A stretch of DNA of 64,000 nucleotides, from contig NZ_JAUMKC010000004.1 in the NCBI RefSeq assembly GCF_030519355.1, positions 186,001 through 250,000 of the forward strand, given 5' to 3'. The notes under the pieces were generated by a model. It was not told the origin of the DNA, did not search any database, and saw only the letters and a program-made list of their open reading frames with translations. Positions 1 to 64,000 of the stretch are shown piece by piece; position 1 is the stretch's first letter; the number at the start of each line of letters is the position of its first letter. This stretch comes from Mucilaginibacter sp. L3T2-6. Its GTDB lineage: Bacteria > Bacteroidota > Bacteroidia > Sphingobacteriales > Sphingobacteriaceae. The position numbers and the translations under genes are program-made.

Positions 1-1589
1 TCTTCGTAAAGGGCGTATATGTAATTGCTGCTTAATCCATTCGGTTTATTAACGTCAAATTTAAAATGGGTGAAGGTTTTGGTCTTTTTATCATAACAGT
101 CAAGCCCTACGCCGAAAACGCTTATCCAGGTTTTTCCATCCCTGGTATGTATCAGGTTGTAAACGTTGTTGCCTGCTAAGCTGTTGGGATTGCCCGGTTC
201 GGGCGCCAGGTAAGTGAATTTTTGCGTTTTAGGGTTTAATATACTAATGGCATTGCCCCAGGTTCCTGCCCATAAATCGCCGTCTGCATCCTGGTCAATA
301 ACCAGTACATAATTTCCGGCGATACCGTTTTTGCCTTTTGGCTGCTGTTTATAGCTGCTGAAGGTCCCGATATGAGGATTGAATTTATTAAGACCGCCGC
401 CGTCCGTTCCCACCCATATTTGTTTATCCCGGTCCTCGAACAGAGCCAGCACAAAGTCATTTGTTAAACTGCCTTGCTGCGAATTGTGCCGGTAAAGTGT
501 AAAGCTGGACGTAGATTTTTTATAAAGATTTACCCCCCCGCTGAAGGCCCCAAGCCACATGTTGCCCAATCTGTCATTGCAGATACCATAAATGGAATTG
601 CCGTTGATGCTGTTGTTATCAACTTCGTCATGGATATAATTGCTGAACTTGCCTGTTTTAATATTCAGTATGGATAAACCTCCGTTTTCAGTGCCTATCC
701 ACAACTGGCCTGAATCATCTTTCTTCAGACAGTATATGGTGTTGCTGGAAATTGTATTGGGTGAATTGTCATCGTGAATATAGCGTTTAACGGCCCCGGT
801 GGTTTTATCAAACAAAAATAATCCGTCTTCCTGGGTGCCAACCCATAGCTGTTGCTGGTTGTTTTCAATAATAGAGATGACATTGCGGGCTACCTGTTTT
901 TTTGTTACCGGATCGATAAAAGGGTAGTTGGAAAATGAATTACTCGTTGAATCATAAACACTCAATCCGCCTGATAGTGTGCCTATCCACAGTTTGTGTT
1001 CGCTGTCCTCAAACACGGTGCGTACGTTGTCATCGTTTATGCTCGCGGCATCAGCAGCGTTATGGATGTGGTGCCGGAAAGTCTTTGTTTTGATATCGAA
1101 GCAGTCAAGGCCGCCGTTTTGTGTGGCTATCCATAATTTGCCGTTATGGTCAAATCTCAGCCGGTTGATGATATTATTAGATACTGTATTGGCATTCTTA
1201 GCATCATGCATGTAACGAACAAATTTGCCGGTTGCCCTTTCATACATGTCCAGTCCGCTTTGCGTGGCTACCCATATATTGCCTGCGCGGTCTTCGGCCA
1301 GGTCAGTAATCATGTTGTTACTTAAGGTCTGCTCGTTTTTGGAATCGTATCGAAAGGAAATGAATTTATAACCATCGTACCTGTTTAATCCATTGCGGCT
1401 GCCTATCCACATAAAACCACGGCTATCTTGAATAATGCAGTTGATATTAACCTGCGACAAGCCGTTCCCGGTGCCGAAATGCTCGAATTTGAGGCTGGCA
1501 TTTTGCGGAAATCCGGCAAGGGGAAAAACTGCCAATAAAAAAAATGTTAACCGGGCTAACACACGTACCACACTAAAGCCGTTCACCAT
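1..1589 (-). CDS. Two-component regulator propeller protein, N-terminal part (probable hybrid sensor), cut by the left edge
   Basis: The reading frame is open from an ATG at 1589 to the window edge, about 529 codons, and continues outside. Residues 1-29 form a signal peptide with a hydrophobic core. After that come about ten repeats of the Reg_prop type, each with a core such as MWIGSRNGLNRY, LWIATQNGG or LWVGTQ; these build the beta-propeller ligand-sensing domain in the periplasm. In Bacteroidota this N-terminus normally leads to a second propeller, a Y_Y_Y domain, one membrane helix, a histidine kinase, a receiver and an AraC-type helix-turn-helix. None of that is in the window, so a periplasmic sensor of a carbohydrate-type signal is inference. 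No polysaccharide-utilisation genes lie on the visible side. Confidence 0.85.
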   Translation of the reverse strand, partial: MVNGFSVVRVLARLTFFLLAVFPLAGFPQNASLKFEHFGTGNGLSQVNINCIIQDSRGFMWIGSRNGLNRYDGYKFISFRYDSKNEQTLSNNMITDLAEDRAGNIWVATQSGLDMYERATGKFVRYMHDAKNANTVSNNIINRLRFDHNGKLWIATQNGGLDCFDIKTKTFRHHIHNAADAASINDDNVRTVFEDSEHKLWIGTLSGGLSVYDSTSNSFSNYPFIDPVTKKQVARNVISIIENNQQQLWVGTQEDGLFLFDKTTGAVKRYIHDDNSPNTISSNTIYCLKKDDSGQLWIGTENGGLSILNIKTGKFSNYIHDEVDNNSINGNSIYGICNDRLGNMWLGAFSGGVNLYKKSTSSFTLYRHNSQQGSLTNDFVLALFEDRDKQIWVGTDGGGLNKFNPHIGTFSSYKQQPKGKNGIAGNYVLVIDQDADGDLWAGTWGNAISILNPKTQKFTYLAPEPGNPNSLAGNNVYNLIHTRDGKTWISVFGVGLDCYDKKTKTFTHFKFDVNKPNGLSSNYIYALYE

Positions 1590-1783
1590 TTAATTAAAAA
1601 TTAGGTCTTGATCGCCAGGGGAAGCGAGAAATAATTGATTCCCGTTTTGTACGCAAATGAATTAAAAAAGTTGTGTGATCAATAGTTGAAAATAAGCAGG
1701 TTGAAACCATGAGTTAAAAAAACTGTCTGCAAAATCCTCCATTTTTTTGCAAAAATCCACCAATATATCTACGTTGTTTTTCG

Positions 1784-1791
1784 TAGCTTTG
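1784..1791 (+). promoter_or_regulatory. Candidate -7 promoter box of a small RNA
   Basis: TAGCTTTG matches the Bacteroidota -7 consensus TAnnTTTG. It lies a few bases before a compact two-hairpin segment that ends in a terminator-like stem. I see no clear -33 TTG at the usual spacing, so this is only a candidate. Confidence 0.35.
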
Positions 1792-1795
1792 TGGC

Positions 1796-1877
1796 TTCAT
1801 AGCACACGTCCGTGTGCATTGTGATAAGGTTTAGGTTAAAATCCCCGAGCAGCGAGTGTAAGGGGGTTTTTATTTTA
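1796..1877 (+). ncRNA. Candidate small RNA of about 80 nt, or attenuator leader
   Basis: The segment starts just after a TAnnTTTG box. It holds a first hairpin with arms GCACACG and CGTGTGC (1802-1808 and 1811-1817). A linker follows, then a second hairpin with nine-base arms at 1838-1846 and 1862-1870, a 15-nt loop and a trailing U-rich tract. The second hairpin looks like an intrinsic terminator, yet no plus-strand gene lies upstream for it to end. It is therefore either an independent small RNA or a regulated leader of the HAD gene at 1976. I do not recognise a known RNA family. The start point is inferred from the box. Confidence 0.4.
1838..1876 (+). terminator. Rho-independent terminator of the candidate small RNA
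   Basis: Arms 1838-1846 and 1862-1870 pair over nine bases, with four A-T pairs, one T-G wobble and four C-G pairs. The loop is 15 nt and a T-rich tail follows. There is no coding region upstream on this strand. Confidence 0.55.
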
Positions 1878-1960
1878 TGCCGGTTGTTCAGATAAAAAGC
1901 TTGCCACAGTATATTCTTCTAAAACAGTGAAATCATTTCTGCAGGGTCAATTCATTATAT

Positions 1961-1968
1961 TATTTTTG
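1961..1968 (+). promoter_or_regulatory. TAnnTTTG box directly before the HAD phosphatase start
   Basis: TATTTTTG ends 7 nt before the ATG at 1976. If it is a real -7 element, transcription would start almost at the start codon and the message would be nearly leaderless. The same arrangement is seen before the genes at 50776 and 58586. Confidence 0.35.
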
Positions 1969-1975
1969 CCGCCAC

Positions 1976-2620
1976 ATGAATTCATCACTTAAAAATAAAT
2001 TCGACGGCATAATTTTCGACCTCGATGGTACCCTTTGGGATAGTACAGGCAACGTAGCCAAAGCATGGCAGGCAGCCCTGGGTAGCGTTGATTATATTCA
2101 GGAAGAAATGACGCAGGAACGGGTGCGCTCGATTACAGGCATGACCTATGATTCTATTTTTGACAAGCTGTTCCCAAATCTGACAACAGAACAAAGGGCA
2201 GAAGTACAGTCGCTTTGTGCCAGGCACGAACTGGAAATTTTACACGAAAAAGGCGGCGAACTTTATCCTGGTCTTGATGAAACGCTGGCTTATTTATCCA
2301 AAAATTATAAGCTGTTCATAGTAAGTAATTGCCAGAGCGGTTATATCGAAGTGTTTTTTAAGATCAGCAGGATGGAGCATTATTTCGCTGGTCACCAATG
2401 TTTCGGAACTAAAGGGCAACCAAAAGCTGAAAATATAAAAGACATAGTTAATGATCATAACCTTACGTCGCCTGTGTATATTGGTGATACCATGGGCGAT
2501 TATAGCTCGGCCACTACCGCCGGCGTGCCGTTTATTTTTTGTGATTATGGTTTTGGTAAGGTAGAAGGAGGGCAAATTGCCACCATCAGCAATTTTGGCG
2601 AACTGACTGATCTATTATAG
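1976..2620 (+). CDS. HAD-family phosphatase (phosphoglycolate phosphatase type)
   Basis: The 214-residue protein has the haloacid dehalogenase core. Motif I is FDLDGT with nucleophile D15 and acid D17. Motif II is S117-N118, the motif III lysine is probably K140, and motif IV is GDTMGD with D161 and D165. The segment between motifs I and II (about residues 25-95) is a helical C1 cap, as in phosphoglycolate and small sugar-phosphate phosphatases. It is probably cytosolic and Mg-dependent; the substrate cannot be read from sequence. A clear paralogue lies at 26823-27458 on the other strand, sharing the DGTLWD, LFI(V/L)SNC and PVYIGDT stretches. No Shine-Dalgarno is seen. Confidence 0.88.
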   Translation: MNSSLKNKFDGIIFDLDGTLWDSTGNVAKAWQAALGSVDYIQEEMTQERVRSITGMTYDSIFDKLFPNLTTEQRAEVQSLCARHELEILHEKGGELYPGLDETLAYLSKNYKLFIVSNCQSGYIEVFFKISRMEHYFAGHQCFGTKGQPKAENIKDIVNDHNLTSPVYIGDTMGDYSSATTAGVPFIFCDYGFGKVEGGQIATISNFGELTDLL

Positions 2621-2738
2621 GGGATGTATCTTGCACTCTGACCGGCTTATATTACCGGAAAGGATGTTCTTTAAAACGAAAAATATGCGGTCTCTGTCAA
2701 TTATAAAATCCCTATTTTTATAATTTCAACATACTGCC

Positions 2739-3842
2739 ATGAAATTATCAAATAAATTTTCACGCCGTGATTTTATCCGCACAGGCTCAATAGGCCTCGG
2801 TGCGCTGGCAATGGCGCCAGCTTTGAAATCGTTTGCCCGTCCTAAGAAAAAGAAACTTGGTATCGCATTGGTAGGTCTCGGCTCCTACAGTACGGGACAA
2901 CTGGGCCCCGCACTTCGGCATACCAAAGAATGCTACCTGGCAGGTATTGTAACCGGTACGCCATCTAAAGCGGTAGCCTGGTCAAAAAAATACAATATCC
3001 CGAAAAAAAATATTTATAACTACCAGAATTTTGACGAGATAGCTAAAAACCCGGATATCGATATTATTTACGTGGTGCTGCCGGTATTTATGCATAAAGA
3101 GTATACCATTAAAGCTGCGCAGGCCGGTAAGCATGTGATTTGTGAAAAGCCGATGGCCCTGAACGCGGGAGAATGCGAAGAAATGATAGCCGCCTGCAAA
3201 AAAGCGAACAGATTACTGTCTATTGGCTATCGCCTGCATTTCGAGCCGCATAATATGGAAGTTATGCGGCTTGGGCAAAAACATATACTGGGTAATATTA
3301 AGCATATCGACACCGGCAACGGATTTACTTACAATGGCGACCCCAATGCATGGCGTTTAAAAAAAGCCCTGGCAGGGGGAGGCGGTTTAATGGACATGGG
3401 GGTTTACTGCATACAGGGCGCCCGCTATACCATTGGTGAAGAGCCTGTTGCTGTGAAGGCCACGCAAGAGAAATTGCGCCCTGATTTTTTTAAAGAGGTG
3501 GACGAAACCGTTTTCTGGGAACTGGAATTTCCGAATAAGCTGGTCACTACCGGAAAATCGAGCTATAATAACGACTGGAGCTACCTGAAAGCAGAGGCCG
3601 AAAACGGCAATTTTGAGCTTGGGCCCGCCTATGGGTATAATGCTATTGACGGCAGCATCAACGGCAGTCCGATGAAATTTCCTCAAATAATACAACAGGC
3701 CGCGCAGATGGATGACTTTGCGAAATGCGTCACTCTCAACAAACAAAGCCGCGTAGCCGGTGAGGAAGGTCTGAAAGATATGAAAGTTGTTGACGCTATT
3801 TACAGGAGCCTGGAATCCGGGAAGTGGGAGCGGATTGGTTGA
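2739..3842 (+). CDS. Tat-exported Gfo/Idh/MocA-family NAD(P)-dependent oxidoreductase
   Basis: The 367-residue protein starts with a twin-arginine signal (SRRDFIRTG, R9-R10, then a weakly hydrophobic stretch to about residue 33), so it is exported folded, presumably with its cofactor. A Rossmann fold follows with the dinucleotide loop GLGSYSTG near 46-53 and the family hallmark EKP at 136-138, the lysine being the usual catalytic or substrate-binding residue. The C-terminal half fits the Gfo/Idh/MocA alpha/beta domain. Relatives include glucose-fructose oxidoreductase and other periplasmic sugar oxidoreductases. The substrate is unknown. It stands alone between the HAD gene and DUF2851 on the same strand, without close operon spacing. 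Confidence 0.9.
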   Translation: MKLSNKFSRRDFIRTGSIGLGALAMAPALKSFARPKKKKLGIALVGLGSYSTGQLGPALRHTKECYLAGIVTGTPSKAVAWSKKYNIPKKNIYNYQNFDEIAKNPDIDIIYVVLPVFMHKEYTIKAAQAGKHVICEKPMALNAGECEEMIAACKKANRLLSIGYRLHFEPHNMEVMRLGQKHILGNIKHIDTGNGFTYNGDPNAWRLKKALAGGGGLMDMGVYCIQGARYTIGEEPVAVKATQEKLRPDFFKEVDETVFWELEFPNKLVTTGKSSYNNDWSYLKAEAENGNFELGPAYGYNAIDGSINGSPMKFPQIIQQAAQMDDFAKCVTLNKQSRVAGEEGLKDMKVVDAIYRSLESGKWERIG

Positions 3843-3974
3843 TTAGTTGTAAAAGCTGCAGTCGTGGTAAAGGTTTGTAGATGTTGAAAGTACGCTTTAT
3901 CTTTATGGCGATTGTAATTAATAAATCATCCCAAACCGATAACAACACAACGTTTAAAACCACTACAACCAACA

Positions 3975-5261
3975 ATGCTCTTTCCCGAAGATTTCTTGCA
4001 TTATGTATGGAAGTTCAGGCTTTTTGAGCGGGGCGATTTAAGGACAACTGATGGCCGGGAGCTGGAGATTTTTTCAGCGGGGACGCCTAATTCAGATTCG
4101 GGGCCTGATTTTCACACCGCAAGAATTAAGATAGGGGACACGATGTGGGCCGGGAACGTTGAGGTACATGTTTCATCGTCCGACTGGCAGCGGCACGGGC
4201 ACACTACCGATGAATCGTATAACAACGTGATACTTCATGTAGTTTATAAAGATGATACGCCGCTAATACTACCTAACGGACGCCATGTACCAACGCTGGA
4301 ATTACAAAGCCGTATCCCCGGCGACCTCCATCAGCGCTACCATAACCTGGTATTTGGCAATCAATCTGTAATTCCGTGCGAGGCGACTATCGGCGAAGTT
4401 GACCGGCTTACCATGCAAAACTGGCTAACGCGGGTGCTGGTAGAGCGTCTTGAAAAAAAATCTGCAACGGTTATAAATGCTCTTGACTTAAACCGCGGCG
4501 ATTGGGAAGAAACATTTTATCAGTTTTTGGCAGCCAACTTTGGTTTTAAAACCAATGCATTGCCTTTTGAAATGCTTGCCAAGTCGCTGCCGCAACTAAC
4601 GCTGGCTAAACACAAAAACAATGCGCTGCAGATTGAGGCTTTACTATTCGGCCAGGCCGGATTCCTGGCTGGTGATTTTAAGGATAATTACCCTTCAAAG
4701 CTTAAAAAGGAGTATGAATTCCTGAGGAAAAAATATCAGCTTACACCGATAGATAATCATTTATGGAAGTTTATGCGCCTGCGCCCGCAAAATTTCCCGA
4801 CCATTAGGCTGGCGCAGTTTGCAGCACTGGTAGTGCATTCCAACCATTTATTTTCGAAGGTGCTGGAGATAAAAGATGTGCAGGCGCTGCGAAACTTATT
4901 TTCGGAAATTCAGGTTAACGATTATTGGGAAAAGCATTACCGGTTTGATGTTGAATCTGCACCGTCGCTAAAAAATATGGGAGCCGCTTCTATAGATATT
5001 TTGCTGTTAAACACATTGGCATTATTTCTGTTTAGTTATGGCAGGCATAACCAGCTGCAGCATTATATAAATCGCTGTTTAAAACTTCTGGAGCATCTGC
5101 CTAACGAAAAAAATAATATTATAACTGATTTTGCTAACTTAGGGGTGAAAATAAATACCGCATTTGAGTCGCAGGCATTGCTGGAATTAAAAAATAACTA
5201 CTGCAATTATAAGAAATGCCTGCATTGCGGCGTTGGTAATAAAATATTAAAGCTAGGTTGA
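3975..5261 (+). CDS. DUF2851 family protein
   Basis: This 428-residue protein has the typical DUF2851 N-terminus, with the sequences EDFLHYVWKFRLF and GPDFHTARI, a following segment containing GNVEVHV, and a conserved SDW. The family is nearly universal in Bacteroidota and has no established function; the domain looks soluble and cytosolic. The C-terminus carries a small cysteine group (KKCLHCGVG) that could bind a metal or form a disulfide. The next gene begins one base after its stop, so the two are probably co-transcribed. Confidence 0.85.
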   Translation: MLFPEDFLHYVWKFRLFERGDLRTTDGRELEIFSAGTPNSDSGPDFHTARIKIGDTMWAGNVEVHVSSSDWQRHGHTTDESYNNVILHVVYKDDTPLILPNGRHVPTLELQSRIPGDLHQRYHNLVFGNQSVIPCEATIGEVDRLTMQNWLTRVLVERLEKKSATVINALDLNRGDWEETFYQFLAANFGFKTNALPFEMLAKSLPQLTLAKHKNNALQIEALLFGQAGFLAGDFKDNYPSKLKKEYEFLRKKYQLTPIDNHLWKFMRLRPQNFPTIRLAQFAALVVHSNHLFSKVLEIKDVQALRNLFSEIQVNDYWEKHYRFDVESAPSLKNMGAASIDILLLNTLALFLFSYGRHNQLQHYINRCLKLLEHLPNEKNNIITDFANLGVKINTAFESQALLELKNNYCNYKKCLHCGVGNKILKLG

Positions 5262-5262
5262 T

Positions 5263-5484
5263 ATGCTGCAACGGATTCTCACATTTTTTGAACGTTATTC
5301 ATTTGGGGTATGTACCTACCTTGGCGAAAAGTTCAATGTTTCCATTGGTAAGATACGCCTGTTTTTTATCTATTCATCTTTCCTGGCCGTCGGTTTCCCG
5401 CTTATATTCTACATTTTCGCCGGCATTGTACTTGATATCCGAAAGTTTGTAAAGCGGGTACATACGAGGGTGACCGACCTTTAA
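5263..5484 (+). CDS. Small PspC-domain membrane protein
   Basis: The protein has 73 residues. The segment GVCTYLGEKFNVS followed by a hydrophobic helix (about residues 30-55) fits the PspC domain, as found in small stress-response membrane proteins of Bacteroidota. The family is linked to envelope stress; its role here is not known. It begins one base after the stop of the DUF2851 gene, which suggests translational coupling. Confidence 0.75.
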   Translation: MLQRILTFFERYSFGVCTYLGEKFNVSIGKIRLFFIYSSFLAVGFPLIFYIFAGIVLDIRKFVKRVHTRVTDL

Positions 5485-5889
5485 TCAATCAATAAGCTCC
5501 ATAAATTTTTCGATGTTTACGGTATCAATAGCCGGAAAAGTAATACTCTTCAATACATCAAAATGCTTATCCTCGGTAACTATAAAATCAGCTTGTCCCG
5601 CTATTGCACAATCACAGTATTTGTTATCGTCTAAATCATTTTCAATGAGTCGCCACCTATAATTAGAGTGAATGATATTGACATTTGGTAATTCGCTAAG
5701 TAGTGTTACCAAAGTGTTGGCGGTAGAAACGTTGTATTTTCGCTGTATTATTTCTTCATACTCGAGAATAATATCTGTCGTAACGTTAAGATTAAATCTA
5801 CCCGCAATTAATGACTGATATATTCTGTGATAAGGCGAATGTGAAGTAAGGCACATCACAAAGATATTGCAGTCTATTACAACTGTCAT
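5485..5889 (-). CDS. PIN-domain toxin (putative ribonuclease) of a toxin-antitoxin pair
   Basis: The 134-residue protein is a PIN domain of the COG1569 type. It starts with VVIDCNIFV (first acidic residue D6), has the central EYEE acid cluster, then DDNKYCDCAIAG with conserved aspartates and the family signature VTEDKHFD. PIN toxins are metal-dependent RNases that usually cut tRNA, rRNA or mRNA. The gene follows its antitoxin with a few bases between. A paralogous pair lies at 37035-37661. The RNA target is unknown. Its stop touches the end of the convergent PspC gene at 5484. Confidence 0.85.
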   Translation of the reverse strand: MTVVIDCNIFVMCLTSHSPYHRIYQSLIAGRFNLNVTTDIILEYEEIIQRKYNVSTANTLVTLLSELPNVNIIHSNYRWRLIENDLDDNKYCDCAIAGQADFIVTEDKHFDVLKSITFPAIDTVNIEKFMELID

Positions 5890-5892
5890 ATG

Positions 5893-6105
5893 CTAAGCTG
5901 TTTTCCTAAAATGTTCTTGCTTCCATTTCTCAAAAATGGTTTCGGCGTACCCTTTTTCAGCAAAAGCTTTATCAGCTTCAAAAGTGACCTTATTTGCGAG
6001 GTATGCGATCAATAACGACTTAATTTCCTGGAGCTCTTCTTCAGGCTGTTCATTTCTGAATAATTTCAGAATTTCCAATTGTGTTGAATTAAGTGCCGTT
6101 GCCAT
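5893..6105 (-). CDS. Antitoxin partner of the PIN toxin
   Basis: I place the start at the ATG at 6105 (MATALNSTQ) and not at a longer frame reaching 6132. The paralogous antitoxin at 37661 also begins with MAT, and a -7 box at 6121-6128 would lie inside the longer frame. The protein is then 70 residues and acidic, with motifs LxLLRLF-like (ILKLFRN), EEELQEIK and a conserved DKAFAEKGY near the C-terminus. It most likely binds its toxin through the C-terminus and DNA through the N-terminus, as such antitoxins do; no DNA-binding motif is obvious. It precedes the toxin gene in one operon. Confidence 0.75.
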   Translation of the reverse strand: MATALNSTQLEILKLFRNEQPEEELQEIKSLLIAYLANKVTFEADKAFAEKGYAETIFEKWKQEHFRKTA

Positions 6106-6120
6106 AAAAGTAGTTATTAT

Positions 6121-6128
6121 CAAAGATA
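6121..6128 (-). promoter_or_regulatory. -7 box of the first toxin-antitoxin operon
   Basis: Read on the minus strand the sequence is TATCTTTG, a match to TAnnTTTG, 16 nt before the antitoxin ATG at 6105. This fixes the short start as more likely. It overlaps a perfect palindrome at 6126-6140. Confidence 0.55.
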
Positions 6129-6140
6129 GCAATTTGCTAT
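6126..6140. promoter_or_regulatory. Candidate toxin-antitoxin operator
   Basis: ATAGCAA-T-TTGCTAT is a perfect 15-bp palindrome that overlaps the upstream end of the -7 box. A second palindrome, TCATTT-A-AAATGA, lies at 6160-6172. Binding here would block RNA polymerase, which fits the self-repression usual for toxin-antitoxin operons. The role is inferred from position. Confidence 0.45.
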
Positions 6141-6249
6141 TACCTTAAAAACAGGTCACTCATTTAAAATGATTAATGTGCTAAAATTGTCATAAAGACG
6201 ATCCATGGATTTTTCTCAGAAAACCTTTTCCACGATAAATGGTTGAGAA

Positions 6250-7644
6250 ATGAAACCTGTTAAGCTGACACTTGTTTATCAACTAAATAGAATTGTTTTG
6301 AGATTATCCTATAATACAGTATTTAAAAGATTTTTTTGTCCACCGAAGACTTTATTAATTGCATTTTTTACAAGCATCACCGGTGCTGCTTTCAGCCAGG
6401 TAGGTGCACCTGCCGATTCGCTCAAAGCGGATTCTATTCGCATAAAGAAGGGCCAGCAAACAAGGCAGGCCGATAATTTTAATAAGCAGTATGACGTCGG
6501 AGACTTGTACCGTAATATCTTTCATCCCGGCAAAGCGCCGGATACATTAAAGAAAAGATCGGGCATCACCGTTATACCAAATGTTGCTTCGAACCCAACC
6601 ATCGGATCACAGATCGGGATAAAGGCTGTAGCCGGGATGAAACTGGGTGCAGATCCCAGTACACTTTTATCAGTCGCTGCAACATCCGCATCTATTACTA
6701 CCAAGGGAATTATCTATTTCTACATCAATCATAACGCCTTCACCAACGCCAATAAATGGAATTTTCAGGGAAGCCTGGTGGCTGCTAAAACAGTTTCGCC
6801 TGATTTTGGACTGGGAATTGGCCGGGGTAATTATGAAAGTGAAGCAAACCATGTGCTAAGCGACCCGGAACGCAAAGGGCACGTATTGCACTCTTATTAT
6901 TTCAATCTGCGCGAAAAAGTTTACAAGCAGGTCTATAAAAACTTTTTCCTGGGCGCGGGACTTTCATTCGATGTGAGGAGAAGCATTAAGGATAATGCAG
7001 ACACTTCGGGAAAATTAACTCCGTTCAAGGTTTATAATGACCGTTTCGGTTTCCCGCAAGACCATTATTCGTCAAACGGCTTCCTTTTTAACGCGGAATA
7101 TACCACACGTGATAATCAAAACAGGGCATATAAGGGTATTTATGCCGATGCCGGCATCCGCATCAATCAAACCTGGATTGGCAGTACAAAAAACGCGGTG
7201 CAGGTTACTACAGATTTCCGGAAATATTTCAGCCTGTCAAGCACGCACCCGGAACACGTAATCGCCGTCTGGAACTGGGGTTCGTACCTTTTAAGCGGCG
7301 CAATACCCTATATGGAACTGCCTGGTACTGCCCGGGATGGCTCATTTAAAAGCGGCAGGGGATACGTAGGACAGTATTTCAGAGGCACGAAGTTTAACGA
7401 TACAGAAGTGGAATACCGTTTCCCGATACTAAATAATAAGTTTTTAAGCGGAGTAGTATTTGGTAGTTTGCAAACAGCGAATGACGACCAGGGAACTAAA
7501 CTCTTCCAGGTTTGGCAGCCAGGGGGCGGCGGTGGCCTGCGTGTATTGTTTAACAAAGCTACCCGCACCAATCTTTGCCTTGACTATGCCTGGGGTAAAT
7601 ACGGGTCAAGAGGATTCTTCCTGAATCTGAATGAGGCTTTTTAA
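6250..7644 (+). CDS. BamA/TamA-type outer-membrane beta-barrel protein
   Basis: The 464-residue protein has a long N-terminal stretch with a hydrophobic signal segment at about residues 34-48, ending near FSQ. The rest alternates aromatic and polar residues like beta-strands and ends in phenylalanine (LNLNEAF), a usual outer-membrane barrel end. The motif GYVGQYFRGT and the C-terminal part with GGGGLRVLF fit the Omp85 surface-antigen domain. I see no room for five POTRA domains, so it belongs to the short BamA-like proteins common in Bacteroidota and not to BamA itself. The cargo or function is unknown. It is monocistronic and convergent with the next gene. Confidence 0.72.
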   Translation: MKPVKLTLVYQLNRIVLRLSYNTVFKRFFCPPKTLLIAFFTSITGAAFSQVGAPADSLKADSIRIKKGQQTRQADNFNKQYDVGDLYRNIFHPGKAPDTLKKRSGITVIPNVASNPTIGSQIGIKAVAGMKLGADPSTLLSVAATSASITTKGIIYFYINHNAFTNANKWNFQGSLVAAKTVSPDFGLGIGRGNYESEANHVLSDPERKGHVLHSYYFNLREKVYKQVYKNFFLGAGLSFDVRRSIKDNADTSGKLTPFKVYNDRFGFPQDHYSSNGFLFNAEYTTRDNQNRAYKGIYADAGIRINQTWIGSTKNAVQVTTDFRKYFSLSSTHPEHVIAVWNWGSYLLSGAIPYMELPGTARDGSFKSGRGYVGQYFRGTKFNDTEVEYRFPILNNKFLSGVVFGSLQTANDDQGTKLFQVWQPGGGGGLRVLFNKATRTNLCLDYAWGKYGSRGFFLNLNEAF

Positions 7645-7698
7645 GCTTGGGTTGATTATAAGGCTTGGATTGTTAAGATTGTGGGTGGATATTAAATA

Positions 7699-7789
7699 TT
7701 ACGGGGTACGCAGCAAACCTTTAAATAAAGATCGCTGCAAGCTGATCGTTTATTTGTTGGCCCAAAAGAGTTTGCCTTGTACCCCGTAA
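7699..7789. repeat. Long nested inverted repeat (about 91 bp) between convergent genes
   Basis: The outer arms at 7699-7718 and 7770-7789 match at about 17 of 20 positions, and inner arms around AAATAAA / TTTATTT continue the fold. The element sits between the convergent BamA-like and DUF1493-like genes. It could be a bidirectional terminator or a small mobile palindromic element; no long T run is present, which favours the latter. Confidence 0.55.
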
Positions 7790-7808
7790 CATTTGCCCAT
7801 TAACCGGG

Positions 7809-8192
7809 CTATAATAATTTGCCGCTGACTACCGCGTCCTGCAGGTTACTTACCCTGAAACGAGGCTTGTAAAGGCGGTTGGATAAACGTTTTACCCATT
7901 TTGCTTTATACCCAAACACCGTACGGATTACTTTAACACTTGCCGAGCCTGTAGGGTAACCATATTTATACCAGCTGAATTTCGAAAGATCTATACGGAA
8001 TGCTTCGGCAAATTCTGCCAGAAACAGGTCAATCTCAATATCAACGATATCCAGATCCAGGTCAATGCTTGTATCCAGGCTCAAAGTACCCGGATCAACC
8101 TTCCTGATCTTGTACTTAGTGCAGTAATCAACTATAAATTCTCTTAACTGAGGGTTTATCTCTTCCATTTGAATTAATAGCGCCGGTGTCAT
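7809..8192 (-). CDS. DUF1493-like small protein
   Basis: The 127-residue protein has an acidic central part (TSIDLDLDIVDIEIDLFLAEF) followed by FRIDLSKFSWYKYG. This resembles DUF1493 proteins, which have an acyl-carrier-like helical fold without a proven function. The C-terminus is basic. An internal Met at codon 9 is another possible start. The family assignment is moderate, and no neighbour suggests a role. Confidence 0.5.
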   Translation of the reverse strand: MTPALLIQMEEINPQLREFIVDYCTKYKIRKVDPGTLSLDTSIDLDLDIVDIEIDLFLAEFAEAFRIDLSKFSWYKYGYPTGSASVKVIRTVFGYKAKWVKRLSNRLYKPRFRVSNLQDAVVSGKLL

Positions 8193-8313
8193 TTGTGTTA
8201 TAAGACGATGATGTTTTTAGAAGGTTGCATCAATTGCCCCTTTTTTCAAAGCTTTCTGCACTAATCTTTAATTCTACGGGGTGAGGGAATGCAATCATTT
8301 CAACATTCAAGTA

Positions 8314-8337
8314 AATATACGAATTGTTTCGTATATT
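8314..8337. promoter_or_regulatory. Perfect inverted repeat upstream of the DUF1493-like gene
   Basis: AATATACGAA and TTCGTATATT form a perfect 10-bp inverted repeat with a 4-bp spacer. It lies between the end of the GNAT gene (8374) and the start of the DUF1493-like gene (8192), both on the minus strand. It may be an operator or a weak terminator of the GNAT gene. Confidence 0.4.
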
Positions 8338-8373
8338 ATTGCAGCGAACAGAAAATTTTTGTAAAAAGTGTGT

Positions 8374-8883
8374 TTAAATGGTTTTCTCGAGCACTGCGAG
8401 TTCCAGGTGTTGGCGGGCTATGCCAAATTTCTCTCCGGGGTGAAAGGGGAGCATTTCGCCGGTTGGATGGTAACCGCGGCGTTTATACCAGTCGATCAGC
8501 TCGTCGCGTATGCTGATAACGGTCATGCTCAGAGTATGGATATCCAATTTTTTCGCCTCATCTTCTGCGGCCAGCAGCAATTCGCGGCCAATGCCTTTGC
8601 CTTGCAGGGCAGGAGAGACACTGAACATGCCCACATACAGCCTGGGCCTGCGCACCTCCAGGTAAACGCATCCGTTGATGACGCCGTTCTCATCAGTATT
8701 TTTCAGAATGGTTATATGATCGTCATGGAAGTAACCGGTCAGCGTTTGTTCGTCAATCCGCATGCCGTCAAGCAAATCAGCTTCGGTTGTCCAGCCTTGT
8801 TTGGAGGTTTCGCCGCGATACGCGCTGTTGACTAATACATTTAATAGTGGTACATCCGCAAGGACAGCTTTGGTTACCGGCAT
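8374..8883 (-). CDS. GNAT-family N-acetyltransferase
   Basis: I start the gene at the ATG at 8883 (MPVTKAVLAD), because the upstream extension looks unlike the family. The 169-residue protein has the acetyl-CoA binding motif A, VSPALQGKGIGRELL, with the Q/GxGxG loop. It then has a WYKRRGYHPTG segment typical of GNAT motif B. The substrate is unknown; a small amine or antibiotic-like molecule is possible. It is cytosolic, with no partner gene. Confidence 0.85.
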   Translation of the reverse strand: MPVTKAVLADVPLLNVLVNSAYRGETSKQGWTTEADLLDGMRIDEQTLTGYFHDDHITILKNTDENGVINGCVYLEVRRPRLYVGMFSVSPALQGKGIGRELLLAAEDEAKKLDIHTLSMTVISIRDELIDWYKRRGYHPTGEMLPFHPGEKFGIARQHLELAVLEKTI

Positions 8884-8948
8884 AATTACTTTTTTTGGGA
8901 CGACAAACCTAAAGCTTTTGAAAATCAGAGTCAAGAATCGGTTTGATA

Positions 8949-9284
8949 TTACAAATCTCTGTAATCTTCTCGTACCGGGCTGAAAATATCAATCAGCCTG
9001 CAATCGGTTAATGCCACACCACTGTGCCAAACGTTGGATGGTATTACAGCGAATAAGCCAGGTGTAAGCCTTTGTGGTATCTCGTTAACTGTAAGCTCAA
9101 ATTCCCCTTCCAAAACAAAAGATAATTGTTCATGTACATGCCGGTGCCTCGGGATCGGGCTGCCCTTGGTTACATCAATAAAGTTGACGGTATTGGTTTC
9201 GGTATGGATTAATTTGGAGAAGTAACCGGGGGCAATCTCTTTGGTTGGTATGTCGCTAAAGTGTTTAAAGATAGAAGTGTCCAT
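8949..9284 (-). CDS. Small cupin-domain protein
   Basis: Started at the ATG at 9284 (MDTSIFKHF), the protein has 111 residues. It is a single cupin barrel. Motif 1 is HRHVHEQLSFVLEGEFEL, with the metal-binding histidines and glutamate, and motif 2 is GLFAVIPSNVWHSG. Such proteins bind a metal and act as small dioxygenases, isomerases or sensor domains. No specific function can be assigned. The GNAT gene follows 65 nt downstream on the same strand. Confidence 0.85.
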   Translation of the reverse strand: MDTSIFKHFSDIPTKEIAPGYFSKLIHTETNTVNFIDVTKGSPIPRHRHVHEQLSFVLEGEFELTVNEIPQRLTPGLFAVIPSNVWHSGVALTDCRLIDIFSPVREDYRDL

Positions 9285-9405
9285 GTTTTTATAATTGATG
9301 GGTAATATGTGCAATATTAAAAATTAAAAAAGATTTATCTTTATCAGTATAAAACCATCACACTTACAATAAGGTTATTTAACAAAGGTTTTACAACCAT
9401 CTGAT

Positions 9406-10317
9406 ATGGCATTTATTGATTATTACCAGGTTTTAGGCATTGATAAAAAGGCATCGGAAAAAGATATAAAGGCGGCATACCGCAAACTTGCCCGCAAATA
9501 CCACCCCGACCTTAACCCTAACGATGCCGAAGCCCACAAAAAGTTTCAACAGCTAAACGAAGCCAATGAAGTATTGAGCGACCCGGAGAAGCGTAAGAAA
9601 TACGACCAGTACGGCGAGCACTGGCAGCACGGCCCGGAATATGAGCAGGCCCGCCAGCAGCAACAACGCCAGCAGCAAGCCGGTGGTTTTGGAGGCGGCC
9701 AGTATAGTGGGTTTGAGGGCTTTGGCAGCGACGATTTTTCAGACTTCTTCCAGTCGATGTTTGGCGGCGGTTCCGGCGCAAGAGGCGGAAGGCAGACTAA
9801 ATTCAGGGGGCAGGATTATAGCGCCGAATTACGGCTGAACCTAAAGGATGCAGCCGTAACGCACAAACAGACGCTTACCGTAAATGGTAAGAACATACGC
9901 ATTACCATACCCGCCGGTGTTGAGAACGGACAGAACATTAAGATAGCCGGGCACGGCGGCCCCGGCACCAACGGCGGGCCTGCGGGCGATTTATACATTA
10001 CTTTTATAGTTGCAGACGATCCCATATTTAAAAGGAACGGCAGCGACCTGTACGCCAATGTGAAGCTTGACCTGTATACAGCGGTGCTGGGCGGCGAGGT
10101 AACCATCGATACGCTCGACAGCAAAGTAAAAATAAAAGTTAAGCCTGAAACGCAGAACGGTACTAAAGTAAAACTAAAGGGCAAGGGGATGCCCGTTTAT
10201 AAAAAAGAGAACCATTTTGGCGATCTGTATATAACTTACGATATACAAGTGCCTGTGAATCTTACCGATAAACAAAGGAAACTTTTTGAGCAGATCAGGG
10301 ATGAGGCGAAAAGCTGA
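9406..10317 (+). CDS. cbpA: CbpA-type DnaJ co-chaperone
   Basis: The 303-residue protein has an N-terminal J domain (about 5-70) with the HPD motif in RKYHPDLNP, a Gly/Gln/Phe-rich linker (about 80-130), and two C-terminal peptide-binding domains. The zinc-finger domain of DnaJ is missing, which is what separates CbpA from DnaJ. It stimulates the ATPase of DnaK and can bind DNA in other species. The gene downstream encodes a CbpM-like modulator, which strongly supports the CbpA call. Confidence 0.93.
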
Positions 10318-10368
10318 ACAGGTGCTTTATTTAACAGTTACCGATAAACTAATAAACCACAGAACCAA

Positions 10369-10644
10369 ATGAACAATTTGATAGCAGCAGCTGATATATG
10401 CACCCATCATGGGATAGAATACACATTTATCAACTCGCTTAGTGAAGCCGGGCTGGTAAAGGTAAAGGTAGTTAAGAAAAATGCCTACATCCCGGAGCCT
10501 GAGCTGCAAAGGCTGGAGAAAATGATACGTATGCACCAGGATCTCGAGATAAACATTGCCGGGATAGAGGCTATTGTGCACCTGCTGGAGCGGGTCGAAC
10601 AAATGCAGGAAGAGATGAGGCTGTTGCGAAACAGGTTAGGCTGA
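10369..10644 (+). CDS. cbpM: CbpM-like modulator of CbpA (MerR-type fold)
   Basis: The 91-residue protein has a MerR-like N-terminal helix-turn-helix segment (LIAAADICTHHGIEYTFIN), a short wing and a C-terminal helical part with YIPEPELQRLEKMIRMH. This is the usual layout of CbpM, which inhibits CbpA by binding its J domain. It starts 51 nt after cbpA on the same strand and most likely shares its transcript. Direct DNA binding by CbpM is not expected. Confidence 0.85.
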   Translation: MNNLIAAADICTHHGIEYTFINSLSEAGLVKVKVVKKNAYIPEPELQRLEKMIRMHQDLEINIAGIEAIVHLLERVEQMQEEMRLLRNRLG

Positions 10645-10647
10645 GCG

Positions 10648-12123
10648 TTAGTGAACAGCCGGCAGGGTAAAATAAAACGTAGCGCCCTTGCCTTCTTCGC
10701 TTTCCACGCCGATGGCGCCTTTATGCCGCTGCATGATTTCGCGCGATAGGTACAGACCGATGCCGAAGCCCGAAATGTTTTTCATCTTGTCGCCTTCAAC
10801 CCGGTAAAACCGCTGGAACAGTTTTTCCTGGTCTTTTGGCCTGATGCCTATGCCCTTATCTTCTACTGATACCTTTACACTGTCTATTTCTTTTACGGCG
10901 GTTATGCTGATAATAGTTTCCTTGTCAGAATATTTTAAGGCATTACTTAAAAAATTGCTGGTTACCTGGCCTATTTTCTCATGGTCGGCACGCACCATGA
11001 GTTTTTCGCCTGGCTGAAAGTATATTATCCGTCCCGGGCTCAGAAGTCTGGTTTCCGCTATGATTTCTTCAATCAGCGCATTAATGTCAAAGTCTGCTAA
11101 TTTTAGCTGAAGTTTACCTGATTCAAGCCGCGACAGGTCGAGGAAAGCATGGATCAGGTCTGTCATTTTATTCACCTGGTTGCCTGCTTTCAACAGGGTG
11201 CTATTTACAAAGCTGTCGCCGGATGACGCCAGCCGCTTAGCCAGTATCTGTAAATAAGCTTTTACCGACGTAAGCGGCGTTTTAAGTTCATGGCTTGCCA
11301 TAGCAATGAAATCATTTTTTCGTATTTCGTCGCGTTTGTTGTCGGTAATATCCAATACGGTACCGAGCATTCTTACCGGGATATTTTTCTCATTGTAAAT
11401 AACAATGCCTTGTGTTTTTATCCAGCGAAGTGACTCGTCAGGCAAAGAGATCCTTACTTCATACAAGTATTTTCCGGTTACAAGGGCTTCATGGTAGGCC
11501 GCCACTACAATATTCTTTAAGTCTTCAGGATCAACCTGCCTTTGAAGTTCCTGGTGATTCAGGAGCGGTGCATCCGGTGGATGACCGAATATTTCATTCA
11601 TTCGGGGTGAGCTCACGAAGCTGTAATCGAGCAGGTTAAGGTCCCAGGTGGCCAGGGCAGCTGCATCTGTAGCGAGCCGTAAACGATCTTCATTTTCGGC
11701 AATAATTTCGCGCGCGCGCACTTCTTCAGTGATATCTATTACCGTGTTCAGTATATAATCAACCTTCCCATCGGTACTTAGCAAAGGGATATTGGAGCAA
11801 GACCAGTAACGTATATCGCAGATACCGGTATCTCTATTATAAACGTCGAAACGATAGCTGGGGACATCGACTTTTTGACCAGTGTCGACTACCCTGGTAA
11901 ACACGCTTCGGGCGTTCGTATCATCGCTAAGTGTTTTATCTTCCGGGAATGCTTCAAAAAATCCCTTACCGACAATATGCTCCCTGGTACTTGATGTTAC
12001 TTCCAGGTAGCTGTCGCTTGCCGCTGCAATGGTAAACCGCGGCGCATCCCCTTTTATTAATAAGGAGCCGGGCGATTTCTCAAATACAATTTTAAAAAGC
12101 TCAACGGATAAGTCGGCAGTCAT
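10648..12123 (-). CDS. PAS-domain sensor histidine kinase (orphan)
   Basis: The 491-residue protein has two PAS domains (about 10-135 and 145-262). The second has a PAC-type end, VRMLGTVLDITDNK. A HisKA domain with the phosphorylated H278 in ASHELKTPLTS and a HATPase_c domain with DKGIGI and GFGIGLYL follow. There is no signal peptide or membrane helix, so it is cytosolic. No response regulator gene is adjacent. Its kinase core resembles that of the kinase in the Kai operon at 15864-17534, both having HELKTPLTS and FYRVE. The ligand is unknown. Confidence 0.9.
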   Translation of the reverse strand: MTADLSVELFKIVFEKSPGSLLIKGDAPRFTIAAASDSYLEVTSSTREHIVGKGFFEAFPEDKTLSDDTNARSVFTRVVDTGQKVDVPSYRFDVYNRDTGICDIRYWSCSNIPLLSTDGKVDYILNTVIDITEEVRAREIIAENEDRLRLATDAAALATWDLNLLDYSFVSSPRMNEIFGHPPDAPLLNHQELQRQVDPEDLKNIVVAAYHEALVTGKYLYEVRISLPDESLRWIKTQGIVIYNEKNIPVRMLGTVLDITDNKRDEIRKNDFIAMASHELKTPLTSVKAYLQILAKRLASSGDSFVNSTLLKAGNQVNKMTDLIHAFLDLSRLESGKLQLKLADFDINALIEEIIAETRLLSPGRIIYFQPGEKLMVRADHEKIGQVTSNFLSNALKYSDKETIISITAVKEIDSVKVSVEDKGIGIRPKDQEKLFQRFYRVEGDKMKNISGFGIGLYLSREIMQRHKGAIGVESEEGKGATFYFTLPAVH

Positions 12124-12308
12124 AGGTTTGATGTATGCCTAATAATTAAAAGGATGAAATTAAGCAGATAAAATGTAAACCAAAAGTAATTTGGGGATAA
12201 TTTATAGGATATTGCATAATCGCTGACAACAATATATCTTCTTACATGTAGCATGCCTTTAAAAAAAGGATTTGTAAATTTAGGCTTTGATAAATTAAAT
12301 CTGCCGTT

Positions 12309-13202
12309 ATGAAAACAATATTTCTTAGCCTCTGCTTTCTGTTTTTATGCTTTGCCGGCTTCTCGCAGACAACCCCACAAGCAGACACCACCAGGTACTG
12401 GAAGGTACATGGCCAAAACACCGTATTGATAAGTCAAAGCTCATTTTCTAACTGGGCGGCGGGCGGCGTTAACGCCGTATCAGCCAACTTGGTGCTTGAC
12501 TATGATTTTAACTACAAAAAAGGAGTTTGGAGCTGGGATAATAAAGCCATTGCCGGTTACGGCATCAGCAAGCAAAACGGTACCGGGTGGCGAAAAAATG
12601 ACGACCGGATCATACTCAACAGCTTGCTCGGCCGCCAGGCTTCAAAATATTGGCTGTACACATTTTACATGAATTTTCAGACCCAGTTCACGAAAGGATA
12701 TTTATATGATGCAACCGGAGCCAGAACGTTGTTATCAGCACCTTTCGCACCAGCCTATTTGACATTCGGCCCCGGTTTTGCCTATAAAAGGTCGGATAAC
12801 TTTAGGGTGAACCTGTCGCCGGCCGCCGCCCGCATTACCATCGTTGGTAACGATTCACTTTCAGCCATTGGCTCCTACGGCGTAACGCCCGGCAAAAAGA
12901 GCCTGTTCGAGTTCGGAGCTTCTTTGGATGCTTATTACAAGGTTAACCTTGCTGAAAACATTGCCTTTGAAAATATCCTGAAGCTATATTCGAATTACCT
13001 GAAAAGACCTGGTGATATCTATTTGGACTATACCGCCAATATTTTTATGAAAGTAAACAAGCTGGTTACAGTTAATGCCGGTGTGGAATTAATAAACGAC
13101 CCAAAGGCACAGATACCGCAAATAAAGAACGGTGTGAGTGAATACCACTCGCTTTTGCAGGTAAAACAGATTTTTGGCGCAGGCCTCACTTATAAATTTT
13201 AA
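12309..13202 (+). CDS. DUF3078 secreted protein, probable outer-membrane barrel
   Basis: The 297-residue protein starts with a signal peptide of about 19 residues ending at FSQ. The N-terminal mature part has WKVHGQNTVLISQSSFSNWAAGG, the hallmark of DUF3078. The remainder alternates strands like a beta-barrel and ends in YKF, with an aromatic last residue as in outer-membrane barrels. The family is common in Bacteroidota and has no known function. The gene ends before a weak terminator and about 290 bp upstream of kaiC. Confidence 0.85.
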   Translation: MKTIFLSLCFLFLCFAGFSQTTPQADTTRYWKVHGQNTVLISQSSFSNWAAGGVNAVSANLVLDYDFNYKKGVWSWDNKAIAGYGISKQNGTGWRKNDDRIILNSLLGRQASKYWLYTFYMNFQTQFTKGYLYDATGARTLLSAPFAPAYLTFGPGFAYKRSDNFRVNLSPAAARITIVGNDSLSAIGSYGVTPGKKSLFEFGASLDAYYKVNLAENIAFENILKLYSNYLKRPGDIYLDYTANIFMKVNKLVTVNAGVELINDPKAQIPQIKNGVSEYHSLLQVKQIFGAGLTYKF

Positions 13203-13229
13203 AGGCAATTTCATTCAATATGTAAGCAA

Positions 13230-13254
13230 TGCCACCCCGGCACGGCTTTTTTTT
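13230..13254 (+). terminator. Weak terminator after the DUF3078 gene
   Basis: A short hairpin with arms TGCC and GGCA lies four bases before a run of eight T (13247-13254), 28 bp after the stop at 13202. The stem is only about four pairs, so efficient termination is uncertain, and some readthrough into the kai region is possible. Confidence 0.4.
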
Positions 13255-13272
13255 GCTTCAATATTTAATAAA

Positions 13273-13395
13273 CTGTTAAGTACTTATTAACAGATATTTA
13301 ACCGCTATTCCTGGTGATTTGTAACTTTTCCTTTAAATATCAAACCTATAAAAACAATTTCTGTTACTTTTTATTATAGAACTTATTAATAACAG
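13273..13395. promoter_or_regulatory. Candidate operator cluster upstream of kaiC (four CTGTTA half-sites)
   Basis: A near-perfect 21-bp palindrome with arms CTGTTAA and TTAACAG lies at 13273-13293. A second inverted pair, CTGTTA at 13361-13366 and TAACAG at 13390-13395, follows closer to the gene. The stretch ACTTATTAACAG at 13282-13293 is nearly repeated at 13381-13395 with a small insertion. The region is very AT-rich. These sites are probably for a regulator of the kai operon, which is not identified. No clear TAnnTTTG box is seen before kaiC. Confidence 0.4.
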
Positions 13396-13488
13396 TATAG
13401 TCCTCAATAATTTAAATAAAAATATAAAAAATATATTAAAAATTAAATTTAAGGAATATTTTTATACGATTTAATAATATTATCGTAC

Positions 13489-15234
13489 ATGGCTAAAGAA
13501 AGTAAAAAAAATAAAAAGACAATACATCATACCCAGATACCAAAAACACCAACCGGCATCACTGGGTTGGATGAAATAACAGGCGGTGGTTTACCCGCAG
13601 CTCGGCCCACGCTGATATGCGGAGAAGCCGGTTGCGGCAAAACGCTTATTTCGCTGGAGTTTATAGTAAAAGGCGCGACCGAATTTAATGAGCCGGGCGT
13701 ATTTATGGCTTTTGAGGAAAAAGCGGAAGAACTATCTATGAACGTAGGTTCCCTTGGTTTTAACCTGGAGCAAATGCAAAAGGATAAAAAACTGAAAATT
13801 GATTATGTTCATATAGACCGGAGTGAGATTGAGGAAACCGGAGAGTATGACCTTGACGGCTTGTTTATACGCCTTAACCATGCCATCGACAGCATTGGCG
13901 CTAAACGTGTGGTACTCGATACTATTGAAAACCTGTTTGCCGGTTTAACAAACCAGGCAATATTAAGGGCCGAGATTCGTCGTCTATTCCAATGGCTGAA
14001 GGAAAAAGGCGTTACCGCCATAGTTACCGGCGAGAAGGGCGAAGGCGCATCCCTGACCCGGCAGGGACTGGAGGAGTATGTTTCAGATTGTGTTATACTG
14101 CTGGATCATAGGGTAATTAATCAAATTTCGACCCGGAGACTGCGGATTGTGAAGTATCGTGGCTCAATGCATGGCACTAACGAGTACCCCTTCCTGATTG
14201 ATGAGGATGGCATTTCTGTATTGCCTGTAACCTCGCTGCAATTGGAGAAAGAGGTTTCTTCTGAACGAGTGTCAACAGGCATCCCTGCCCTGGACAAGAT
14301 GCTTGGCGGGAAAGGCTTTTTCAAGGGCGGGAGCGTGCTGGTATCGGGTACAGCAGGTACCGGTAAAACAAGTATAGCCGCATGCTTTGCAAACGACATT
14401 TGCAGCAAGGGGAAAAAGTGCATGTACTTTGCCTTTGAAGAGTCGCCCAGCCAGATTGTCAGGAACATGCGGTCAATCAATGTCGACTTAAAAAAACATA
14501 TGGAAAATGGCCTGCTGCAATTCCAGGCTTCGCGCCCTACGCTGCATGGCCTGGAACAGCACTTGGTAGCTATCCATAAGGTGATAAAGAAATTCAGGCC
14601 CGATGCCGTGGTGCTCGATCCTATTACGAATCTCATCACAGTGGGATCGGTAAGTGATGTTAAATCGATGCTGATCAGGCTCATTGATTTTTTGCAGGAA
14701 GAACAGATTACGGTATTGTTTACGGCGCTCAGTTTGAATAATATAGTAAATGAGCAAACCGACGAAGGAGTGTCATCATTGGTTGATGCCTGGATTTTAG
14801 TGCGCGACATTGAATTTAACGGCGAAAGGAACCGTGGCATGTACATCATGAAATCACGCGGGATGAAGCACTCGAACCAGGTTAGGGAATTTGTGATCAC
14901 CGACAAGGGCATTGATCTGGTTGATGTTTATTTGGGTCCCGACGGAGTGCTAACAGGCTCGGCCCGCGAGGCGCAAATACTGCAGGAACAAACAGGTAAG
15001 GTGCTGCGAAACAATGCCATGAGCATGAAAGACCGTGAAATACTGCGCAAACGAAAAATTCTGGAGGCTAAAATTGCAAGCTTGCAGAGCGAGTTTGAGT
15101 CGGCGGAAGAAGAACTTAATAAAATATATATTGAAGAAGAACTGGTAAAAAAAGTAACAGATGGCAATCGCGACGAGATGTTGAAAAGACGCGGCGGCGG
15201 CGAAGAAGTTGCCGGAAAAAATGGCAAGAAATAA
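13489..15234 (+). CDS. kaiC: KaiC-family circadian-clock-type ATPase/kinase
   Basis: The 581-residue protein has two RecA-like KaiC domains. CI has Walker A GEAGCGKT (45-52), catalytic E76-E77 and a Walker B ending in D144. CII has GTAGTGKT (287-294), E317-E318 and D377. In cyanobacterial KaiC the CII phosphosites are T426, S431 and T432. The aligned residues here are T424, S429 and S430, so the site is kept with Ser for Thr at the last position. The C-terminus after about 480 is longer than in cyanobacteria (519 residues in total there). It holds a [14 protein letters not shown] segment, also seen in other non-cyanobacterial KaiC proteins, and a charged coiled coil (about 512-560). Autokinase and slow ATPase activity are expected; a rhythm is not implied. 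First gene of a four-gene operon. Confidence 0.93.
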
Positions 15235-15236
15235 CA

Positions 15237-15533
15237 ATGAAAACAAAAGAATGCAAATACGAATTAAGGTTGTACATTGCCGGAAAAACTGCGAAATCGC
15301 AGACGGCGCTTGCAAACCTGCATAAATATTGTGAAGAATACCTGGAGGGTGAATATAAAATTGAAGTTATAGATTTGTTGGTTAAGCCGCAGTTGGCGGA
15401 GGGGGACCAGATATTCGCCGTGCCTACATTGGTACGCAAGGTACCCGAACCGATACGTAAAATTATAGGCGATTTATCCAACGAAGAAAAAGTGCTGGTA
15501 GGTTTAAATATACGCCCGGCTAACAAAAAATAA
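15237..15533 (+). CDS. kaiB: KaiB protein, first copy
   Basis: The 98-residue protein is a KaiB of normal length (about 102 in cyanobacteria). It keeps LRLYIAG, the central [16 protein letters not shown], the prolines of the fold-switch region (VPTL and VPEPIR) and the C-terminal [15 protein letters not shown], all very like cyanobacterial KaiB. KaiB binds the CI ring of KaiC after switching to a thioredoxin-like fold. The gene starts 2 nt after the kaiC stop, so translation is probably coupled. It is more like classical KaiB than the second copy is. Confidence 0.93.
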
Positions 15534-15535
15534 TA

Positions 15536-15859
15536 ATGACCGAGCATCCAAAAGTACCTGCCGCTGACAACAATTTTAACAGTGATGACCTATACCGGCT
15601 GCGTTTATACGTTACCGGCGCAACGCCTAATTCAACCCGGGCTATATCCAATTTAAAGGAATTTTGCGAAAATTTCCTGCCCGGCAGGTATGAGCTGGAG
15701 ATAATAGATGTTTACCAACAGCCTTTGATAGCCGAAAGTGAGCAGCTAATTGCCTTACCTATGTTAGTAAAGCTTTCCCCTGCACCGCAACGTAGGCTGA
15801 TAGGCGATATGTCTGATATTGACAAAGTGCTCAGGGGACTGAATTTACCGGCCAGATAG
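15536..15859 (+). CDS. KaiB protein, second and more divergent copy
   Basis: The 107-residue KaiB-fold protein starts 2 nt after the first copy. It has an N-terminal extension of about 18 residues and the KaiB signatures LRLYVTGATPNSTRAI, IIDVY and RRLIGDMSDIDKVL. It differs in the central part (ALPMLVKLSPAPQ in place of [13 protein letters not shown]) and lacks the KPQLAE motif, having QQPLIAES. Tandem kaiB genes may encode partners with different fold-switching or KaiC affinity, or the second may act on the downstream kinase as the KaiB-like domain of SasA does. That last point is inference. Confidence 0.9.
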   Translation: MTEHPKVPAADNNFNSDDLYRLRLYVTGATPNSTRAISNLKEFCENFLPGRYELEIIDVYQQPLIAESEQLIALPMLVKLSPAPQRRLIGDMSDIDKVLRGLNLPAR

Positions 15860-15863
15860 TATT

Positions 15864-17534
15864 ATGGAACCATCAAAAGCGACATACGAACAGTTAGTAA
15901 GCCAAAACGAGGAGCTTAAGATACAGCTGGAAGAGGCTAATGACACCATCGATGCTATCCGAACCGGTCAGATTGACGCACTGATTGTTAACGATGGTGA
16001 CGGTCACCAGCTATATACCCTTAAAACAGCCGACCAAACCTATCGTGTATTTATAGAGAAAATGAATGAGGGCGCGGTCACTATCAACCAGCAGGGGCTG
16101 ATATTATATGCAAACACCAGTTTTGCCGGCCTGGTAGGCTTGCCGCTCGAAAAAGCCATCGGTATAAAGTTCCACTCCTTCATAGCTGATGACGCCAGGG
16201 AATTGTTTGACAGGGTTATTGCCGGCGCCTGGCAGGATGATTGCAAGGAAGAAATTCAGCTGGTAGGGCAAAATGGGAAATTGACTCCCTGCCTGCTGTC
16301 ATGCAACACAATTGATCTTGATGAGGGTGTTGCATTAAGCTTGATCCTGACCGATCTTTCAATACTTAAAGAAACTGAAAACCAGCTTAAAATAAGAAAC
16401 CAGCAGCTGGCTGCGGCGCACCAGGCTACGGAAAAATTGAATAATGAGCTGGAAGATACGGTAAGGGCTCGAACAAAGGAACTTTTTGTGAGCCGTGAAC
16501 ACTTTAAGTACCTCGCCAACAACATCCCGCAGATGACATGGACGAACACGCCAAAAGGTGAATTTGATTACTATAACCAGCAATGGTATGATTATACCGG
16601 CCTTTCTTTAGACGAAACGAAAAATATGGGATGGAAATTGGCGCTGCACCCGGATGATTTAAACCGAACTGTTGAGAAGTTCCGTTCGTCGTTGAAGACA
16701 GGAGAGATATTTGAGGTGGAAAATCGCTACAAGAGAGGTTCAGACGGTGCTTACCGCTGGCACCTTAACCGGGCAGTGCCGCTAAGGAATGAAAATAATG
16801 AAATAGTTTTTTGGGTGGGCACCGCCACCGATATTGAGGAGCGGAAAAAAGAAATGGAGCGTAAAGACGAATTTATCGGCATTGCCAGCCATGAGCTTAA
16901 AACACCGCTAACCAGCCTGAAAGGTTACCTGCAACTGATATCGGCCTACAAAAAAGATGAATTGCCGCCCGTGGTGAAACAGTATGTTGAAAAAGCAAAC
17001 AATTCATTAAATAAGCTGCAAAGATTAATTAACGACCTGTTAGACGTAAGTAAGATACAGGCGGGTAAGCTGGAATATGGGTTTGCCAGGGTTGATATTG
17101 CAGAGCTCGTAAAAAATTGTAGCGAAAATGCCCGGCTGATCCATCCCGATACCAATTTTATTATCCACGATGGCAGTAATTACATCGTGATCGCCAATGC
17201 TGAAAGGCTGGAGCAGGTGTTGATGAATTTTATCAATAATGCCGTTAAATATTCACCTCAAAATAAAGATGTGATAATAGAAACATCCTTAAATGGCAAC
17301 AATGTGAGGGTAGCGGTTACCGATTTTGGTATTGGCCTTTCGGCAGTTCAAAAAGAACGCATATTTGAGCGTTTTTACAGGGTGGAGGATAAAAAGTATA
17401 TGACCAGCGGCCTGGGTATGGGCCTGTATATTTGTGCCGAGATCATCAGCTATCATAACGGCACAATTGGCGTCGAGAGCGAAGCAGGGAAGGGCTCTAC
17501 ATTTTATTTCGAGCTGCCCTTGGTTGAAGATTAG
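15864..17534 (+). CDS. PAS-domain histidine kinase of the kai operon
   Basis: The 556-residue cytosolic kinase starts 4 nt after the second kaiB gene. It has an N-terminal coiled coil (about 5-35), a conserved IRTGQIDALIV segment, a PAS domain (about 55-170), a linker coiled coil (about 170-210), and a second PAS with PAC (about 212-328). HisKA with H343 in ASHELKTPLTS follows, then HATPase_c with N459, DFGIG (487-491) and GLGMGL (516-521). It has no KaiB-like domain of the SasA type and no receiver or output domain. Its place in the operon suggests that it senses the KaiC/KaiB state, perhaps through the separate second KaiB. The response regulator is not in the window. Confidence 0.92.
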   Translation: MEPSKATYEQLVSQNEELKIQLEEANDTIDAIRTGQIDALIVNDGDGHQLYTLKTADQTYRVFIEKMNEGAVTINQQGLILYANTSFAGLVGLPLEKAIGIKFHSFIADDARELFDRVIAGAWQDDCKEEIQLVGQNGKLTPCLLSCNTIDLDEGVALSLILTDLSILKETENQLKIRNQQLAAAHQATEKLNNELEDTVRARTKELFVSREHFKYLANNIPQMTWTNTPKGEFDYYNQQWYDYTGLSLDETKNMGWKLALHPDDLNRTVEKFRSSLKTGEIFEVENRYKRGSDGAYRWHLNRAVPLRNENNEIVFWVGTATDIEERKKEMERKDEFIGIASHELKTPLTSLKGYLQLISAYKKDELPPVVKQYVEKANNSLNKLQRLINDLLDVSKIQAGKLEYGFARVDIAELVKNCSENARLIHPDTNFIIHDGSNYIVIANAERLEQVLMNFINNAVKYSPQNKDVIIETSLNGNNVRVAVTDFGIGLSAVQKERIFERFYRVEDKKYMTSGLGMGLYICAEIISYHNGTIGVESEAGKGSTFYFELPLVED

Positions 17535-17616
17535 AAACCTGACAGAGATCTGTTGCTTTCAAAAGGCAGTTCTGCGCCGCAACCACTATCGACGATCTCT
17601 AAATCCTCTTATTCGC

Positions 17617-18621
17617 TCAATTCCGGTTCAGCTCATTATAAATCACCGGGAATATCCTGTCTAAAAATACAATCGAAGCCTTAATCGCGGTAGCGTCATC
17701 TATACTTTCATTTACCGTAATTACAGCTTTTTTTGAAGGGATAACAAAGGTAAACTGCCCGCCCCAGCCTAATCCATAAGTAATCGGCACTCCTTTATAT
17801 TCAAAATGATAAAAGCACAAAGCATAAGTTGAGCCTTCGAACCCCCAGGGTGTTTTATAAAAGATCGTTGGATGCAATAGCTGGTCAATCCATTTAGAGG
17901 AGACAATATTTTTGCCTTGATAATCTCCGTTATGCAGTAATAGGGTTGACAACTTGTTCATTTCCGCAGTATGCAGCTGAACGCTCAATAACCCGCAGCC
18001 ATCATGATAGCCATCTTTCATTTTTCCCCACACCACATCTTTAATATCCATTGGCCCGAACAGGTATTTGTTGGCAAATTGTAACGTGCTGTGGCCGCAG
18101 GCTTTTGTTAAAATTACAGAGAGGATATGTGTAGCGGCGTTATTATAATGAAACACTTTGCCGGGCTCACTAACTAAAGGTTGGTGCAAAACGTACCCGG
18201 AAGGATTTGGAAGTGCCAAATATTTATCAAGTCTTGTCAAATCCTCGTGCCACAATCCCGAGGCCTGGTTCATAACCTGCCTGATGGTGATTTGCTGTTT
18301 TCGCTTATCTGTATCGTTGGCCAGTTCAGGGAAATACTTTACCAGCCGTTCGTCAACCGAGCGGATGTAACCTTTGTCAATTGCAATACCAATAAGTAAC
18401 GACATCACACTTTTGGTGAGCGATTGGTTATTGTACAGATCCGTAGTTTTTTTGCCGTTATAATAGTGGTTAAAAATAACTTTATTGTTTTGCGATACGA
18501 CGATGGAATAAAGCTGCCTGTTGTTTTTAACAGCTGTCGCTGTATCAATATTGATTTGCGAAAAAACCGCGTGAGCAGAAAGAATAAACGCCAGCAGCAG
18601 CGGCAAAAATAGTTTGTTCAT
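17617..18621 (-). CDS. Serine hydrolase of the beta-lactamase / class C family, secreted
   Basis: The 334-residue protein has a signal peptide of about 21 residues ending at FSQ. The active-site S-x-x-K is in QSLTKSVMS, the YxN motif is YNN in FHYNNAATH, and the region GLGWGGQF probably stands for the third motif. Such proteins are periplasmic esterases, D-aminopeptidases or penicillin-binding-like enzymes. True beta-lactamase activity is not shown by the sequence. The gene is convergent with the kai kinase gene, with about 80 bp between, which hold a loose inverted repeat (17544-17550 and 17594-17600). Confidence 0.85.
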   Translation of the reverse strand: MNKLFLPLLLAFILSAHAVFSQINIDTATAVKNNRQLYSIVVSQNNKVIFNHYYNGKKTTDLYNNQSLTKSVMSLLIGIAIDKGYIRSVDERLVKYFPELANDTDKRKQQITIRQVMNQASGLWHEDLTRLDKYLALPNPSGYVLHQPLVSEPGKVFHYNNAATHILSVILTKACGHSTLQFANKYLFGPMDIKDVVWGKMKDGYHDGCGLLSVQLHTAEMNKLSTLLLHNGDYQGKNIVSSKWIDQLLHPTIFYKTPWGFEGSTYALCFYHFEYKGVPITYGLGWGGQFTFVIPSKKAVITVNESIDDATAIKASIVFLDRIFPVIYNELNRN

Positions 18622-18627
18622 ATTTAA

Positions 18628-19257
18628 TTAAGCAAGTTCAAGTTTGTTGTTTTTCCGGGTGATAATAAGCTCCGCAACAATAAGGTTCGGCACCCAGCAA
18701 AGCCAGGATATTACACGATATGAGGTAGTAAAATCAAAACGCATTATACTGGTAGCAAGCGGCAGCCATATCCGCAGGGTTACAGCCGCGAACGTAAGCG
18801 CATAATTACGTATCATCCAGCGTTCGTGTTCGTCAATCTGTAGCTTTCGGATGCTAGTATAGGCTTTTATATCGGTGAAAAACCATAATAACGCCAGCGA
18901 ACCGAAGCCTATTACACAAACTATACCGCCTGAAGCAAAAAATGCTATATATAAACCCGCACAACTGCTTAATAATACCGACAGTACATATACCTTACCC
19001 ACAAAACGGTGAATATTTAAATAACGACCCCGCAGCCGGTTGCTAAACTGGCTCCAGCCGGTTAGCATGGCCAGTCCGCCTGTCGTAATATGAACGTAGA
19101 ACAGTGTATACCAAATATTACTGTTTAACAATTCTTTTGGTTTTGATGACAGGAGCCCTTTACTGTGCATATCCACAAAATAGTATATGGCAGGGTAGAA
19201 GCCAATGGCGACTGCAAAAAGCACAAATGGTATCCAGGGCAAGTTTTTTAGTTTCAT
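18628..19257 (-). CDS. DUF2306 multi-spanning membrane protein
   Basis: The 209-residue protein has about six predicted membrane helices. Characteristic positions are YVHITTGGLAMLTGWSQF, RFVGKVYV and IDEHERWMIRNYALT, with conserved histidines (YVHI, IHR, DEHE) that resemble a haem-binding b-type membrane domain. This is the DUF2306 pattern. The function is unknown. It starts upstream of the serine hydrolase gene on the same strand and ends 6 nt before that gene's start, so they are probably co-transcribed. Confidence 0.8.
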   Translation of the reverse strand: MKLKNLPWIPFVLFAVAIGFYPAIYYFVDMHSKGLLSSKPKELLNSNIWYTLFYVHITTGGLAMLTGWSQFSNRLRGRYLNIHRFVGKVYVLSVLLSSCAGLYIAFFASGGIVCVIGFGSLALLWFFTDIKAYTSIRKLQIDEHERWMIRNYALTFAAVTLRIWLPLATSIMRFDFTTSYRVISWLCWVPNLIVAELIITRKNNKLELA

Positions 19258-19379
19258 AATGGCTTCGGGTAAGTTTTTGTTATGACTTAAGCTAATATGG
19301 TTATGTTACAGAATTTTACCCCGGAAATAATCATCCCGCACGACGACGTAAAGGTAGTGCAGGCCTTCTTTGTAATATA

Positions 19380-19412
19380 GTCCACTGGTCACTGAAAATT
19401 GTCCGCTGGTCA
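19380..19412 (+). promoter_or_regulatory. Candidate LytTR operator: two direct repeats with 21-bp period
   Basis: GTCCACTGGTCA at 19380-19391 is repeated at 19401-19412 as GTCCGCTGGTCA, with 11 of 12 bases the same and exactly 21 bp between starts. LytTR-domain regulators typically bind two direct repeats about two helical turns apart. The acyltransferase/LytS/LytTR operon starts 57 bp downstream, so the regulator may control its own operon. Confidence 0.55.
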
Positions 19413-19441
19413 AAATAGTTTCTGCAGGCTCGCGGCAAGCA

Positions 19442-19463
19442 GTTCTTTTACAGAAAAAAGAAC
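19442..19463 (+). promoter_or_regulatory. Hairpin just before the acyltransferase start codon
   Basis: GTTCTTTT (19442-19449) and AAAAGAAC (19456-19463) form a perfect 8-bp stem with a 6-nt loop, ending 5 nt before the ATG at 19469. It could lower translation initiation of the first gene of the operon. The effect is inferred only from position. Confidence 0.35.
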
Positions 19464-19468
19464 GACTA

Positions 19469-20674
19469 ATGGAAACTATTCAACGACAAACCTATCTCGA
19501 CTGGCTCCGCATTATTTCGATAGCCGGTGTATTATTTTTTCATTCGGCAATGCCTTATACCGCTTATGATTGGTGGCATATCAAAAATAAAGAAACCAGC
19601 CACCTGGTTATGGAAGTGGTGTTTTTTATGCACCTGGTGCGTATGCCGCTACTGTTTTTTATCTCGGGTACAGTTAGTTATTATATGATGCAGCGCCGCA
19701 GCAGCCTCAATTTTATCGGTCTGCGTTTTCGCAGGCTGTTTATCCCGCTGCTTGTGGGCATGTTTATTATAGTGCCGCCTCAAATTTATATGGAGCGCCT
19801 CAACAATGGCTTTCGTGGTTCGGTATGGGATTTTTATAAAACCACCTTTAGCTTTATTCCTTATCCCAAAGGTAATTTCAGCTGGCACCATTTGTGGTTT
19901 ATCGCTTACCTGTTTTTGTATGATTTATTGCTGGCCCCGCTATTTGCCTGGATGGTATCGCCAAAAAGCGAAAACTTTAAAGCAAAATTGGCGGTCCTGG
20001 CGAAAGACAAATGGGTATATATTTTAACCCTGCCAAGCATAGTGTGGTATGCATTATTGAGCAATAAACATCCCGAAACTGGCGACCTGGTGCACGACTG
20101 GTGCTATTTTGTGTACTGGCTTTTCTTTCTGCTGGCCGGCTTTATTTGTATCATTCAGCCAAAGCTGATGAACAGCCTGGAGCATAACCGCCGTTTTGCC
20201 TTGACCATCGGTTTCCTGGGTTTGCTGCTGGTAAATTACATGCGATGGAATAAATTTGACCCGTTCTACAGCGGAAGGCCGGATGACCTGTCAGTGATTT
20301 TAAGCACAGCGTTACGCCCGGTTATCGCATGGGGATGGTTGCTGGCCCTGGTGGGATATGGTAAAAAATATTTGAACCGCCCGCATAGATCGCTGAACTA
20401 TTTAAACCAGGCAGTGTATCCCTTTTATATCGTGCACCAGACCGTAATCGTGTGCATATCATACTACATTGTTGAATTGCAGGATGATATACTTTCAAAA
20501 TACCTGTTTACGGTTGTTGTAACCTTTTTCATTACGACGGGCATTTATCACCTCCTGATAAAACCGTACGCCGTAGCCAGGTTTTTGTTCGGCATGAAGC
20601 CTAAAAATGAGACTAAGCCGGTGAAAAGTACCGAGCCGGTTGTTTTGAAGGAAGAGATCCTGCTATCAGCATAA
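19469..20674 (+). CDS. Acyltransferase family 3 membrane protein
   Basis: The 401-residue protein starts with the family signature YLDWLRIISIAGVLFFHSAMPY. The histidine in FFHS is the conserved catalytic residue. About ten membrane helices follow. Acyltransferase-3 proteins move acyl groups onto sugars of the cell envelope (OafA, MdoC type) or onto glucans. The substrate is unknown. It is the first gene of an operon with the LytS-type kinase (73 bp downstream) and the LytTR regulator, which suggests that envelope modification is under their control. Confidence 0.88.
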   Translation: METIQRQTYLDWLRIISIAGVLFFHSAMPYTAYDWWHIKNKETSHLVMEVVFFMHLVRMPLLFFISGTVSYYMMQRRSSLNFIGLRFRRLFIPLLVGMFIIVPPQIYMERLNNGFRGSVWDFYKTTFSFIPYPKGNFSWHHLWFIAYLFLYDLLLAPLFAWMVSPKSENFKAKLAVLAKDKWVYILTLPSIVWYALLSNKHPETGDLVHDWCYFVYWLFFLLAGFICIIQPKLMNSLEHNRRFALTIGFLGLLLVNYMRWNKFDPFYSGRPDDLSVILSTALRPVIAWGWLLALVGYGKKYLNRPHRSLNYLNQAVYPFYIVHQTVIVCISYYIVELQDDILSKYLFTVVVTFFITTGIYHLLIKPYAVARFLFGMKPKNETKPVKSTEPVVLKEEILLSA

Positions 20675-20746
20675 ATTAAGCTTCGGCCTCAGCCATATCT
20701 TTATCTGGTGTGGCTGCGACCTTACGAATATTCTATATTTGAACCA

Positions 20747-21775
20747 ATGATATTTTTTCGTCGTTTTATTTTCCCCGCAGTTTATGGTTTGATAATTTAT
20801 TTTACCGTAAGGCTGCTGCACGATACCGAAATCGGCGAGCGCTTTTGGCGCCGGGAAGTAGCGCAGAATGCCTTCGAAATGGGTTGTAGTATCATCACCG
20901 GGTACGTGGGCGTGTACATGTTTGAGCGGCTTTTTAAGTATTTTGATAAAAAATGGCCGCTGCAGTTTTGCTACCAAAACATGGTGCGTGAGCTGCTGAT
21001 TTTGGTAGTTTGCAACCTCGCCCTGGTAAACCTGATCCTCACGCCAATGGCCGCCTTCACAGATGATGGTCTTTCCTGGGGCGATTTGGCCGACATTTGC
21101 ATGATTCCCACACTTTATGCCATTGTATATTACGGTATCGCCCGCAGCCGCACTTATATGATGGCCTATGTAGATAACCGCGTCCTGCTTGAAAAAGTAA
21201 CCAACGACCACCTGCAAACAGAACTCAAATTTTTAAAAGCGCAATACCATCCTCATTTCCTGTTCAATGCGTTGAATACTATTTATTTCCAGATGGATGA
21301 AGATGTGCAGGGCGCAAAAACAAGTATCGAAAAGTTTTCGGAGCTGCTGCGCTACCAGCTCTATGATCAGCAGCAACAGGTGCCGGTTTTAAATGAGCTG
21401 GAATACCTGCAAGGCTTTATCGACCTGCAAAAAATACGCAGCAGCGACAGGTTGCAACTAACAGTAAACTTTGATGCCGCGCTAAACGGTCAATTAGTTT
21501 ATCCCTTGCTGTTTTTACCGTTCGTGGAGAACGCCTTTAAGTTCGTCGGCGGCGATTATGTAATGTATATCAGTGCCAGTTTGCTGGATGATGAGATTCT
21601 CTTTAAGGTAGAGAACTCGGTTCCTGATTTTAAAACTCCTGCTGCAAAAGCCGGAGGTATTGGCCTCGAAAATCTGAAACGCCGCCTCGATTTGCTTTAT
21701 CCCGGCAAGTATTCGCTGCACGCAGCCTTGGAAAGTGATACTTTTATAGCCGAATTAAAACTGAAATATGAATAA
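20747..21775 (+). CDS. LytS/YehU-type sensor histidine kinase
   Basis: I use the ATG at 20747 (MIFFRRFIF); a GTG at 20708 would add 13 residues. The 342-residue kinase has about four N-terminal membrane helices. The unusual His_kinase domain has H in AQYHPHFLFNALN and a C-terminal HATPase with FVENAFKF and GIGLENLKRRL. This is the LytS class that signals to LytTR regulators. The stop overlaps the start of the response-regulator gene by 8 nt, so the two are co-translated. The signal is unknown. Confidence 0.9.
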   Translation: MIFFRRFIFPAVYGLIIYFTVRLLHDTEIGERFWRREVAQNAFEMGCSIITGYVGVYMFERLFKYFDKKWPLQFCYQNMVRELLILVVCNLALVNLILTPMAAFTDDGLSWGDLADICMIPTLYAIVYYGIARSRTYMMAYVDNRVLLEKVTNDHLQTELKFLKAQYHPHFLFNALNTIYFQMDEDVQGAKTSIEKFSELLRYQLYDQQQQVPVLNELEYLQGFIDLQKIRSSDRLQLTVNFDAALNGQLVYPLLFLPFVENAFKFVGGDYVMYISASLLDDEILFKVENSVPDFKTPAAKAGGIGLENLKRRLDLLYPGKYSLHAALESDTFIAELKLKYE

Positions 21776-22475
21776 TATCACCTGCATTATTACCGACGAC
21801 GAGCCGTTTGCACGCAAAGGATTGCAGGGCTATATTGAGAAGATAGGTTTCCTGGAACTTAAAGGCGTTTGTGAGGACGCCTTGCAATTAAGCGACATGC
21901 TGCTGCGCCAGCCAGTCGATCTGCTATTCCTGGATATACAAATGCCCCATATAACCGGCGTAGAATTTATCAGGGCATTATCCAAACCACCTAAGGTAAT
22001 ATTTACAACTGCTTATGAGCATTATGCACTGCAAGGCTTTGAGTTGGACGTATTGGATTACCTGCTGAAACCCATCAGTTATGAGCGTTTTTTGAAAGCT
22101 GCCTGGAAAGCCCGGGATTATTTCGCTTTGCGGAGAAATCCCGCCCCGGCTGTCGCTTCCCTTGCCAATTCATACATCTTTATAAAAGCGAACGGCAAGC
22201 TCGAGAAGATAAATTTTGACGAAATACTATTTATTGAGGGGATGGAGAATTACGTGGCCATTTATCTTCCCGGCAGAAAGCTTATCACTCACAGCACCAT
22301 CAAGTCTCTTTTTGAAAAGCTGCCACATGGACAGTTCATACAAACGCATAAATCATTTATCGTTGCTATTAATAAGGTGGAAACAATTGAGGGAAATACT
22401 TTGCATATACAAGAATACCAGGTGCCTGTAAGCAAATACCTCCGGGAAACGGTATTGCCGCAAATCGTGAAATAA
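21768..22475 (+). CDS. LytTR-family response regulator
   Basis: The 235-residue protein has a receiver domain (about 1-120) with acid pair D10-D11, phosphorylated D56 in LFLDIQMP and the switch residues (TTAYEHYALQG). The LytTR DNA-binding domain (about 140-235) has FIKANGKLEKINFDEILFIE and FIQTHKSFIVAINKVE. It pairs with the LytS kinase in front. Its likely target is the direct repeat at 19380-19412 upstream of the operon. It regulates probably the acyltransferase and other genes. Confidence 0.93.
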   Translation: MNNITCIITDDEPFARKGLQGYIEKIGFLELKGVCEDALQLSDMLLRQPVDLLFLDIQMPHITGVEFIRALSKPPKVIFTTAYEHYALQGFELDVLDYLLKPISYERFLKAAWKARDYFALRRNPAPAVASLANSYIFIKANGKLEKINFDEILFIEGMENYVAIYLPGRKLITHSTIKSLFEKLPHGQFIQTHKSFIVAINKVETIEGNTLHIQEYQVPVSKYLRETVLPQIVK

Positions 22476-22526
22476 TGTGCGGATATGCGAATTAGCTTTT
22501 TGCACATCGGCACCGGCCATTGGATT

Positions 22527-23156
22527 CTATTTTTTCATTAACCCAATCCTGATTCCCAATCCAATTAATATAAAACCGGCTATTTTTTCTTGTATTGCCC
22601 ATACTCTTGGGTTCCCGCTGAAAAAATCTTTGGTTTTGCCAAGCAGGCAGGCCATTAAAATAAGAACAATTGTTCCCTGTACATCAAACCATGCGCCCAA
22701 TGTGAACAGCTGAACTTTGAAGTATGACGAAGCCGGATTGATAAACTGCGGAAGAAACGATAAAAAGAAAATAGCCACTTTGGGGTTCAGTATATTGGTT
22801 AGCATCCCTTGCTTATAAAGCTTAAGGTAATCAGCATTCCCTTTCTTTTGATTTTTTGGGTCGACAGGCTGTTTTGACAGCAATGCCTTTATACCAATAT
22901 AAATGAGGTAAGCTGCCCCGGCATATTTAATTAATTGGAACAGGCAGGCCGATTTTGAAATGATAATAGACAAGCCTAACGTAGCAGCCAGTATATGTAC
23001 AAAACAGCCGGTAAATATGCCCAGTGCCGACACAATGCCTGCCCTTACGCCATATGAAATACTCCGCGACGCTACATAGATTACATCATTTCCGGGCGTA
23101 AGGTTGAGCAGCAGCGTAGTGATGAAAAACAGGTATGGGTTTTGGAAGCTGAACAT
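22527..23156 (-). CDS. LysE/RhtB-family amino-acid exporter
   Basis: The 209-residue protein has about six membrane helices and the family signature LTPGNDVIYVASRSISYGVRAGIVSALG near the N-terminus. A central NPKVAIFFLSFLPQF segment is also typical. Such transporters export amino acids such as lysine, homoserine or threonine by proton exchange. The substrate cannot be told. The gene is convergent with the LytTR gene, with a 51-bp gap and no clear terminator, and divergent from the enoyl-CoA hydratase gene. Confidence 0.9.
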   Translation of the reverse strand: MFSFQNPYLFFITTLLLNLTPGNDVIYVASRSISYGVRAGIVSALGIFTGCFVHILAATLGLSIIISKSACLFQLIKYAGAAYLIYIGIKALLSKQPVDPKNQKKGNADYLKLYKQGMLTNILNPKVAIFFLSFLPQFINPASSYFKVQLFTLGAWFDVQGTIVLILMACLLGKTKDFFSGNPRVWAIQEKIAGFILIGLGIRIGLMKK

Positions 23157-23247
23157 CTGACTAAAATAAAAAAAATAGGGTATTGTTTATCGTTGCCATT
23201 TTTGCCGCACTTTAATTTAATTTTGTGCGAAACCAATCTCAACTACC

Positions 23248-24018
23248 ATGTCCTCTGCTGAAAACGGAAGCGTAACCCTTGATATAAGCGAAACCGGTGT
23301 AGCCACCATCACCTTTTTTCATCCTTCGCAAAACGCATTGCCTTCCGCATTGCTTGATGAGCTGGCTGAAAAAATAACGTCGGCAGGCAACCATGGACAA
23401 ACCCGCGTCATTGTTTTAAAAAGCGGCGGCGACCGGACTTTTTGCGCCGGGGCGAGCTTTGATGAATTACTGGAGATAAAAGACAAGGAGGCCGGGGCCG
23501 TATTTTTTTCTGGCTTTGCAAGGGTGATCAACGCCTGCCGGAAATCATCCAAAATTGTTATTGCCCGTGTGCAGGGTAAGGCAGTTGGCGGAGGCGTGGG
23601 CCTTGCTGCTGCTGCCGATTATTGCCTGGCTACGGAAGCGGCGTCGATAAAGTTAAGCGAACTGGCCATAGGTATAGGCCCTTTCGTTATATCGCCGGCA
23701 GTTACCCGGAAAATCGGCTTGCCTGCATTTTCGCAGCTCACCATTCGTGCAACCGACTTTCAGACCGCTCAGTGGGCCCTTCAAAAAGGCTTGTATAACG
23801 AAGTATACCCGGATATCGCAACGCTGGACACCGCCCTTGATGCGCTTACTGAAAAACTCGCATCTTATCACCCCGAAGCGCTCAAAGGCCTTAAAGAGAT
23901 TTTGTGGGAAGGCACCGCCGACTGGGACGAACTGCTAACTGAGCGGGCAGCTATAAGTGGCGAACTGGTGCTGTCGGAATTTACCCAGCATGCATTAAAC
24001 AGCTTTCTGAAAAAATAA
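23248..24018 (+). CDS. Enoyl-CoA hydratase/isomerase family protein
   Basis: The 256-residue protein is a crotonase fold. It has the first oxyanion-hole segment FCAGASFDEL, the second GKAVGGGVGLAAAADYCLAT, and the helical region SELAIGIGPFVISP. The usual catalytic acid at the GxxG position is in a changed context (KLSELAIGIGP), close to methylglutaconyl-CoA hydratase and other branched-chain enzymes. A role in leucine or fatty-acid breakdown is possible, but no pathway partner lies beside it. The start at 23248 (MSSAENG) fits the family length. Confidence 0.85.
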   Translation: MSSAENGSVTLDISETGVATITFFHPSQNALPSALLDELAEKITSAGNHGQTRVIVLKSGGDRTFCAGASFDELLEIKDKEAGAVFFSGFARVINACRKSSKIVIARVQGKAVGGGVGLAAAADYCLATEAASIKLSELAIGIGPFVISPAVTRKIGLPAFSQLTIRATDFQTAQWALQKGLYNEVYPDIATLDTALDALTEKLASYHPEALKGLKEILWEGTADWDELLTERAAISGELVLSEFTQHALNSFLKK

Positions 24019-24041
24019 TCCGCTCATTTTTTCCGTTAAAA

Positions 24042-24075
24042 AAAAACAGCATTTTTGAGTTAACTGGCTGTTTTT
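24042..24075 (+). terminator. Rho-independent terminator after the enoyl-CoA hydratase gene
   Basis: AAAAACAGC (24042-24050) and GCTGTTTTT (24067-24075) form a nine-pair stem with a 16-nt loop; the T run is part of the right arm and continues partly. It lies 24 bp after the stop. A further palindrome around 24130-24164 (arms CGGCAAAAAG / CTTTTGCCG) sits in the rest of this gap. Confidence 0.65.
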
Positions 24076-24308
24076 CATTTGTTTTACCTGCCACACTCCC
24101 TTAAAATGTTAGTTACGGCCGCTATAAACCGGCAAAAAGAGTAAACGGCTAATAACTTTTGCCGAAAAAAACCGTATAACCGCCACAATTTGCATAGTAA
24201 CTATAACACTTTATTTGTATAATTAACTATTGGTTATCTTAAAGGTTTGATAGATTTACGTTGCTGATTATTAGGAGTTTATTTTAATACACCCGTCATT
24301 TTTATTGT

Positions 24309-25991
24309 ATGTTTTACTGGTTATTTACCGCCGTTGTATTAGCTGCTATCCTTATCGGTTTTTACATTTATAATTATTTTGACAAGCTTAACACAACACG
24401 CAGAAATTTAGAAAGAATTCAGAACAAATGGGGAAGGCCGGTAAATGCCCGCCGTAACTTTAAATTAATAGCCGCCTACCTTAATGGTTATGAAGGTCCC
24501 GACAAACTCTCGGGGACTATTGCTGAAGACCTGGACCTGAATAACCTGTTCAATTATATCGATCGAACCAACTCTAAGCCGGGTAAACAATACCTATACA
24601 AAAGGCTGTTTACACCAGAGACCAGCTTCGAATCGCTGCTTAAATTCGATAAAAAAATAGATGCTCTTAACATGCCGCGGCCCGACCAGGAACGTATAGA
24701 GCTTGAACTGGCCCGCCTCAACAGCCCCGATGCCTACTTCCTGGCCGAATTGTTTTTAAAGGAGCATGAGTTTTTGCTGGTGCCATTGATGAGCATATAT
24801 ATTCGCATCTCATGGATCGCTATTATAGGCCTGATTATTTCGATGTTCGTCGTGCCGACGCTGGTAAGCTTTATGGTGCTGGTAGCCCTGATAATCGGCA
24901 ATATTGCCCTGCATTACGGAACCCGTACAAAAATATCGTCGTACACCCGTTCGTTGCCACAACTGATCATACTGCATAGTGTGGCTAAACGCCTGTCGAA
25001 GAAGCTTACCCTCGAAAACGATGAGCAGCTTAGGATCAGCCTTAACCAGCTTGCCGGCCTTAACCGCACTTTACGTATGGTTAACTTTGAAAGCAAAATA
25101 GCAGGCAACCCGGATAATTTCAGCTTTGCAGTTTATAAATTTATAAAAATGCTTTTCCTGCTGGAGCCGCTGATGTTTATATCGTCGGTTAAGCGCATCA
25201 ATAAATACCGTAAGGATATCGAAGTATTATATAAATATGTGGCCGAAATAGATATGCTGATAGCCATTCAGTCCGTTAGGGTAGGGCTGCCACATTACAG
25301 CAAGCCGGTTTTCTATACCGAAAATATGAAGATGGAATTGGATGAAATGTACCATCCGCTCATCTATAACTGCGTGCCAAACTCTATCCACACCCGTACT
25401 GATGAGGGTGTGCTGATAACAGGCTCGAATATGTCGGGTAAAACTACTTTTATCCGCTCTATAGCCATAAATACGCTGCTGGCGCAAACCTTATATACAA
25501 CCTGTACAGCCAGCTATAAAGCACCGCTTTTGCGCATACAAACCAGTATACGCACTACCGATGACCTGGGCGAGCATAAGAGCTATTTCCAGGCCGAGGC
25601 ACTGTCAATACTGGATATTATCAACCAAAGCGGAGGCGACCAATCTGTTAAGAGCCTGATCATTATTGATGAAATTTTCCGCGGTACAAATACCATTGAG
25701 CGTATTGCGGCTGCTAAATCCGTACTTACTTACCTTACAGAAAATAAAAATTTTGTGTTCGTATCGACGCACGACCTTGAGCTTGCCGAATTGCTCGACA
25801 ATGATTATGCTGTTTACTCGTTCGAAGAGACAGTTAATGATACCCGCCTCGTATTCGATTATAAGATGAAGACAGGCGTATTAAAGAACAAGAATGGTAT
25901 TGCTATTCTCGAAACTATCGGCTACCCGGAAACAGTTGTAGAAGATGCCTACATTGTAAGCGAGGAACTAAAGCGAAAGTACGTTCTATAA
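24309..25991 (+). CDS. Membrane-anchored MutS-family ATPase
   Basis: The 560-residue protein has an N-terminal membrane helix (about 4-22) and two more central helices (about 155-205). The MutS helical core follows, then the C-terminal ATPase with Walker A GSNMSGKT (372-379), Walker B LIIIDEIFRGTN (450-461) and the STHD switch. The mismatch-binding domain of MutS (with its Phe-x-Glu wedge) and the connector are absent, so it is not the repair protein. Such proteins occur widely in Bacteroidota and have no proven role; a function at membrane-linked DNA is speculation. It is monocistronic with a strong terminator. Confidence 0.85.
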   Translation: MFYWLFTAVVLAAILIGFYIYNYFDKLNTTRRNLERIQNKWGRPVNARRNFKLIAAYLNGYEGPDKLSGTIAEDLDLNNLFNYIDRTNSKPGKQYLYKRLFTPETSFESLLKFDKKIDALNMPRPDQERIELELARLNSPDAYFLAELFLKEHEFLLVPLMSIYIRISWIAIIGLIISMFVVPTLVSFMVLVALIIGNIALHYGTRTKISSYTRSLPQLIILHSVAKRLSKKLTLENDEQLRISLNQLAGLNRTLRMVNFESKIAGNPDNFSFAVYKFIKMLFLLEPLMFISSVKRINKYRKDIEVLYKYVAEIDMLIAIQSVRVGLPHYSKPVFYTENMKMELDEMYHPLIYNCVPNSIHTRTDEGVLITGSNMSGKTTFIRSIAINTLLAQTLYTTCTASYKAPLLRIQTSIRTTDDLGEHKSYFQAEALSILDIINQSGGDQSVKSLIIIDEIFRGTNTIERIAAAKSVLTYLTENKNFVFVSTHDLELAELLDNDYAVYSFEETVNDTRLVFDYKMKTGVLKNKNGIAILETIGYPETVVEDAYIVSEELKRKYVL

Positions 25992-26029
25992 AAATATTTT
26001 AGAACGCTATATTCGATTTTAGACAGCAT

Positions 26030-26061
26030 GCCCGGAAGTTTTTTGCTTTCGGGCTTTTTTT
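26030..26061 (+). terminator. Strong terminator after the MutS-like gene
   Basis: GCCCGGAAG (26030-26038) and CTTTCGGGC (26046-26054) form nine pairs with one wobble and a 7-nt loop, followed by seven T (26055-26061). It lies 39 bp after the stop at 25991. Confidence 0.85.
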
Positions 26062-26072
26062 GTGCTGCCTGC

Positions 26073-26110
26073 AAAAAAAACGTACGAAGTCCCGAAGACT
26101 TCATACGTTT
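26073..26110 (-). terminator. Strong terminator after the DinB gene
   Basis: On the minus strand the arms AAACGTATGAAGTC and GACTTCGTACGTTT pair over 14 bases with one wobble and a 5-nt loop, followed by a run of T. It lies just after the stop of the DinB gene and back to back with the terminator of the MutS-like gene. Confidence 0.85.
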
Positions 26111-26122
26111 GATCCGGCTCAC

Positions 26123-26623
26123 TCAGTTGAAGCTATTCTCATCTGCGCTGGGGCCATAGCTACCCGGGATAGGAATATCCAGCAGGCGCAAAAATACGCC
26201 CAGTTGTGCGCGGTGATGCACGATCTGGCAATACGCCATGCGAATTACTTCAACTTTTTTTGATTCGCTGTAGATTTGCTCACCGTTGCGTAATACCCAG
26301 GTTTTCAGTAATTCCTCCTCGTTGGTTTTTTCCAAAGCTGCCTTTCCTTCAGCCAGCGATTTTTCCAGCAATTCCAGTAAGTCACTTGTATCATTAATTT
26401 CTGTAGGCGTATACGGCGCGGCTGCAAAGTCCAGTTCGTAGGTATCTACTACCATGCTTACCCATGATGGGAGCTCCGCTATATGAGTGGCCAAACTGCG
26501 GATATTCATGCTTTTTGGATGCGGCCTCCAGTCGAATTTATCAGTTGGGACACGCTCAAGCATTTTTCGGGTGGTTTTTGCTTCTTCCGCCATTTCCTTT
26601 AATAACATTGGGATGATTTCCAT
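26123..26623 (-). CDS. DinB-family protein
   Basis: The 166-residue protein is a four-helix DinB/YfiT-type fold. It has the metal-site histidine in LATHIAELP and the HHRAQL motif near the C-terminus, in the pattern of a triple-histidine metal site. Typical members are metal-dependent thiol transferases acting on small molecules, or proteins of unknown role induced by DNA damage. The specific reaction is unknown. It has its own terminator and no operon partner. Confidence 0.88.
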   Translation of the reverse strand: MEIIPMLLKEMAEEAKTTRKMLERVPTDKFDWRPHPKSMNIRSLATHIAELPSWVSMVVDTYELDFAAAPYTPTEINDTSDLLELLEKSLAEGKAALEKTNEEELLKTWVLRNGEQIYSESKKVEVIRMAYCQIVHHRAQLGVFLRLLDIPIPGSYGPSADENSFN

Positions 26624-26725
26624 AGCTTTAAATTTTTCTTATTGTGTTTCTGTTTGTTGATACAAATAGAACACAAGCAAATGACAGCCCTATGTCAGCA
26701 GGTTTTTAGAAGAGAAAAAAAGTTG

Positions 26726-26806
26726 CAGGGGCGTATCGCATACGCCCTGAAAGACATGCAGGCAAAAGCCGGTTGTAAATCGGCGGGGGCGCATGCGATA
26801 CGCCCC
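26726..26806. repeat. Pair of GC-rich palindromes (REP-like cluster)
   Basis: GGGCGTATCGCATACGCCC at 26729-26747 is a perfect palindrome with a 3-bp centre. A related one follows at 26786-26806 (GGGGCG ... CGCCCC, with one mismatch). A smaller GCCG/CGGC pair lies between them. Two related palindromes close together are the layout of REP/BIME elements. The cluster sits between the DinB start and the HAD gene end. Confidence 0.6.
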
Positions 26807-26822
26807 TATAGTTTATAAACCT

Positions 26823-27458
26823 TTATAGTCCCATAAAATATTCCGTCAGCGACTTAAAATCGTCAAACTTTAAATCGTAATCGTCTGTATCACCAAAGCC
26901 GTAACTTACAAATACAAATGGGACACCGGCTTTGCGGCTTTCAGCGCCATCACCGGCGGTATCGCCTATATAAACAGGGTTTTTAAGGCCATGCTTTTCT
27001 GCAAGTAGTTTAATATTGTGGTTTTTAGGCATAAAGTTTACGCCATGGGCAAGCTCATCCTTTATGTGCTCGTCAATACCGGCCCAATCTATAAAAAGGC
27101 GGATAATGCCTTTCGCACAGTTACTCAGTATAAACAAGTCGTATTTTTGGGCAAGCTGGTGCAGGCCTTCGCGTACACCATCATACAAAAGGCCGCCCAT
27201 TTGCGGCAGTATTTGCTGCCGGCGCTCATTTACCATAGCGTAAATTTCCAGGCGTCTTTCCTCATCAAAGTCCGGCATAATGATGCTGATAACCTTCCTG
27301 CCTTCCATACCTACCATTTTGGCCAGTGCATCACGGGTGACGGCAATGTCAATATTCAACTCTCTGAAAATTATATTCCACGATTCGGCGTATGTGTCAA
27401 CGGCGTCCCAAAGGGTACCGTCCATATCAAAAATAAGACTGTCGGGTTTTTCTATCAT
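26823..27458 (-). CDS. HAD-family phosphatase, paralogue of the gene at 1976
   Basis: The 211-residue protein has motif I FDMDGTLWD with nucleophile D10, motif II LSNC, and motif IV GDTAGD. The cap region is helical, as in phosphoglycolate-type phosphatases. It shares the main stretches with the protein at 1976-2620 and is a close paralogue. The start overlaps the stop of the GNAT gene by 1 nt (TAATG), so the two are translationally coupled. The substrate is unknown. Confidence 0.88.
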   Translation of the reverse strand: MIEKPDSLIFDMDGTLWDAVDTYAESWNIIFRELNIDIAVTRDALAKMVGMEGRKVISIIMPDFDEERRLEIYAMVNERRQQILPQMGGLLYDGVREGLHQLAQKYDLFILSNCAKGIIRLFIDWAGIDEHIKDELAHGVNFMPKNHNIKLLAEKHGLKNPVYIGDTAGDGAESRKAGVPFVFVSYGFGDTDDYDLKFDDFKSLTEYFMGL

Positions 27459-27919
27459 TACAGGTCGATTTTGTAGCTAAAGAAATCGCTGGTTGGCTCC
27501 TGTTTGATGAACCCCATTGCCTCGTAAAGACTTTGTGCGGTATAATTATCCTTTGCGGTTTCAAGTACCACAAAAGTAGCGTTTTCTGATTTGGCAAAAT
27601 CGACTGCTGCTTTAATCAGCCCTTCGCCTATGCCTTTCCTGCGGAAACCGGCGTCTACATATAAATCGTTTAGTAACCAGTTTCTTGATGCCCTTACCGA
27701 CGATAGCCGCAAGTATAATTGCGTAAATCCGGCAGGAACGTCCTTTCCATCCTTTTCTGCCGTCGCCATAAAAATTACCGACTCATTGTTTTCAAGCCGT
27801 GCTTTTATATAGCTTTCAGCAAGCGCCAGGTTTGATGGTTGTTTATAAAATTGGCGGTATGCATCGAACAGGTATGCAATAATTCCGGCTTCGTTGGGGC
27901 CGAGTCTTCGTATGTTCAT
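27458..27919 (-). CDS. GNAT-family N-acetyltransferase
   Basis: The 153-residue protein has the acetyl-CoA loop DAGFRRKGIGEGLIKAA (the R/Q-x-x-G-x-G/A motif). It also has the motif B region with TAQSLYEAMGF, an almost canonical GNAT end. It is co-transcribed with the HAD phosphatase, whose start overlaps its stop. The pairing may mean both act on the same metabolite, but this is inference. Confidence 0.9.
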   Translation of the reverse strand: MNIRRLGPNEAGIIAYLFDAYRQFYKQPSNLALAESYIKARLENNESVIFMATAEKDGKDVPAGFTQLYLRLSSVRASRNWLLNDLYVDAGFRRKGIGEGLIKAAVDFAKSENATFVVLETAKDNYTAQSLYEAMGFIKQEPTSDFFSYKIDL

Positions 27920-27956
27920 GGTAAATATTAAAAATCAGGTATTAAAAATCTGTTAT

Positions 27957-27980
27957 TGCGAGCGAAGCAACCTCGTCGCA
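27957..27980. repeat. Short intergenic inverted repeat
   Basis: TGCGA (27957-27961) and TCGCA (27976-27980) frame a GC-rich 24-bp stretch between the GNAT start and the ROK gene end. It looks like part of a dispersed intergenic repeat family, but only one copy is seen in the window. Confidence 0.3.
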
Positions 27981-28079
27981 TGAATTGTCCTTCAAACAAT
28001 CTAATCCCTCAGAAACAGCAGGCCGCTTTCACCGGTTTGTTTTAATAGGCGGAATAACAGCCGCTGGTGTTAAGTATGT

Positions 28080-29294
28080 TTAAATGCTCACCACCTGGTT
28101 CATCACCTCTTTATCGAAATTTTCCATCACCAGTATAGCTGCGCCGATAAGCTCGGCATCAAAACCCAATTCAGATATCAGCAGCTCGGTGCCGCCGGAA
28201 AGCCGTGGAATACAATATTTATGCAGCGCCTGCTGTATGGGCGCCATTAGTATTTTGCCGACTTTTGCCCCACGACCGCTCAGCACTATGGCTTCCGGGT
28301 TCATGATGTGAATCAATATGGCAAGCGCTTTGCCGATTTTATAACCTGAGTCTGAAAACAATTCGATGGCGAACTGGTCGCCGTTATTGGCGGCAGTCAT
28401 AATCGCCTCGCTCATTTGCTTACTTTGGGCTTCGCCTGTAATTTTCAGGCTGGTAATACGCCCTTGTTTAATGCCTTCAATAGCCTTTTTTGCCACCACC
28501 AGCATCGAGGCTTCTGCCTCCAGGCACCCGCGTTTGCCGCACTCGCAAAGGGCTCCGTCCTCCAGTAAGGGGATATGGCTAAATTCACCCGCAAACCCGT
28601 TGCGTCCTCTGAACAGTTCGCCGTTAACTATCATGCCTAAACCGATGCCCCAGCTCAGGTTAATCACCATTACCTCATTCTGCAACTTCGCGATGCCAAA
28701 TTTTTGTTCGGCCAGCGCAATCAGGCTTGAATCATTGTCGATATAGGCGGGCAGCCCGGTTTCATCAGTAATGTATTGCGAGAGGCTGCGCTCTCCCGAT
28801 TTCAGGTAGGTGTAGTTAATGCCTTTTATCGGGTCGATAAAGCCCGGCATACCTATACCAATGCCTGTAATCTTTTCTTTCAGCACTCCGCAATTATCAA
28901 GATATTTATTGATGTGCTGTACCAATGTGTGCAGTGCATTATCATTACCGGCCAGCTTCAACTCAAACATCATCATATCGGCCACCGGCTGGTTACGCAG
29001 GTCCACCAACTGGATCCGGGTATTCATCTGGTCCATTGCGATAGCCAGGATGTACATGGCATCTGCATTGATGGCATACATCAGCGGGCGGCGTCCGCCG
29101 CTCGAAGGGGCATAGCCCTCCTCAACTACAAAGCCTTTTTCAATCAGCTCATTCAGCGCCTTAGCTATGGAAGGGATGCTTTTATCGAACAGCTCGCTCA
29201 ATTCCGCACATGACATCGCCCTGTCAAAATAAAGACACTTGGTTATCATGTGCTTAAGCTGCATGCCTTTCACGGTTTTCGTTTTAAGTTCCAT
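28080..29294 (-). CDS. ROK-family transcriptional regulator (NagC/XylR type)
   Basis: The 404-residue protein has an N-terminal winged helix-turn-helix (about 10-70, with SCAELSELFDKSIPSIAKALN) and a ROK sugar-kinase-like domain. It keeps the zinc motif CECGKRGCLE and the signature GIGIGMPGF. ROK regulators respond to sugars or sugar phosphates and repress catabolic genes. The family 3 glycosidase gene lies upstream on the same strand, so regulation of glucoside use is plausible. The gap between them is 544 bp and holds a tandem repeat. Confidence 0.88.
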   Translation of the reverse strand: MELKTKTVKGMQLKHMITKCLYFDRAMSCAELSELFDKSIPSIAKALNELIEKGFVVEEGYAPSSGGRRPLMYAINADAMYILAIAMDQMNTRIQLVDLRNQPVADMMMFELKLAGNDNALHTLVQHINKYLDNCGVLKEKITGIGIGMPGFIDPIKGINYTYLKSGERSLSQYITDETGLPAYIDNDSSLIALAEQKFGIAKLQNEVMVINLSWGIGLGMIVNGELFRGRNGFAGEFSHIPLLEDGALCECGKRGCLEAEASMLVVAKKAIEGIKQGRITSLKITGEAQSKQMSEAIMTAANNGDQFAIELFSDSGYKIGKALAILIHIMNPEAIVLSGRGAKVGKILMAPIQQALHKYCIPRLSGGTELLISELGFDAELIGAAILVMENFDKEVMNQVVSI

Positions 29295-29394
29295 TCAATA
29301 AACAGGCTTGTTGTGGCTCATACTACTGCAGGGAAAGCAGTTTTTTTTCATTTTCTAAAAATAAGAAAAAGGTAGAAACATGCAAGGGGAAAAC

Positions 29395-29609
29395 CGGCAT
29401 TGGCGGAAAAAACCTTTCCTAAAGCATCGCTGCAGATGGGCAAAACGCTTTTAGCCCGTAGCAAAAAACACCCCGAAAACAGGCAAAATGCGTTTTGCCC
29501 GTAACTAAAATAGCCCCTGGAATGGGTATAACCGGTTTTGCCCATCTGCAAAAAAAGCTAAAAAACGGGCATAAGGCGTTTTGGTCGTTGCATATATTCG
29601 TCATAAATT
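29395..29609. repeat. Degenerate tandem repeat, four (perhaps five) units with exact 43-bp period
   Basis: Units begin at 29438, 29481, 29524 and 29567, with exactly 43 bp between starts; a weaker unit may start at 29395. Each contains a short palindromic core, such as GGCAAAATGCGTTTTGCC in the second unit, followed by an A-rich stretch. The array fills most of the 544-bp gap between the glycosidase gene and the ROK gene. Short reading frames through it have no family likeness, so it is probably non-coding. It may serve as operators for the ROK protein. Confidence 0.7.
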
Positions 29610-29777
29610 CCTCTGTATTAGTAAATTAGTGAATTTACCTTTATGAGGGCCTCAATAATGCAAATAAATCAGCCGGAGAAATATTAAGGATTTTCTTCCT
29701 GGAAACCGGAAGAATTCAAATATACAAAATTTGGGGAATAATACCCAATAGTAATCCCGATTTTCCATTCAAAAATT

Positions 29778-29806
29778 TGCAGGGACACGGGCCTTGCGTC
29801 CCTGCA
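29778..29806 (-). terminator. Palindrome after the glycosidase gene, terminator-like
   Basis: TGCAGGGAC (29778-29786) and GTCCCTGCA (29798-29806) form a perfect nine-pair stem with an 11-nt loop, about 30 bp beyond the minus-strand stop. A T-rich stretch (AAATTTTTG) follows on that strand. It could also be a REP element. Confidence 0.5.
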
Positions 29807-29838
29807 TCGTTAAGTGAAAGACAATAAAACCTTTTACT

Positions 29839-32241
29839 TTATTTAACTACCTCAAACTCCTTTTTAAGCTTAATATCTTCTGAGGATTGCCCGATCATCA
29901 CCATAAATTTACCGGGCTCAACGGTCCAGTTATTGTTTTTGTCGAGGATGGCCAGGTCGTCGGGGTGCAGGGTGAAGGTTACGGTTTTCTTTTCGCCGGG
30001 ATTTAGCGTGATGCGCTCAAAGCCGCGCAGGTCATATTCGTAAACAGTAACACTGCTAACTTCCTGTTTCAGATAAAGCTGTACTACATCGTCGCCTTTG
30101 CGTTTCCCGGTATTGCTTACGTCAACCGCGACTGTAATATCGCCCTGCTGGTTTTCTTTTTCGGGCGATACCTTTAGGTTATCATAAGCAAAAGTAGTGT
30201 AGCTTAAGCCGTAACCAAAAGGATATAAGGCGCCATTCACACTGGTTTTGCCCCAGCTGTTTTTACCGCCCTGGCCTGCTTGCGATGCCGGTTTGAAAGG
30301 AAAATTAAATTCCAGCTGCCCCGTAGTTTTCGGGAAGGTGATAGATAGCTTGCCACCGGGGTTGTTATCGCCAAACAAGGTCTCGGCAATTACCCGCCCG
30401 CTCTCCGGGCCCGGAAACCATGCCTCCAAAATAGCCGGCACATATTTGTTTTCCCAGTTTACCGTAAGCGGCTGTCCGTTTATCATTACCATTACCACGG
30501 GTTTGCCGGTAGCCTGCAAAGCCTGTATCAGCTTCAATTGCCTGCCAGGCAGATTGAGCCCGGTGCGCGAAAGGCTCTCGCCCACGCGTTCTGCATCTTC
30601 GCCCACGGCGGCTATAATTACATCCGCATTTTTTGCCGCTGCCACAGCCGAATCAATGGATGCCTGTTCCTTTGCACTAAGCGGCGTTTCAATTATTTCG
30701 CTCTCCGGCCAGGTGGGGTCAATAATGTCGCAGCCTTTGGCGTACGTTACATTAGCGCCGCTGCCAACGTAGTTTTTGATGCCATCAAGAACGGTGGTAA
30801 CGGGATGGTGCGATGGTCCGTACCTGCTGATGGCATAGCTTTTATCCGCGGCCAGCGGTCCGGTCACCAATATGTTTTTAATTTTAGATTTATCCAGCGG
30901 CAACAGGTTATTCTCATTTTTCAGCAGCACCATCGATTCACGGTTCATCTGCAAGCCCATTTGCTGTGATGCTTCACTGTGTACAATTTTATCCGCGGCT
31001 TTAGGGTCTTTTACGTATGGATTATCAAATAACCCCAGCTTAAATTTTACCCTCAATACATCGGCAACACGTGAATCAAGTGTTTTCATCGATATCTTAC
31101 CCTCGCTCAGCAGATGGCGTAAAGGCATTATATAAGTTTGCGGCATGCTGAAATTGGTGCGCACGTTTAACCCGGCCTCGAAAGCCTGCCGCACGGCTTC
31201 TTCGGGCGTAGCTGCCACATGATGTTTGCTGTACAGGTATTCAACCGCCTCGCTGTCGCTCACTACATAGCCATTAAAGCCAAATTTTTGCCGCAGCAGC
31301 TCTGTTAAAAAATAATAGCTGCCGGTAATTGGCTCGCCATTCCAGTCGTTGTAGCTGCTCATTATGCCAAGCGGATGTGCTTCCTGTATTACCCTGCGGA
31401 AAGGATAAAGATAGAGCTGGTACATTTCCCTTGGCGCTACATGCGGATCGGTACGTGCTGCGCCATCGCGGCCGCCTTTGGGCACGCTGTAAACTGCAAA
31501 GTGCTTTACGGTTGATGCTGCGCCCTCTTCCTGTATGCCCAGCGTCATTTGCTTGCCCAGCTCGGCAATCAGGAATGGGTCTTCGCCATAAGTTTCCACT
31601 ACGCGGCCCCAGCGCTGGTCGCGCGATACGTCCAGGATTGGTGCATAAACATTGGTATAGCCTAAGGCCCTTGCTTCCATGCCTACAGTTTGCCCTGCAC
31701 GCCGAACCAGTTGCTTATCCCATGTACTGCCGATACCGATTGGGGCGGGCAGCGAGGTAGCCCGGTCATGGTTTAGTCCATGTATGCCTTCATTGGTAAA
31801 ATCAACCGGGATGCCCATGCGGGTTTCTTCCACAAACCATTTCTGTATAGTATTTATAGCCGATGCATGTTTGCTGTAAGGGTAGGAATATTGCGATTGA
31901 GCGGCATCTGTTTTTGAGGCAAGGCTATTGAGTTCCTCATCAATATTAGCGATCCCATCTTTCCAAACCTCATTCTTCCACGATGGAGCGGGCATTTCCT
32001 CCTTCAAAACCCGTTTATAGCCGTATAGGGTTGCCAGCTGGCAGGTTTTCTCGTCCGCTGTCATCTGGCTCAACAAATCGTCTATACGCTTTTCGATGGT
32101 TTGTGAAGGATCCTCAAAAACATCCATCTTTCCATTCTTATTGAAATCGATCCAGCCTTTATGGTAAATGTTCTTTTCCTGGGCATTGGAATGCATAGTG
32201 GTTAAGAGCAGCAGTGGCAGCAGCAGTGGCAGTTTTTTCAT
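29839..32241 (-). CDS. Family 3 glycoside hydrolase (beta-glucosidase type), secreted
   Basis: I start at the ATG at 32241, which gives a signal peptide (MKKLPLLLPLLLLTT..., ending near NAQ) and 800 residues. The frame continues upstream without family likeness. The protein has the GH3 N-terminal barrel with the nucleophile region YVVSDSEAVEYLY, the GH3 C-terminal domain, and a terminal fibronectin III-like domain. It is probably periplasmic and cuts beta-linked glucosides or xylosides. A -7 box (TATATTTG, minus strand) lies at 32261-32268. Confidence 0.92.
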   Translation of the reverse strand: MKKLPLLLPLLLLTTMHSNAQEKNIYHKGWIDFNKNGKMDVFEDPSQTIEKRIDDLLSQMTADEKTCQLATLYGYKRVLKEEMPAPSWKNEVWKDGIANIDEELNSLASKTDAAQSQYSYPYSKHASAINTIQKWFVEETRMGIPVDFTNEGIHGLNHDRATSLPAPIGIGSTWDKQLVRRAGQTVGMEARALGYTNVYAPILDVSRDQRWGRVVETYGEDPFLIAELGKQMTLGIQEEGAASTVKHFAVYSVPKGGRDGAARTDPHVAPREMYQLYLYPFRRVIQEAHPLGIMSSYNDWNGEPITGSYYFLTELLRQKFGFNGYVVSDSEAVEYLYSKHHVAATPEEAVRQAFEAGLNVRTNFSMPQTYIMPLRHLLSEGKISMKTLDSRVADVLRVKFKLGLFDNPYVKDPKAADKIVHSEASQQMGLQMNRESMVLLKNENNLLPLDKSKIKNILVTGPLAADKSYAISRYGPSHHPVTTVLDGIKNYVGSGANVTYAKGCDIIDPTWPESEIIETPLSAKEQASIDSAVAAAKNADVIIAAVGEDAERVGESLSRTGLNLPGRQLKLIQALQATGKPVVMVMINGQPLTVNWENKYVPAILEAWFPGPESGRVIAETLFGDNNPGGKLSITFPKTTGQLEFNFPFKPASQAGQGGKNSWGKTSVNGALYPFGYGLSYTTFAYDNLKVSPEKENQQGDITVAVDVSNTGKRKGDDVVQLYLKQEVSSVTVYEYDLRGFERITLNPGEKKTVTFTLHPDDLAILDKNNNWTVEPGKFMVMIGQSSEDIKLKKEFEVVK

Positions 32242-32260
32242 TTTCGGTAATTGGTTGAGC

Positions 32261-32268
32261 CAAATATA
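32261..32268 (-). promoter_or_regulatory. -7 promoter box of the family 3 glycosidase gene
   Basis: On the minus strand the sequence reads TATATTTG, a match to TAnnTTTG, 19 nt before the ATG at 32241. The implied leader is about 15 nt. It supports the chosen start. Confidence 0.5.
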
Positions 32269-32474
32269 TAGGTTGCAGTGGAGAACAGTAGCCTGCAATG
32301 GCCTAAAAAGGCGGCAAAACCAGGTTAAATCTACGATAACGATGTAGTAGCCATAGTAAAGTTGCACAGCTGCGGTTTATTGCTTGTTTTAATATTAGCT
32401 ATGCCATCCGGGTATTTGGTACAACGCATAAGAATTTACCCGTTTTATTGGCACTACTATTGTTTTTCAAAAGC

Positions 32475-32945
32475 ATGCAGCAAATATTTCCGTCAGCCAG
32501 GCACTTTTTCTCTTTTATTGTCGTCATTTTTTGTTCAACTGTATCATCCACCGCGCAAACTGTCAAGCCCGCAGAGCGTATCTGCGGCAAATGGGAGAAC
32601 ACCGAAAAAAGCCTGATTATCCGGGTTTATGTAGAGCACAATGAATTTAAGGCAAAGATTTTATGGTACGCCGATACTGAGGGTAAGCCCCTTGACTACT
32701 GGACCGACCGGCATAACCCCAACCCCGCGTTGCGGAGCCGGAAGATATTAGGCATGCAGATTTTAAGGAAACTTGAATATCACCCTAAAACCAACACATG
32801 GGAAAATGGGATGGTTTACGATTCGCGCCATGGGAGGGAATGGAACGCATCGGCGTATATCGATAAAAAAGGACTGATGCATGTGCGCGGCTACTGGCAC
32901 TTCAAATTTATCGGGAAGACGATGACTTTTTTCCGGGTGAAATAA
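32475..32945 (+). CDS. DUF2147 secreted protein
   Basis: I start at the ATG at 32475, giving 156 residues and a signal peptide of about 28 residues ending at TAQ. The mature part has ICGKWENTEKSLIIRVYVE, LDYWTDRHNPNPALRSRKILGMQIL and a C-terminal GRVxxxKFIGKTMTFFRV-like end, which are DUF2147 features. DUF2147 proteins are small lipocalin-like beta-barrels in the periplasm of unknown function. It is on its own transcript, divergent from the glycosidase. Confidence 0.85.
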   Translation: MQQIFPSARHFFSFIVVIFCSTVSSTAQTVKPAERICGKWENTEKSLIIRVYVEHNEFKAKILWYADTEGKPLDYWTDRHNPNPALRSRKILGMQILRKLEYHPKTNTWENGMVYDSRHGREWNASAYIDKKGLMHVRGYWHFKFIGKTMTFFRVK

Positions 32946-32999
32946 AATGAACACCATAAACAATCCCGGCCTGACTTAGGATCAACGCTACAGGTACCT

Positions 33000-33032
33000 A
33001 AAAAAAGCAGTGCCGCCTTGTGCAGCACTGCT
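33000..33032 (-). terminator. Terminator after the YceI gene
   Basis: On the minus strand, AGCAGTGC and GCACTGCT (plus positions 33025-33032 and 33006-33013) form an 8-pair stem, followed by a run of T (plus-strand A run 33000-33006). It lies about 84 bp beyond the yceI stop. Confidence 0.7.
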
Positions 33033-33071
33033 CCATTTTATAATGGTAGTAAGTAAGTCAGGCGTCAAACA

Positions 33072-33111
33072 CAACATCATCAACCACCCACCTGATCAAC
33101 ATCATCAACCA
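33072..33111. repeat. Two 15-bp direct repeats after the YceI stop
   Basis: CAACATCATCAACCA occurs at 33072-33086 and again at 33097-33111, 25 bp apart, just beyond the stop of the YceI gene. No function is seen; it may be a local duplication. Confidence 0.5.
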
Positions 33112-33115
33112 ATAA

Positions 33116-33688
33116 TTATTCGGCTTTCCCGAATTCACCATTAGCTTTTACGGCTATTTCGTCGCTAATGATAGCGTTACCGAACTTGCTGCCGAAATTG
33201 AAATCGGAACGTTTGATAGTGCCGGTTACCTGGAAACCAGCATCGGGTTTGCCTTGCGGGCTGGTAATTGTACCGCGGTACCACAAATCGAATACCACTG
33301 GTTTGGTAACACCGTGGATAGTTAAGTTGCCTTTTAATTTATAGCGGTTTTCACCGGCTTTTGAAATGCCGGTTGTAGTAAAGGTCAAGGCCGGAAAATT
33401 AGCTACATCAAAAAAGTCAGCTGATTTCAGGTGACCATCACGCTGATCTACGCCTGTGTTTACAGAGGCAGTGTTTGCAGTTAAATTAAATTTAGCATCG
33501 CTGAAGTCGGGTTTTGAAGCCACTATATTGGCAGAGAAGTCTTTGAACTCGCCGTCAACGTCCGACACCAGCAGGTGAGTGGCGGTAAAAGTTAATTTTG
33601 AGTGAGCCCTGTCAACATTCCAGGCGCTTTGCGCAAATGCAGCTGTATTTAATAAAGCGGCTGCAGCTAATACAAATAATTTTTTCAT
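33116..33688 (-). CDS. YceI-family periplasmic lipid-binding protein
   Basis: The 190-residue protein has a cleavable signal peptide (MKKLFVLAAAALLNTAAFAQ). The mature part starts with WNVDRAHSKLTFTATHL and has the long lipocalin-like YceI barrel, with LTIHGVTKPVVFDL. YceI proteins bind isoprenoid-like lipids in the periplasm and are induced by stress. Two TGTTTAAAC sites and a -7 box lie just upstream, which suggests control by a dedicated regulator. Confidence 0.93.
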   Translation of the reverse strand: MKKLFVLAAAALLNTAAFAQSAWNVDRAHSKLTFTATHLLVSDVDGEFKDFSANIVASKPDFSDAKFNLTANTASVNTGVDQRDGHLKSADFFDVANFPALTFTTTGISKAGENRYKLKGNLTIHGVTKPVVFDLWYRGTITSPQGKPDAGFQVTGTIKRSDFNFGSKFGNAIISDEIAVKANGEFGKAE

Positions 33689-33729
33689 GATTGTCTTTCT
33701 ATTCTTTATTGTGATTTTTTAAATCGCTA

Positions 33730-33737
33730 CAAAGATA
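33730..33737 (-). promoter_or_regulatory. -7 promoter box of the YceI gene
   Basis: On the minus strand the sequence is TATCTTTG, a match to TAnnTTTG, 41 nt before the start codon at 33688. No clear -33 TTG is seen. Confidence 0.55.
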
Positions 33738-33742
33738 ATATA

Positions 33743-33780
33743 TGTTTAAACATCTATTTTTATAAATAAGTGTTTAAACG
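33743..33780. promoter_or_regulatory. Two candidate operators upstream of the YceI gene
   Basis: TGTTTAAACA at 33743-33752 is a perfect palindrome. A near copy, TGTTTAAACG, lies at 33771-33780, 28 bp further upstream of the gene. The first site starts 5 bp behind the -7 box, so a bound protein would block polymerase. In other Bacteroidota YceI genes are often under MarR- or TetR-type repressors; the regulator here is unknown. Confidence 0.5.
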
Positions 33781-33865
33781 TGTATTGTGACAATCAAATG
33801 AGATAGGAAAAAATTTTGATTATTTATATCACATTTAGGGTCTTTATCGGTAATTTCTATAGAAA

Positions 33866-34495
33866 TTATTTTTCGTACGGGAAGTTTCGGGCAACTTTTT
33901 TCATCATCCTTTCCATCAGTTCATTTGCGCTGCTGAATACACCTTCATTCATTTCCTTGTAAAAGCGCCAAAGCAATATGCCATCGGTACCACTATATAT
34001 TTGCATAGTAAGTGCGCCCGATGCAGTGCTGCCTCCAAACCCAAACACCAGCGTTTTTGCAATAGCGGCGGCCTCACTACCGGTCTTCTCATATGCATAA
34101 CTGGCTTTTATCACCGCATCGACCTTTAGAATTTTGCTTAATGAGTCAGGTGTAATGGTTTCAAGTTTATCAGCTACGCCTGCTTGTTTTAGTAAGATGT
34201 TCGTTCTTTCAACATCCTGGAATGTAACCGTGTAATTATTAGCTTTTCGCAGCAGATAGGTGAACATGCCCTGTTGCATTTTAATGCCTTCTTCCTTTTC
34301 CTGAACAGCATTGTCGGCGGCATTGTAGTTTTTAGGGAATTTTTTGTAAGAAATAGAAACCGTTAAAGGCAGAATAGCTACCATTTTTTCTGTCTTAATA
34401 GCGGTCTTCATATTTGGCGCTTCATAAATCTGTTTTTGGCAAAAAGCCAGATTTGATAATGCAGCAAAAATCAAAACAAGTAAAAATTGTCTCAT
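33866..34495 (-). CDS. Secreted protein of unknown function, perhaps CsgG/LpoB-like fold
   Basis: The 209-residue protein has a signal peptide (MRQFLLVLIFAALSNLAFC, ending near residue 20). The mature part starts with a VAILPLTVSIS strand, then helices around QQGMFTYLL and DVERTNILLKQAG, and VDAVIKASYAYE. This order is like the alpha/beta periplasmic fold of CsgG, LpoB or GNA1162-type proteins. The likeness is weak, and a definite family cannot be given. It has no close partner gene. Confidence 0.5.
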   Translation of the reverse strand: MRQFLLVLIFAALSNLAFCQKQIYEAPNMKTAIKTEKMVAILPLTVSISYKKFPKNYNAADNAVQEKEEGIKMQQGMFTYLLRKANNYTVTFQDVERTNILLKQAGVADKLETITPDSLSKILKVDAVIKASYAYEKTGSEAAAIAKTLVFGFGGSTASGALTMQIYSGTDGILLWRFYKEMNEGVFSSANELMERMMKKVARNFPYEK

Positions 34496-34652
34496 TGGTC
34501 TAATTGATTAAAGGAATAAGTTGATAATGTAATTAAGGCGTAATGTTAATAAAATATTTGCTATTACTCGTGATTTTTAATTTGTAATAAAAAATATTTC
34601 ATGTGCTATTAATCAGCTGGCAGAAAAAGTCGGCTGTGCAATCCAACTTTCC

Positions 34653-35087
34653 TTACATCCGGTGAAGGTCTGCACGCCATTCTTTAATTTCCTTCTTGAT
34701 CTCTGCCGGGGAGAGGTTTTCTTTGGCGGCACGGTCAGCAAGTACTATAAACTCTGCATCAGGAGCAAACCGCAGGGCAATAACCTGTGCCATGGTTATC
34801 CTGCTATCCAGTGGCTTATGGGTTAACAAATAATGACGAAAGTTCTCCTCGGCGCGGATAACCCTGTCCTGGGCACGTAAAGGAAATTGGCGTAAGTAAT
34901 AGAAAGCCAGCATGGCGCTTATAAAAAGTATCGTTATTAATATAGATATCAAAACTTCATTATGCTCCGATATCTGCAGATAAATGTTAACTAACGACGC
35001 GATAAAGCCAACAAACAATAATGAAGATAAAACAAGATGGTATCCTTTGACGTAACGTGCGTGATGAGCGTTGTTTTGCTGTAACAT
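34653..35087 (-). CDS. DUF6526 membrane protein
   Basis: The 144-residue protein has two N-terminal membrane helices (about 18-38 and 46-64) and a soluble basic C-terminal part with YLRQFPLRAQDRVIRAEENFRHY. This is the pattern of DUF6526, which is common in Bacteroidota and has no known function. It is divergent from the aldo/keto reductase gene, with about 140 bp between the start codons. Confidence 0.75.
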   Translation of the reverse strand: MLQQNNAHHARYVKGYHLVLSSLLFVGFIASLVNIYLQISEHNEVLISILITILFISAMLAFYYLRQFPLRAQDRVIRAEENFRHYLLTHKPLDSRITMAQVIALRFAPDAEFIVLADRAAKENLSPAEIKKEIKEWRADLHRM

Positions 35088-35230
35088 GGAGGTTCTATTT
35101 TTGCGCCAAGTTACGTTATTTAAGTTACTGAGTGGATTTAAAAATGACTTTCCGATGTTCGCTTACAGAACAATTTAGCCGACCTTGCGTTAATATTTTT
35201 CATCAAATTTTCATCAAAACCCAATTTGAT

Positions 35231-36094
35231 ATGAATAACGAAGCAACGATATCAGAAAAAACATTTAAGATAGGCGGAGATTTAGCTGTTAACCGGCTGG
35301 GTTATGGCGCTATGCGCATTACCGGAAAGGGCATATGGGGACCGCCTAAAGATGAAGCCGAAGCTATAAGGGTGTTGCAGCGTGCAGTTGAGCTGGGCGT
35401 AAACTTTATCGACACCGCCGACAGCTATGGCCCTTACATCTCGGAAGAATTAATAGCTAAAGCTCTGTATCCATATCCGGAAGGCCTGGTAATTGCCACC
35501 AAAGGGGGATTGACACGCACCGGCCCCGACCAATGGCCCATTAATGCTAAACCGGACCACCTGAAGAAAGCCCTGGAGGGCAGCCTGAAACGCCTGAAAC
35601 AAGATCAGATTCAGCTATATCAGCTGCATAGGATTGATCCGGTTGTTCCGGCGGAGGAAAGCTTTAAATTTTTGCAAGGTGCACAGCAGGAAGGCTTAAT
35701 TAAGCATATAGGTTTATCCGAAGTTGATATAGATGTCATAAAAAAAGCGCAGGAGTACTTTGAGGTGGTTTCTGTACAAAACATGTACAGCGTTGATAAC
35801 CGTAAATGGGAGAGGGTGCTTCAATATTGCAGGGCACATCAAATTGCCTTTATTCCATGGTTCCCGCTTAACGCAGGCAACGTTGCAAGCCAGGACAAGC
35901 TGAAACAAATTGCCGAAAAGCACAAAGCTTCAGTACACCAGGTTGCACTGAGCTGGCTGCTTAATCACTCGGACAATATATTGCTTATCCCGGGTACTTC
36001 AAGTGTGCAGCACCTGGAAGAAAATATGGGCGCCGCATCGCTTGAACTTGATGAGGCGGATATCAAAATATTGAACAGCATTAACCCGCAGTAA
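35231..36094 (+). CDS. Aldo/keto reductase
   Basis: I use the ATG at 35231 (MNNEATISEK); the frame upstream does not resemble the family. The 287-residue barrel protein has the AKR tetrad region DTADSYGP (Asp and Tyr), a following ATKGG lysine, and the histidine in LYQLHRID. The NADPH-binding end (LLIPGTSSVQHLEENMGAASLELD) is also typical. It reduces aldehydes or ketones with NADPH in the cytosol; the substrate is unknown. A strong terminator follows. Confidence 0.92.
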   Translation: MNNEATISEKTFKIGGDLAVNRLGYGAMRITGKGIWGPPKDEAEAIRVLQRAVELGVNFIDTADSYGPYISEELIAKALYPYPEGLVIATKGGLTRTGPDQWPINAKPDHLKKALEGSLKRLKQDQIQLYQLHRIDPVVPAEESFKFLQGAQQEGLIKHIGLSEVDIDVIKKAQEYFEVVSVQNMYSVDNRKWERVLQYCRAHQIAFIPWFPLNAGNVASQDKLKQIAEKHKASVHQVALSWLLNHSDNILLIPGTSSVQHLEENMGAASLELDEADIKILNSINPQ

Positions 36095-36115
36095 ATACGG
36101 CGAATACTCTTTTTT

Positions 36116-36161
36116 AACCCTGTCAGTAATGGATTATTTATTGACAGGGTTTATTATTTTA
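36116..36161 (+). terminator. Terminator after the aldo/keto reductase gene
   Basis: AACCCTGTCA (36116-36125) and TGACAGGGTT (36142-36151) form a perfect ten-pair stem with a 16-nt loop and a T-rich tail. It lies 21 bp after the stop. Confidence 0.75.
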
Positions 36162-36226
36162 ACTGAGGTGAAACTTTTGCATCAATTACCTGTTTAAGGA
36201 ATGTTTTACCCTTAAAATAAATAACC

Positions 36227-36970
36227 ATGAAAAATGTAAAATTCTACGCTTTGATACTGTTGCTTACGGCGGCGGTATCATGTAAAAAAAACGACGGCTC
36301 TTCCATAAAAATAAAAGGAAATGTTTCGAATGATGAAGCAGCCGATATGGTGGCGGCTTCCATGTCATCAAATTTTAACGGTGTCGCCGGGGTCTCGGGC
36401 GACGTTACTGTAAGTGCGCAAGCCTTTGTAAATCTGCACATGGCCTGCGGATCTACCAGGACAGACAGCGTTTCCCGCAGCCACAGCGGTGACCAGGTTA
36501 GCTATAACTATAAATTGAAATATAGCTATACTTTAAACTGTAATTCAAACAATGTGCCCGATAACCTGTCATCAAATCTGGCCTATAGCGGTTCATATGA
36601 TGGTCCGCGTATTTCATCAACCAACTCCGGTAGCTCGTCATTTACTGTAGGCGGACTTGCCGGCGATGTGGCAAATTTCAGCGTTGCAGGCGAGTACAAA
36701 CGCGATGGTTCCTTTAAATCAAAGGTTGATACCACCAATACCGGCAGCAGCCATACGAATATCAATGTACAATCGCTGGTGGTAACTAAATTGGGCCATA
36801 AAATCGTTAGCGGGGCAGCAACATTTACCATTACAGGCAACGTGCCGAAAAAAGGGGATTTTGCCTTTTCCGGCAGCATCGTGTTTAACGGAGATGGTAC
36901 CGCTAAGCTTACTGTAAACGGTGCAATTTATATCGTGAACCTGGAGACAGGAGAGAAGACCAAAGCATAA
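36227..36970 (+). CDS. Putative lipoprotein of unknown function
   Basis: The 247-residue protein begins with a lipoprotein signal, with LTAAVSC as lipobox and C19 as the probable lipid site, followed by basic and polar residues. The mature part is rich in Ser, Asn and Gly with beta-strand-like stretches (VSYNYKLKYSYTL, FSVAGEYKRDG). No domain is recognised. It sits alone, with a terminator in front and a bidirectional terminator behind. Confidence 0.7.
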   Translation: MKNVKFYALILLLTAAVSCKKNDGSSIKIKGNVSNDEAADMVAASMSSNFNGVAGVSGDVTVSAQAFVNLHMACGSTRTDSVSRSHSGDQVSYNYKLKYSYTLNCNSNNVPDNLSSNLAYSGSYDGPRISSTNSGSSSFTVGGLAGDVANFSVAGEYKRDGSFKSKVDTTNTGSSHTNINVQSLVVTKLGHKIVSGAATFTITGNVPKKGDFAFSGSIVFNGDGTAKLTVNGAIYIVNLETGEKTKA

Positions 36971-36979
36971 TATTCGCTG

Positions 36980-37026
36980 AATCAAGAAGCCTATGAAATT
37001 TCAAACTTCATAAGCTTCTTGATTTT
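36980..37026. terminator. Bidirectional terminator between the lipoprotein gene and the second toxin gene
   Basis: AATCAAGAAGC (36980-36990) and GCTTCTTGATT (37014-37024) form a perfect 11-pair stem, with extra pairs inside. Both sides have A/T-rich flanks. It lies between the convergent genes ending at 36970 and 37035. Confidence 0.75.
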
Positions 37027-37034
37027 AAGCTGGT

Positions 37035-37442
37035 TTATGTGAGAACTATTTTTTTAAACTCATCTAAAGTAACAATATTGAGTTTCGGAAAGTCAAGCGT
37101 CTTTGCTATGTCGAAGTGTTTATCGTTAGTTACAATATAATCCGCATTACCCGCTATGGCTAAATCTGTAAATTTATTATCGTCAGCATCTTGCCCAATG
37201 ATGTTCCATTTGAAATAGGGTTCAGCAAAAATTACGTTATGAGCGGCGCTTAAGATCGATAAAACGAGGTTAGCCGTAACGTCAGAATATCTGCTGGTTA
37301 TTTTTTCTTCATATTCGGACATGATTTCGTTGCTGATTAACCATTCAAAAAGCCCTCTTTCAAAAGCCTGGTACAGCCAGTAGTGCCGGCTTTGTGGCGG
37401 AATGGACGCTAAAAGGCAGTTGGTATCAACAACAACAATCAT
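37035..37442 (-). CDS. PIN-domain toxin, second copy
   Basis: The 135-residue protein is a PIN domain, close in sequence to the toxin at 5485-5889. Shared features are the N-terminal VVVDTNCLL (first acid D6), EYEEKI in the middle, and DDNKFTDLAIAG followed by VTNDKHFDIAKTLDFP. The gene begins directly at the end of its antitoxin gene. Whether the two pairs cross-talk is unknown. Confidence 0.87.
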   Translation of the reverse strand: MIVVVDTNCLLASIPPQSRHYWLYQAFERGLFEWLISNEIMSEYEEKITSRYSDVTANLVLSILSAAHNVIFAEPYFKWNIIGQDADDNKFTDLAIAGNADYIVTNDKHFDIAKTLDFPKLNIVTLDEFKKIVLT

Positions 37443-37661
37443 TTAGTCGTCACCCTTTAGCATTTCATCAAAATCTTTTTGCGTGTAACCCTTATCCGCC
37501 ACTACTCTATTAACCTCTTCCGCTAACAGCCCGGAGTAATGTGCAACCATGGCCTTTTTTAGGTTTAAGGTCTCCTCTTCGGTCATCGGCCTGTTGAAGA
37601 GTCGTAGTAAACTAACCTGGATAGGATTGAGTTCGGTATGGGCTTTATGAATAGTTGCCAT
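37443..37661 (-). CDS. Antitoxin of the second PIN toxin pair
   Basis: The 72-residue acidic protein starts MATIHKAHTELNPIQVSLLRLF and ends with NRVVADKGYTQKDFDEML. It has the same layout as the antitoxin at 5893-6105: LLRLFN / ILKLFRN and a DKGY / EKGY motif. Its stop touches the toxin start (TAA next to ATG). A -7 box lies at 37682-37689 on this strand, so antitoxin and toxin form one transcript. Confidence 0.85.
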   Translation of the reverse strand: MATIHKAHTELNPIQVSLLRLFNRPMTEEETLNLKKAMVAHYSGLLAEEVNRVVADKGYTQKDFDEMLKGDD

Positions 37662-37681
37662 GATATTAAACTAAGCTACAA

Positions 37682-37689
37682 CAAATTTA
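37682..37689 (-). promoter_or_regulatory. -7 box of the second toxin-antitoxin operon
   Basis: The minus-strand sequence is TAAATTTG, a match to TAnnTTTG, 20 nt before the ATG at 37661. It is the counterpart of the box at 6121-6128, but the palindrome seen there is not present here. Confidence 0.45.
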
Positions 37690-37752
37690 CTTAATAAAGG
37701 TCAATTAACAAACCAGCCTGACTTACAACCATAGATAGTCATTCAACTCAAC

Positions 37753-38046
37753 CTATCCCACATTTGCCACCTTAAACGGTTTCACATCAACTGATTCCCA
37801 AATGCCTTGCGTAATATAGGGTTCGCCCTGCTTCCAGGCTTCAAGTTCTTCTTCGGTTTCAAATTGCATCACCATTACCGAGCCAATCATGTTGCCTTCA
37901 TCGTTTAATATCGCACCCCCGAAAAGGTAATTGCCGCTTTTCTTATATTCAGCGCCGTTATCAATATGGTGCGGGCGCACATTCATCCGGCGTTGCAGGG
38001 CGCCTTCGTCTGTAAAGTCGTAACCGGTTATCAGGTATTGTTTCAT
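37753..38046 (-). CDS. YciI-family protein
   Basis: The 97-residue protein has the YciI signature (MKQYLITGYDF, RMNVRPHHIDN and GPI-like strands), including the histidine pair at HHIDN. It has the C-terminal EEELEAWKQGEPYI region of these small dimeric alpha/beta proteins. Members are muconolactone-isomerase-like and their reaction is mostly unknown. It is divergent from galactokinase. Confidence 0.87.
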   Translation of the reverse strand: MKQYLITGYDFTDEGALQRRMNVRPHHIDNGAEYKKSGNYLFGGAILNDEGNMIGSVMVMQFETEEELEAWKQGEPYITQGIWESVDVKPFKVANVG

Positions 38047-38185
38047 TTATCTTGATGTTTTGGGTAAATAATAATTCGCTAAGGTGTTTAATTTCGCAAA
38101 CTTGCGAGCTATCCTAATAAAATAAATTTTAATAACTGTAATTTTTACATTTTTTATAATATTTGTAATTCCAACCAATTACTAA

Positions 38186-39337
38186 ATGAAGGAATTTCTT
38201 ACGCAGGAGTTTAATAAGTTATTTAATAAAAACCCCGAAAATACTTACTTCTCGCCTGGTCGTGTAAACCTTATCGGCGAACATATTGATTATAACGGCG
38301 GCCTGGTTATGCCATGCGCTATCACTTTCGGCACTTATTTACTGGCCTCGCCAAACAGCGATGGTATCTTCAGGTTTCGTAGCCTGAACTTTGATGACAA
38401 GCTGGATATTCCTGTGCAGGAAGAATATACCAAAACCGAAGAATACTGGTTTAACTATCCGCTTGGGGTTATTGAATACTTTTTAAAAGATGGCCACCCG
38501 GTTCTGGGTATGGACATGCTTTTTTATGGCGATATACCTATCAGTTCGGGATTATCGTCGTCGGCGTCAATAGAAGTAGTTACTGCTTTTGCCTTGAATG
38601 ATATGCTGAACGCAGGATATTCAAAACTTGACCTGGTGAAACTGGCTAAGTCGGTTGAAAATAATTTCATTGGTGTAAGCTGCGGCATAATGGATCAGTT
38701 TGCCGTTGCCTTCGGGGAGAAAAATAAAGCATTAATGCTGAACTGCGACACGCTGGATTATAAGGCCGTCGACAGTAATTTAGGCGAATACATCCTGGCA
38801 ATAATCAACACCAATAAGCCCCGCAAGCTGGCAGAGTCAAAATATAATGAACGTGTAGAGGAATGCCAGGCTGCGCTGAAGGCATTACAGCAGGAATTAT
38901 CGATTAGCCACCTTTGCGATATCGATACCGGAACATTTAATAAGCATAGCCATTTAATAACCGACCCGGTTGTTTATAAACGCGCAAAACATGTGGTGGA
39001 GGAAAATGACCGGGTAAAACTGGCCGCGGCTGCCTTAAGCAATAATAACCTGGATGAACTGGGCCGTTTGATGTATGCATCGCATGATTCATTGCGCGAT
39101 CTTTACGAAGTGAGTGGCGCCGAGTTGGACACCATAGCCGAATATTGCAAAACCGATGCAGACGTTGTTGGTGGCCGCATGACGGGCGCAGGCTTTGGCG
39201 GATGTGCTATAGCGTTGGTAAAAGAAAGTGCCTTTGATAAATTCAGCAACAATATCATTGAGTACTACACCCAAAAGATCGGCTATGCTCCATCGGTTTA
39301 TAGCTCCTTAATCGGTAACGGGGTGGGGGTGTTGTAA
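38186..39337 (+). CDS. galK: Galactokinase
   Basis: The 383-residue protein is a GHMP kinase with the galactokinase signature GRVNLIGEHIDYNGG (about 26-40). The ATP-binding SSGLSSSASIE motif is near the middle, and the C-terminal GGRMTGAGFGGCAIALV carries the third GHMP motif. It phosphorylates galactose at C1, the first step of the Leloir pathway. galT and galE are not adjacent, so a full galactose operon is not seen here. The start at 38186 fits the family. Confidence 0.95.
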   Translation: MKEFLTQEFNKLFNKNPENTYFSPGRVNLIGEHIDYNGGLVMPCAITFGTYLLASPNSDGIFRFRSLNFDDKLDIPVQEEYTKTEEYWFNYPLGVIEYFLKDGHPVLGMDMLFYGDIPISSGLSSSASIEVVTAFALNDMLNAGYSKLDLVKLAKSVENNFIGVSCGIMDQFAVAFGEKNKALMLNCDTLDYKAVDSNLGEYILAIINTNKPRKLAESKYNERVEECQAALKALQQELSISHLCDIDTGTFNKHSHLITDPVVYKRAKHVVEENDRVKLAAAALSNNNLDELGRLMYASHDSLRDLYEVSGAELDTIAEYCKTDADVVGGRMTGAGFGGCAIALVKESAFDKFSNNIIEYYTQKIGYAPSVYSSLIGNGVGVL

Positions 39338-39464
39338 AGTACGAAAGTCAGTAAATTACGAAAGACTCAATTCGCTTTTAGTGTTTGGCTTTGTCCTTTT
39401 TGGGCTTGGCAAGCTGCGAAATTACTTTTCGCCTTTTACCTTTGCCCTTTCACCTCATTCAAAA

Positions 39465-40001
39465 ATGAAGAAATTAAAACTTGAAGAACTAAACCGCGCC
39501 ACTGTCGCCGAATTTAAGGCGATGGACAAATTCCCGGTGGCCGTGGTACTGGATAATGTGCGGAGCATGAGCAATATCGGTTCGATATTTCGTACCTGCG
39601 ATGCCTTTGCAGTGGAACAGCTGTGCCTTTGCGGAATAACCGCTTGCCCGCCTCATCGTGAGATTGAAAAAACCGCCCTTGGTGCAACACAATCCGTTAA
39701 CTGGAAATATTTTGAAAACACCCTTCAGGCCGTGGATGCTTTGAAGCAGGAGGGCTATACTATTGTAGCGATAGAGCAGGCACAAAACAGCACCATGCTT
39801 AATAATTTTACCCCGTTAAAAGGCGCAAAATATGCTCTTATTTTCGGCAACGAAGTAAACGGGGTGGATGATGAAGTAATGAAAACGGTTGATGTTTGTA
39901 TAGAGATTCCCCAATTTGGGACCAAGCATTCCTTTAACGTAACCGTATCGGCGGGAATAGTGTTGTGGGAGTTTTGTCGCTCCGTAGGCGATAGACCATA
40001 G
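39465..40001 (+). CDS. SpoU/TrmH-type RNA methyltransferase
   Basis: I start at the ATG at 39465 (MKKLKLEELNRA); the upstream part has no likeness. The 178-residue protein has the SPOUT knot motifs: NVRSMSNIGSIFRTCDAF (motif 1), ALIFGNEVNGVDDEV (motif 2) and IEIPQFGTKHSFNVTVSAGIVLWE (motif 3). It is a 2'-O-ribose methyltransferase of tRNA or rRNA; which base is unknown. It lacks an N-terminal RNA-binding domain and is therefore like a small TrmH. Confidence 0.9.
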   Translation: MKKLKLEELNRATVAEFKAMDKFPVAVVLDNVRSMSNIGSIFRTCDAFAVEQLCLCGITACPPHREIEKTALGATQSVNWKYFENTLQAVDALKQEGYTIVAIEQAQNSTMLNNFTPLKGAKYALIFGNEVNGVDDEVMKTVDVCIEIPQFGTKHSFNVTVSAGIVLWEFCRSVGDRP

Positions 40002-40019
40002 TCCATAATAAAATGCCGG

Positions 40020-40053
40020 CAAAAAAATAGTCCATAACAAAAGCTATGGACTA
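40020..40053 (-). terminator. Terminator after the dihydrolipoyl dehydrogenase gene
   Basis: TAGTCCATA (40028-40036) and TATGGACTA (40045-40053) form a perfect nine-pair stem with an 8-nt loop. On the minus strand it is followed by a T run (plus-strand A run just before 40028). The same stem may also stop transcription of the convergent methyltransferase gene. Confidence 0.7.
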
Positions 40054-40077
40054 AGGTCTATTGTCTATTGACTAATT

Positions 40078-41469
40078 CTACAAATGTATCACCTCTCCAT
40101 ACGCAGCAGCGGCGGCTTCCATAATAGCCTCGCTCATGGTTGGGTGCGGGTGTACGGTTTTTATAATTTCGTGACCGGTTGCTTCCAGCTTACGCGCGGC
40201 AACGCATTCAGCAATCATTTCAGTAACGTTGTGTCCGATCATGTGTGCACCTAAAAACTCGCCATATTTACCGTCGAATATCAGTTTCACAAAACCATCT
40301 TTAGCACCTGCAGCGCTTGCTTTACCTGATGCCGAAAACGGAAACTTGCCGATCTTTAGATCAGTGTAACCTGCAGCAATAGCGGCTTTTTCGGTATAGC
40401 CCACTGATGCAACCTCAGGTGAGCAGTAAGTACAACCCGGGATATTATTATAATCAAGCGGATGCGGGTTTTGGCCGGCAATCTTCTCAACACAAATAAT
40501 TCCTTCGGCCGATGCCACGTGCGCCAGTGCCTGGCCTTTAACAATATCTCCGATAGCATATACACCTTCAACGTTGGTGCGGTAATAATCGTCAACAACT
40601 ACTTTGCCGCGGTCGGTTTGAACGCCGTTTTCTTCGAGCCCAAGGTTTTCAATATTAGTTGATATACCTACAGCCGATAAAACGATCTCGGCCTCAAGTG
40701 TTTCAACGCCATTCGCCGTTTTAACCTGCACTTTGCAGATGTCGCCGCTGCTGTCAACCGACTCAACGTTTGAGCTGGTCATGATATTGATACCTTGTTT
40801 TTTAAGCGTACGGGCCAGCTGTTTGGATACTTCCTCGTCCTCCAGCGGAACGATGTTATCCAGGAACTCAACCACGGTAACCTTAGTGCCGATAGCGTTA
40901 TAAACATAAGCAAACTCGATACCGATAGCGCCCGATCCCACTATGATCATTGACGCCGGTTTTTTAGGCAGCACCATCGCCTGGCGATAGCCTATAACTT
41001 TGGCGCCATCCTGCTTAAGGTTCGGCAATTCGCGCGAGCGGCCGCCTGTAGCCAGGATAATATGTTTTGCAGTCAAGTCCTGCAATTCGCCATTGGCGTT
41101 GGTAACGGTAACTACGCCTTTACTTTTCAGCTTGCCGGTACCCATTACCACATCGATCTTATTTTTGCGCATTAAAAACTGAACGCCTTTGCTCATGCCG
41201 TCGGCAACGCCGCGGCTTCTTTTTACCATGGCTTCAAAATCAACCTGGCTTTCGCCTACGGTAATACCATATTCTGCTGCATGGTTAATGTATTCAAACA
41301 CTTCAGCGCTTTTGATGAGCGCTTTGGTAGGGATACAGCCCCAGTTTAAGCAGATACCGCCAAGCGATTCCCGTTCAACAATGGCTGTTTTTAAACCCAA
41401 CTGCGAAGCGCGGATGGCAGCAACGTAACCGCCTGGCCCTGAACCTATAACAATTAAATCGTAATTCAT
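40078..41469 (-). CDS. lpdA: Dihydrolipoyl dehydrogenase (E3)
   Basis: The 463-residue protein has the FAD motif VIGSGPGGYVAAIRASQ at the N-terminus, the redox disulfide C40-C45 in GGICLNWGCIPTKAL, and the NAD motif VGSGAIGIEFAY. The C-terminal HPHPTMSEAIMEAAAAAYG carries the catalytic His-Glu pair. It reoxidises lipoamide in 2-oxoacid dehydrogenase complexes or the glycine system. No E1 or E2 gene is adjacent, so the enzyme is encoded alone, as in many Bacteroidota. A TAGCTTTG box on this strand lies at 41615-41622, far upstream. Confidence 0.95.
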   Translation of the reverse strand: MNYDLIVIGSGPGGYVAAIRASQLGLKTAIVERESLGGICLNWGCIPTKALIKSAEVFEYINHAAEYGITVGESQVDFEAMVKRSRGVADGMSKGVQFLMRKNKIDVVMGTGKLKSKGVVTVTNANGELQDLTAKHIILATGGRSRELPNLKQDGAKVIGYRQAMVLPKKPASMIIVGSGAIGIEFAYVYNAIGTKVTVVEFLDNIVPLEDEEVSKQLARTLKKQGINIMTSSNVESVDSSGDICKVQVKTANGVETLEAEIVLSAVGISTNIENLGLEENGVQTDRGKVVVDDYYRTNVEGVYAIGDIVKGQALAHVASAEGIICVEKIAGQNPHPLDYNNIPGCTYCSPEVASVGYTEKAAIAAGYTDLKIGKFPFSASGKASAAGAKDGFVKLIFDGKYGEFLGAHMIGHNVTEMIAECVAARKLEATGHEIIKTVHPHPTMSEAIMEAAAAAYGEVIHL

Positions 41470-41902
41470 ATTTTGATGATAATATGTTTAATGTGTGTTT
41501 TTGTGTTTATTGTTCTTGATGGATATTTCTATAAGCTCCGGCTTTTTAAACGTAATCAGGAGCATTGATGTTCGTTAATCAGGCAGAATATTGTAATCAC
41601 CCTAAATTCGAGGCCAAAGCTAATTAAAAGCGGGCAAATGCAAAAATATCACGTTCGCGTAATTTATATGTTGTTCAGTTTAAATCTGCCGGTATTCAGC
41701 TTAACTTAATGTTAATTCAACAAGACCGGGCATCCTCTCAAAACCAGTCGAATTCGTTAGTTTTCTCAAGCTAATGTAAATTTCTTGTTACGGTTGAATA
41801 GTGCCTTATAAATATTAACATAAAATTAATATCACCAATGTGGGTAAGCGGTATCTTTGCGGCAGTTAATTGATTTCATTATTTACATTAAAAAACAAAG
41901 GT
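41470..41902. other. Intergenic gap with promoters only
   Basis: This 433-bp divergent region holds a TAGCTTTG box on the minus strand (41615-41622), possibly for lpdA, and the TATCTTTG box at 41852 for the TonB-dependent receptor gene. I see no RNA gene or terminator in it. Confidence 0.6.
41852..41859 (+). promoter_or_regulatory. -7 promoter box of the TonB-dependent receptor gene
   Basis: TATCTTTG, a full match to TAnnTTTG, lies 43 nt before the ATG at 41903. The same spacing is seen for the second receptor gene (box at 45980). Confidence 0.5.
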
Positions 41903-44557
41903 ATGAGGAGATATCTACTCTCTCTATTCATTTACATTTTTACTGTGGCAACCGTATTCGCACAAGGCGGCGACAGGCAGGTTACAGGTAAATTATTAGA
42001 CGCACAGTCAAAAGAACCCCTGATTGGTGTTACCATTGCGGTAAAAGGCATACAGCGGGCTACAGTTGCAGCGTTGGACGGAACATTTAAAATTAATGTA
42101 CCGGCAGGCAGCAACACCCTGGTTTTAACATACATCGGCTATGTAACCAAAGAAGTTGAAATAACAGGCAATAACTTGGGTGTGATCACTATGGACCCTG
42201 TTTCGGCTTCATTAAAAGAGGTTACCGTAATGGCAAACTCTTCACTGGCGATAGACAGGCAGACACCTATCGCAGCAACTTCTGTAGGCAAAGTTTACAT
42301 TGAAGAAAAAGGCGCTGGCGCCGAGTTTCCTGAACTGTTAAAAGCTGCGCCAGGCGTAATGACATCAAAAGGCGGCGGCGGTTATGGCGATTCCCGTGTT
42401 AATATTCGCGGCTTTAGCAGTAACAACGTGGCATTGCTGATCAACGGCTTACCTGTTAACGACGTAGAAGCCGGTAAAATTTACTGGAACGACTGGGCAG
42501 GTCTGGCCGACGTAACCACCTCGATGCAGGTGCAACGTGGCTTGGGAGCGTCAAAAGTAGCAGTTCCTTCGTTAGGCGGTACCATCAACATTACCACCAA
42601 AAGCACGGAAGCACAGGAAGGCGGAACGATTTCGCAATCGGTAGGCACTTATAACACTTATAAAACAGTGCTTTCATACGCAACCGGCTTGACAAACAAG
42701 GGCTGGGCAAGTTCATTCCTGCTTTCAAGAAGCACTGGCGATGGCTACGCACCGGGCTTGTATTATACTGGCTATAGCTATTTTGCCAATATATCGAAGG
42801 TGTTGAGCCCGAGCCAAACTTTAGCATTCAACATAATGGGTGCTACACAAAGCCACGGTCAGCGCTATACTTTCAACACCATCAATACTTATCGTGCAAA
42901 TCCGCTGGGTATCAGGTATAACTCTGATTATGGCTACTTAAACGGTCAATTGTTAAGCGCAGAGCAAAACTATTATAACAAGCCCCTGGCATCGTTAAAC
43001 CACAACTGGAAAATTAATGAGAATTCTTCCCTGTCAACTGTATTGTATGGTTCATGGGGCACAGGTGCGGCACGTTACCTGTCCGGAACAAATGTTACTT
43101 TAACCCCGGGCAATGGGCCATCTAATATTCCGAGAACTGGCGATATTTATTCTCCTATAGATTTTAATGCTGTGGTTAAGGCAAATGCTACAAATCCTGA
43201 CGGAAGCTCGACCAGGTATTTCCAGAACACTGCAAATAACCACCAGCAATACGGATTATTGAGCACCTACAAAACAAAACTGGGTGATTATATTAACCTG
43301 ATAGCAGGTATCGACGGCAGGTATTACGAAGGCGAGCATTACTACCAGGTACAGGATCTGCTGGGTGGCGCTTACATTATAGACACACGCAGCAACAGCG
43401 CTACCAGCCCGGCCGGTAATATCAATAATCCTAATGCCCGGATAGGCAACGGCGGTAAATTTAATAACGATTATCGCTATGAAATTGCGCAGGAAGGCGT
43501 TTACGCACAAGCTGAATATGTGAAGAACGATCTGTCAGCATTTGTGAGCCTTGCAGGTAACAATACCAGCAACAGGCGTGTAGACTATTTTAACTATTTA
43601 AATACCGACCCTGCACGTACCAGCAAATGGGTAAACTTTTTAGGTTACCAGGCAAAGGGCGGTGCAAACTATAACATTGACAACCACAACAATATATTTG
43701 CCAACATCGGCTATATACAGCGGTCACCACTGGTTGCCAACATCTTCCTTAACAAGAAAAACGACCTTAACCCTGATGCAAAGCCCGAGAAATTGATGAG
43801 CTATGAATTGGGTTATGGCTTTAGAAGCTCGATGTTCAGCGCTAATATCAACCTTTACAGGTCATCTTACAAAGACAGGGCAAAAACAACCGCTTTTATT
43901 GACCAGACTGACAACTCGTTATACACGGTTAACATTTCAGGCATCGACGAGTTGCACCAGGGTGTTGAACTTGACGCCAAATTCCGCCCTGTAAAAGGCG
44001 TTACGTTAAGCGGCAGCTTATCGGTTGGCGATTTCCACTACACTGCAAACACAGGTCCTACACAGGTTACCACCGATGCAGGAAAAAGCTTTACACAGGA
44101 TGCATTGTTGCTTAAAGGCTTAAAAATCGGCGAGTTTGGTACCGCAAACACCAGCGCACAAACAACAGGCGCATTAGGCCTTGACATACAGGTATTGCCA
44201 CAGGTAAAAATCGGAGCAAACTATAACTATTACGGCCGTTATTTTGCTTCCTTCGATCCATCGAAGTTAACCACCTCACAGCAAAATACTGCAGGCGTTC
44301 CATTCAGCAACTATCAGCTGCCAAGCTTTTCCACGGCAGACCTGAACATCGTTTACAGATTTAAGTTTGCAGGTCTTGATGCTGCTTTTATTGCCAACGT
44401 ATACAACGTATTTAACACTGTTTACGTTGCAGATGCATTTGAAACAGCCATCCCGAACAGCCCGGCTGCTTACAGTTTCGCTACACGCACCAACAACCTT
44501 GGCGTTTGGTACGGATCACCAAGAACTGTTATGACAACCTTGAAAATCAACTTTTAA
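41903..44557 (+). CDS. TonB-dependent outer-membrane receptor with carboxypeptidase-like N-terminal domain
   Basis: I start at the ATG at 41903 (MRRYLLSLFIYIF), with a signal peptide of about 20 residues ending at FAQ; a TTG at 41870 would add 11 residues. The 884-residue protein has a carboxypeptidase-regulatory-like domain (VTGKLLDAQSKEPLIGVTI), then a plug with VNIRGFSSNNVALLINGLPVNDVE, and a long barrel that ends in KINF. It transports a large or scarce ligand with energy from TonB. The downstream lipoprotein is not a SusD relative, so it is not a classical SusC/SusD pair. The ligand is unknown. Confidence 0.92.
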   Translation: MRRYLLSLFIYIFTVATVFAQGGDRQVTGKLLDAQSKEPLIGVTIAVKGIQRATVAALDGTFKINVPAGSNTLVLTYIGYVTKEVEITGNNLGVITMDPVSASLKEVTVMANSSLAIDRQTPIAATSVGKVYIEEKGAGAEFPELLKAAPGVMTSKGGGGYGDSRVNIRGFSSNNVALLINGLPVNDVEAGKIYWNDWAGLADVTTSMQVQRGLGASKVAVPSLGGTINITTKSTEAQEGGTISQSVGTYNTYKTVLSYATGLTNKGWASSFLLSRSTGDGYAPGLYYTGYSYFANISKVLSPSQTLAFNIMGATQSHGQRYTFNTINTYRANPLGIRYNSDYGYLNGQLLSAEQNYYNKPLASLNHNWKINENSSLSTVLYGSWGTGAARYLSGTNVTLTPGNGPSNIPRTGDIYSPIDFNAVVKANATNPDGSSTRYFQNTANNHQQYGLLSTYKTKLGDYINLIAGIDGRYYEGEHYYQVQDLLGGAYIIDTRSNSATSPAGNINNPNARIGNGGKFNNDYRYEIAQEGVYAQAEYVKNDLSAFVSLAGNNTSNRRVDYFNYLNTDPARTSKWVNFLGYQAKGGANYNIDNHNNIFANIGYIQRSPLVANIFLNKKNDLNPDAKPEKLMSYELGYGFRSSMFSANINLYRSSYKDRAKTTAFIDQTDNSLYTVNISGIDELHQGVELDAKFRPVKGVTLSGSLSVGDFHYTANTGPTQVTTDAGKSFTQDALLLKGLKIGEFGTANTSAQTTGALGLDIQVLPQVKIGANYNYYGRYFASFDPSKLTTSQQNTAGVPFSNYQLPSFSTADLNIVYRFKFAGLDAAFIANVYNVFNTVYVADAFETAIPNSPAAYSFATRTNNLGVWYGSPRTVMTTLKINF

Positions 44558-44581
44558 TAATTGTTTAAAAGCGATATTAAC

Positions 44582-45742
44582 ATGAAAAAAATATTATTTA
44601 ACATATCGGTGCTTGCTGCTATTGCCTTTGTATTCAGCGCTTGTCATCCAATGAATAAAACGTACGAGGCCATTGGCCCCGTACCTACGCCGAGTGGTAC
44701 TCCGCAAACCTTCAGCATTACCCTGGCCACTTCGGATTATGCGTATTTGCCCACAAGTAACTATGCTAAAACAACCCTAAGCTTTAAAACTAAGGACGAT
44801 GCGGCTGCAAGCATACCAGTTATACTGGCAGCTAAGTACCCTAATTATGCCAATAAATCAAGTGCGAACGTTACTTATAATTTTTCTCCGGTAACCATTA
44901 AGCTGGCCGACTCCGTATTTGCTAACGTTGCATATACCCTTACGGATGATGACTACCTGCTGCTGCCGAACAATAAGTACACAGATTTCAGCGCTTCCCA
45001 GATTTTAAAATGGCTGCCCTATAAATATCCTGATGCATCGCCAAACCAGTTAGCACTGCTTACCTTTAATTATTACGAGAGTGGTGTGCAAAGCGTACAA
45101 ACACAATCGTTTTTGTTTTTGAATGGTATCTGGGTTAAAATCTACACCATTTCGCAGGCGCAATACCAATCAGTAGGAAAAGGCGGAACATTTAACGATT
45201 TCAGCTCGTCCGATGCTGCAAATCTTCCAAACTATTTCAATACTTTCCTGAAAGCGGATCCGGCCGTTACTGCGCTTGCCAAGGTTGGAGATGTTCAGTA
45301 TGTAAGCTATAAATATTTTGGATCCGGAGTTACTTCACAGCGCGTGCTTCCGCTTACCTTTAATGGTACCAACTGGATAACTACTTCCACTACCGCTACA
45401 TTGACTTTCGCCTTAACCAGCGGGACCTGGATAGCTGACAATACCGTAAATTACACGCTTACCTCGGCCGATTATACTTACATAGCTACACAAACCACCA
45501 CGGGTACAGCCGATTCACGCTCAGACCTTGGGAAATATGGCGACTTCACTATTACCGGCAATGGTTCGTCTGTTTGGTCTGATGCCGACGTGCAAGCTGC
45601 AATCATCGCATTGCTGAAGCATTTATATCCTGCAGCTGCCGTAAATCAAAAATTCGTGATGACTTATAAAGCTTACAACGGTGCAACGGTTACCCTTGTA
45701 AAGACATTCCAGTATAACGGAACAACCTTTGTTCAGATATAA
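44582..45742 (+). CDS. Lipoprotein with four internal repeats, partner of the receptor
   Basis: I start at the ATG at 44582 (MKKILFNIS). The lipobox is VFSAC with C21, so it is a lipid-anchored 386-residue protein. The rest shows four related blocks of about 70-95 residues (about 45-118, 119-188, 189-267 and 291-386). Each begins with a Ser/Asp-x-x-x-Tyr segment (such as DDDYLLLP and SADYTYIA), has a helix with a YP in three of the blocks, and most end in an NG.(T)W/F strand. It follows the receptor by 24 nt and ends in a strong terminator. A surface-exposed ligand-binding role beside the receptor is likely by context. The repeat family is not one I can name. Confidence 0.7.
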   Translation: MKKILFNISVLAAIAFVFSACHPMNKTYEAIGPVPTPSGTPQTFSITLATSDYAYLPTSNYAKTTLSFKTKDDAAASIPVILAAKYPNYANKSSANVTYNFSPVTIKLADSVFANVAYTLTDDDYLLLPNNKYTDFSASQILKWLPYKYPDASPNQLALLTFNYYESGVQSVQTQSFLFLNGIWVKIYTISQAQYQSVGKGGTFNDFSSSDAANLPNYFNTFLKADPAVTALAKVGDVQYVSYKYFGSGVTSQRVLPLTFNGTNWITTSTTATLTFALTSGTWIADNTVNYTLTSADYTYIATQTTTGTADSRSDLGKYGDFTITGNGSSVWSDADVQAAIIALLKHLYPAAAVNQKFVMTYKAYNGATVTLVKTFQYNGTTFVQI

Positions 45743-45771
45743 AATTCCGGATTTACCCCCGGAGATTTAAT

Positions 45772-45805
45772 AAAGCCGCCGCGCAACAAACTGCGCGGCG
45801 GCTTT
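45772..45805 (+). terminator. Strong terminator after the receptor-lipoprotein operon
   Basis: AAAGCCGCCGCGC (45772-45784) and GCGCGGCGGCTTT (45793-45805) form a perfect 13-pair stem with an 8-nt loop and a short T-rich tail. It ends the operon that begins at 41903. Confidence 0.85.
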
Positions 45806-45979
45806 GTATTTATGGGCCGTTTAAAACCCGAAGTTGCCCGCCCACTCCCAATGTTTGTTAATACTATACAAACGATAAGTTTATAAATATTTAATAATAG
45901 CGATGCGGTTCAGTCCAGGCCAGGCAAACTTCGCAGAATTCCTTAATACTGCCATAATACCTGCGATATAGCTGGCATC

Positions 45980-45987
45980 TACCTTTG
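45980..45987 (+). promoter_or_regulatory. -7 promoter box of the second TonB-dependent receptor gene
   Basis: TACCTTTG matches TAnnTTTG, 46 nt before the ATG at 46034, almost the same spacing as for the receptor at 41903. Confidence 0.5.
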
Positions 45988-46033
45988 CCCCCGCATTGAT
46001 TAATTAACAGATTTTAAAAATTCAAAACAACGT

Positions 46034-49000
46034 ATGAGGAAGTTTTTACTTTTCATTTTGCTCAGCGGCTTTACATTTTTCATCAGCAAGAATGTATCAG
46101 CCCAGGGTGTGACTACTGCAAGCGTTAACGGTATCGTTTCCGACGCAAAAGGCCCTATCCCGGGCGCAACCGTCACCATTACACATGTTCCCACAGGCAC
46201 GGTGTACTCAACAGTTACCCGTACTGATGGCCGGTTTAACTTAACCAACTTAAGAGTTGGGGGCCCGTACTCGTTTAAGGTAACTTTTATCGGTTACAAA
46301 GATTTTGCCCAGGATGACCTTACCTTATCCATCGGCCAGGATCAGAAAATCGATGCCAGGCTGGTAGATAACACCACCGCCCTTAACGAGGTAGTAGTAA
46401 GAGGTACTGCGGGCAAAGTAATCAACTCATCCCGCACCGGGGCACGCGAAACCATTAGCCGTCAGCAAATCGAGGCATTACCAACCCTTAACCGTTCATT
46501 GTCCGACTTTACAAAACTTACCCCGTCTGCAAACGGTTTAAGTTTTGGCGGCCGCAGCAGTTTATTCAACAACATTACGGTTGACGGTGCGTTGTTCAAC
46601 AACTCTTTCGGTTTGTCGGGTACTCTTGGCGGTCAAACCAACTCACAGCCGATTTCATTAGACGCGATCGACCAGATACAGGTTGATATCGCTCCTTACG
46701 ACGTTCGGCAGGGTAACTTTACCGGTGCAGGTGTCAACACAGTAGTAAAATCAGGTACAAACACGTTTAAAGGTACTGTTTATGATTACATAAGGAGCGT
46801 AGGCTTAACCGGTTACAGCGCTGGTACAGCAAATATCAAAAAAGTTCCGTTTACTTATCATACAGATGGTGTTAGCATCGGTGGTCCGATTATCAAAAAC
46901 AAGTTGTTCTTCTTTTTGTCCGGTGAGCAGGAGCGTTTAAGTAATCCTTATTCTGCATTTGTAGCAGCACCGGCCCCCGGTCAGGGCGGTACAGGAAACG
47001 TATCGCAGGCTGATGCACAAACGTTGAACGCGATAGCTGCCAAGCTGGCAGGTTACGGTTACAACCCGGGCCCGTACCAGGGATATAACTTTCTGACTAG
47101 CAGCGATAAGATTACAGCAAAAATTGACTGGAATATCGATAAGAACAATACTCTAAGTGCTAAATACTTTTATTTAAAGTCATATCGGGATAACCCCCCA
47201 AGTAACTCAAACTCAGGAACAAATAGCTTTAGCCGCGGCGCAAGTTCTACCACGCTTCCGTTCTACGGCGCAGGGTACCGTATCAATAATAACTTCAATA
47301 TTGGTATCGTAGAGTTAGATACACGTTTCAGCAGCAAAATATCAAACAAACTTACCGTTGGTTATTCTGCTCTTCGCGACTTCCGTACCTTTCTTGGTAG
47401 CGGTGGAAGCATTCCTTTTGTTGATATTGGCAACGGCGGCTATGCGAATGACGGTAGCGTTATCAATGCCAATGCTACATTAACTTCATTTGGTTCTGAG
47501 CTGTTTACCGCAGGCAACTTGCTTTCTACAAACATTGCGCAGTTTTCTGATGATCTGACTATCTTCGCCGGTAAACATGAATTGACTTTCGGTACCAGCA
47601 ACCAGATACAAAGCTATACCAATGGTTTTGCGCCTAACTATAATGGTATCTACATATTCAACTCTGCATACGACTTTCTGCACGACTTGCCGGCTAATCA
47701 GTATGCAACACGTAACTCGGCTTTGCCCGACGGTTCGTTCCCTTTCGCTAAAATAAAAGCAGGTATATACAGCGTGTACGCCCAGGATAAAGTTCACATT
47801 ACTGATAACTTCCGCTTAACGTATGGTGTACGTGCCGACTACGACGCGTTTCCGACAACTTTGCAAGCGAATCCAAATGTAACCGATATTACCTTCCAGC
47901 AGGGCATCCAGGTCAACCCATCTGTATTACCTGACAACCGCGTTCAGATCTCGCCACGCGTTGGTTTTAACTGGGATGTTTATGGTGATGGTTCTACACA
48001 GGTTCGTGGCGGTTCTGGTCTTTTCTCAGGTAGTATTCCTTTTGTTTGGATATCTAACCAGGCGTCAAACAACGGTGTTTTGTTCGGCTCATACACGGTT
48101 AGCAAATCATCTGCACCTAACGACCCCCGCCTGATATTTAATCCTAATCCGAACGCTAACCGCCCTGCACCTGGTGCAGCTGCCGCCAACACATCTTATG
48201 AGCTTGATGTTGCTGATCCTAAACTTAAATATCCGAAGATATGGAGAACTAACTTAGCTGTAGACCAGAAATTACCTTGGGGTATTATCGGTACTATCGA
48301 AGGCGCTTATAGCAAGGATATAAATGCTATCTATCACGAAAATCTGGTGCTTTCTGACAGCTTTACCACCTTGCCTGGTCCCGAAGGTCAGATTCAGTAT
48401 ACAAAATCTAACAACTATATACAAGGTACTCCCACAGCACAGAACCCGTCTATCACTTCGCTGTATTACATGACTAATACCAGTAAGGGTTATTCATACT
48501 TCATCACGGCACAGTTGCAAAAAAGCTTTGCAAATGGCTTCTACGCTAACATTGCTTATACCCACAGCGGTTCGAAAGACGTTAACGACGGTGGTTCAAC
48601 AGCGAGCACTATCTGGAGCTCACGCGCTACCTCGGGCAATCCGAACGGCGAGTATTTATCAAACAGCTCATTTGTACAACCCAATCGCATCATTGCGTCA
48701 TTGGCTTACAAATCACACTATTCGAAAACCACAGCTACTACCTTGGGTCTAATCTTCGAGATGGCTAATAACGGCGCCGTATCATATACCACAACAGCAA
48801 ACTCAGGTAAAGATTTGAACAACGATGGCCAGACCGGTAACGATCTGATGTGGATACCAAGAACCCAAAGCGATATCATATTGGTTAAAGATTTTGCTGG
48901 TGACCCGCGTAGTGCACAAGATACCTGGGAGCAATTAAATGCATTCATCAACCAGGATAAATACCTGAGCTCGCACAGGGGGCAGTATGCTGAGCGTAAC

Positions 49001-49351
49001 GGTGTAATATTACCATACTTTAAACGTCTTGATCTGCATTTCGCACAAGATTTGTATATTAAGGTTGGCAGTACTAAAAACACCCTTCAGTTCACAGCCG
49101 ACATCATTAACTTCGGTAACCTGCTGAATAAGAACTGGGGCCTTTACCAGGATTCTTACACCGGCTTTAACAACGGCAATACCGCCGTTCTTAAGTACCA
49201 GGGCCTGGATGCAGCTACCGGACGCCCAACTTACTCATTTCCGTACCTGAACAGGAGTACCCTGACGCCGGTTACAACTTCATTCGTGAACGAAATCGGC
49301 CAGATATCACGTTACCAGGTACAATTAGGCTTCCGTTATATATTTAATTAA
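46034..49351 (+). CDS. Large TonB-dependent receptor, Oar-like
   Basis: The 1105-residue protein has a signal peptide of about 23 residues ending at SAQ. A carboxypeptidase-like domain (VNGIVSDAKGPIPGATVTI) follows, then a plug with the Oar-type pattern SRQQIEALPTLNRSLSDFTK and NNITVDGALFNNSFGL, and a very long barrel that ends FRYIFN. Oar-like proteins are adhesin- or protein-secretion-linked receptors in Bacteroidota and Myxococcus; their ligands are mostly unknown. It is monocistronic, with a terminator just after. Confidence 0.9.
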   Translation: MRKFLLFILLSGFTFFISKNVSAQGVTTASVNGIVSDAKGPIPGATVTITHVPTGTVYSTVTRTDGRFNLTNLRVGGPYSFKVTFIGYKDFAQDDLTLSIGQDQKIDARLVDNTTALNEVVVRGTAGKVINSSRTGARETISRQQIEALPTLNRSLSDFTKLTPSANGLSFGGRSSLFNNITVDGALFNNSFGLSGTLGGQTNSQPISLDAIDQIQVDIAPYDVRQGNFTGAGVNTVVKSGTNTFKGTVYDYIRSVGLTGYSAGTANIKKVPFTYHTDGVSIGGPIIKNKLFFFLSGEQERLSNPYSAFVAAPAPGQGGTGNVSQADAQTLNAIAAKLAGYGYNPGPYQGYNFLTSSDKITAKIDWNIDKNNTLSAKYFYLKSYRDNPPSNSNSGTNSFSRGASSTTLPFYGAGYRINNNFNIGIVELDTRFSSKISNKLTVGYSALRDFRTFLGSGGSIPFVDIGNGGYANDGSVINANATLTSFGSELFTAGNLLSTNIAQFSDDLTIFAGKHELTFGTSNQIQSYTNGFAPNYNGIYIFNSAYDFLHDLPANQYATRNSALPDGSFPFAKIKAGIYSVYAQDKVHITDNFRLTYGVRADYDAFPTTLQANPNVTDITFQQGIQVNPSVLPDNRVQISPRVGFNWDVYGDGSTQVRGGSGLFSGSIPFVWISNQASNNGVLFGSYTVSKSSAPNDPRLIFNPNPNANRPAPGAAAANTSYELDVADPKLKYPKIWRTNLAVDQKLPWGIIGTIEGAYSKDINAIYHENLVLSDSFTTLPGPEGQIQYTKSNNYIQGTPTAQNPSITSLYYMTNTSKGYSYFITAQLQKSFANGFYANIAYTHSGSKDVNDGGSTASTIWSSRATSGNPNGEYLSNSSFVQPNRIIASLAYKSHYSKTTATTLGLIFEMANNGAVSYTTTANSGKDLNNDGQTGNDLMWIPRTQSDIILVKDFAGDPRSAQDTWEQLNAFINQDKYLSSHRGQYAERNGVILPYFKRLDLHFAQDLYIKVGSTKNTLQFTADIINFGNLLNKNWGLYQDSYTGFNNGNTAVLKYQGLDAATGRPTYSFPYLNRSTLTPVTTSFVNEIGQISRYQVQLGFRYIFN

Positions 49352-49376
49352 TAACGAACCAGGTAAATATTGTTCG

Positions 49377-49402
49377 GCCCGGGCATTTGCCCGGGCTTTT
49401 TT
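49377..49402 (+). terminator. Strong terminator after the Oar-like gene
   Basis: GCCCGGGC at 49377-49384 and 49389-49396 pair over eight bases with a 4-nt loop, followed by six T. It lies 26 bp after the stop. Confidence 0.85.
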
Positions 49403-49430
49403 AATTATACAAACCGTTAATTGAAAGCGG

Positions 49431-49446
49431 CCCTGCCCCGGCAGGG
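49431..49446. repeat. Short GC-rich palindrome
   Basis: CCCTGCC and GGCAGGG with a 2-bp centre form a perfect palindrome between the Oar-like gene and purM. It is probably a REP-type element; no T run follows. Confidence 0.45.
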
Positions 49447-49594
49447 GCAAAACATGATTGAAATATACAAAGAATTATACGCTCCATTAGGTGCGTAGCG
49501 GACTATGTTTCCCGCCTAACCAAGGGCGTGTTGTGGTTATCAGTTATTTGCTACAATAGCTGGCTCCTAATGACGCTGTTTAGGTTCCTATATT

Positions 49595-50776
49595 TTAATT
49601 ATACACAAACTCCCCAAATTCCGAGCGTACCGTAACCTGTTTCTTATCCGATGCCTCAACACGGCCGATAACCTGCGCATCCACATTAAAGCTTTTGGAT
49701 ATCGCAATCAGGTCGTCTGCAATTTCTGCCGGAACATATAGCTCCATCCGGTGCCCCATGTTGAATACTTTGTACATTTCCTGCCAGCTGGTTTTCGATT
49801 CCTGCTGGATAAGATTAAATAGGGGAGGAACAGGGAAAAGGTTATCCTTTATAACGTGTACGTCGTCTATAAAATGCAGCACCTTGGTTTGGGCGCCGCC
49901 GCTGCAGTGTACCATGCCATGAATTTGTGAGCGATAACCGTCCAGTATTCTTTTGATGATAGGAGCGTAAGTACGCGTTGCGGATAATACCAGCTTTCCT
50001 GTTGTAATGCATTCACCGTTGCCAATGTCCACTAAATCCGTAAGATTTTTACTGCCGGAGAAGACTAATTCATAAGGAATTGCCGCATCATAGCTTTCCG
50101 GGTATTTTTCTGCGATGGATTTATTAAATACATCATGCCGCGCAGAGGTAAGGCCGTTGGAGCCCATTCCCCCGTTATATTCCTTTTCGTAAGTGGCCTG
50201 CCCGTAGGAAGTAAGGCCTACAATCACGTCGCCCGGCTGGATGGTGTGGTTCGAAATAACGTCAGCCTGTTTCATACGGCAGGTAACTGTTGAGTCGACT
50301 ATAATAGTGCGAACTAAATCACCCACGTCGGCAGTTTCGCCGCCGGTTGAGTAGATGCCGATGCCAGCCTGCCGTAATTCAGCAAGGATTTCTTCAGTAC
50401 CATTGATGATGGCTGCGATAACCTCGCCGGGGATTAAATTCTTATTCCGGCCGATTGTAGAAGAGAGCAGTATATTATCAGTAGCGCCAACGCAAAGCAG
50501 GTCATCAAGGTTCATGATGATGGCATCCTGCGCAATGCCCCGCCAAACAGAAAGGTCGCCGGTTTCTTTCCAGTAAGTGTAAGCCAGGGATGATTTGGTG
50601 CCCGCCCCGTCGGCATGCATGATATTGCAATACAGCGGGTCGCTGGTTAAAATATCAGGTATTATTTTGCAGAAAGCTTTAGGAAATATACCCTTATCGA
50701 TATTTTTAATGGCATTGTGTACATCATCCTTTGAGGCAGAAACACCCCTTTGGTCATATCTTTGCGAAGAAATCAT
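49595..50776 (-). CDS. purM: Phosphoribosylformylglycinamidine cyclo-ligase (AIR synthase)
   Basis: I start at the ATG at 50776 (MISSQRYDQRGVS); a TTG at 50782 would add two residues. The 393-residue protein has the PurM fold with HADGAGTKSSLAY near 57-69, DDLLCVGA, and STGGETADVGD in the middle, and a C-terminal GHRMELYVP. It makes aminoimidazole ribotide from FGAM with ATP in purine synthesis. The N-terminal portion is longer than in E. coli PurM (345 residues), as in the Bacteroidota form. A TATATTTG box sits 3 nt before the start. Confidence 0.9.
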   Translation of the reverse strand: MISSQRYDQRGVSASKDDVHNAIKNIDKGIFPKAFCKIIPDILTSDPLYCNIMHADGAGTKSSLAYTYWKETGDLSVWRGIAQDAIIMNLDDLLCVGATDNILLSSTIGRNKNLIPGEVIAAIINGTEEILAELRQAGIGIYSTGGETADVGDLVRTIIVDSTVTCRMKQADVISNHTIQPGDVIVGLTSYGQATYEKEYNGGMGSNGLTSARHDVFNKSIAEKYPESYDAAIPYELVFSGSKNLTDLVDIGNGECITTGKLVLSATRTYAPIIKRILDGYRSQIHGMVHCSGGAQTKVLHFIDDVHVIKDNLFPVPPLFNLIQQESKTSWQEMYKVFNMGHRMELYVPAEIADDLIAISKSFNVDAQVIGRVEASDKKQVTVRSEFGEFVYN

Positions 50777-50779
50777 CCG

Positions 50780-50787
50780 CAAATATA
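50780..50787 (-). promoter_or_regulatory. TAnnTTTG box directly before purM
   Basis: On the minus strand the sequence is TATATTTG, 3 nt before the ATG at 50776. If it is a real -7 element, the transcript would begin at the start codon and be leaderless. Confidence 0.4.
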
Positions 50788-50854
50788 AACAGTTCGCCCG
50801 TTATAGATAATGGTGCTGAGTTTTTTGAAGAATGTCAGCAGCCAATTCTTTCGG

Positions 50855-52711
50855 TTACAGGTCTGAGTACTCTTTCAATACCTCTCTGTAACGGTTTAAA
50901 ACGGCAGATTTCGACATAAAGCCAATAAACTCATGCCCGCTGTTTACAACAGGCAAAACCCAGGTTGATGTTTCATCAAATTTATTTACTATCGAAATCA
51001 TGTTATCATCAAGGCTGATCAGCTCAACCGGAATCTTCATGATATTCGGGATCTCGATCTGTCTTTGTAATTCGGGATTAAATAAAAGGGGCCTTAGATC
51101 TTCCAGGTAAATTATTCCTGCGAGATTTTGATGGTCCAGCACGGCGATAATATTTCGTTTCCCGGTTTTTACTACTTCCAATAATTCCGCGGTTGATGAG
51201 TTCAGGTTAATTACCGATGACGTTTTTTCAACCAGTCCTGCCGGGTCTATTTGCAGCAGCAGATTTTTGTCGTGCTCGCGGGTGAAAATTTTACCTTCAT
51301 CCGCCAGGTTTTTAAGGTCCGGAGATATGGGCGAGAACCATTTTGCAATGAGGAATGATATAACGCAAACGATCATCAGGGGGATAAACAGGTCGTAACC
51401 CGAGCTCGACTCGGCTATCAAAAATATGGCGGTTAATGGGGCGTAAAGCACACCACTCATCATCCCTGCCATGCCAACCACTATCAGGTTAATAACCGGC
51501 ACATGTGCGAAGCCGATTTGCGTGCAGATAATGGCAAAGAGATAGCCCATCGTACCACCTGCGAATAACGCCGGCGCAAAATTACCGCCGTTTCCTCCGC
51601 TGAATATGGTTATAGAGGTTGCAAATGCTTTAAACAAGCAAATCAGCGCAAGGAAAATGATGATAACGTATTCCTTATAATCAATATAACCTAAAAAGCT
51701 GTGCTGAATGATGTGGTTAATGTCGCCATTGGTAAACGACTTTATGCTCTCATACCCCTCGCCAAATAGTGGCGGAAAGAGCAGGCAAAGCACTGAAAGT
51801 GCCAATCCGCCAATCAGCGCTTTTTTAATTTTTGAAAGCTTTAGATTATGGAAATAATGCTCAACGTATTTGGAGATGACAATAAAATATCGCCCGTATA
51901 AACCGCTTACAATCCCTAAAACCAAATAATAAGGTATGTTATGGTAATTAAAGTCCTGGCGTGCGCTAAACTTAAAAAGCACTTCTTCATTCAATATAAT
52001 GCGCGAGAGCAGGCTGCCGCAAACAGCAGCCACCACTAACGGAATAAAGTCCGTAAAAACTACGCCTGTCAGCAAAATTTCGAAGGCAAACATTACGCCT
52101 GCAATAGGAGCGTTAAATGCAGCAGCAATGCCCGCTGAAGCGCCGGATGCCAATAGTAGCGTACGGTCTTTATAATTTAACCTGTAAGTTTGCGCAAAGT
52201 TCGACCCTATGGCTGAACCCGTAACGGCGATCGGGCTTTCAAGGCCCGCAGAACCGCCCAGGCCTACTGTAACTGCGCTTTGAATGATCTGCGAATACAT
52301 TTTCACGGAGGAGACAAAGCTGGAGTTGCGGGCAATTTCGTAAAGAATAGCCGGGATGCCCTTACGGTCCTGGCCTTTAAAAAAATAGACAACTATAGCT
52401 GCGGTAAGAACGATGCCAAGTATAGGGAATAGCCCATAAAATAGTATCTGGTCTTTAAAATGTACCTTGCTGGTAATTATATAGTGAATATAATGCACCA
52501 GTGATTTTAAAACTACGCCGGCCAACCCCGCAGAACACCCTACAAGTATCCCCGATAAAATCAGAAACTGGTTATGCGAGAGCTTTAAACGAAGCCATTG
52601 TAACACAATTTCGTAGCTTCTGACTTTCTTTAAACCGTAGCGGCGTGATTGCCGTACAAACTTGATAAATTGATGATAATTCTTTAACCAGTTATATTTT
52701 TTTACAAACAT
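50855..52711 (-). CDS. ClC-family chloride channel or Cl-/H+ antiporter with CBS domains
   Basis: The 618-residue protein has about ten membrane helices with ClC motifs: GLGGSAGLESP (the gating glutamate), GNGGNFAPALFAGG, and the region FLIAESSSGYDLFIP. Two C-terminal CBS domains (about 470-610) probably bind adenine nucleotides. It moves chloride across the cytoplasmic membrane, perhaps in acid resistance. It starts 28 nt after the stop of the glutamine synthetase gene on the same strand, so it is probably co-transcribed, which is an unusual pairing. Confidence 0.9.
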   Translation of the reverse strand: MFVKKYNWLKNYHQFIKFVRQSRRYGLKKVRSYEIVLQWLRLKLSHNQFLILSGILVGCSAGLAGVVLKSLVHYIHYIITSKVHFKDQILFYGLFPILGIVLTAAIVVYFFKGQDRKGIPAILYEIARNSSFVSSVKMYSQIIQSAVTVGLGGSAGLESPIAVTGSAIGSNFAQTYRLNYKDRTLLLASGASAGIAAAFNAPIAGVMFAFEILLTGVVFTDFIPLVVAAVCGSLLSRIILNEEVLFKFSARQDFNYHNIPYYLVLGIVSGLYGRYFIVISKYVEHYFHNLKLSKIKKALIGGLALSVLCLLFPPLFGEGYESIKSFTNGDINHIIQHSFLGYIDYKEYVIIIFLALICLFKAFATSITIFSGGNGGNFAPALFAGGTMGYLFAIICTQIGFAHVPVINLIVVGMAGMMSGVLYAPLTAIFLIAESSSGYDLFIPLMIVCVISFLIAKWFSPISPDLKNLADEGKIFTREHDKNLLLQIDPAGLVEKTSSVINLNSSTAELLEVVKTGKRNIIAVLDHQNLAGIIYLEDLRPLLFNPELQRQIEIPNIMKIPVELISLDDNMISIVNKFDETSTWVLPVVNSGHEFIGFMSKSAVLNRYREVLKEYSDL

Positions 52712-52739
52712 TCTTTATCAGGCACTTATGCGCCCTGTT

Positions 52740-54914
52740 TTACTTAATAAACAAAAGTTCCCTGAATTTTGGCAGCGGCCATAACGAATCGTCCACCAGT
52801 TGCTCAAGCTTATCTACGTGGTAACGTATAGGCTGGAAGAATGGTTTAACTTTTTCGTCATACGCAATGGCGCGTTCGCGAACATCCTCAATATTATTAG
52901 CCCTTTTCCGCTCGCCAACCATAGCCTCAATGTTCGTTTTTATAAAGTTTACATGCTCCGAAATCCGCGTGATGATATCCAGCTGCGCTTCATAAGTCCC
53001 TTTATCCAGGCCAAGATCCTTTAAACCTTTTACGTTTTCTATCAGCCTGCTCTGGTAGGTTAAGGCCGCCGGAATAATTACATTGGTGCCCAGCTCGCCA
53101 ATAACGCGGGCCTCTATCTGCAGTTTTTTAAAGAAGCTCTCCAATAATATTTCATGCCGTGCATGTGCCTCTCGCCGGGTGAACACTCCGGTGTCCTCAA
53201 ACAGGTATTCTGTTTTGTCCGAAATCATGGCATCCAGGGCTTTTGGCGTGGTTTTAATATTACTTAAACCGCGGGCCGCTGCTTCTATCTCCCATTGCTC
53301 GCTGTAGCCGTTCCCTTCAAAACGGATATTCTTCGATTCTTTGATGTATTTTTTGATAACCATCAGCAGGGCGACGTCTTTCTTTTCGCCCTTCTTTATC
53401 AGTTTGTCTACATCATATTTAAACTTTCGCAGCTGGTCGGCTACAATCAGGTTTAATATAGTCATCGGGCTGGCCGAGTTTGCCGACGAGCCCACCGCAC
53501 GCAGCTCGAATTTATTGCCGGTAAAGGCAAAGGGCGAGGTACGGTTACGGTCGGTGTTATCCTGTAAAATCTGCGGTATTTTAGGGATGCCCTGCCACAG
53601 CATAGCATCTTCCTTTATCTTTTTGCTGATACGCGAGGTTTCAATCTCGTCGAGCACATCGCTAAGCTGGCTTCCTAAAAATATTGAGATAATGGCCGGT
53701 GGAGCTTCATTGGCGCCAAGACGATGATCGTTATTTACCGACGCAATGCAGGCACGTAATAAGTCGGCATGCTCATAAACCGCCCTGATGGTGTTTACAA
53801 AAAATGTAAGGAACATCAGGTTGTTCTTCGGCGTTTTGCCCGGAGACAACAGGTTTTTGCCCGTGTTAGTTATCATCGACCAGTTGTTATGCTTGCCTGA
53901 ACCATTAATACCGGCATAGGGTTTCTCATGCAGCAGCACTTTCAGGTTATGTCTTTTGGCAATGCGGTCCATCAGGTCCATTAAAAGCTGGTTATGGTCG
54001 ATAGCAAGGTTGATCTCCTCATAGATCGGCGCGCACTCAAATTGGGACGGCGCCACCTCGTTATGCCTTGTTTTTAAAGGAATGCCTAATAATAAGGCTT
54101 CGGTTTCCATATCCTGCATAAATGCATATACACGCTCAGGTATCGACCCAAAATAATGGTCTTCAAGTTGCTGATTCTTTGCCGACATGTGGCCGAACAG
54201 CGTTCTGCCGGTAAGATACAGATCGGGGCGAGCATTAAATAAGGCCAGATCTACCAGGAAATATTCCTGTTCGATACCCAGGGATGCATTAACCTTTTCG
54301 ATGCTTTTGTCAAAATAGTGGCAAACATCAACGGCGGCTTTATCTAAAACATTCAACGCCTTTAGTAAAGGTACCTTATAATCCAGCGCCTCGCCGGTGT
54401 AAGATACAAATACGGTAGGGATACACAGCGTGCGGGCCATTAAAAAGGCAGGAGAGGAGGGATCCCAGGCAGTATAGCCGCGGGCTTCGAATGTATTACG
54501 GATGCCACCGCTCGGAAAACTTGATGCATCAGGCTCCTGCTGTGCAAGGGCATCGCCCGAAAAACGTTCTATGGCGCCGCCGTCAGTCGTCGGCTCAAAA
54601 AATGCATCATGTTTTTCGGCAGTTGAACCGGTTAATGGCTGAAACCAGTGGGTGTAGTGTGTCGCACCTTTTCCCATAGCCCAGGATTTCATGGCCGATG
54701 CCACCTGCTCAGCCATATCGCGGGGGATCGGCTCGCCTTTATCTATAGAGTTTACAATTCCCTGGTAGGCCTCGGTTGAAAGATATTCTTTCATTTTCTT
54801 TTTGTCGAAAACATTGGCCCCAAAAAAGTCAGAAATTCTCTGAGAAGGAAATTTTACTTCAGGAACATTTCTGGAAAGCACTGTTTGCAAAGCCTCAAAA
54901 CGAATATTGCCCAT
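52740..54914 (-). CDS. glnN: Glutamine synthetase type III
   Basis: I start at the ATG at 54914 (MGNIRFEALQTVL); the TTG-like extension upstream is not needed. The 724-residue protein is of the GS III class, about 700 residues, versus about 470 for GS I. It has the type III N-terminal region (FPSQRISDFFGANVF, THYTHWFQPLTG and EKHDAF), the catalytic YFLVDLALF, and the NGSGKHNNWS segment. It makes glutamine from glutamate and ammonium. It is divergent from the ammonium transporter, which fits nitrogen assimilation. A -7 box is at 54945-54952. Confidence 0.95.
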   Translation of the reverse strand: MGNIRFEALQTVLSRNVPEVKFPSQRISDFFGANVFDKKKMKEYLSTEAYQGIVNSIDKGEPIPRDMAEQVASAMKSWAMGKGATHYTHWFQPLTGSTAEKHDAFFEPTTDGGAIERFSGDALAQQEPDASSFPSGGIRNTFEARGYTAWDPSSPAFLMARTLCIPTVFVSYTGEALDYKVPLLKALNVLDKAAVDVCHYFDKSIEKVNASLGIEQEYFLVDLALFNARPDLYLTGRTLFGHMSAKNQQLEDHYFGSIPERVYAFMQDMETEALLLGIPLKTRHNEVAPSQFECAPIYEEINLAIDHNQLLMDLMDRIAKRHNLKVLLHEKPYAGINGSGKHNNWSMITNTGKNLLSPGKTPKNNLMFLTFFVNTIRAVYEHADLLRACIASVNNDHRLGANEAPPAIISIFLGSQLSDVLDEIETSRISKKIKEDAMLWQGIPKIPQILQDNTDRNRTSPFAFTGNKFELRAVGSSANSASPMTILNLIVADQLRKFKYDVDKLIKKGEKKDVALLMVIKKYIKESKNIRFEGNGYSEQWEIEAAARGLSNIKTTPKALDAMISDKTEYLFEDTGVFTRREAHARHEILLESFFKKLQIEARVIGELGTNVIIPAALTYQSRLIENVKGLKDLGLDKGTYEAQLDIITRISEHVNFIKTNIEAMVGERKRANNIEDVRERAIAYDEKVKPFFQPIRYHVDKLEQLVDDSLWPLPKFRELLFIK

Positions 54915-54944
54915 GTAACTTAGTTTTATATTAACGGTCAGGCT

Positions 54945-54952
54945 CAAAATTA
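54945..54952 (-). promoter_or_regulatory. -7 promoter box of the glutamine synthetase gene
   Basis: The minus-strand sequence is TAATTTTG, a match to TAnnTTTG, 30 nt before the ATG at 54914. The implied leader is about 26 nt. Confidence 0.45.
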
Positions 54953-55150
54953 GGATTATCCTTTGTTATATAGCCGGATTTTCACAATAAATATCCAAAA
55001 ATCATAAATGTGTTTAAAATCAGGCTGGTTTTCAGCTTTTAGTCTAATGTTTTTATCGTTTTTATTTAAAAATCCATTCTTGTCATCTGTTTCAAAGGGT
55101 TTTTACACGTAATTATAATTTGATAGTGTAAATTTTGAACAATATCGACT

Positions 55151-55168
55151 GAATTCAGCTCTGAATTC
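55151..55168. promoter_or_regulatory. Perfect palindrome in the GS III / amtB control region
   Basis: GAATTCAG-CT-CTGAATTC is a perfect 18-bp palindrome about 240 bp from the GS III start and 300 bp from the transporter start. It is a good shape for a dimeric regulator of nitrogen genes; the regulator is unknown. Confidence 0.45.
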
Positions 55169-55465
55169 GCTTATTGTGTTTTTTGTTCCTAAATAATTGA
55201 TAATTATTTAAAAAACTCATGTAATTATTATTGTTTTTTAATATTTTAATAAAAATGACGATTTTAATGTTAAATAATTGTTGTAAAATTTGCTTTTATT
55301 AAAAATCGTAGATAATTTCAAACAAAAATTAATAAAAAACAGGTGTTTTTTGAATTATTTATAAAATATGTACGATTAAGCACTTCTTTTTTGGCAAATT
55401 TTTTTAGACTTAGTGTATTCACCAATCAAATAATATCAGTCAAACTAAATTAAACTAATCAAACA

Positions 55466-57085
55466 ATGAAAGTAACATTCACAAAGGACGGCTTGCTCAG
55501 TTCGGTCCGACAACTGACACGAGACAAATGGCGGCTTGGCGCAACAATTTTTGCAGGGAAAATGATAGGGCTTAGCCTGGTCATATTTGCAATGATGTCG
55601 TTGCCCGGAATTTTTGGTACAAAGGCACACGCCGCTGCCGAAACGTACACCGCTCATGAAACCTCATTCATTAATACGGCCAATACGATATGGACGCTGG
55701 TTGCTGCATTCCTGGTATTCGGCATGCAGGCGGGCTTCGTAATGCTGGAGGCTGGTTTTGCCCGCAAGCGCGAAACGGTTAACGTATTAATGGAATGTAT
55801 TTTTGATACCTGCCTTTGCGGAATTTTATTTTACGCTGTTGGTTATGCATTTATGTTTGGCCATGGTAACGGGTTTATCGGCTGGGGCGGCTTAGGCTCC
55901 GATGGTAAAACCATCACCAATTGGTTCTTCCTGCAAAATACGCCGCTTACTTACGAGGCTACGGGTATTCCTATCCTTGCTCACTGGATTTTCCAGTATG
56001 CTTTTGCCGATACCTGCTCAACCATTGTGTCGGGCGCTATGATAGGCCGTACCAGCTTTAGGGGCGATATTCTTTATAGTATAGGTATAACCGGGTTTAT
56101 CTACCCTATTATTGGTCACTGGGCCTGGGGCCCGGATGGATTTCTCGCGCTGATGGGATCAACCGGTAATTTCCTTCCTGCATTAGGCCAGGGCTTCCGC
56201 GACTTCGCCGGTTCAACTGTGGTTCACACTATTGGCGGTATGGCGTCACTGGCAGGTGCCATTGTTTTAGGTCCGCGTTTGGGCAGGATCTTCGCCCGTG
56301 ATAATAAAGAAAAGGGCGGTCTTCCCCCGGGCCACAACCTAACCATTGCTGCTGTAGGTGGTTTTATCCTTTGGTTTGGCTGGTACGGGTTTAACCCGGG
56401 CAGTACACTGTCGGCTATGGATGGCCAGGGTATCGGCCGCGTTGCCGCCAACACCACGCTTGCTGCCTGCGCTGCCGGTTTCACTGCAATGCTGGCAGCT
56501 TTATGGTGGGGCCCAACCAAAGGTAAATTCGACCTTGCATTTACCGTAAACGGTTTCCTTGCCGGTTTGGTAGCTATTACCTGCCCATGCTATTGGGTTA
56601 GTCCTTTCGGTGCTATTATGCTGGGCGCTGTTGCAGGCTTCATAGTATTTGCAGGTATTTACGTTATCGAATGGTTCCGTATTGATGATCCGGTAGGGGC
56701 CGTTTCAGTACACGGCTTAAACGGTATCTGGGGTACGCTATCGTTGGGCTTATTTGCCTGCGGTAAATACGGCGTAACCGGTCCCACCGGCGCTGATGAT
56801 TCGTCTCCGGTTACTGGCCTATTCTATGGCGGAGGAACGCATGTACTGGCTGCGCAGGCCATTGGTACATTTACTATCGCCATTGCAGTTTTTGCGGTAA
56901 CTTTTGTAATGATGTATATCATCAACAAATTGCCAAATCCATGGAAACTGCGTGTTGAAGAGCATGGTGAGCTGGGAGCAGGTGGCCTGGACGTATTCGA
57001 TCACGGAATTGAAGCGTATCCTGCGCAGGATGAAGATGTGAGCTTAAGCGGCTTGTTTGAAACAGCACCAAAGGTTACCGCTTAA
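55466..57085 (+). CDS. amtB: Ammonium transporter, first copy
   Basis: The 539-residue protein is an Amt/MEP/Rh-family channel with 11-12 membrane helices. It has the conserved GFVMLEAGFARKRETVNVLME at the start of the Amt domain, the central histidine in FAGSTVVHTIGGM and the second in VSVHGLNGIWGTL. Before the Amt domain there is an extra N-terminal part of about 50 residues with a hydrophobic segment, so it is longer than AmtB of E. coli (406 mature residues). A long cytosolic tail (about 500-539) ends it. It brings ammonium in for the divergent GS III. No PII gene is adjacent. Confidence 0.93.
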   Translation: MKVTFTKDGLLSSVRQLTRDKWRLGATIFAGKMIGLSLVIFAMMSLPGIFGTKAHAAAETYTAHETSFINTANTIWTLVAAFLVFGMQAGFVMLEAGFARKRETVNVLMECIFDTCLCGILFYAVGYAFMFGHGNGFIGWGGLGSDGKTITNWFFLQNTPLTYEATGIPILAHWIFQYAFADTCSTIVSGAMIGRTSFRGDILYSIGITGFIYPIIGHWAWGPDGFLALMGSTGNFLPALGQGFRDFAGSTVVHTIGGMASLAGAIVLGPRLGRIFARDNKEKGGLPPGHNLTIAAVGGFILWFGWYGFNPGSTLSAMDGQGIGRVAANTTLAACAAGFTAMLAALWWGPTKGKFDLAFTVNGFLAGLVAITCPCYWVSPFGAIMLGAVAGFIVFAGIYVIEWFRIDDPVGAVSVHGLNGIWGTLSLGLFACGKYGVTGPTGADDSSPVTGLFYGGGTHVLAAQAIGTFTIAIAVFAVTFVMMYIINKLPNPWKLRVEEHGELGAGGLDVFDHGIEAYPAQDEDVSLSGLFETAPKVTA

Positions 57086-57098
57086 CCTAAATATTACA

Positions 57099-57165
57099 CC
57101 CTTATGCGGCTGGCTGATTGTATCTGCAATTACCAACCCCATAACGCCGGCCGCATAGGGGTTCT
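57099..57165 (+). terminator. Terminator after the first amt gene
   Basis: CCCTTATGCGGC (57099-57110) and GCCGCATAGGGG (57150-57161) pair over 12 bases with one wobble, a 39-nt loop and a short T-rich tail (TTCTTTAT). It lies 14 bp after the stop. The long loop lowers confidence. Confidence 0.5.
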
Positions 57166-57217
57166 TTATAAATAATGTGGGTGCAATATAGAACAGTTAG
57201 CTCCAGGCTTCGTTTTT

Positions 57218-57300
57218 GCCTCACCTAAATCCTCTCCAAAAGAGAGGACTTGAGCTGCAGAGTAGCTGGAACCCTACCCTTCGGGGAGGGCAGGTGAGGC
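57218..57300. repeat. Palindromic intergenic element (BIME-like)
   Basis: GCCTCACCT (57218-57226) and AGGTGAGGC (57292-57300) form a nine-pair outer arm. Inside lie two smaller palindromes (CCTCTC ... GAGAGG and CCCTaCCC ... GGGGaGGG). This layout is that of repeated intergenic elements common in Sphingobacteriaceae; the family link is from memory and not tested. A similar partial sequence (GCCTCACCCACTGCGG) occurs near 60891. Confidence 0.6.
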
Positions 57301-57368
57301 AAGAATACGGTTTGTGGGAGAATTTATTTCGTATCCCATTAAAGAATATCTTTTTATTAAACACTAAA

Positions 57369-57393
57369 CCGAATTAAGAACAAAATAATTCGG
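57369..57393. promoter_or_regulatory. Inverted repeat upstream of the porin gene
   Basis: CCGAATTA (57369-57376) and TAATTCGG (57386-57393) form a perfect inverted repeat with a 9-bp spacer, about 70 bp before the porin start. It is a candidate operator. Its GAATT core is shared with the palindrome at 55151. Confidence 0.4.
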
Positions 57394-57460
57394 ACGCAAA
57401 TAACTATGGCTTAAAAATTTTCAAATCAATCAAAACTTTCAATCAATTTAACTCACCATC

Positions 57461-58507
57461 ATGAAAAAAAAACATTTACTTTTTGGTTTACTTGCCGCTT
57501 CTTTTGTAACTACCAAAGCCCTGGCTGTTTCTATGCCGGCCGATACCGGTAAGACCGCTGCCGCCGATCCTCCATTGGTGCTTTCGGGCTCGGTAGACAC
57601 CTATTACAAAGCTGATTTCTCAGGTCACTCAAACATTCCAACCAGCTTCGCGAACGAAAATAACTCCGTCTCCATAGGTATGATTGACCTTGCTTTAAAG
57701 AAAAAAGTAGGCAAGGCCGCATTTGTAGGTGAGCTCTCTTTCGGCCCGCGAAGTGATCAGTCTATCCCGACTTCAGGATATCATATTCAAAACTTATATG
57801 TTTCATACGACGTTACTTCTGCATTTAACCTGACTGCAGGCTATATGTCTACTTTTATCGGTTATGAAGTGATATCGCCCGCCGGTAACTTTAACTACTC
57901 CACTTCGTACCTGTTTACCAGTGGTCCGTTCCAGAACGCAGGTTTCAAAGCTACCTATGCCTTTAGCGACAAAGTGAGCCTGATGGCCGGTATTTTCAAT
58001 AATAAATGGAACTACTATTCATCATTAAGTACTAACGGTCAAACTTACGGAGACGTCTCTACCTTTGGCGCACAGCTGATGGTGGCGCCCGTTAAAGGCT
58101 GGACTGCTTACTTAAACCTGATAACCGGCTCCTATTCCGGAACTGAGTTCGATTTAACCACTGCTTACCAGATTACCAATGCTTTTAAATTAGGTTTAAA
58201 TGCAGCAACTTTCTCTGCTCCTAACAACGGCGGCGGTTTCTCGGGCGTGGCATTGTATCCGCAATTGGCAGTATCGCCTGTTGTAACATTCGGTTTAAGG
58301 GGTGAGTATTTCAAGGTTAAGGATAATGGCGGCGATGTAAAAGCGCTTACCGTTACTTCGAACATTAAAGCTGGTCCGCTGACCATCATCCCTGAAGTGC
58401 GCTTCGATACCAAGAGCGATGCTTTCGGCGCATCTTTTACCGACAGCAATGGAATGGCTACAAACCATGCATCGCAGTTTTTGCTGGCCGCGGTTTATGC
58501 TTTTTAA
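57461..58507 (+). CDS. Outer-membrane porin-like beta-barrel (BBP2-type)
   Basis: The 348-residue protein has a signal peptide of about 22 residues (ending LALA). The mature part is like the beta-barrel porin-2 family: LVLSGSVDTYYKADF, GHYIQ-type turns (GYHIQNLYVSYDV), and a final strand ending VYAF. It probably lets small solutes across the outer membrane. The place between two amt genes and GS III suggests that ammonium or small nitrogen compounds may use it; this is inference. Confidence 0.8.
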   Translation: MKKKHLLFGLLAASFVTTKALAVSMPADTGKTAAADPPLVLSGSVDTYYKADFSGHSNIPTSFANENNSVSIGMIDLALKKKVGKAAFVGELSFGPRSDQSIPTSGYHIQNLYVSYDVTSAFNLTAGYMSTFIGYEVISPAGNFNYSTSYLFTSGPFQNAGFKATYAFSDKVSLMAGIFNNKWNYYSSLSTNGQTYGDVSTFGAQLMVAPVKGWTAYLNLITGSYSGTEFDLTTAYQITNAFKLGLNAATFSAPNNGGGFSGVALYPQLAVSPVVTFGLRGEYFKVKDNGGDVKALTVTSNIKAGPLTIIPEVRFDTKSDAFGASFTDSNGMATNHASQFLLAAVYAF

Positions 58508-58573
58508 CTAATAACTGATCTTATAATTTAGGTTTATTGTTTGAAAGCCGCTCTCTGTTTTGCAGGGGCGGCT

Positions 58574-58581
58574 TATTTTTG
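58574..58581 (+). promoter_or_regulatory. TAnnTTTG box directly before the DUF4468 gene
   Basis: TATTTTTG ends 4 nt before the ATG at 58586. It is the third case in the window of a -7 type box right at a start codon, beside those at 1961 and 50780. Confidence 0.35.
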
Positions 58582-58585
58582 CATT

Positions 58586-59182
58586 ATGAAAAGATTGACG
58601 ATTCTGTTGTTGTTTGCCATGTTCGCAGTTCGGGCATTCGCGCAAAAAGATTCCCTGGCATTTGATGAGAATAACAAGTACATCTACTACCAGGTTGTGG
58701 CGCAGCAAGGCACGGCTGCCGACAGCCTTTTTAGCCGCGCGGTTTTTTTCTTTGATAAAGGCTATCCGCAGGTGTCGCTAAAAACCACCGGTGTTACAAA
58801 AGCGGCAGATGCCCGAAGTATAAACGCTACCGGGAGTTTCCTTGTTTCAAAGAAGTCATTGGTTACTTCGCACGAAGACGGATCTGTATCTTTCACTATG
58901 CATGTCGATGTAAAGGAAGGTAAATACCGCTATTGGCTAACAGATTTTGTATTTAACCCCTACCAACGCGACAGGTATAATAATTATGTATCAGTTCCTG
59001 GTATTTATATCCCGCTCGAAAAGCCGGAGGGGAAAATTGATAAGAAAGACCTGGTCGGATACCTTGATGGTGTATTATTGGGCAGCCGTAAAATCGGCGC
59101 AAAGCTGAAAGAATTTATGTTAAAAAACCCGCCATTACAAAAGAAGCCTGAAGTAAAGAAGATATCGACCAAGGATTGGTAG
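58586..59182 (+). CDS. DUF4468 secreted protein
   Basis: I start at the ATG at 58586 (MKRLTILLLF), with a signal peptide of about 19 residues ending at FAQ; an ATG at 58541 would add 15 residues without a signal-like start. The 198-residue protein has the DUF4468 features DSLFSRAVFFF, TGSFLVSKKS and a YRYWLTDFVFNPY segment. The family has a TBP-like fold and is of unknown function, in the periplasm. Confidence 0.85.
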   Translation: MKRLTILLLFAMFAVRAFAQKDSLAFDENNKYIYYQVVAQQGTAADSLFSRAVFFFDKGYPQVSLKTTGVTKAADARSINATGSFLVSKKSLVTSHEDGSVSFTMHVDVKEGKYRYWLTDFVFNPYQRDRYNNYVSVPGIYIPLEKPEGKIDKKDLVGYLDGVLLGSRKIGAKLKEFMLKNPPLQKKPEVKKISTKDW

Positions 59183-59303
59183 TTGCTGCAGATGAAAGGG
59201 TAAAGCTGAAAGGCGAAAGGTTTTTAGTTAGTTCTTCCTCTATAGGTCTGCCGATAAAATTTATTTGAACATTATAGGGCCATCGGCCCGGCACATATTG
59301 TAG

Positions 59304-59403
59304 CCACGGTTCTCAACCCGTGGTATGTGATAGATATTGGTTACCTAAACACTGGGCACGAGTACCCCACCTCTGCAGACCTCTATGCTGCATACTCGTG
59401 CCC
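59304..59403. repeat. Cluster of palindromes in a 351-bp gene-free gap
   Basis: A palindrome with arms CCACGGtT and AaCCCGTGG lies at 59304-59323. Directly after it, GGGCACGAGTA (59354-59364) and TACTCGTGCCC (59393-59403) form a perfect 11-bp inverted repeat with a 28-bp centre that itself has a GCAG/CTGC pair. The cluster may be a small non-autonomous mobile element. I see no coding region between 59183 and 59533. Confidence 0.55.
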
Positions 59404-59533
59404 GAAGGGGGGGGCTCTTACTTAACATCGCCTGCAAAGCCATCTAAAAATAACGTTTGTCAATTAATGCAATATGCTAATATTTGCATTAATAATACTC
59501 AAACTGAATGTTTTATCACTTAAATAACTTAGT

Positions 59534-59941
59534 ATGAAATTAAAATTAATGGTGTCGTTTTTTCTTTTAGCTATTTGTTTTACTGCGTTTGGCCAGGAAA
59601 AGCAAAATATGGCGGTTGCTGAAAAAGGCTTGATTAAAATATCCATCATGTATCCTTACGCCGAAGGTAAAACCTTTAATATGGAGTATTATGAAACTAA
59701 ACATATGCCTATGGTAGCCGCGTTTTTAGGATCAAACTTGGTTAAATATACTATCGAAAAAGGGCTTGCCAGCGGCATTCCAAACCAGCCATTACCTTTT
59801 ATGGCTATAGGTGTATTTTATGTAAAAAGCCTGGGCGACTACCAGGCGGCGATCGGGCCGCATAGAGACGATATTCGTGCCGATTTTGCAAATTACACCA
59901 ATATAACGCCGGTCATTTTGGTGAGCGAGGTGGTAAAATAA
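59534..59941 (+). CDS. EthD-family protein with signal peptide
   Basis: The 135-residue protein has a signal peptide of about 20 residues (MKLKLMVSFFLLAICFTAFGQ). The mature part is like the EthD fold: IKISIMYPYAEGKTFNMEYYETKHMPMVAAFLG, in which the YYxxKHxP motif is typical, then MAIGVFYVKSLGDYQAAIGPHRDDI. EthD proteins are small dimeric ferredoxin-like proteins, first seen in ether degradation. The exported form is less usual. The role is unknown. Confidence 0.83.
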   Translation: MKLKLMVSFFLLAICFTAFGQEKQNMAVAEKGLIKISIMYPYAEGKTFNMEYYETKHMPMVAAFLGSNLVKYTIEKGLASGIPNQPLPFMAIGVFYVKSLGDYQAAIGPHRDDIRADFANYTNITPVILVSEVVK

Positions 59942-60116
59942 ACGCATTACTGCCTGTTCCGGCGTTCCGACATATCCGTTAACCTAAGGGAAAAGTAAAA
60001 TTTGTTTTTTACTTCCTTATTCAGCGTTTAATATTAAGGTTCTTAAGTTAAAGGCGATGGCGCTCGCTTGTGCCACAAACCCGGGTTAGCGTTCGCATGC
60101 TATCCGGCCAAATCAT

Positions 60117-60815
60117 TCACCCGGCGTGGCCGCCCTTTAAAAGTTGGATAAAGAAGTAAAAAATTTGTGAAAGGCCCGGAAATAAACTGTACGCTTCGAG
60201 GCAGAGAAAAACAAAAAAAATGTTCAGGTATTTTTGGCCCGGGTCATACCTCAAAATACGTTTCGACAACCATTTAGTTAACCCAGCGATAGTTGACAGT
60301 ACCAGCACCAAAGTTGTCCCAAGTATCATACCGGCCAAAATATCGCTCGGATAATGTACGCCCACGGCTACCCTGCATACACCAACAGTAAGCACTGCCC
60401 ACAAAAATGAAAGCAAGCCCATTTTTCTGCTCTGCAAAAACACAATGGTAACCAGGGCAAAGTACAGAGTCGCGGTATCACTCGGAAACGAATAGATCCG
60501 CTTATCGGTCGAATCCTGGTTCCATTTTAAAATATTGACAAGTCCGAGCCTGTTATCGTAAACCGGGCGGACATGTATTGGAACATGCGACTGGCAAAAC
60601 ACACTTATCAATACACCCAAAATGCAGGCAATGCCGCCCATTATAATCTTAACACGAACATTAACGTCGTTTGTTGAGAACCATAAATAACAAATACAAA
60701 AAAATATCGGACCGCCCCTCAGTAAAGGGTTCTCGGTAAACATTCCTGTAACTGTGCTTAGCGTACCGCAAGATGCCGCTAATTTGTTCAGAAAATATAA
60801 AACTGAGAAGTCCAA
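60117..60815 (-). CDS. PAP2-family membrane phosphatase
   Basis: The 232-residue protein has about five membrane helices. PAP2 motifs are RPVYDNRL (part of the first), SFPSDTATLYF (second, with catalytic histidine replaced in position by T: PSDTA instead of PSGHA), and RVAVGVHYPSDILAG (third, with conserved R and H). Substrates of such enzymes are lipid phosphates such as phosphatidic acid or undecaprenyl diphosphate. The missing motif-2 His is notable. Confidence 0.8.
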   Translation of the reverse strand: MDFSVLYFLNKLAASCGTLSTVTGMFTENPLLRGGPIFFCICYLWFSTNDVNVRVKIIMGGIACILGVLISVFCQSHVPIHVRPVYDNRLGLVNILKWNQDSTDKRIYSFPSDTATLYFALVTIVFLQSRKMGLLSFLWAVLTVGVCRVAVGVHYPSDILAGMILGTTLVLVLSTIAGLTKWLSKRILRYDPGQKYLNIFFVFLCLEAYSLFPGLSQIFYFFIQLLKGGHAG

Positions 60816-60921
60816 TTTATCAATTTAGCGTGAATTAACACTTTAACGTAAGTTTAATGTAAAGGTTATATTACCACAAACTCTTGGTTCGCCTCACCCA
60901 CTGCGGAACTCTCGTGTAAAA

Positions 60922-61101
60922 AGAGGCTGTCTCAAAAGTAAGGCAGCTTTTTGGTTTTTTAGGGGCATAATGAGTATCGTTATGTTGTAAAGCGCCCCGT
61001 AACGGCATCGTTGAGATGTTACACAGTCCGGCTTCGCTAATAGCCTATCTAATCGCCTTAAATAAAAAACCGTCTCATAAGTCACTTATGAGACGGCCTC
61101 T
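60922..61101. mobile_element. Candidate MITE of 180 bp
   Basis: The ends AGAGGCTGTCTCAAAAGT (60922-60939) and, in inverse sense, AGAGGCCGTCTCATAAGT (61101-61084) match at 16 of 18 bases. No open reading frame of use lies between. The terminal sequence is like those of insertion sequences with GAGGCTGTCTCA ends; I cannot name the family with certainty. No target-site duplication is clear. The right end also carries a reversed copy of the same terminal repeat, giving the terminator at 61070-61096. Confidence 0.55.
61064..61096 (-). terminator. Terminator of the second amt gene, formed by the MITE end
   Basis: CCGTCTCATAAGT (61070-61082) and ACTTATGAGACGG (61084-61096) form a 13-pair palindrome. 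On the minus strand it is followed by a T run (plus A run 61064-61069), about 52 bp beyond the amt stop. Both arms are copies of the terminal repeat of the adjoining MITE. Confidence 0.7.
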
Positions 61102-61147
61102 ATTATATTTTATAGTTTTAGGTTAGTTAGATTTTTTAAATGGAATA

Positions 61148-62455
61148 TTACAATTCTTCGTCGTGCTGGGTTTTATCGAGACCCATGGCTTCTTCTTCCG
61201 GCGATACGCGCAGTTTGCTGATCATATCGGTTATCTTTAATAACAACAGGGAACCAAAGAATGCAAATGCCGATACCCCAACCAGTGCGATCACGTGGAC
61301 AAAGAATAAATGGGTTTGCCCGTAATATAAACCATTGCCGGTAGTATTGGCGGAATTAACATTGACGTGAGCGAAGATACCGGTCATTAGCATACCTACC
61401 ATGCCGCCAACGCCATGGCACGGCCAAACATCCAGGGTATCATCAATGCTGGTAGAGGTTCTCCAGATCACAACCAGGTTACTCACTACAGCTGCAACTA
61501 TGCCAATTATTAGCGAGTGAGGGATGGTTACAAATCCGGCAGCGGGTGTAATGGCTACCAGGCCAACAACTGCACCGATACAGGCGCCCATAACCGAAGG
61601 CTTTTTGCCGCGCAGCATATCGAAAAATATCCAGGCAATGGCTGCTGCAGCTGATGCGGTGGTTGTAGTGCCTAAAGCGGTGGCCGCTAAGGTACCCGAT
61701 CCAAGGGCTGAACCTGCGTTAAAACCGAACCAGCCGAACCACAGTAAGCCCGTGCCCAATAATACGTAGCTGATACGGGCAGGCGAATGGGCTTTGTCGT
61801 TACGTTGCTTTAAATACAAAGCCGAAGCCAGTGCAGCCCAGCCGGCCGACATATGCACCACGGTACCACCGGCAAAGTCGAGCACGCCGAGTTTAAAAAG
61901 AAAACCATCCGGGTGCCATGTAGAGTGGGCTAAGGGTGCGTAAATAACGATCATAAACAGGCACAGGAATATGATATAAGAGTTGAAGCGGATACGTTCG
62001 GCAAACGCGCCAGTGATAAGCGCCGGAGTTATCACGGCGAATTTGAGCTGAAACATAGCGAAAAGTACCAGCGGAATGGTTGGTGCAAGTTTCCAGGTAG
62101 CGTTGCCCAGCATGCCTTTCATCATAAAAAATGTCTTGGGGTTGCCAATGAAGCCACTGATGTCATCGCCAAAGGCAAGGCTAAAGCCGAATATCACCCA
62201 AAGAACAGTAATAATGCCCATGCAGACAAAGCTTTGCATCATGGTAGAAAGTACGTTCTTCTTGCTAACCATGCCGCCATAAAAAAAGGCGAGGCCGGGT
62301 GTCATGATTAAAACGAGTGCCGTACTAACCAGTAGCCAGGCAGTATCACCGGAGTTGATCTGGCTGTCCTTTACATTTACAAGGTCGACAGATGGATAGA
62401 TAAGGGCAAGTATAACTACTATGATAAGTACGCCAAAGGGTATGATTTTTTTCAT
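61148..62455 (-). CDS. Ammonium transporter, second copy
   Basis: I start at the ATG at 62455 (MKKIIPFGVLIIV); a TTG at 62461 would add two residues. The 435-residue protein has an N-terminal signal-like helix, then 11 membrane helices with GLAFFYGGMVSKKNVLSTMMQ, the twin histidines in FAGGTVVHMSAGWAAL and WPCHGVGGMVGML, and a short cytosolic tail. It is closer in length to classical AmtB than the copy at 55466 and is clearly another branch. No glnB (PII) gene is adjacent. It ends in the MITE-derived terminator. Confidence 0.93.
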   Translation of the reverse strand: MKKIIPFGVLIIVVILALIYPSVDLVNVKDSQINSGDTAWLLVSTALVLIMTPGLAFFYGGMVSKKNVLSTMMQSFVCMGIITVLWVIFGFSLAFGDDISGFIGNPKTFFMMKGMLGNATWKLAPTIPLVLFAMFQLKFAVITPALITGAFAERIRFNSYIIFLCLFMIVIYAPLAHSTWHPDGFLFKLGVLDFAGGTVVHMSAGWAALASALYLKQRNDKAHSPARISYVLLGTGLLWFGWFGFNAGSALGSGTLAATALGTTTTASAAAAIAWIFFDMLRGKKPSVMGACIGAVVGLVAITPAAGFVTIPHSLIIGIVAAVVSNLVVIWRTSTSIDDTLDVWPCHGVGGMVGMLMTGIFAHVNVNSANTTGNGLYYGQTHLFFVHVIALVGVSAFAFFGSLLLLKITDMISKLRVSPEEEAMGLDKTQHDEEL

Positions 62456-62497
62456 GTTCAAGTTTTTGGGAAGAGGAATGAATAAAATGAGTCGGCG

Positions 62498-62551
62498 GTC
62501 TTGAGTCCTTTGTCTTAAGTCAGAAAAAGTTTAAACGTTTTGACTCAAGAC
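62498..62551. repeat. Inverted repeat upstream of the second amt gene
   Basis: GTCTTGAGTC (62498-62507) and GACTCAAGAC (62542-62551) are perfect inverse copies. GTTTAAAC lies in the loop at 62529-62536. The surrounding short GACTTTAGAC-like repeats look like a dispersed intergenic repeat. A role in amt control is possible. Confidence 0.45.
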
Positions 62552-63286
62552 TTACAACTATAGACTTTAGACTAATCAATACTGCACGGAGCCCAATCAA
62601 AACCCCGCGCAGCATTAAAAACTAAATTAAAAACAATGATGCCTACTGTGTAATCAGCACATGAGGCTTGTTTTCTGTTCACCTTTTTAATGCTACCAAA
62701 AATCATGAAATGGAAAAAGGATGAGTCTGCGGAAATGCGAAAGCTCGCTGTTGCCCCGCCCGCAGATGAAATTGAGATAATTTACCGATATAGTATAGGT
62801 GCTTAGCCTGTTGTTTAGTCCACAGAAGAAGTAAATGTTCCGGGTTTGTGGAACATTTATTATCGGTGCAGGTGCTCTTGATAAAATTAATTCATAATTG
62901 AAGGGGTGGTTGGGTGTATTGTTTACTGATTTTGATATAAATCTTAATTTCCTGGATTCATTAGGTGGATTTTTATGCAATTGGCTTTTCCAGGTGCAGT
63001 ATAATCCGAATAAAAGCGGGATAATTATGCTTATTATCTTAAATAATCTTAATTGCATATGATAAAAGTACTGAATTTTTAATTTAAGTCGAATTTTAAT
63101 GAAAAACTTTTAAATAAATTATGTTTTTAATGAAATATATTGACTTATATAAGGAAGGTAGTGATTAATATGGCCCTGTAATGGGTTTCTTATTGTATTT
63201 TCAGGCGTTTTTTGAGTTCTTTTTGAGAAGTTTATTTGAATTTATGCACAGAAATTAAACTAAATGGTGGAAATTTTCAATTTTAT

Positions 63287-63344
63287 TCGCCGGGACGACA
63301 AAAATGAGCTGCAAGAGGATTGTCAATATTACTTTTCCCGGCGA
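63287..63344. repeat. GC-rich inverted repeat in the gap before the TonB-type gene
   Basis: TCGCCGGGA (63287-63295) and TCCCGGCGA (63336-63344) are perfect inverse copies with a 40-bp centre. T-rich sequence follows the right arm. It could end a small transcript, but no promoter is seen in front. Confidence 0.4.
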
Positions 63345-63481
63345 TTTTATTGGAAGTTATCAGCGCCAGGAAAATGAAGCCGGATTTTTCCGCCTTTTTT
63401 ATGGTGTCATATCAATTTTGTGAAGACGCGCAGAATTTAAAAAATTCCGTCTCCGGAAAAGGGATTTAATAAAATACACAC

Positions 63482-63585
63482 TGTTGCATTTATTGCAATA
63501 TTTATATTTAACTAAATGTTTCGTTATATAAATACACAATGTTGCGTTTGTATTGTTGAAATATTTCTAAAAGTAACAATGTTGC
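63482..63585 (+). promoter_or_regulatory. Three TGTTGC direct repeats upstream of the TonB-type gene
   Basis: TGTTGC occurs at 63482-63487, 63540-63545 and 63580-63585. The last two have the longer common form ACAATGTTGC. They lie 50-160 bp before the start at 63638 and may be binding sites of a regulator of the tonB gene. Confidence 0.35.
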
Positions 63586-63637
63586 AATAACTTGAATTTG
63601 CTTGGCGTTATAATTATACAATTTAATTTCAATCGCT

Positions 63638-64000
63638 ATGCTTATCTCAAAATTTAATTTGTACAAGAGCGAGTGGCTCGAACTTGTATTTGATGATCGC
63701 AACAAAAACTATGGCGCTTATGAGTTACGCAGAACCTATGCACAGACGATGGTTAAGGCTATGATTGCCACCTTTATTGTAGTAGGAGCAGCTTGCGCTG
63801 CGCTAGCTGTTTTTAAAGGACATGAAGTGTTAACTCACGATACCGCCACCGTAGTAAACTTAGCCCCACCGCCCATGAATGTTGAAAAACCTGCGGAGGC
63901 CAAATTGAAACCTAAAGTTGACCCGCCAAAAGTAACCACTACGAGGGATGTTCCGCCTACAGTGGTGCCTGATAACAAAGCGGAGAAACCTGTTGAAAAT
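63638..64000 (+). CDS. TonB-type energy transducer, N-terminal part, cut by the right edge
   Basis: The frame starts at the ATG at 63638 and is open for 121 codons to the edge. The N-terminus (KSEWLELVFDDRNKNYGAYELRRTY) is the pattern of Bacteroidota TonB proteins. One membrane helix follows (about 40-60), and then a Pro/Lys/Val-rich periplasmic linker (PPPMNVEKPAEAKLKPK). The C-terminal TonB domain is outside. It would carry proton-motive energy to receptors such as those at 41903 and 46034. Confidence 0.88.
   Translation, partial: MLISKFNLYKSEWLELVFDDRNKNYGAYELRRTYAQTMVKAMIATFIVVGAACAALAVFKGHEVLTHDTATVVNLAPPPMNVEKPAEAKLKPKVDPPKVTTTRDVPPTVVPDNKAEKPVEN

Follow-up and report, generated by a model that had tools for sequence, protein, structure and literature searches.

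What is the short tandem array that precedes a ROK family gene in Mucilaginibacter sp. L3T2-6, and which protein, if any, would recognize it? The window analysed here, that is, the whole stretch under study, comprises 64,000 nucleotides of this genome. Within it the preliminary description had noted four units at an exact period of 43 bp, and this is borne out: the units start at 29438, 29481, 29524 and 29567 with GGGC, AGGC, GGGT and GGGC, respectively, and the array extends from approximately 29431 to 29600, with positions 29395-29430 lying outside of it. Its self-match at an offset of 43 is 0.64 over 86 bases, compared with at most 0.51, at any offset from 34 to 55, in the other 11 of the 12 five-kb blocks of the window. 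Tandem Repeats Finder and a repeat search of the window both failed to report a tandem family here, since the similarity between the units is only about 64%. Along the minus strand, the order is the glycoside hydrolase family 3 (GH3) gene, a terminator-like loop (29806-29778), a candidate promoter box (29724-29717), the leader, the array and the start of the ROK gene at 29294 (Table 1).

Table 1. Coordinates of the array, its units and the neighbouring features in the window.
Feature	Position	Strand	Basis or remark
Four-unit array, 43-bp period	29431..29600	(-), functional reading direction towards the ROK gene	Sequence, profile and self-match; 13 copies in the genome
Unit 1, palindromic core GGGCAAAACGCTTTTAGCCC	29438..29457	none	Sequence
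Unit 2, palindromic core AGGCAAAATGCGTTTTGCCC	29481..29500	none	Sequence
Unit 3, palindromic core GGGTATAACCGGTTTTGCCC	29524..29543	none	Sequence
Unit 4, core GGGCATAAGGCGTTTTGGTC with diverged right arm	29567..29586	none	Sequence
Candidate Bacteroidota -7 box TATATTTG, for transcription through the array to the ROK gene	29717..29724	(-)	Box enriched at such a position in arrays
Predicted 5' leader, promoter to array	29601..29716	(-)	Box data
ROK family gene 3' of the array, presumed regulated gene	28080..29294	(-)	137 bp from array end to start codon
Terminator-like stem-loop after the GH3 gene, splitting it from the transcription unit of the array	29778..29806	(-)	
Glycoside hydrolase family 3 gene upstream of the array, start codon uncertain	29839..32367	(-)	

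The genome search proposed in the preliminary description revealed a dispersed element. In the genome of the window, termed G000 (other G numbers denote related genomes), blastn gave 12 further matches to the array, two of them parts of one array, with a best E value of 5e-30. A sequence-only profile built from 12 copies, R1, then recovered 13 full-length copies in G000 at 118-137 bits and no degraded copies above background, the next-best matches being opposite-strand readings of the same arrays. The alignment of these copies is nearly gap-free, with conserved arms and A-tracts, and with a variable centre of 3-4 bp and a variable 8-bp stretch between units. CRISPR arrays consist of palindromic repeats with variable short stretches between them, and the element resembles them in both respects; a CRISPR array is nonetheless disfavoured, given that the variable stretch is of about 8 bp rather than a repeat-length spacer, and that about four units occur at each of many loci per genome.

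The genes behind the G000 arrays encode ROK, Dabb, CGNR, amidohydrolase, PASTA, peroxiredoxin, acyltransferase, beta-lactamase-like, aromatic amino acid lyase, kynureninase, NHL-repeat and carboxyl transferase proteins, and the neighbour of one further array is oppositely oriented and has no Pfam match. No common pathway is evident among them; two, Dabb and peroxiredoxin, carry a stress-related annotation. The array does lie just upstream of the ROK gene, as first described, with its end 137 bp from the start codon, and it had been proposed from this adjacency that the array is the operator of the ROK regulator. ROK adjoins only one of the 13 G000 arrays, however, the remaining 12 being beside other genes, and clustering of the genes next to arrays in relatives does not return ROK as a recurrent neighbour. 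Binding by the ROK protein is thus not supported, and we regard this proposal as scarcely credible.

As a separate observation, the palindrome GCTGACA-N6-TGTCAGC occurs within about 400 bp 5', in the sense direction, of seven G000 arrays (L053, L054, L055, L056, L057, L058 and L059). It has 29 sites in this genome at up to two mismatches, compared with 10 for a reversed-pattern control, and it may be the operator of another regulator.

We then considered 149 Mucilaginibacter genomes. Profile R1 marked 11 of them at E <= 1e-6, and two models built from other families, R2 and R3, added seven at the same cut-off, giving 18 array genomes, with the proviso that the three models contain members from many of the matched genomes, so that those matches are partly by construction. 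The sequence of the unit is strongly group-specific: family F1 is that of G000; F1b is found in G162, G146 and G055; F2 in G138, G093, G098 and G134; and F3 in G050, G130, G127, G092, G019 and G119. The period is another matter. Offsets of 42 or 43 account for 99.4% of the self-matching positions in 86 arrays from 15 species, a convenience sample of the arrays fetched rather than a full census, and wherever an array adjoins a CGNR gene, an unbiased scan of periods from 34 to 59 gave 42 or 43. Five weak R1 matches (L181, L187, L191, L198 and L200), in which no repeats of 42-43 bp were seen by eye, were left out. Since 42-43 bp corresponds to four helical turns of DNA, these data sustain the earlier idea of a regulatory DNA array with helical phasing. 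Two doubts that had been raised about it, that the period might vanish in relatives or that the array might be a simple recent duplication, do not apply, because relatives keep the period at 42-43 bp and the array is not a recent duplication.

The palindromic core fared less uniformly. It is real in G000, where on average 7.7 of the 10 arm positions are complementary, but it is not general across families: in F3, the most distant one, arm complementarity is 6.5, not above the 6.8 of a flanking control. The period of 42-43 bp is universal among the arrays, and the palindrome is not. By eye, the arms in G000 also pair between units, the left arm of unit 1 with the right arm of unit 3, and the left arm of unit 2 with the right arm of unit 4; this pairing is absent in the other families. 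A best-partner test gave mixed results: 37 of 72 arrays had their closest array within their own genome, where it must be considered that close species pairs share families; with the same qualification, the five best partners of the G000 array at the CGNR locus are all in G000. In G140, which has no CGNR gene, L199 consists of two units with a 43-bp period and a different unit sequence. In G093, L149 and L150 contain stretches that match themselves perfectly at offset 55 and may be a tandem or CRISPR-like array.

When the genes within about 3 kb of 68 arrays were clustered, a single family, the CGNR zinc-finger family, was found at six loci in five genomes, at a distance of 14-61 bp from the array; no other cluster exceeded three loci. 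In G000 this partner is encoded away from the window array, at about G000:C23:55277-56008 on the + strand, as a protein of 243 aa. The domain PF11706 is present in 27 of the 149 genomes. First, in a tree of 26 full-length CGNR proteins, the 16 that are array-linked fall on one side of a branch with support of 100/98, and a second CGNR gene of G093 (296 bits) also has an array. All 17 array-type genes thus adjoin an array of 42/43 bp on the same strand. Second, such an array was found beside none of the 10 other full-length CGNR genes of the genus (best self-match 0.59, at period 45), nor at a further 19 CGNR loci, of which 10 belong to other genera (best 0.56). Third, of the 18 array genomes 15 have a gene of the array-type clade, and the 131 others have none (Fisher 6e-18, a value in which independence is overstated, the species being related). 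In the three array genomes without an intact gene, none was seen in G098, which is 70% complete, and in G005, and only a decayed remnant in G124.

A profile of the array-type proteins, A2, was run against 399 genomes of the family. Array-type genes score at least 296 bits and others at most 210, with the broken gene of G055 at 195, although A2 contains most of the array-type rows and the gap is partly by construction; none of these 399 genomes outside Mucilaginibacter yielded an array-type gene. All 12 members of A2 match both the ABATE domain (PF07336) and the CGNR zinc finger (PF11706), and these are the only domains above Pfam cut-offs, with no nuclease or transposase domain among them. Four cysteines, C177, C179, C195 and C200, are invariant in the 12 proteins and would be the ligands of a treble-clef zinc site. 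In a sequence search the protein matches Jann_2411 (PDB 3h0n, E 6e-6), while a fold search with the AlphaFold model (mean pLDDT 71) returned no match with E below 0.65. Jann_2411, the one family member with a solved structure, is a dimer whose treble-clef zinc finger was proposed to bind DNA, and ABATE/CGNR proteins have been proposed as DNA-binding transcription regulators, a proposal for which the available part of the source gives no target site (PMC2954205). The partner resembles these proteins in its two domains; unlike other ABATE/CGNR proteins, its clade alone is tied to phased repeat arrays.

Array similarity and CGNR protein similarity are correlated (Mantel rho 0.70, with none of 5000 permutations as high), an association that could come from shared descent alone. 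Loss of the array and its protein is possibly in progress in two genomes: in G055 the CGNR gene is frameshifted (L099 and L224) and R1 finds a single array, and in G124 the remnant is decayed (L308) and the arrays look degenerate.

Nine genomes have the array upstream of the CGNR gene, and the six F3 genomes have it downstream; in all of them array and gene share a strand. Of the 86 arrays, 63 have the motif TAnnTTTG, which we take to be the consensus of the Bacteroidota promoter box, in sense orientation in the 250 nt 5' of them, and 13 have it there in antisense orientation (57 and 13 of 80, respectively, without six rows that were oriented by hand); 3' of the array the counts are 24 sense and 6 antisense. 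A second motif, TTCTTTRA, occurs 5' of 35 of the 86 arrays in sense and of one in antisense, and 3' in sense of none. The next gene 3' is on the strand of the array in 68 of 85 cases (p 1e-8; 63 of 79 without the hand-oriented rows), and the 5' gene in 47 of 83. By family, the 3' agreement is 12/13 in F1, 9/9 in F1b, 24/29 in F2, 22/33 in F3 and 1/1 in G140. Terminator-like elements occur in the 150 nt 3' of only 2 of the 86 arrays. With a promoter box 5' and a gene on the same strand 3', the arrays therefore appear, judging from sequence, to lie within long 5' leaders between promoter and start codon.

Transcription through the arrays raises the question of whether they act as RNA, namely, as leader motifs that are bound by the CGNR protein or that fold, as in TRAP or CsrA targets. 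The same-strand promoter box and the TTCTTTRA motif on the sense strand would agree with this. However, in the arms of the sense RNA, A-C mismatches outnumber G-U pairs, 199 to 116 (binomial p 3e-6), and antisense folds are more stable than sense folds in all four main families, both being the opposite of what would be expected under selection on the sense RNA; moreover, a spacing of 42/43 is needless for RNA. Rfam, at the gathering score, gave no match in 8 loci, and in the window only weak chance matches. The A-C excess, the stabler antisense folds and the fixed spacing together favour recognition as DNA, with which an unstructured RNA motif is compatible, and we hold a role as RNA to be improbable. 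Tandem intrinsic terminators or insulators could likewise be imagined from the F1 units, in which, by eye, a GC-rich inverted repeat precedes a short run of T when read on the minus strand. Yet a terminator-like element is found in just 9 of the 86 arrays, and in other families the arms are not self-complementary, by eye and in arm-pairing counts, which leaves this explanation with very little chance.

How the copies spread is relevant to a further possibility, that the arrays are selfish dispersed repeats like REP/RAYT, moved by the CGNR protein or another enzyme, with regulation being secondary. A genome may have only a few copies or as many as about 25; three sites in G130 and one in G092 share a unit of about 310 bp, comprising promoter, leader and array, that is 81-87% alike between them; and the folC site has an array in G092 and G130 but not in G050 and G019. 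Some arrays of G092 and G134 are near a RAYT (Y1_Tnp) gene, and several recent F3 copies (L110 and L287-L289, in G092 and G130) have a REP-like sequence, CCCGACATACTTGCGCCAGC, next to them. One neighbourhood, the hemF-MFS-peroxiredoxin region, has arrays in different intergenic gaps, before peroxiredoxin in G000 (L055), and before a gene that is presumably hemF in G162 and G146 (L091 and L095). As described in the available part of PMC6006769, REP/BIME-RAYT systems, including subclass 2.6 of the Bacteroidota, share with the arrays dispersed intergenic palindromic repeats and a cognate protein gene flanked by a copy; they differ in that the arrays come without a HuH transposase, keep a fixed period of 42-43 bp with about four units, and are polarised in 5' leaders. 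Against selfish spread, moreover, stand the ABATE and CGNR domains as the only ones over Pfam cut-offs, with nothing of a nuclease or transposase; the G000 copies, all full length and none decayed; the strong polarity with which arrays are placed towards the gene downstream; the lack of any such array at two RAYT-like loci of G000 (L141 and L142); and the fact that neither an insertion boundary nor a target duplication was established. Selfish repeats are therefore an unlikely explanation.

We consider it probable, instead, that the array is a helically phased cluster of DNA operators for one clade of ABATE/CGNR proteins, which would control its own gene together with a dispersed regulon. Each unit of 42-43 bp would be one roughly two-fold symmetric site, and we thus propose that four dimers sit on one face of the helix. 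The CGNR protein would bind the array, presumably as a dimer here as well, and, once bound, would stop or adjust transcription across the leader, with repression the expected outcome. The cluster in the long 5' leader of the CGNR gene would provide autoregulation, although in one sub-clade it directly follows the gene, and about a dozen unlinked genes, in the window the ROK gene, would also carry the cluster in their 5' leaders. Protein and sites would diverge together under a fixed period, which would account for the unit sequences being particular to each species group. Helically phased operators with several sites are exemplified by lac and AraC looping and by iteron arrays; the clusters are like them in having repeated near-symmetric sites whole helical turns apart, and unlike them in that the four-site module as a whole is dispersed and is transcribed as part of a leader.

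Some observations do not sit easily with this operator cluster. Simple promoter autorepression does not suffice throughout, given that six of 15 genomes have the array on the downstream side of the CGNR gene. Arrays exist without an intact CGNR gene in G098, G124 and G005; the G000 targets have no obvious shared pathway; and in F3 the palindrome is not above control and downstream co-orientation is weaker (22/33). More tentatively, and with rather less than an even chance of being right, promoter, leader of about 100-200 nt with the conserved motif TTCTTTRA, and four phased zinc-finger sites may form a hitherto undescribed regulatory cassette that is copied whole to new genes. By such copying, we propose, the one small CGNR protein would gain and lose members of its regulon, with protein and sites being rewritten jointly in each lineage.

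The annotation of ABATE/CGNR proteins does not go beyond that of putative regulators, and we found no described target site for any of them, nor, in the literature searched, with subscription papers and preprints outside its scope, a description of these repeats or of their CGNR partner. The co-travel of the arrays with one kind of zinc-finger protein suggests an undescribed system of gene control. The 17 protein-array pairs, with diverged specificity and a clear prediction of binding, open the DNA code of the CGNR finger to direct testing, and the genus would offer a natural case of a regulator and its dispersed multi-site operator changing together within a fixed geometry of four turns of the helix.
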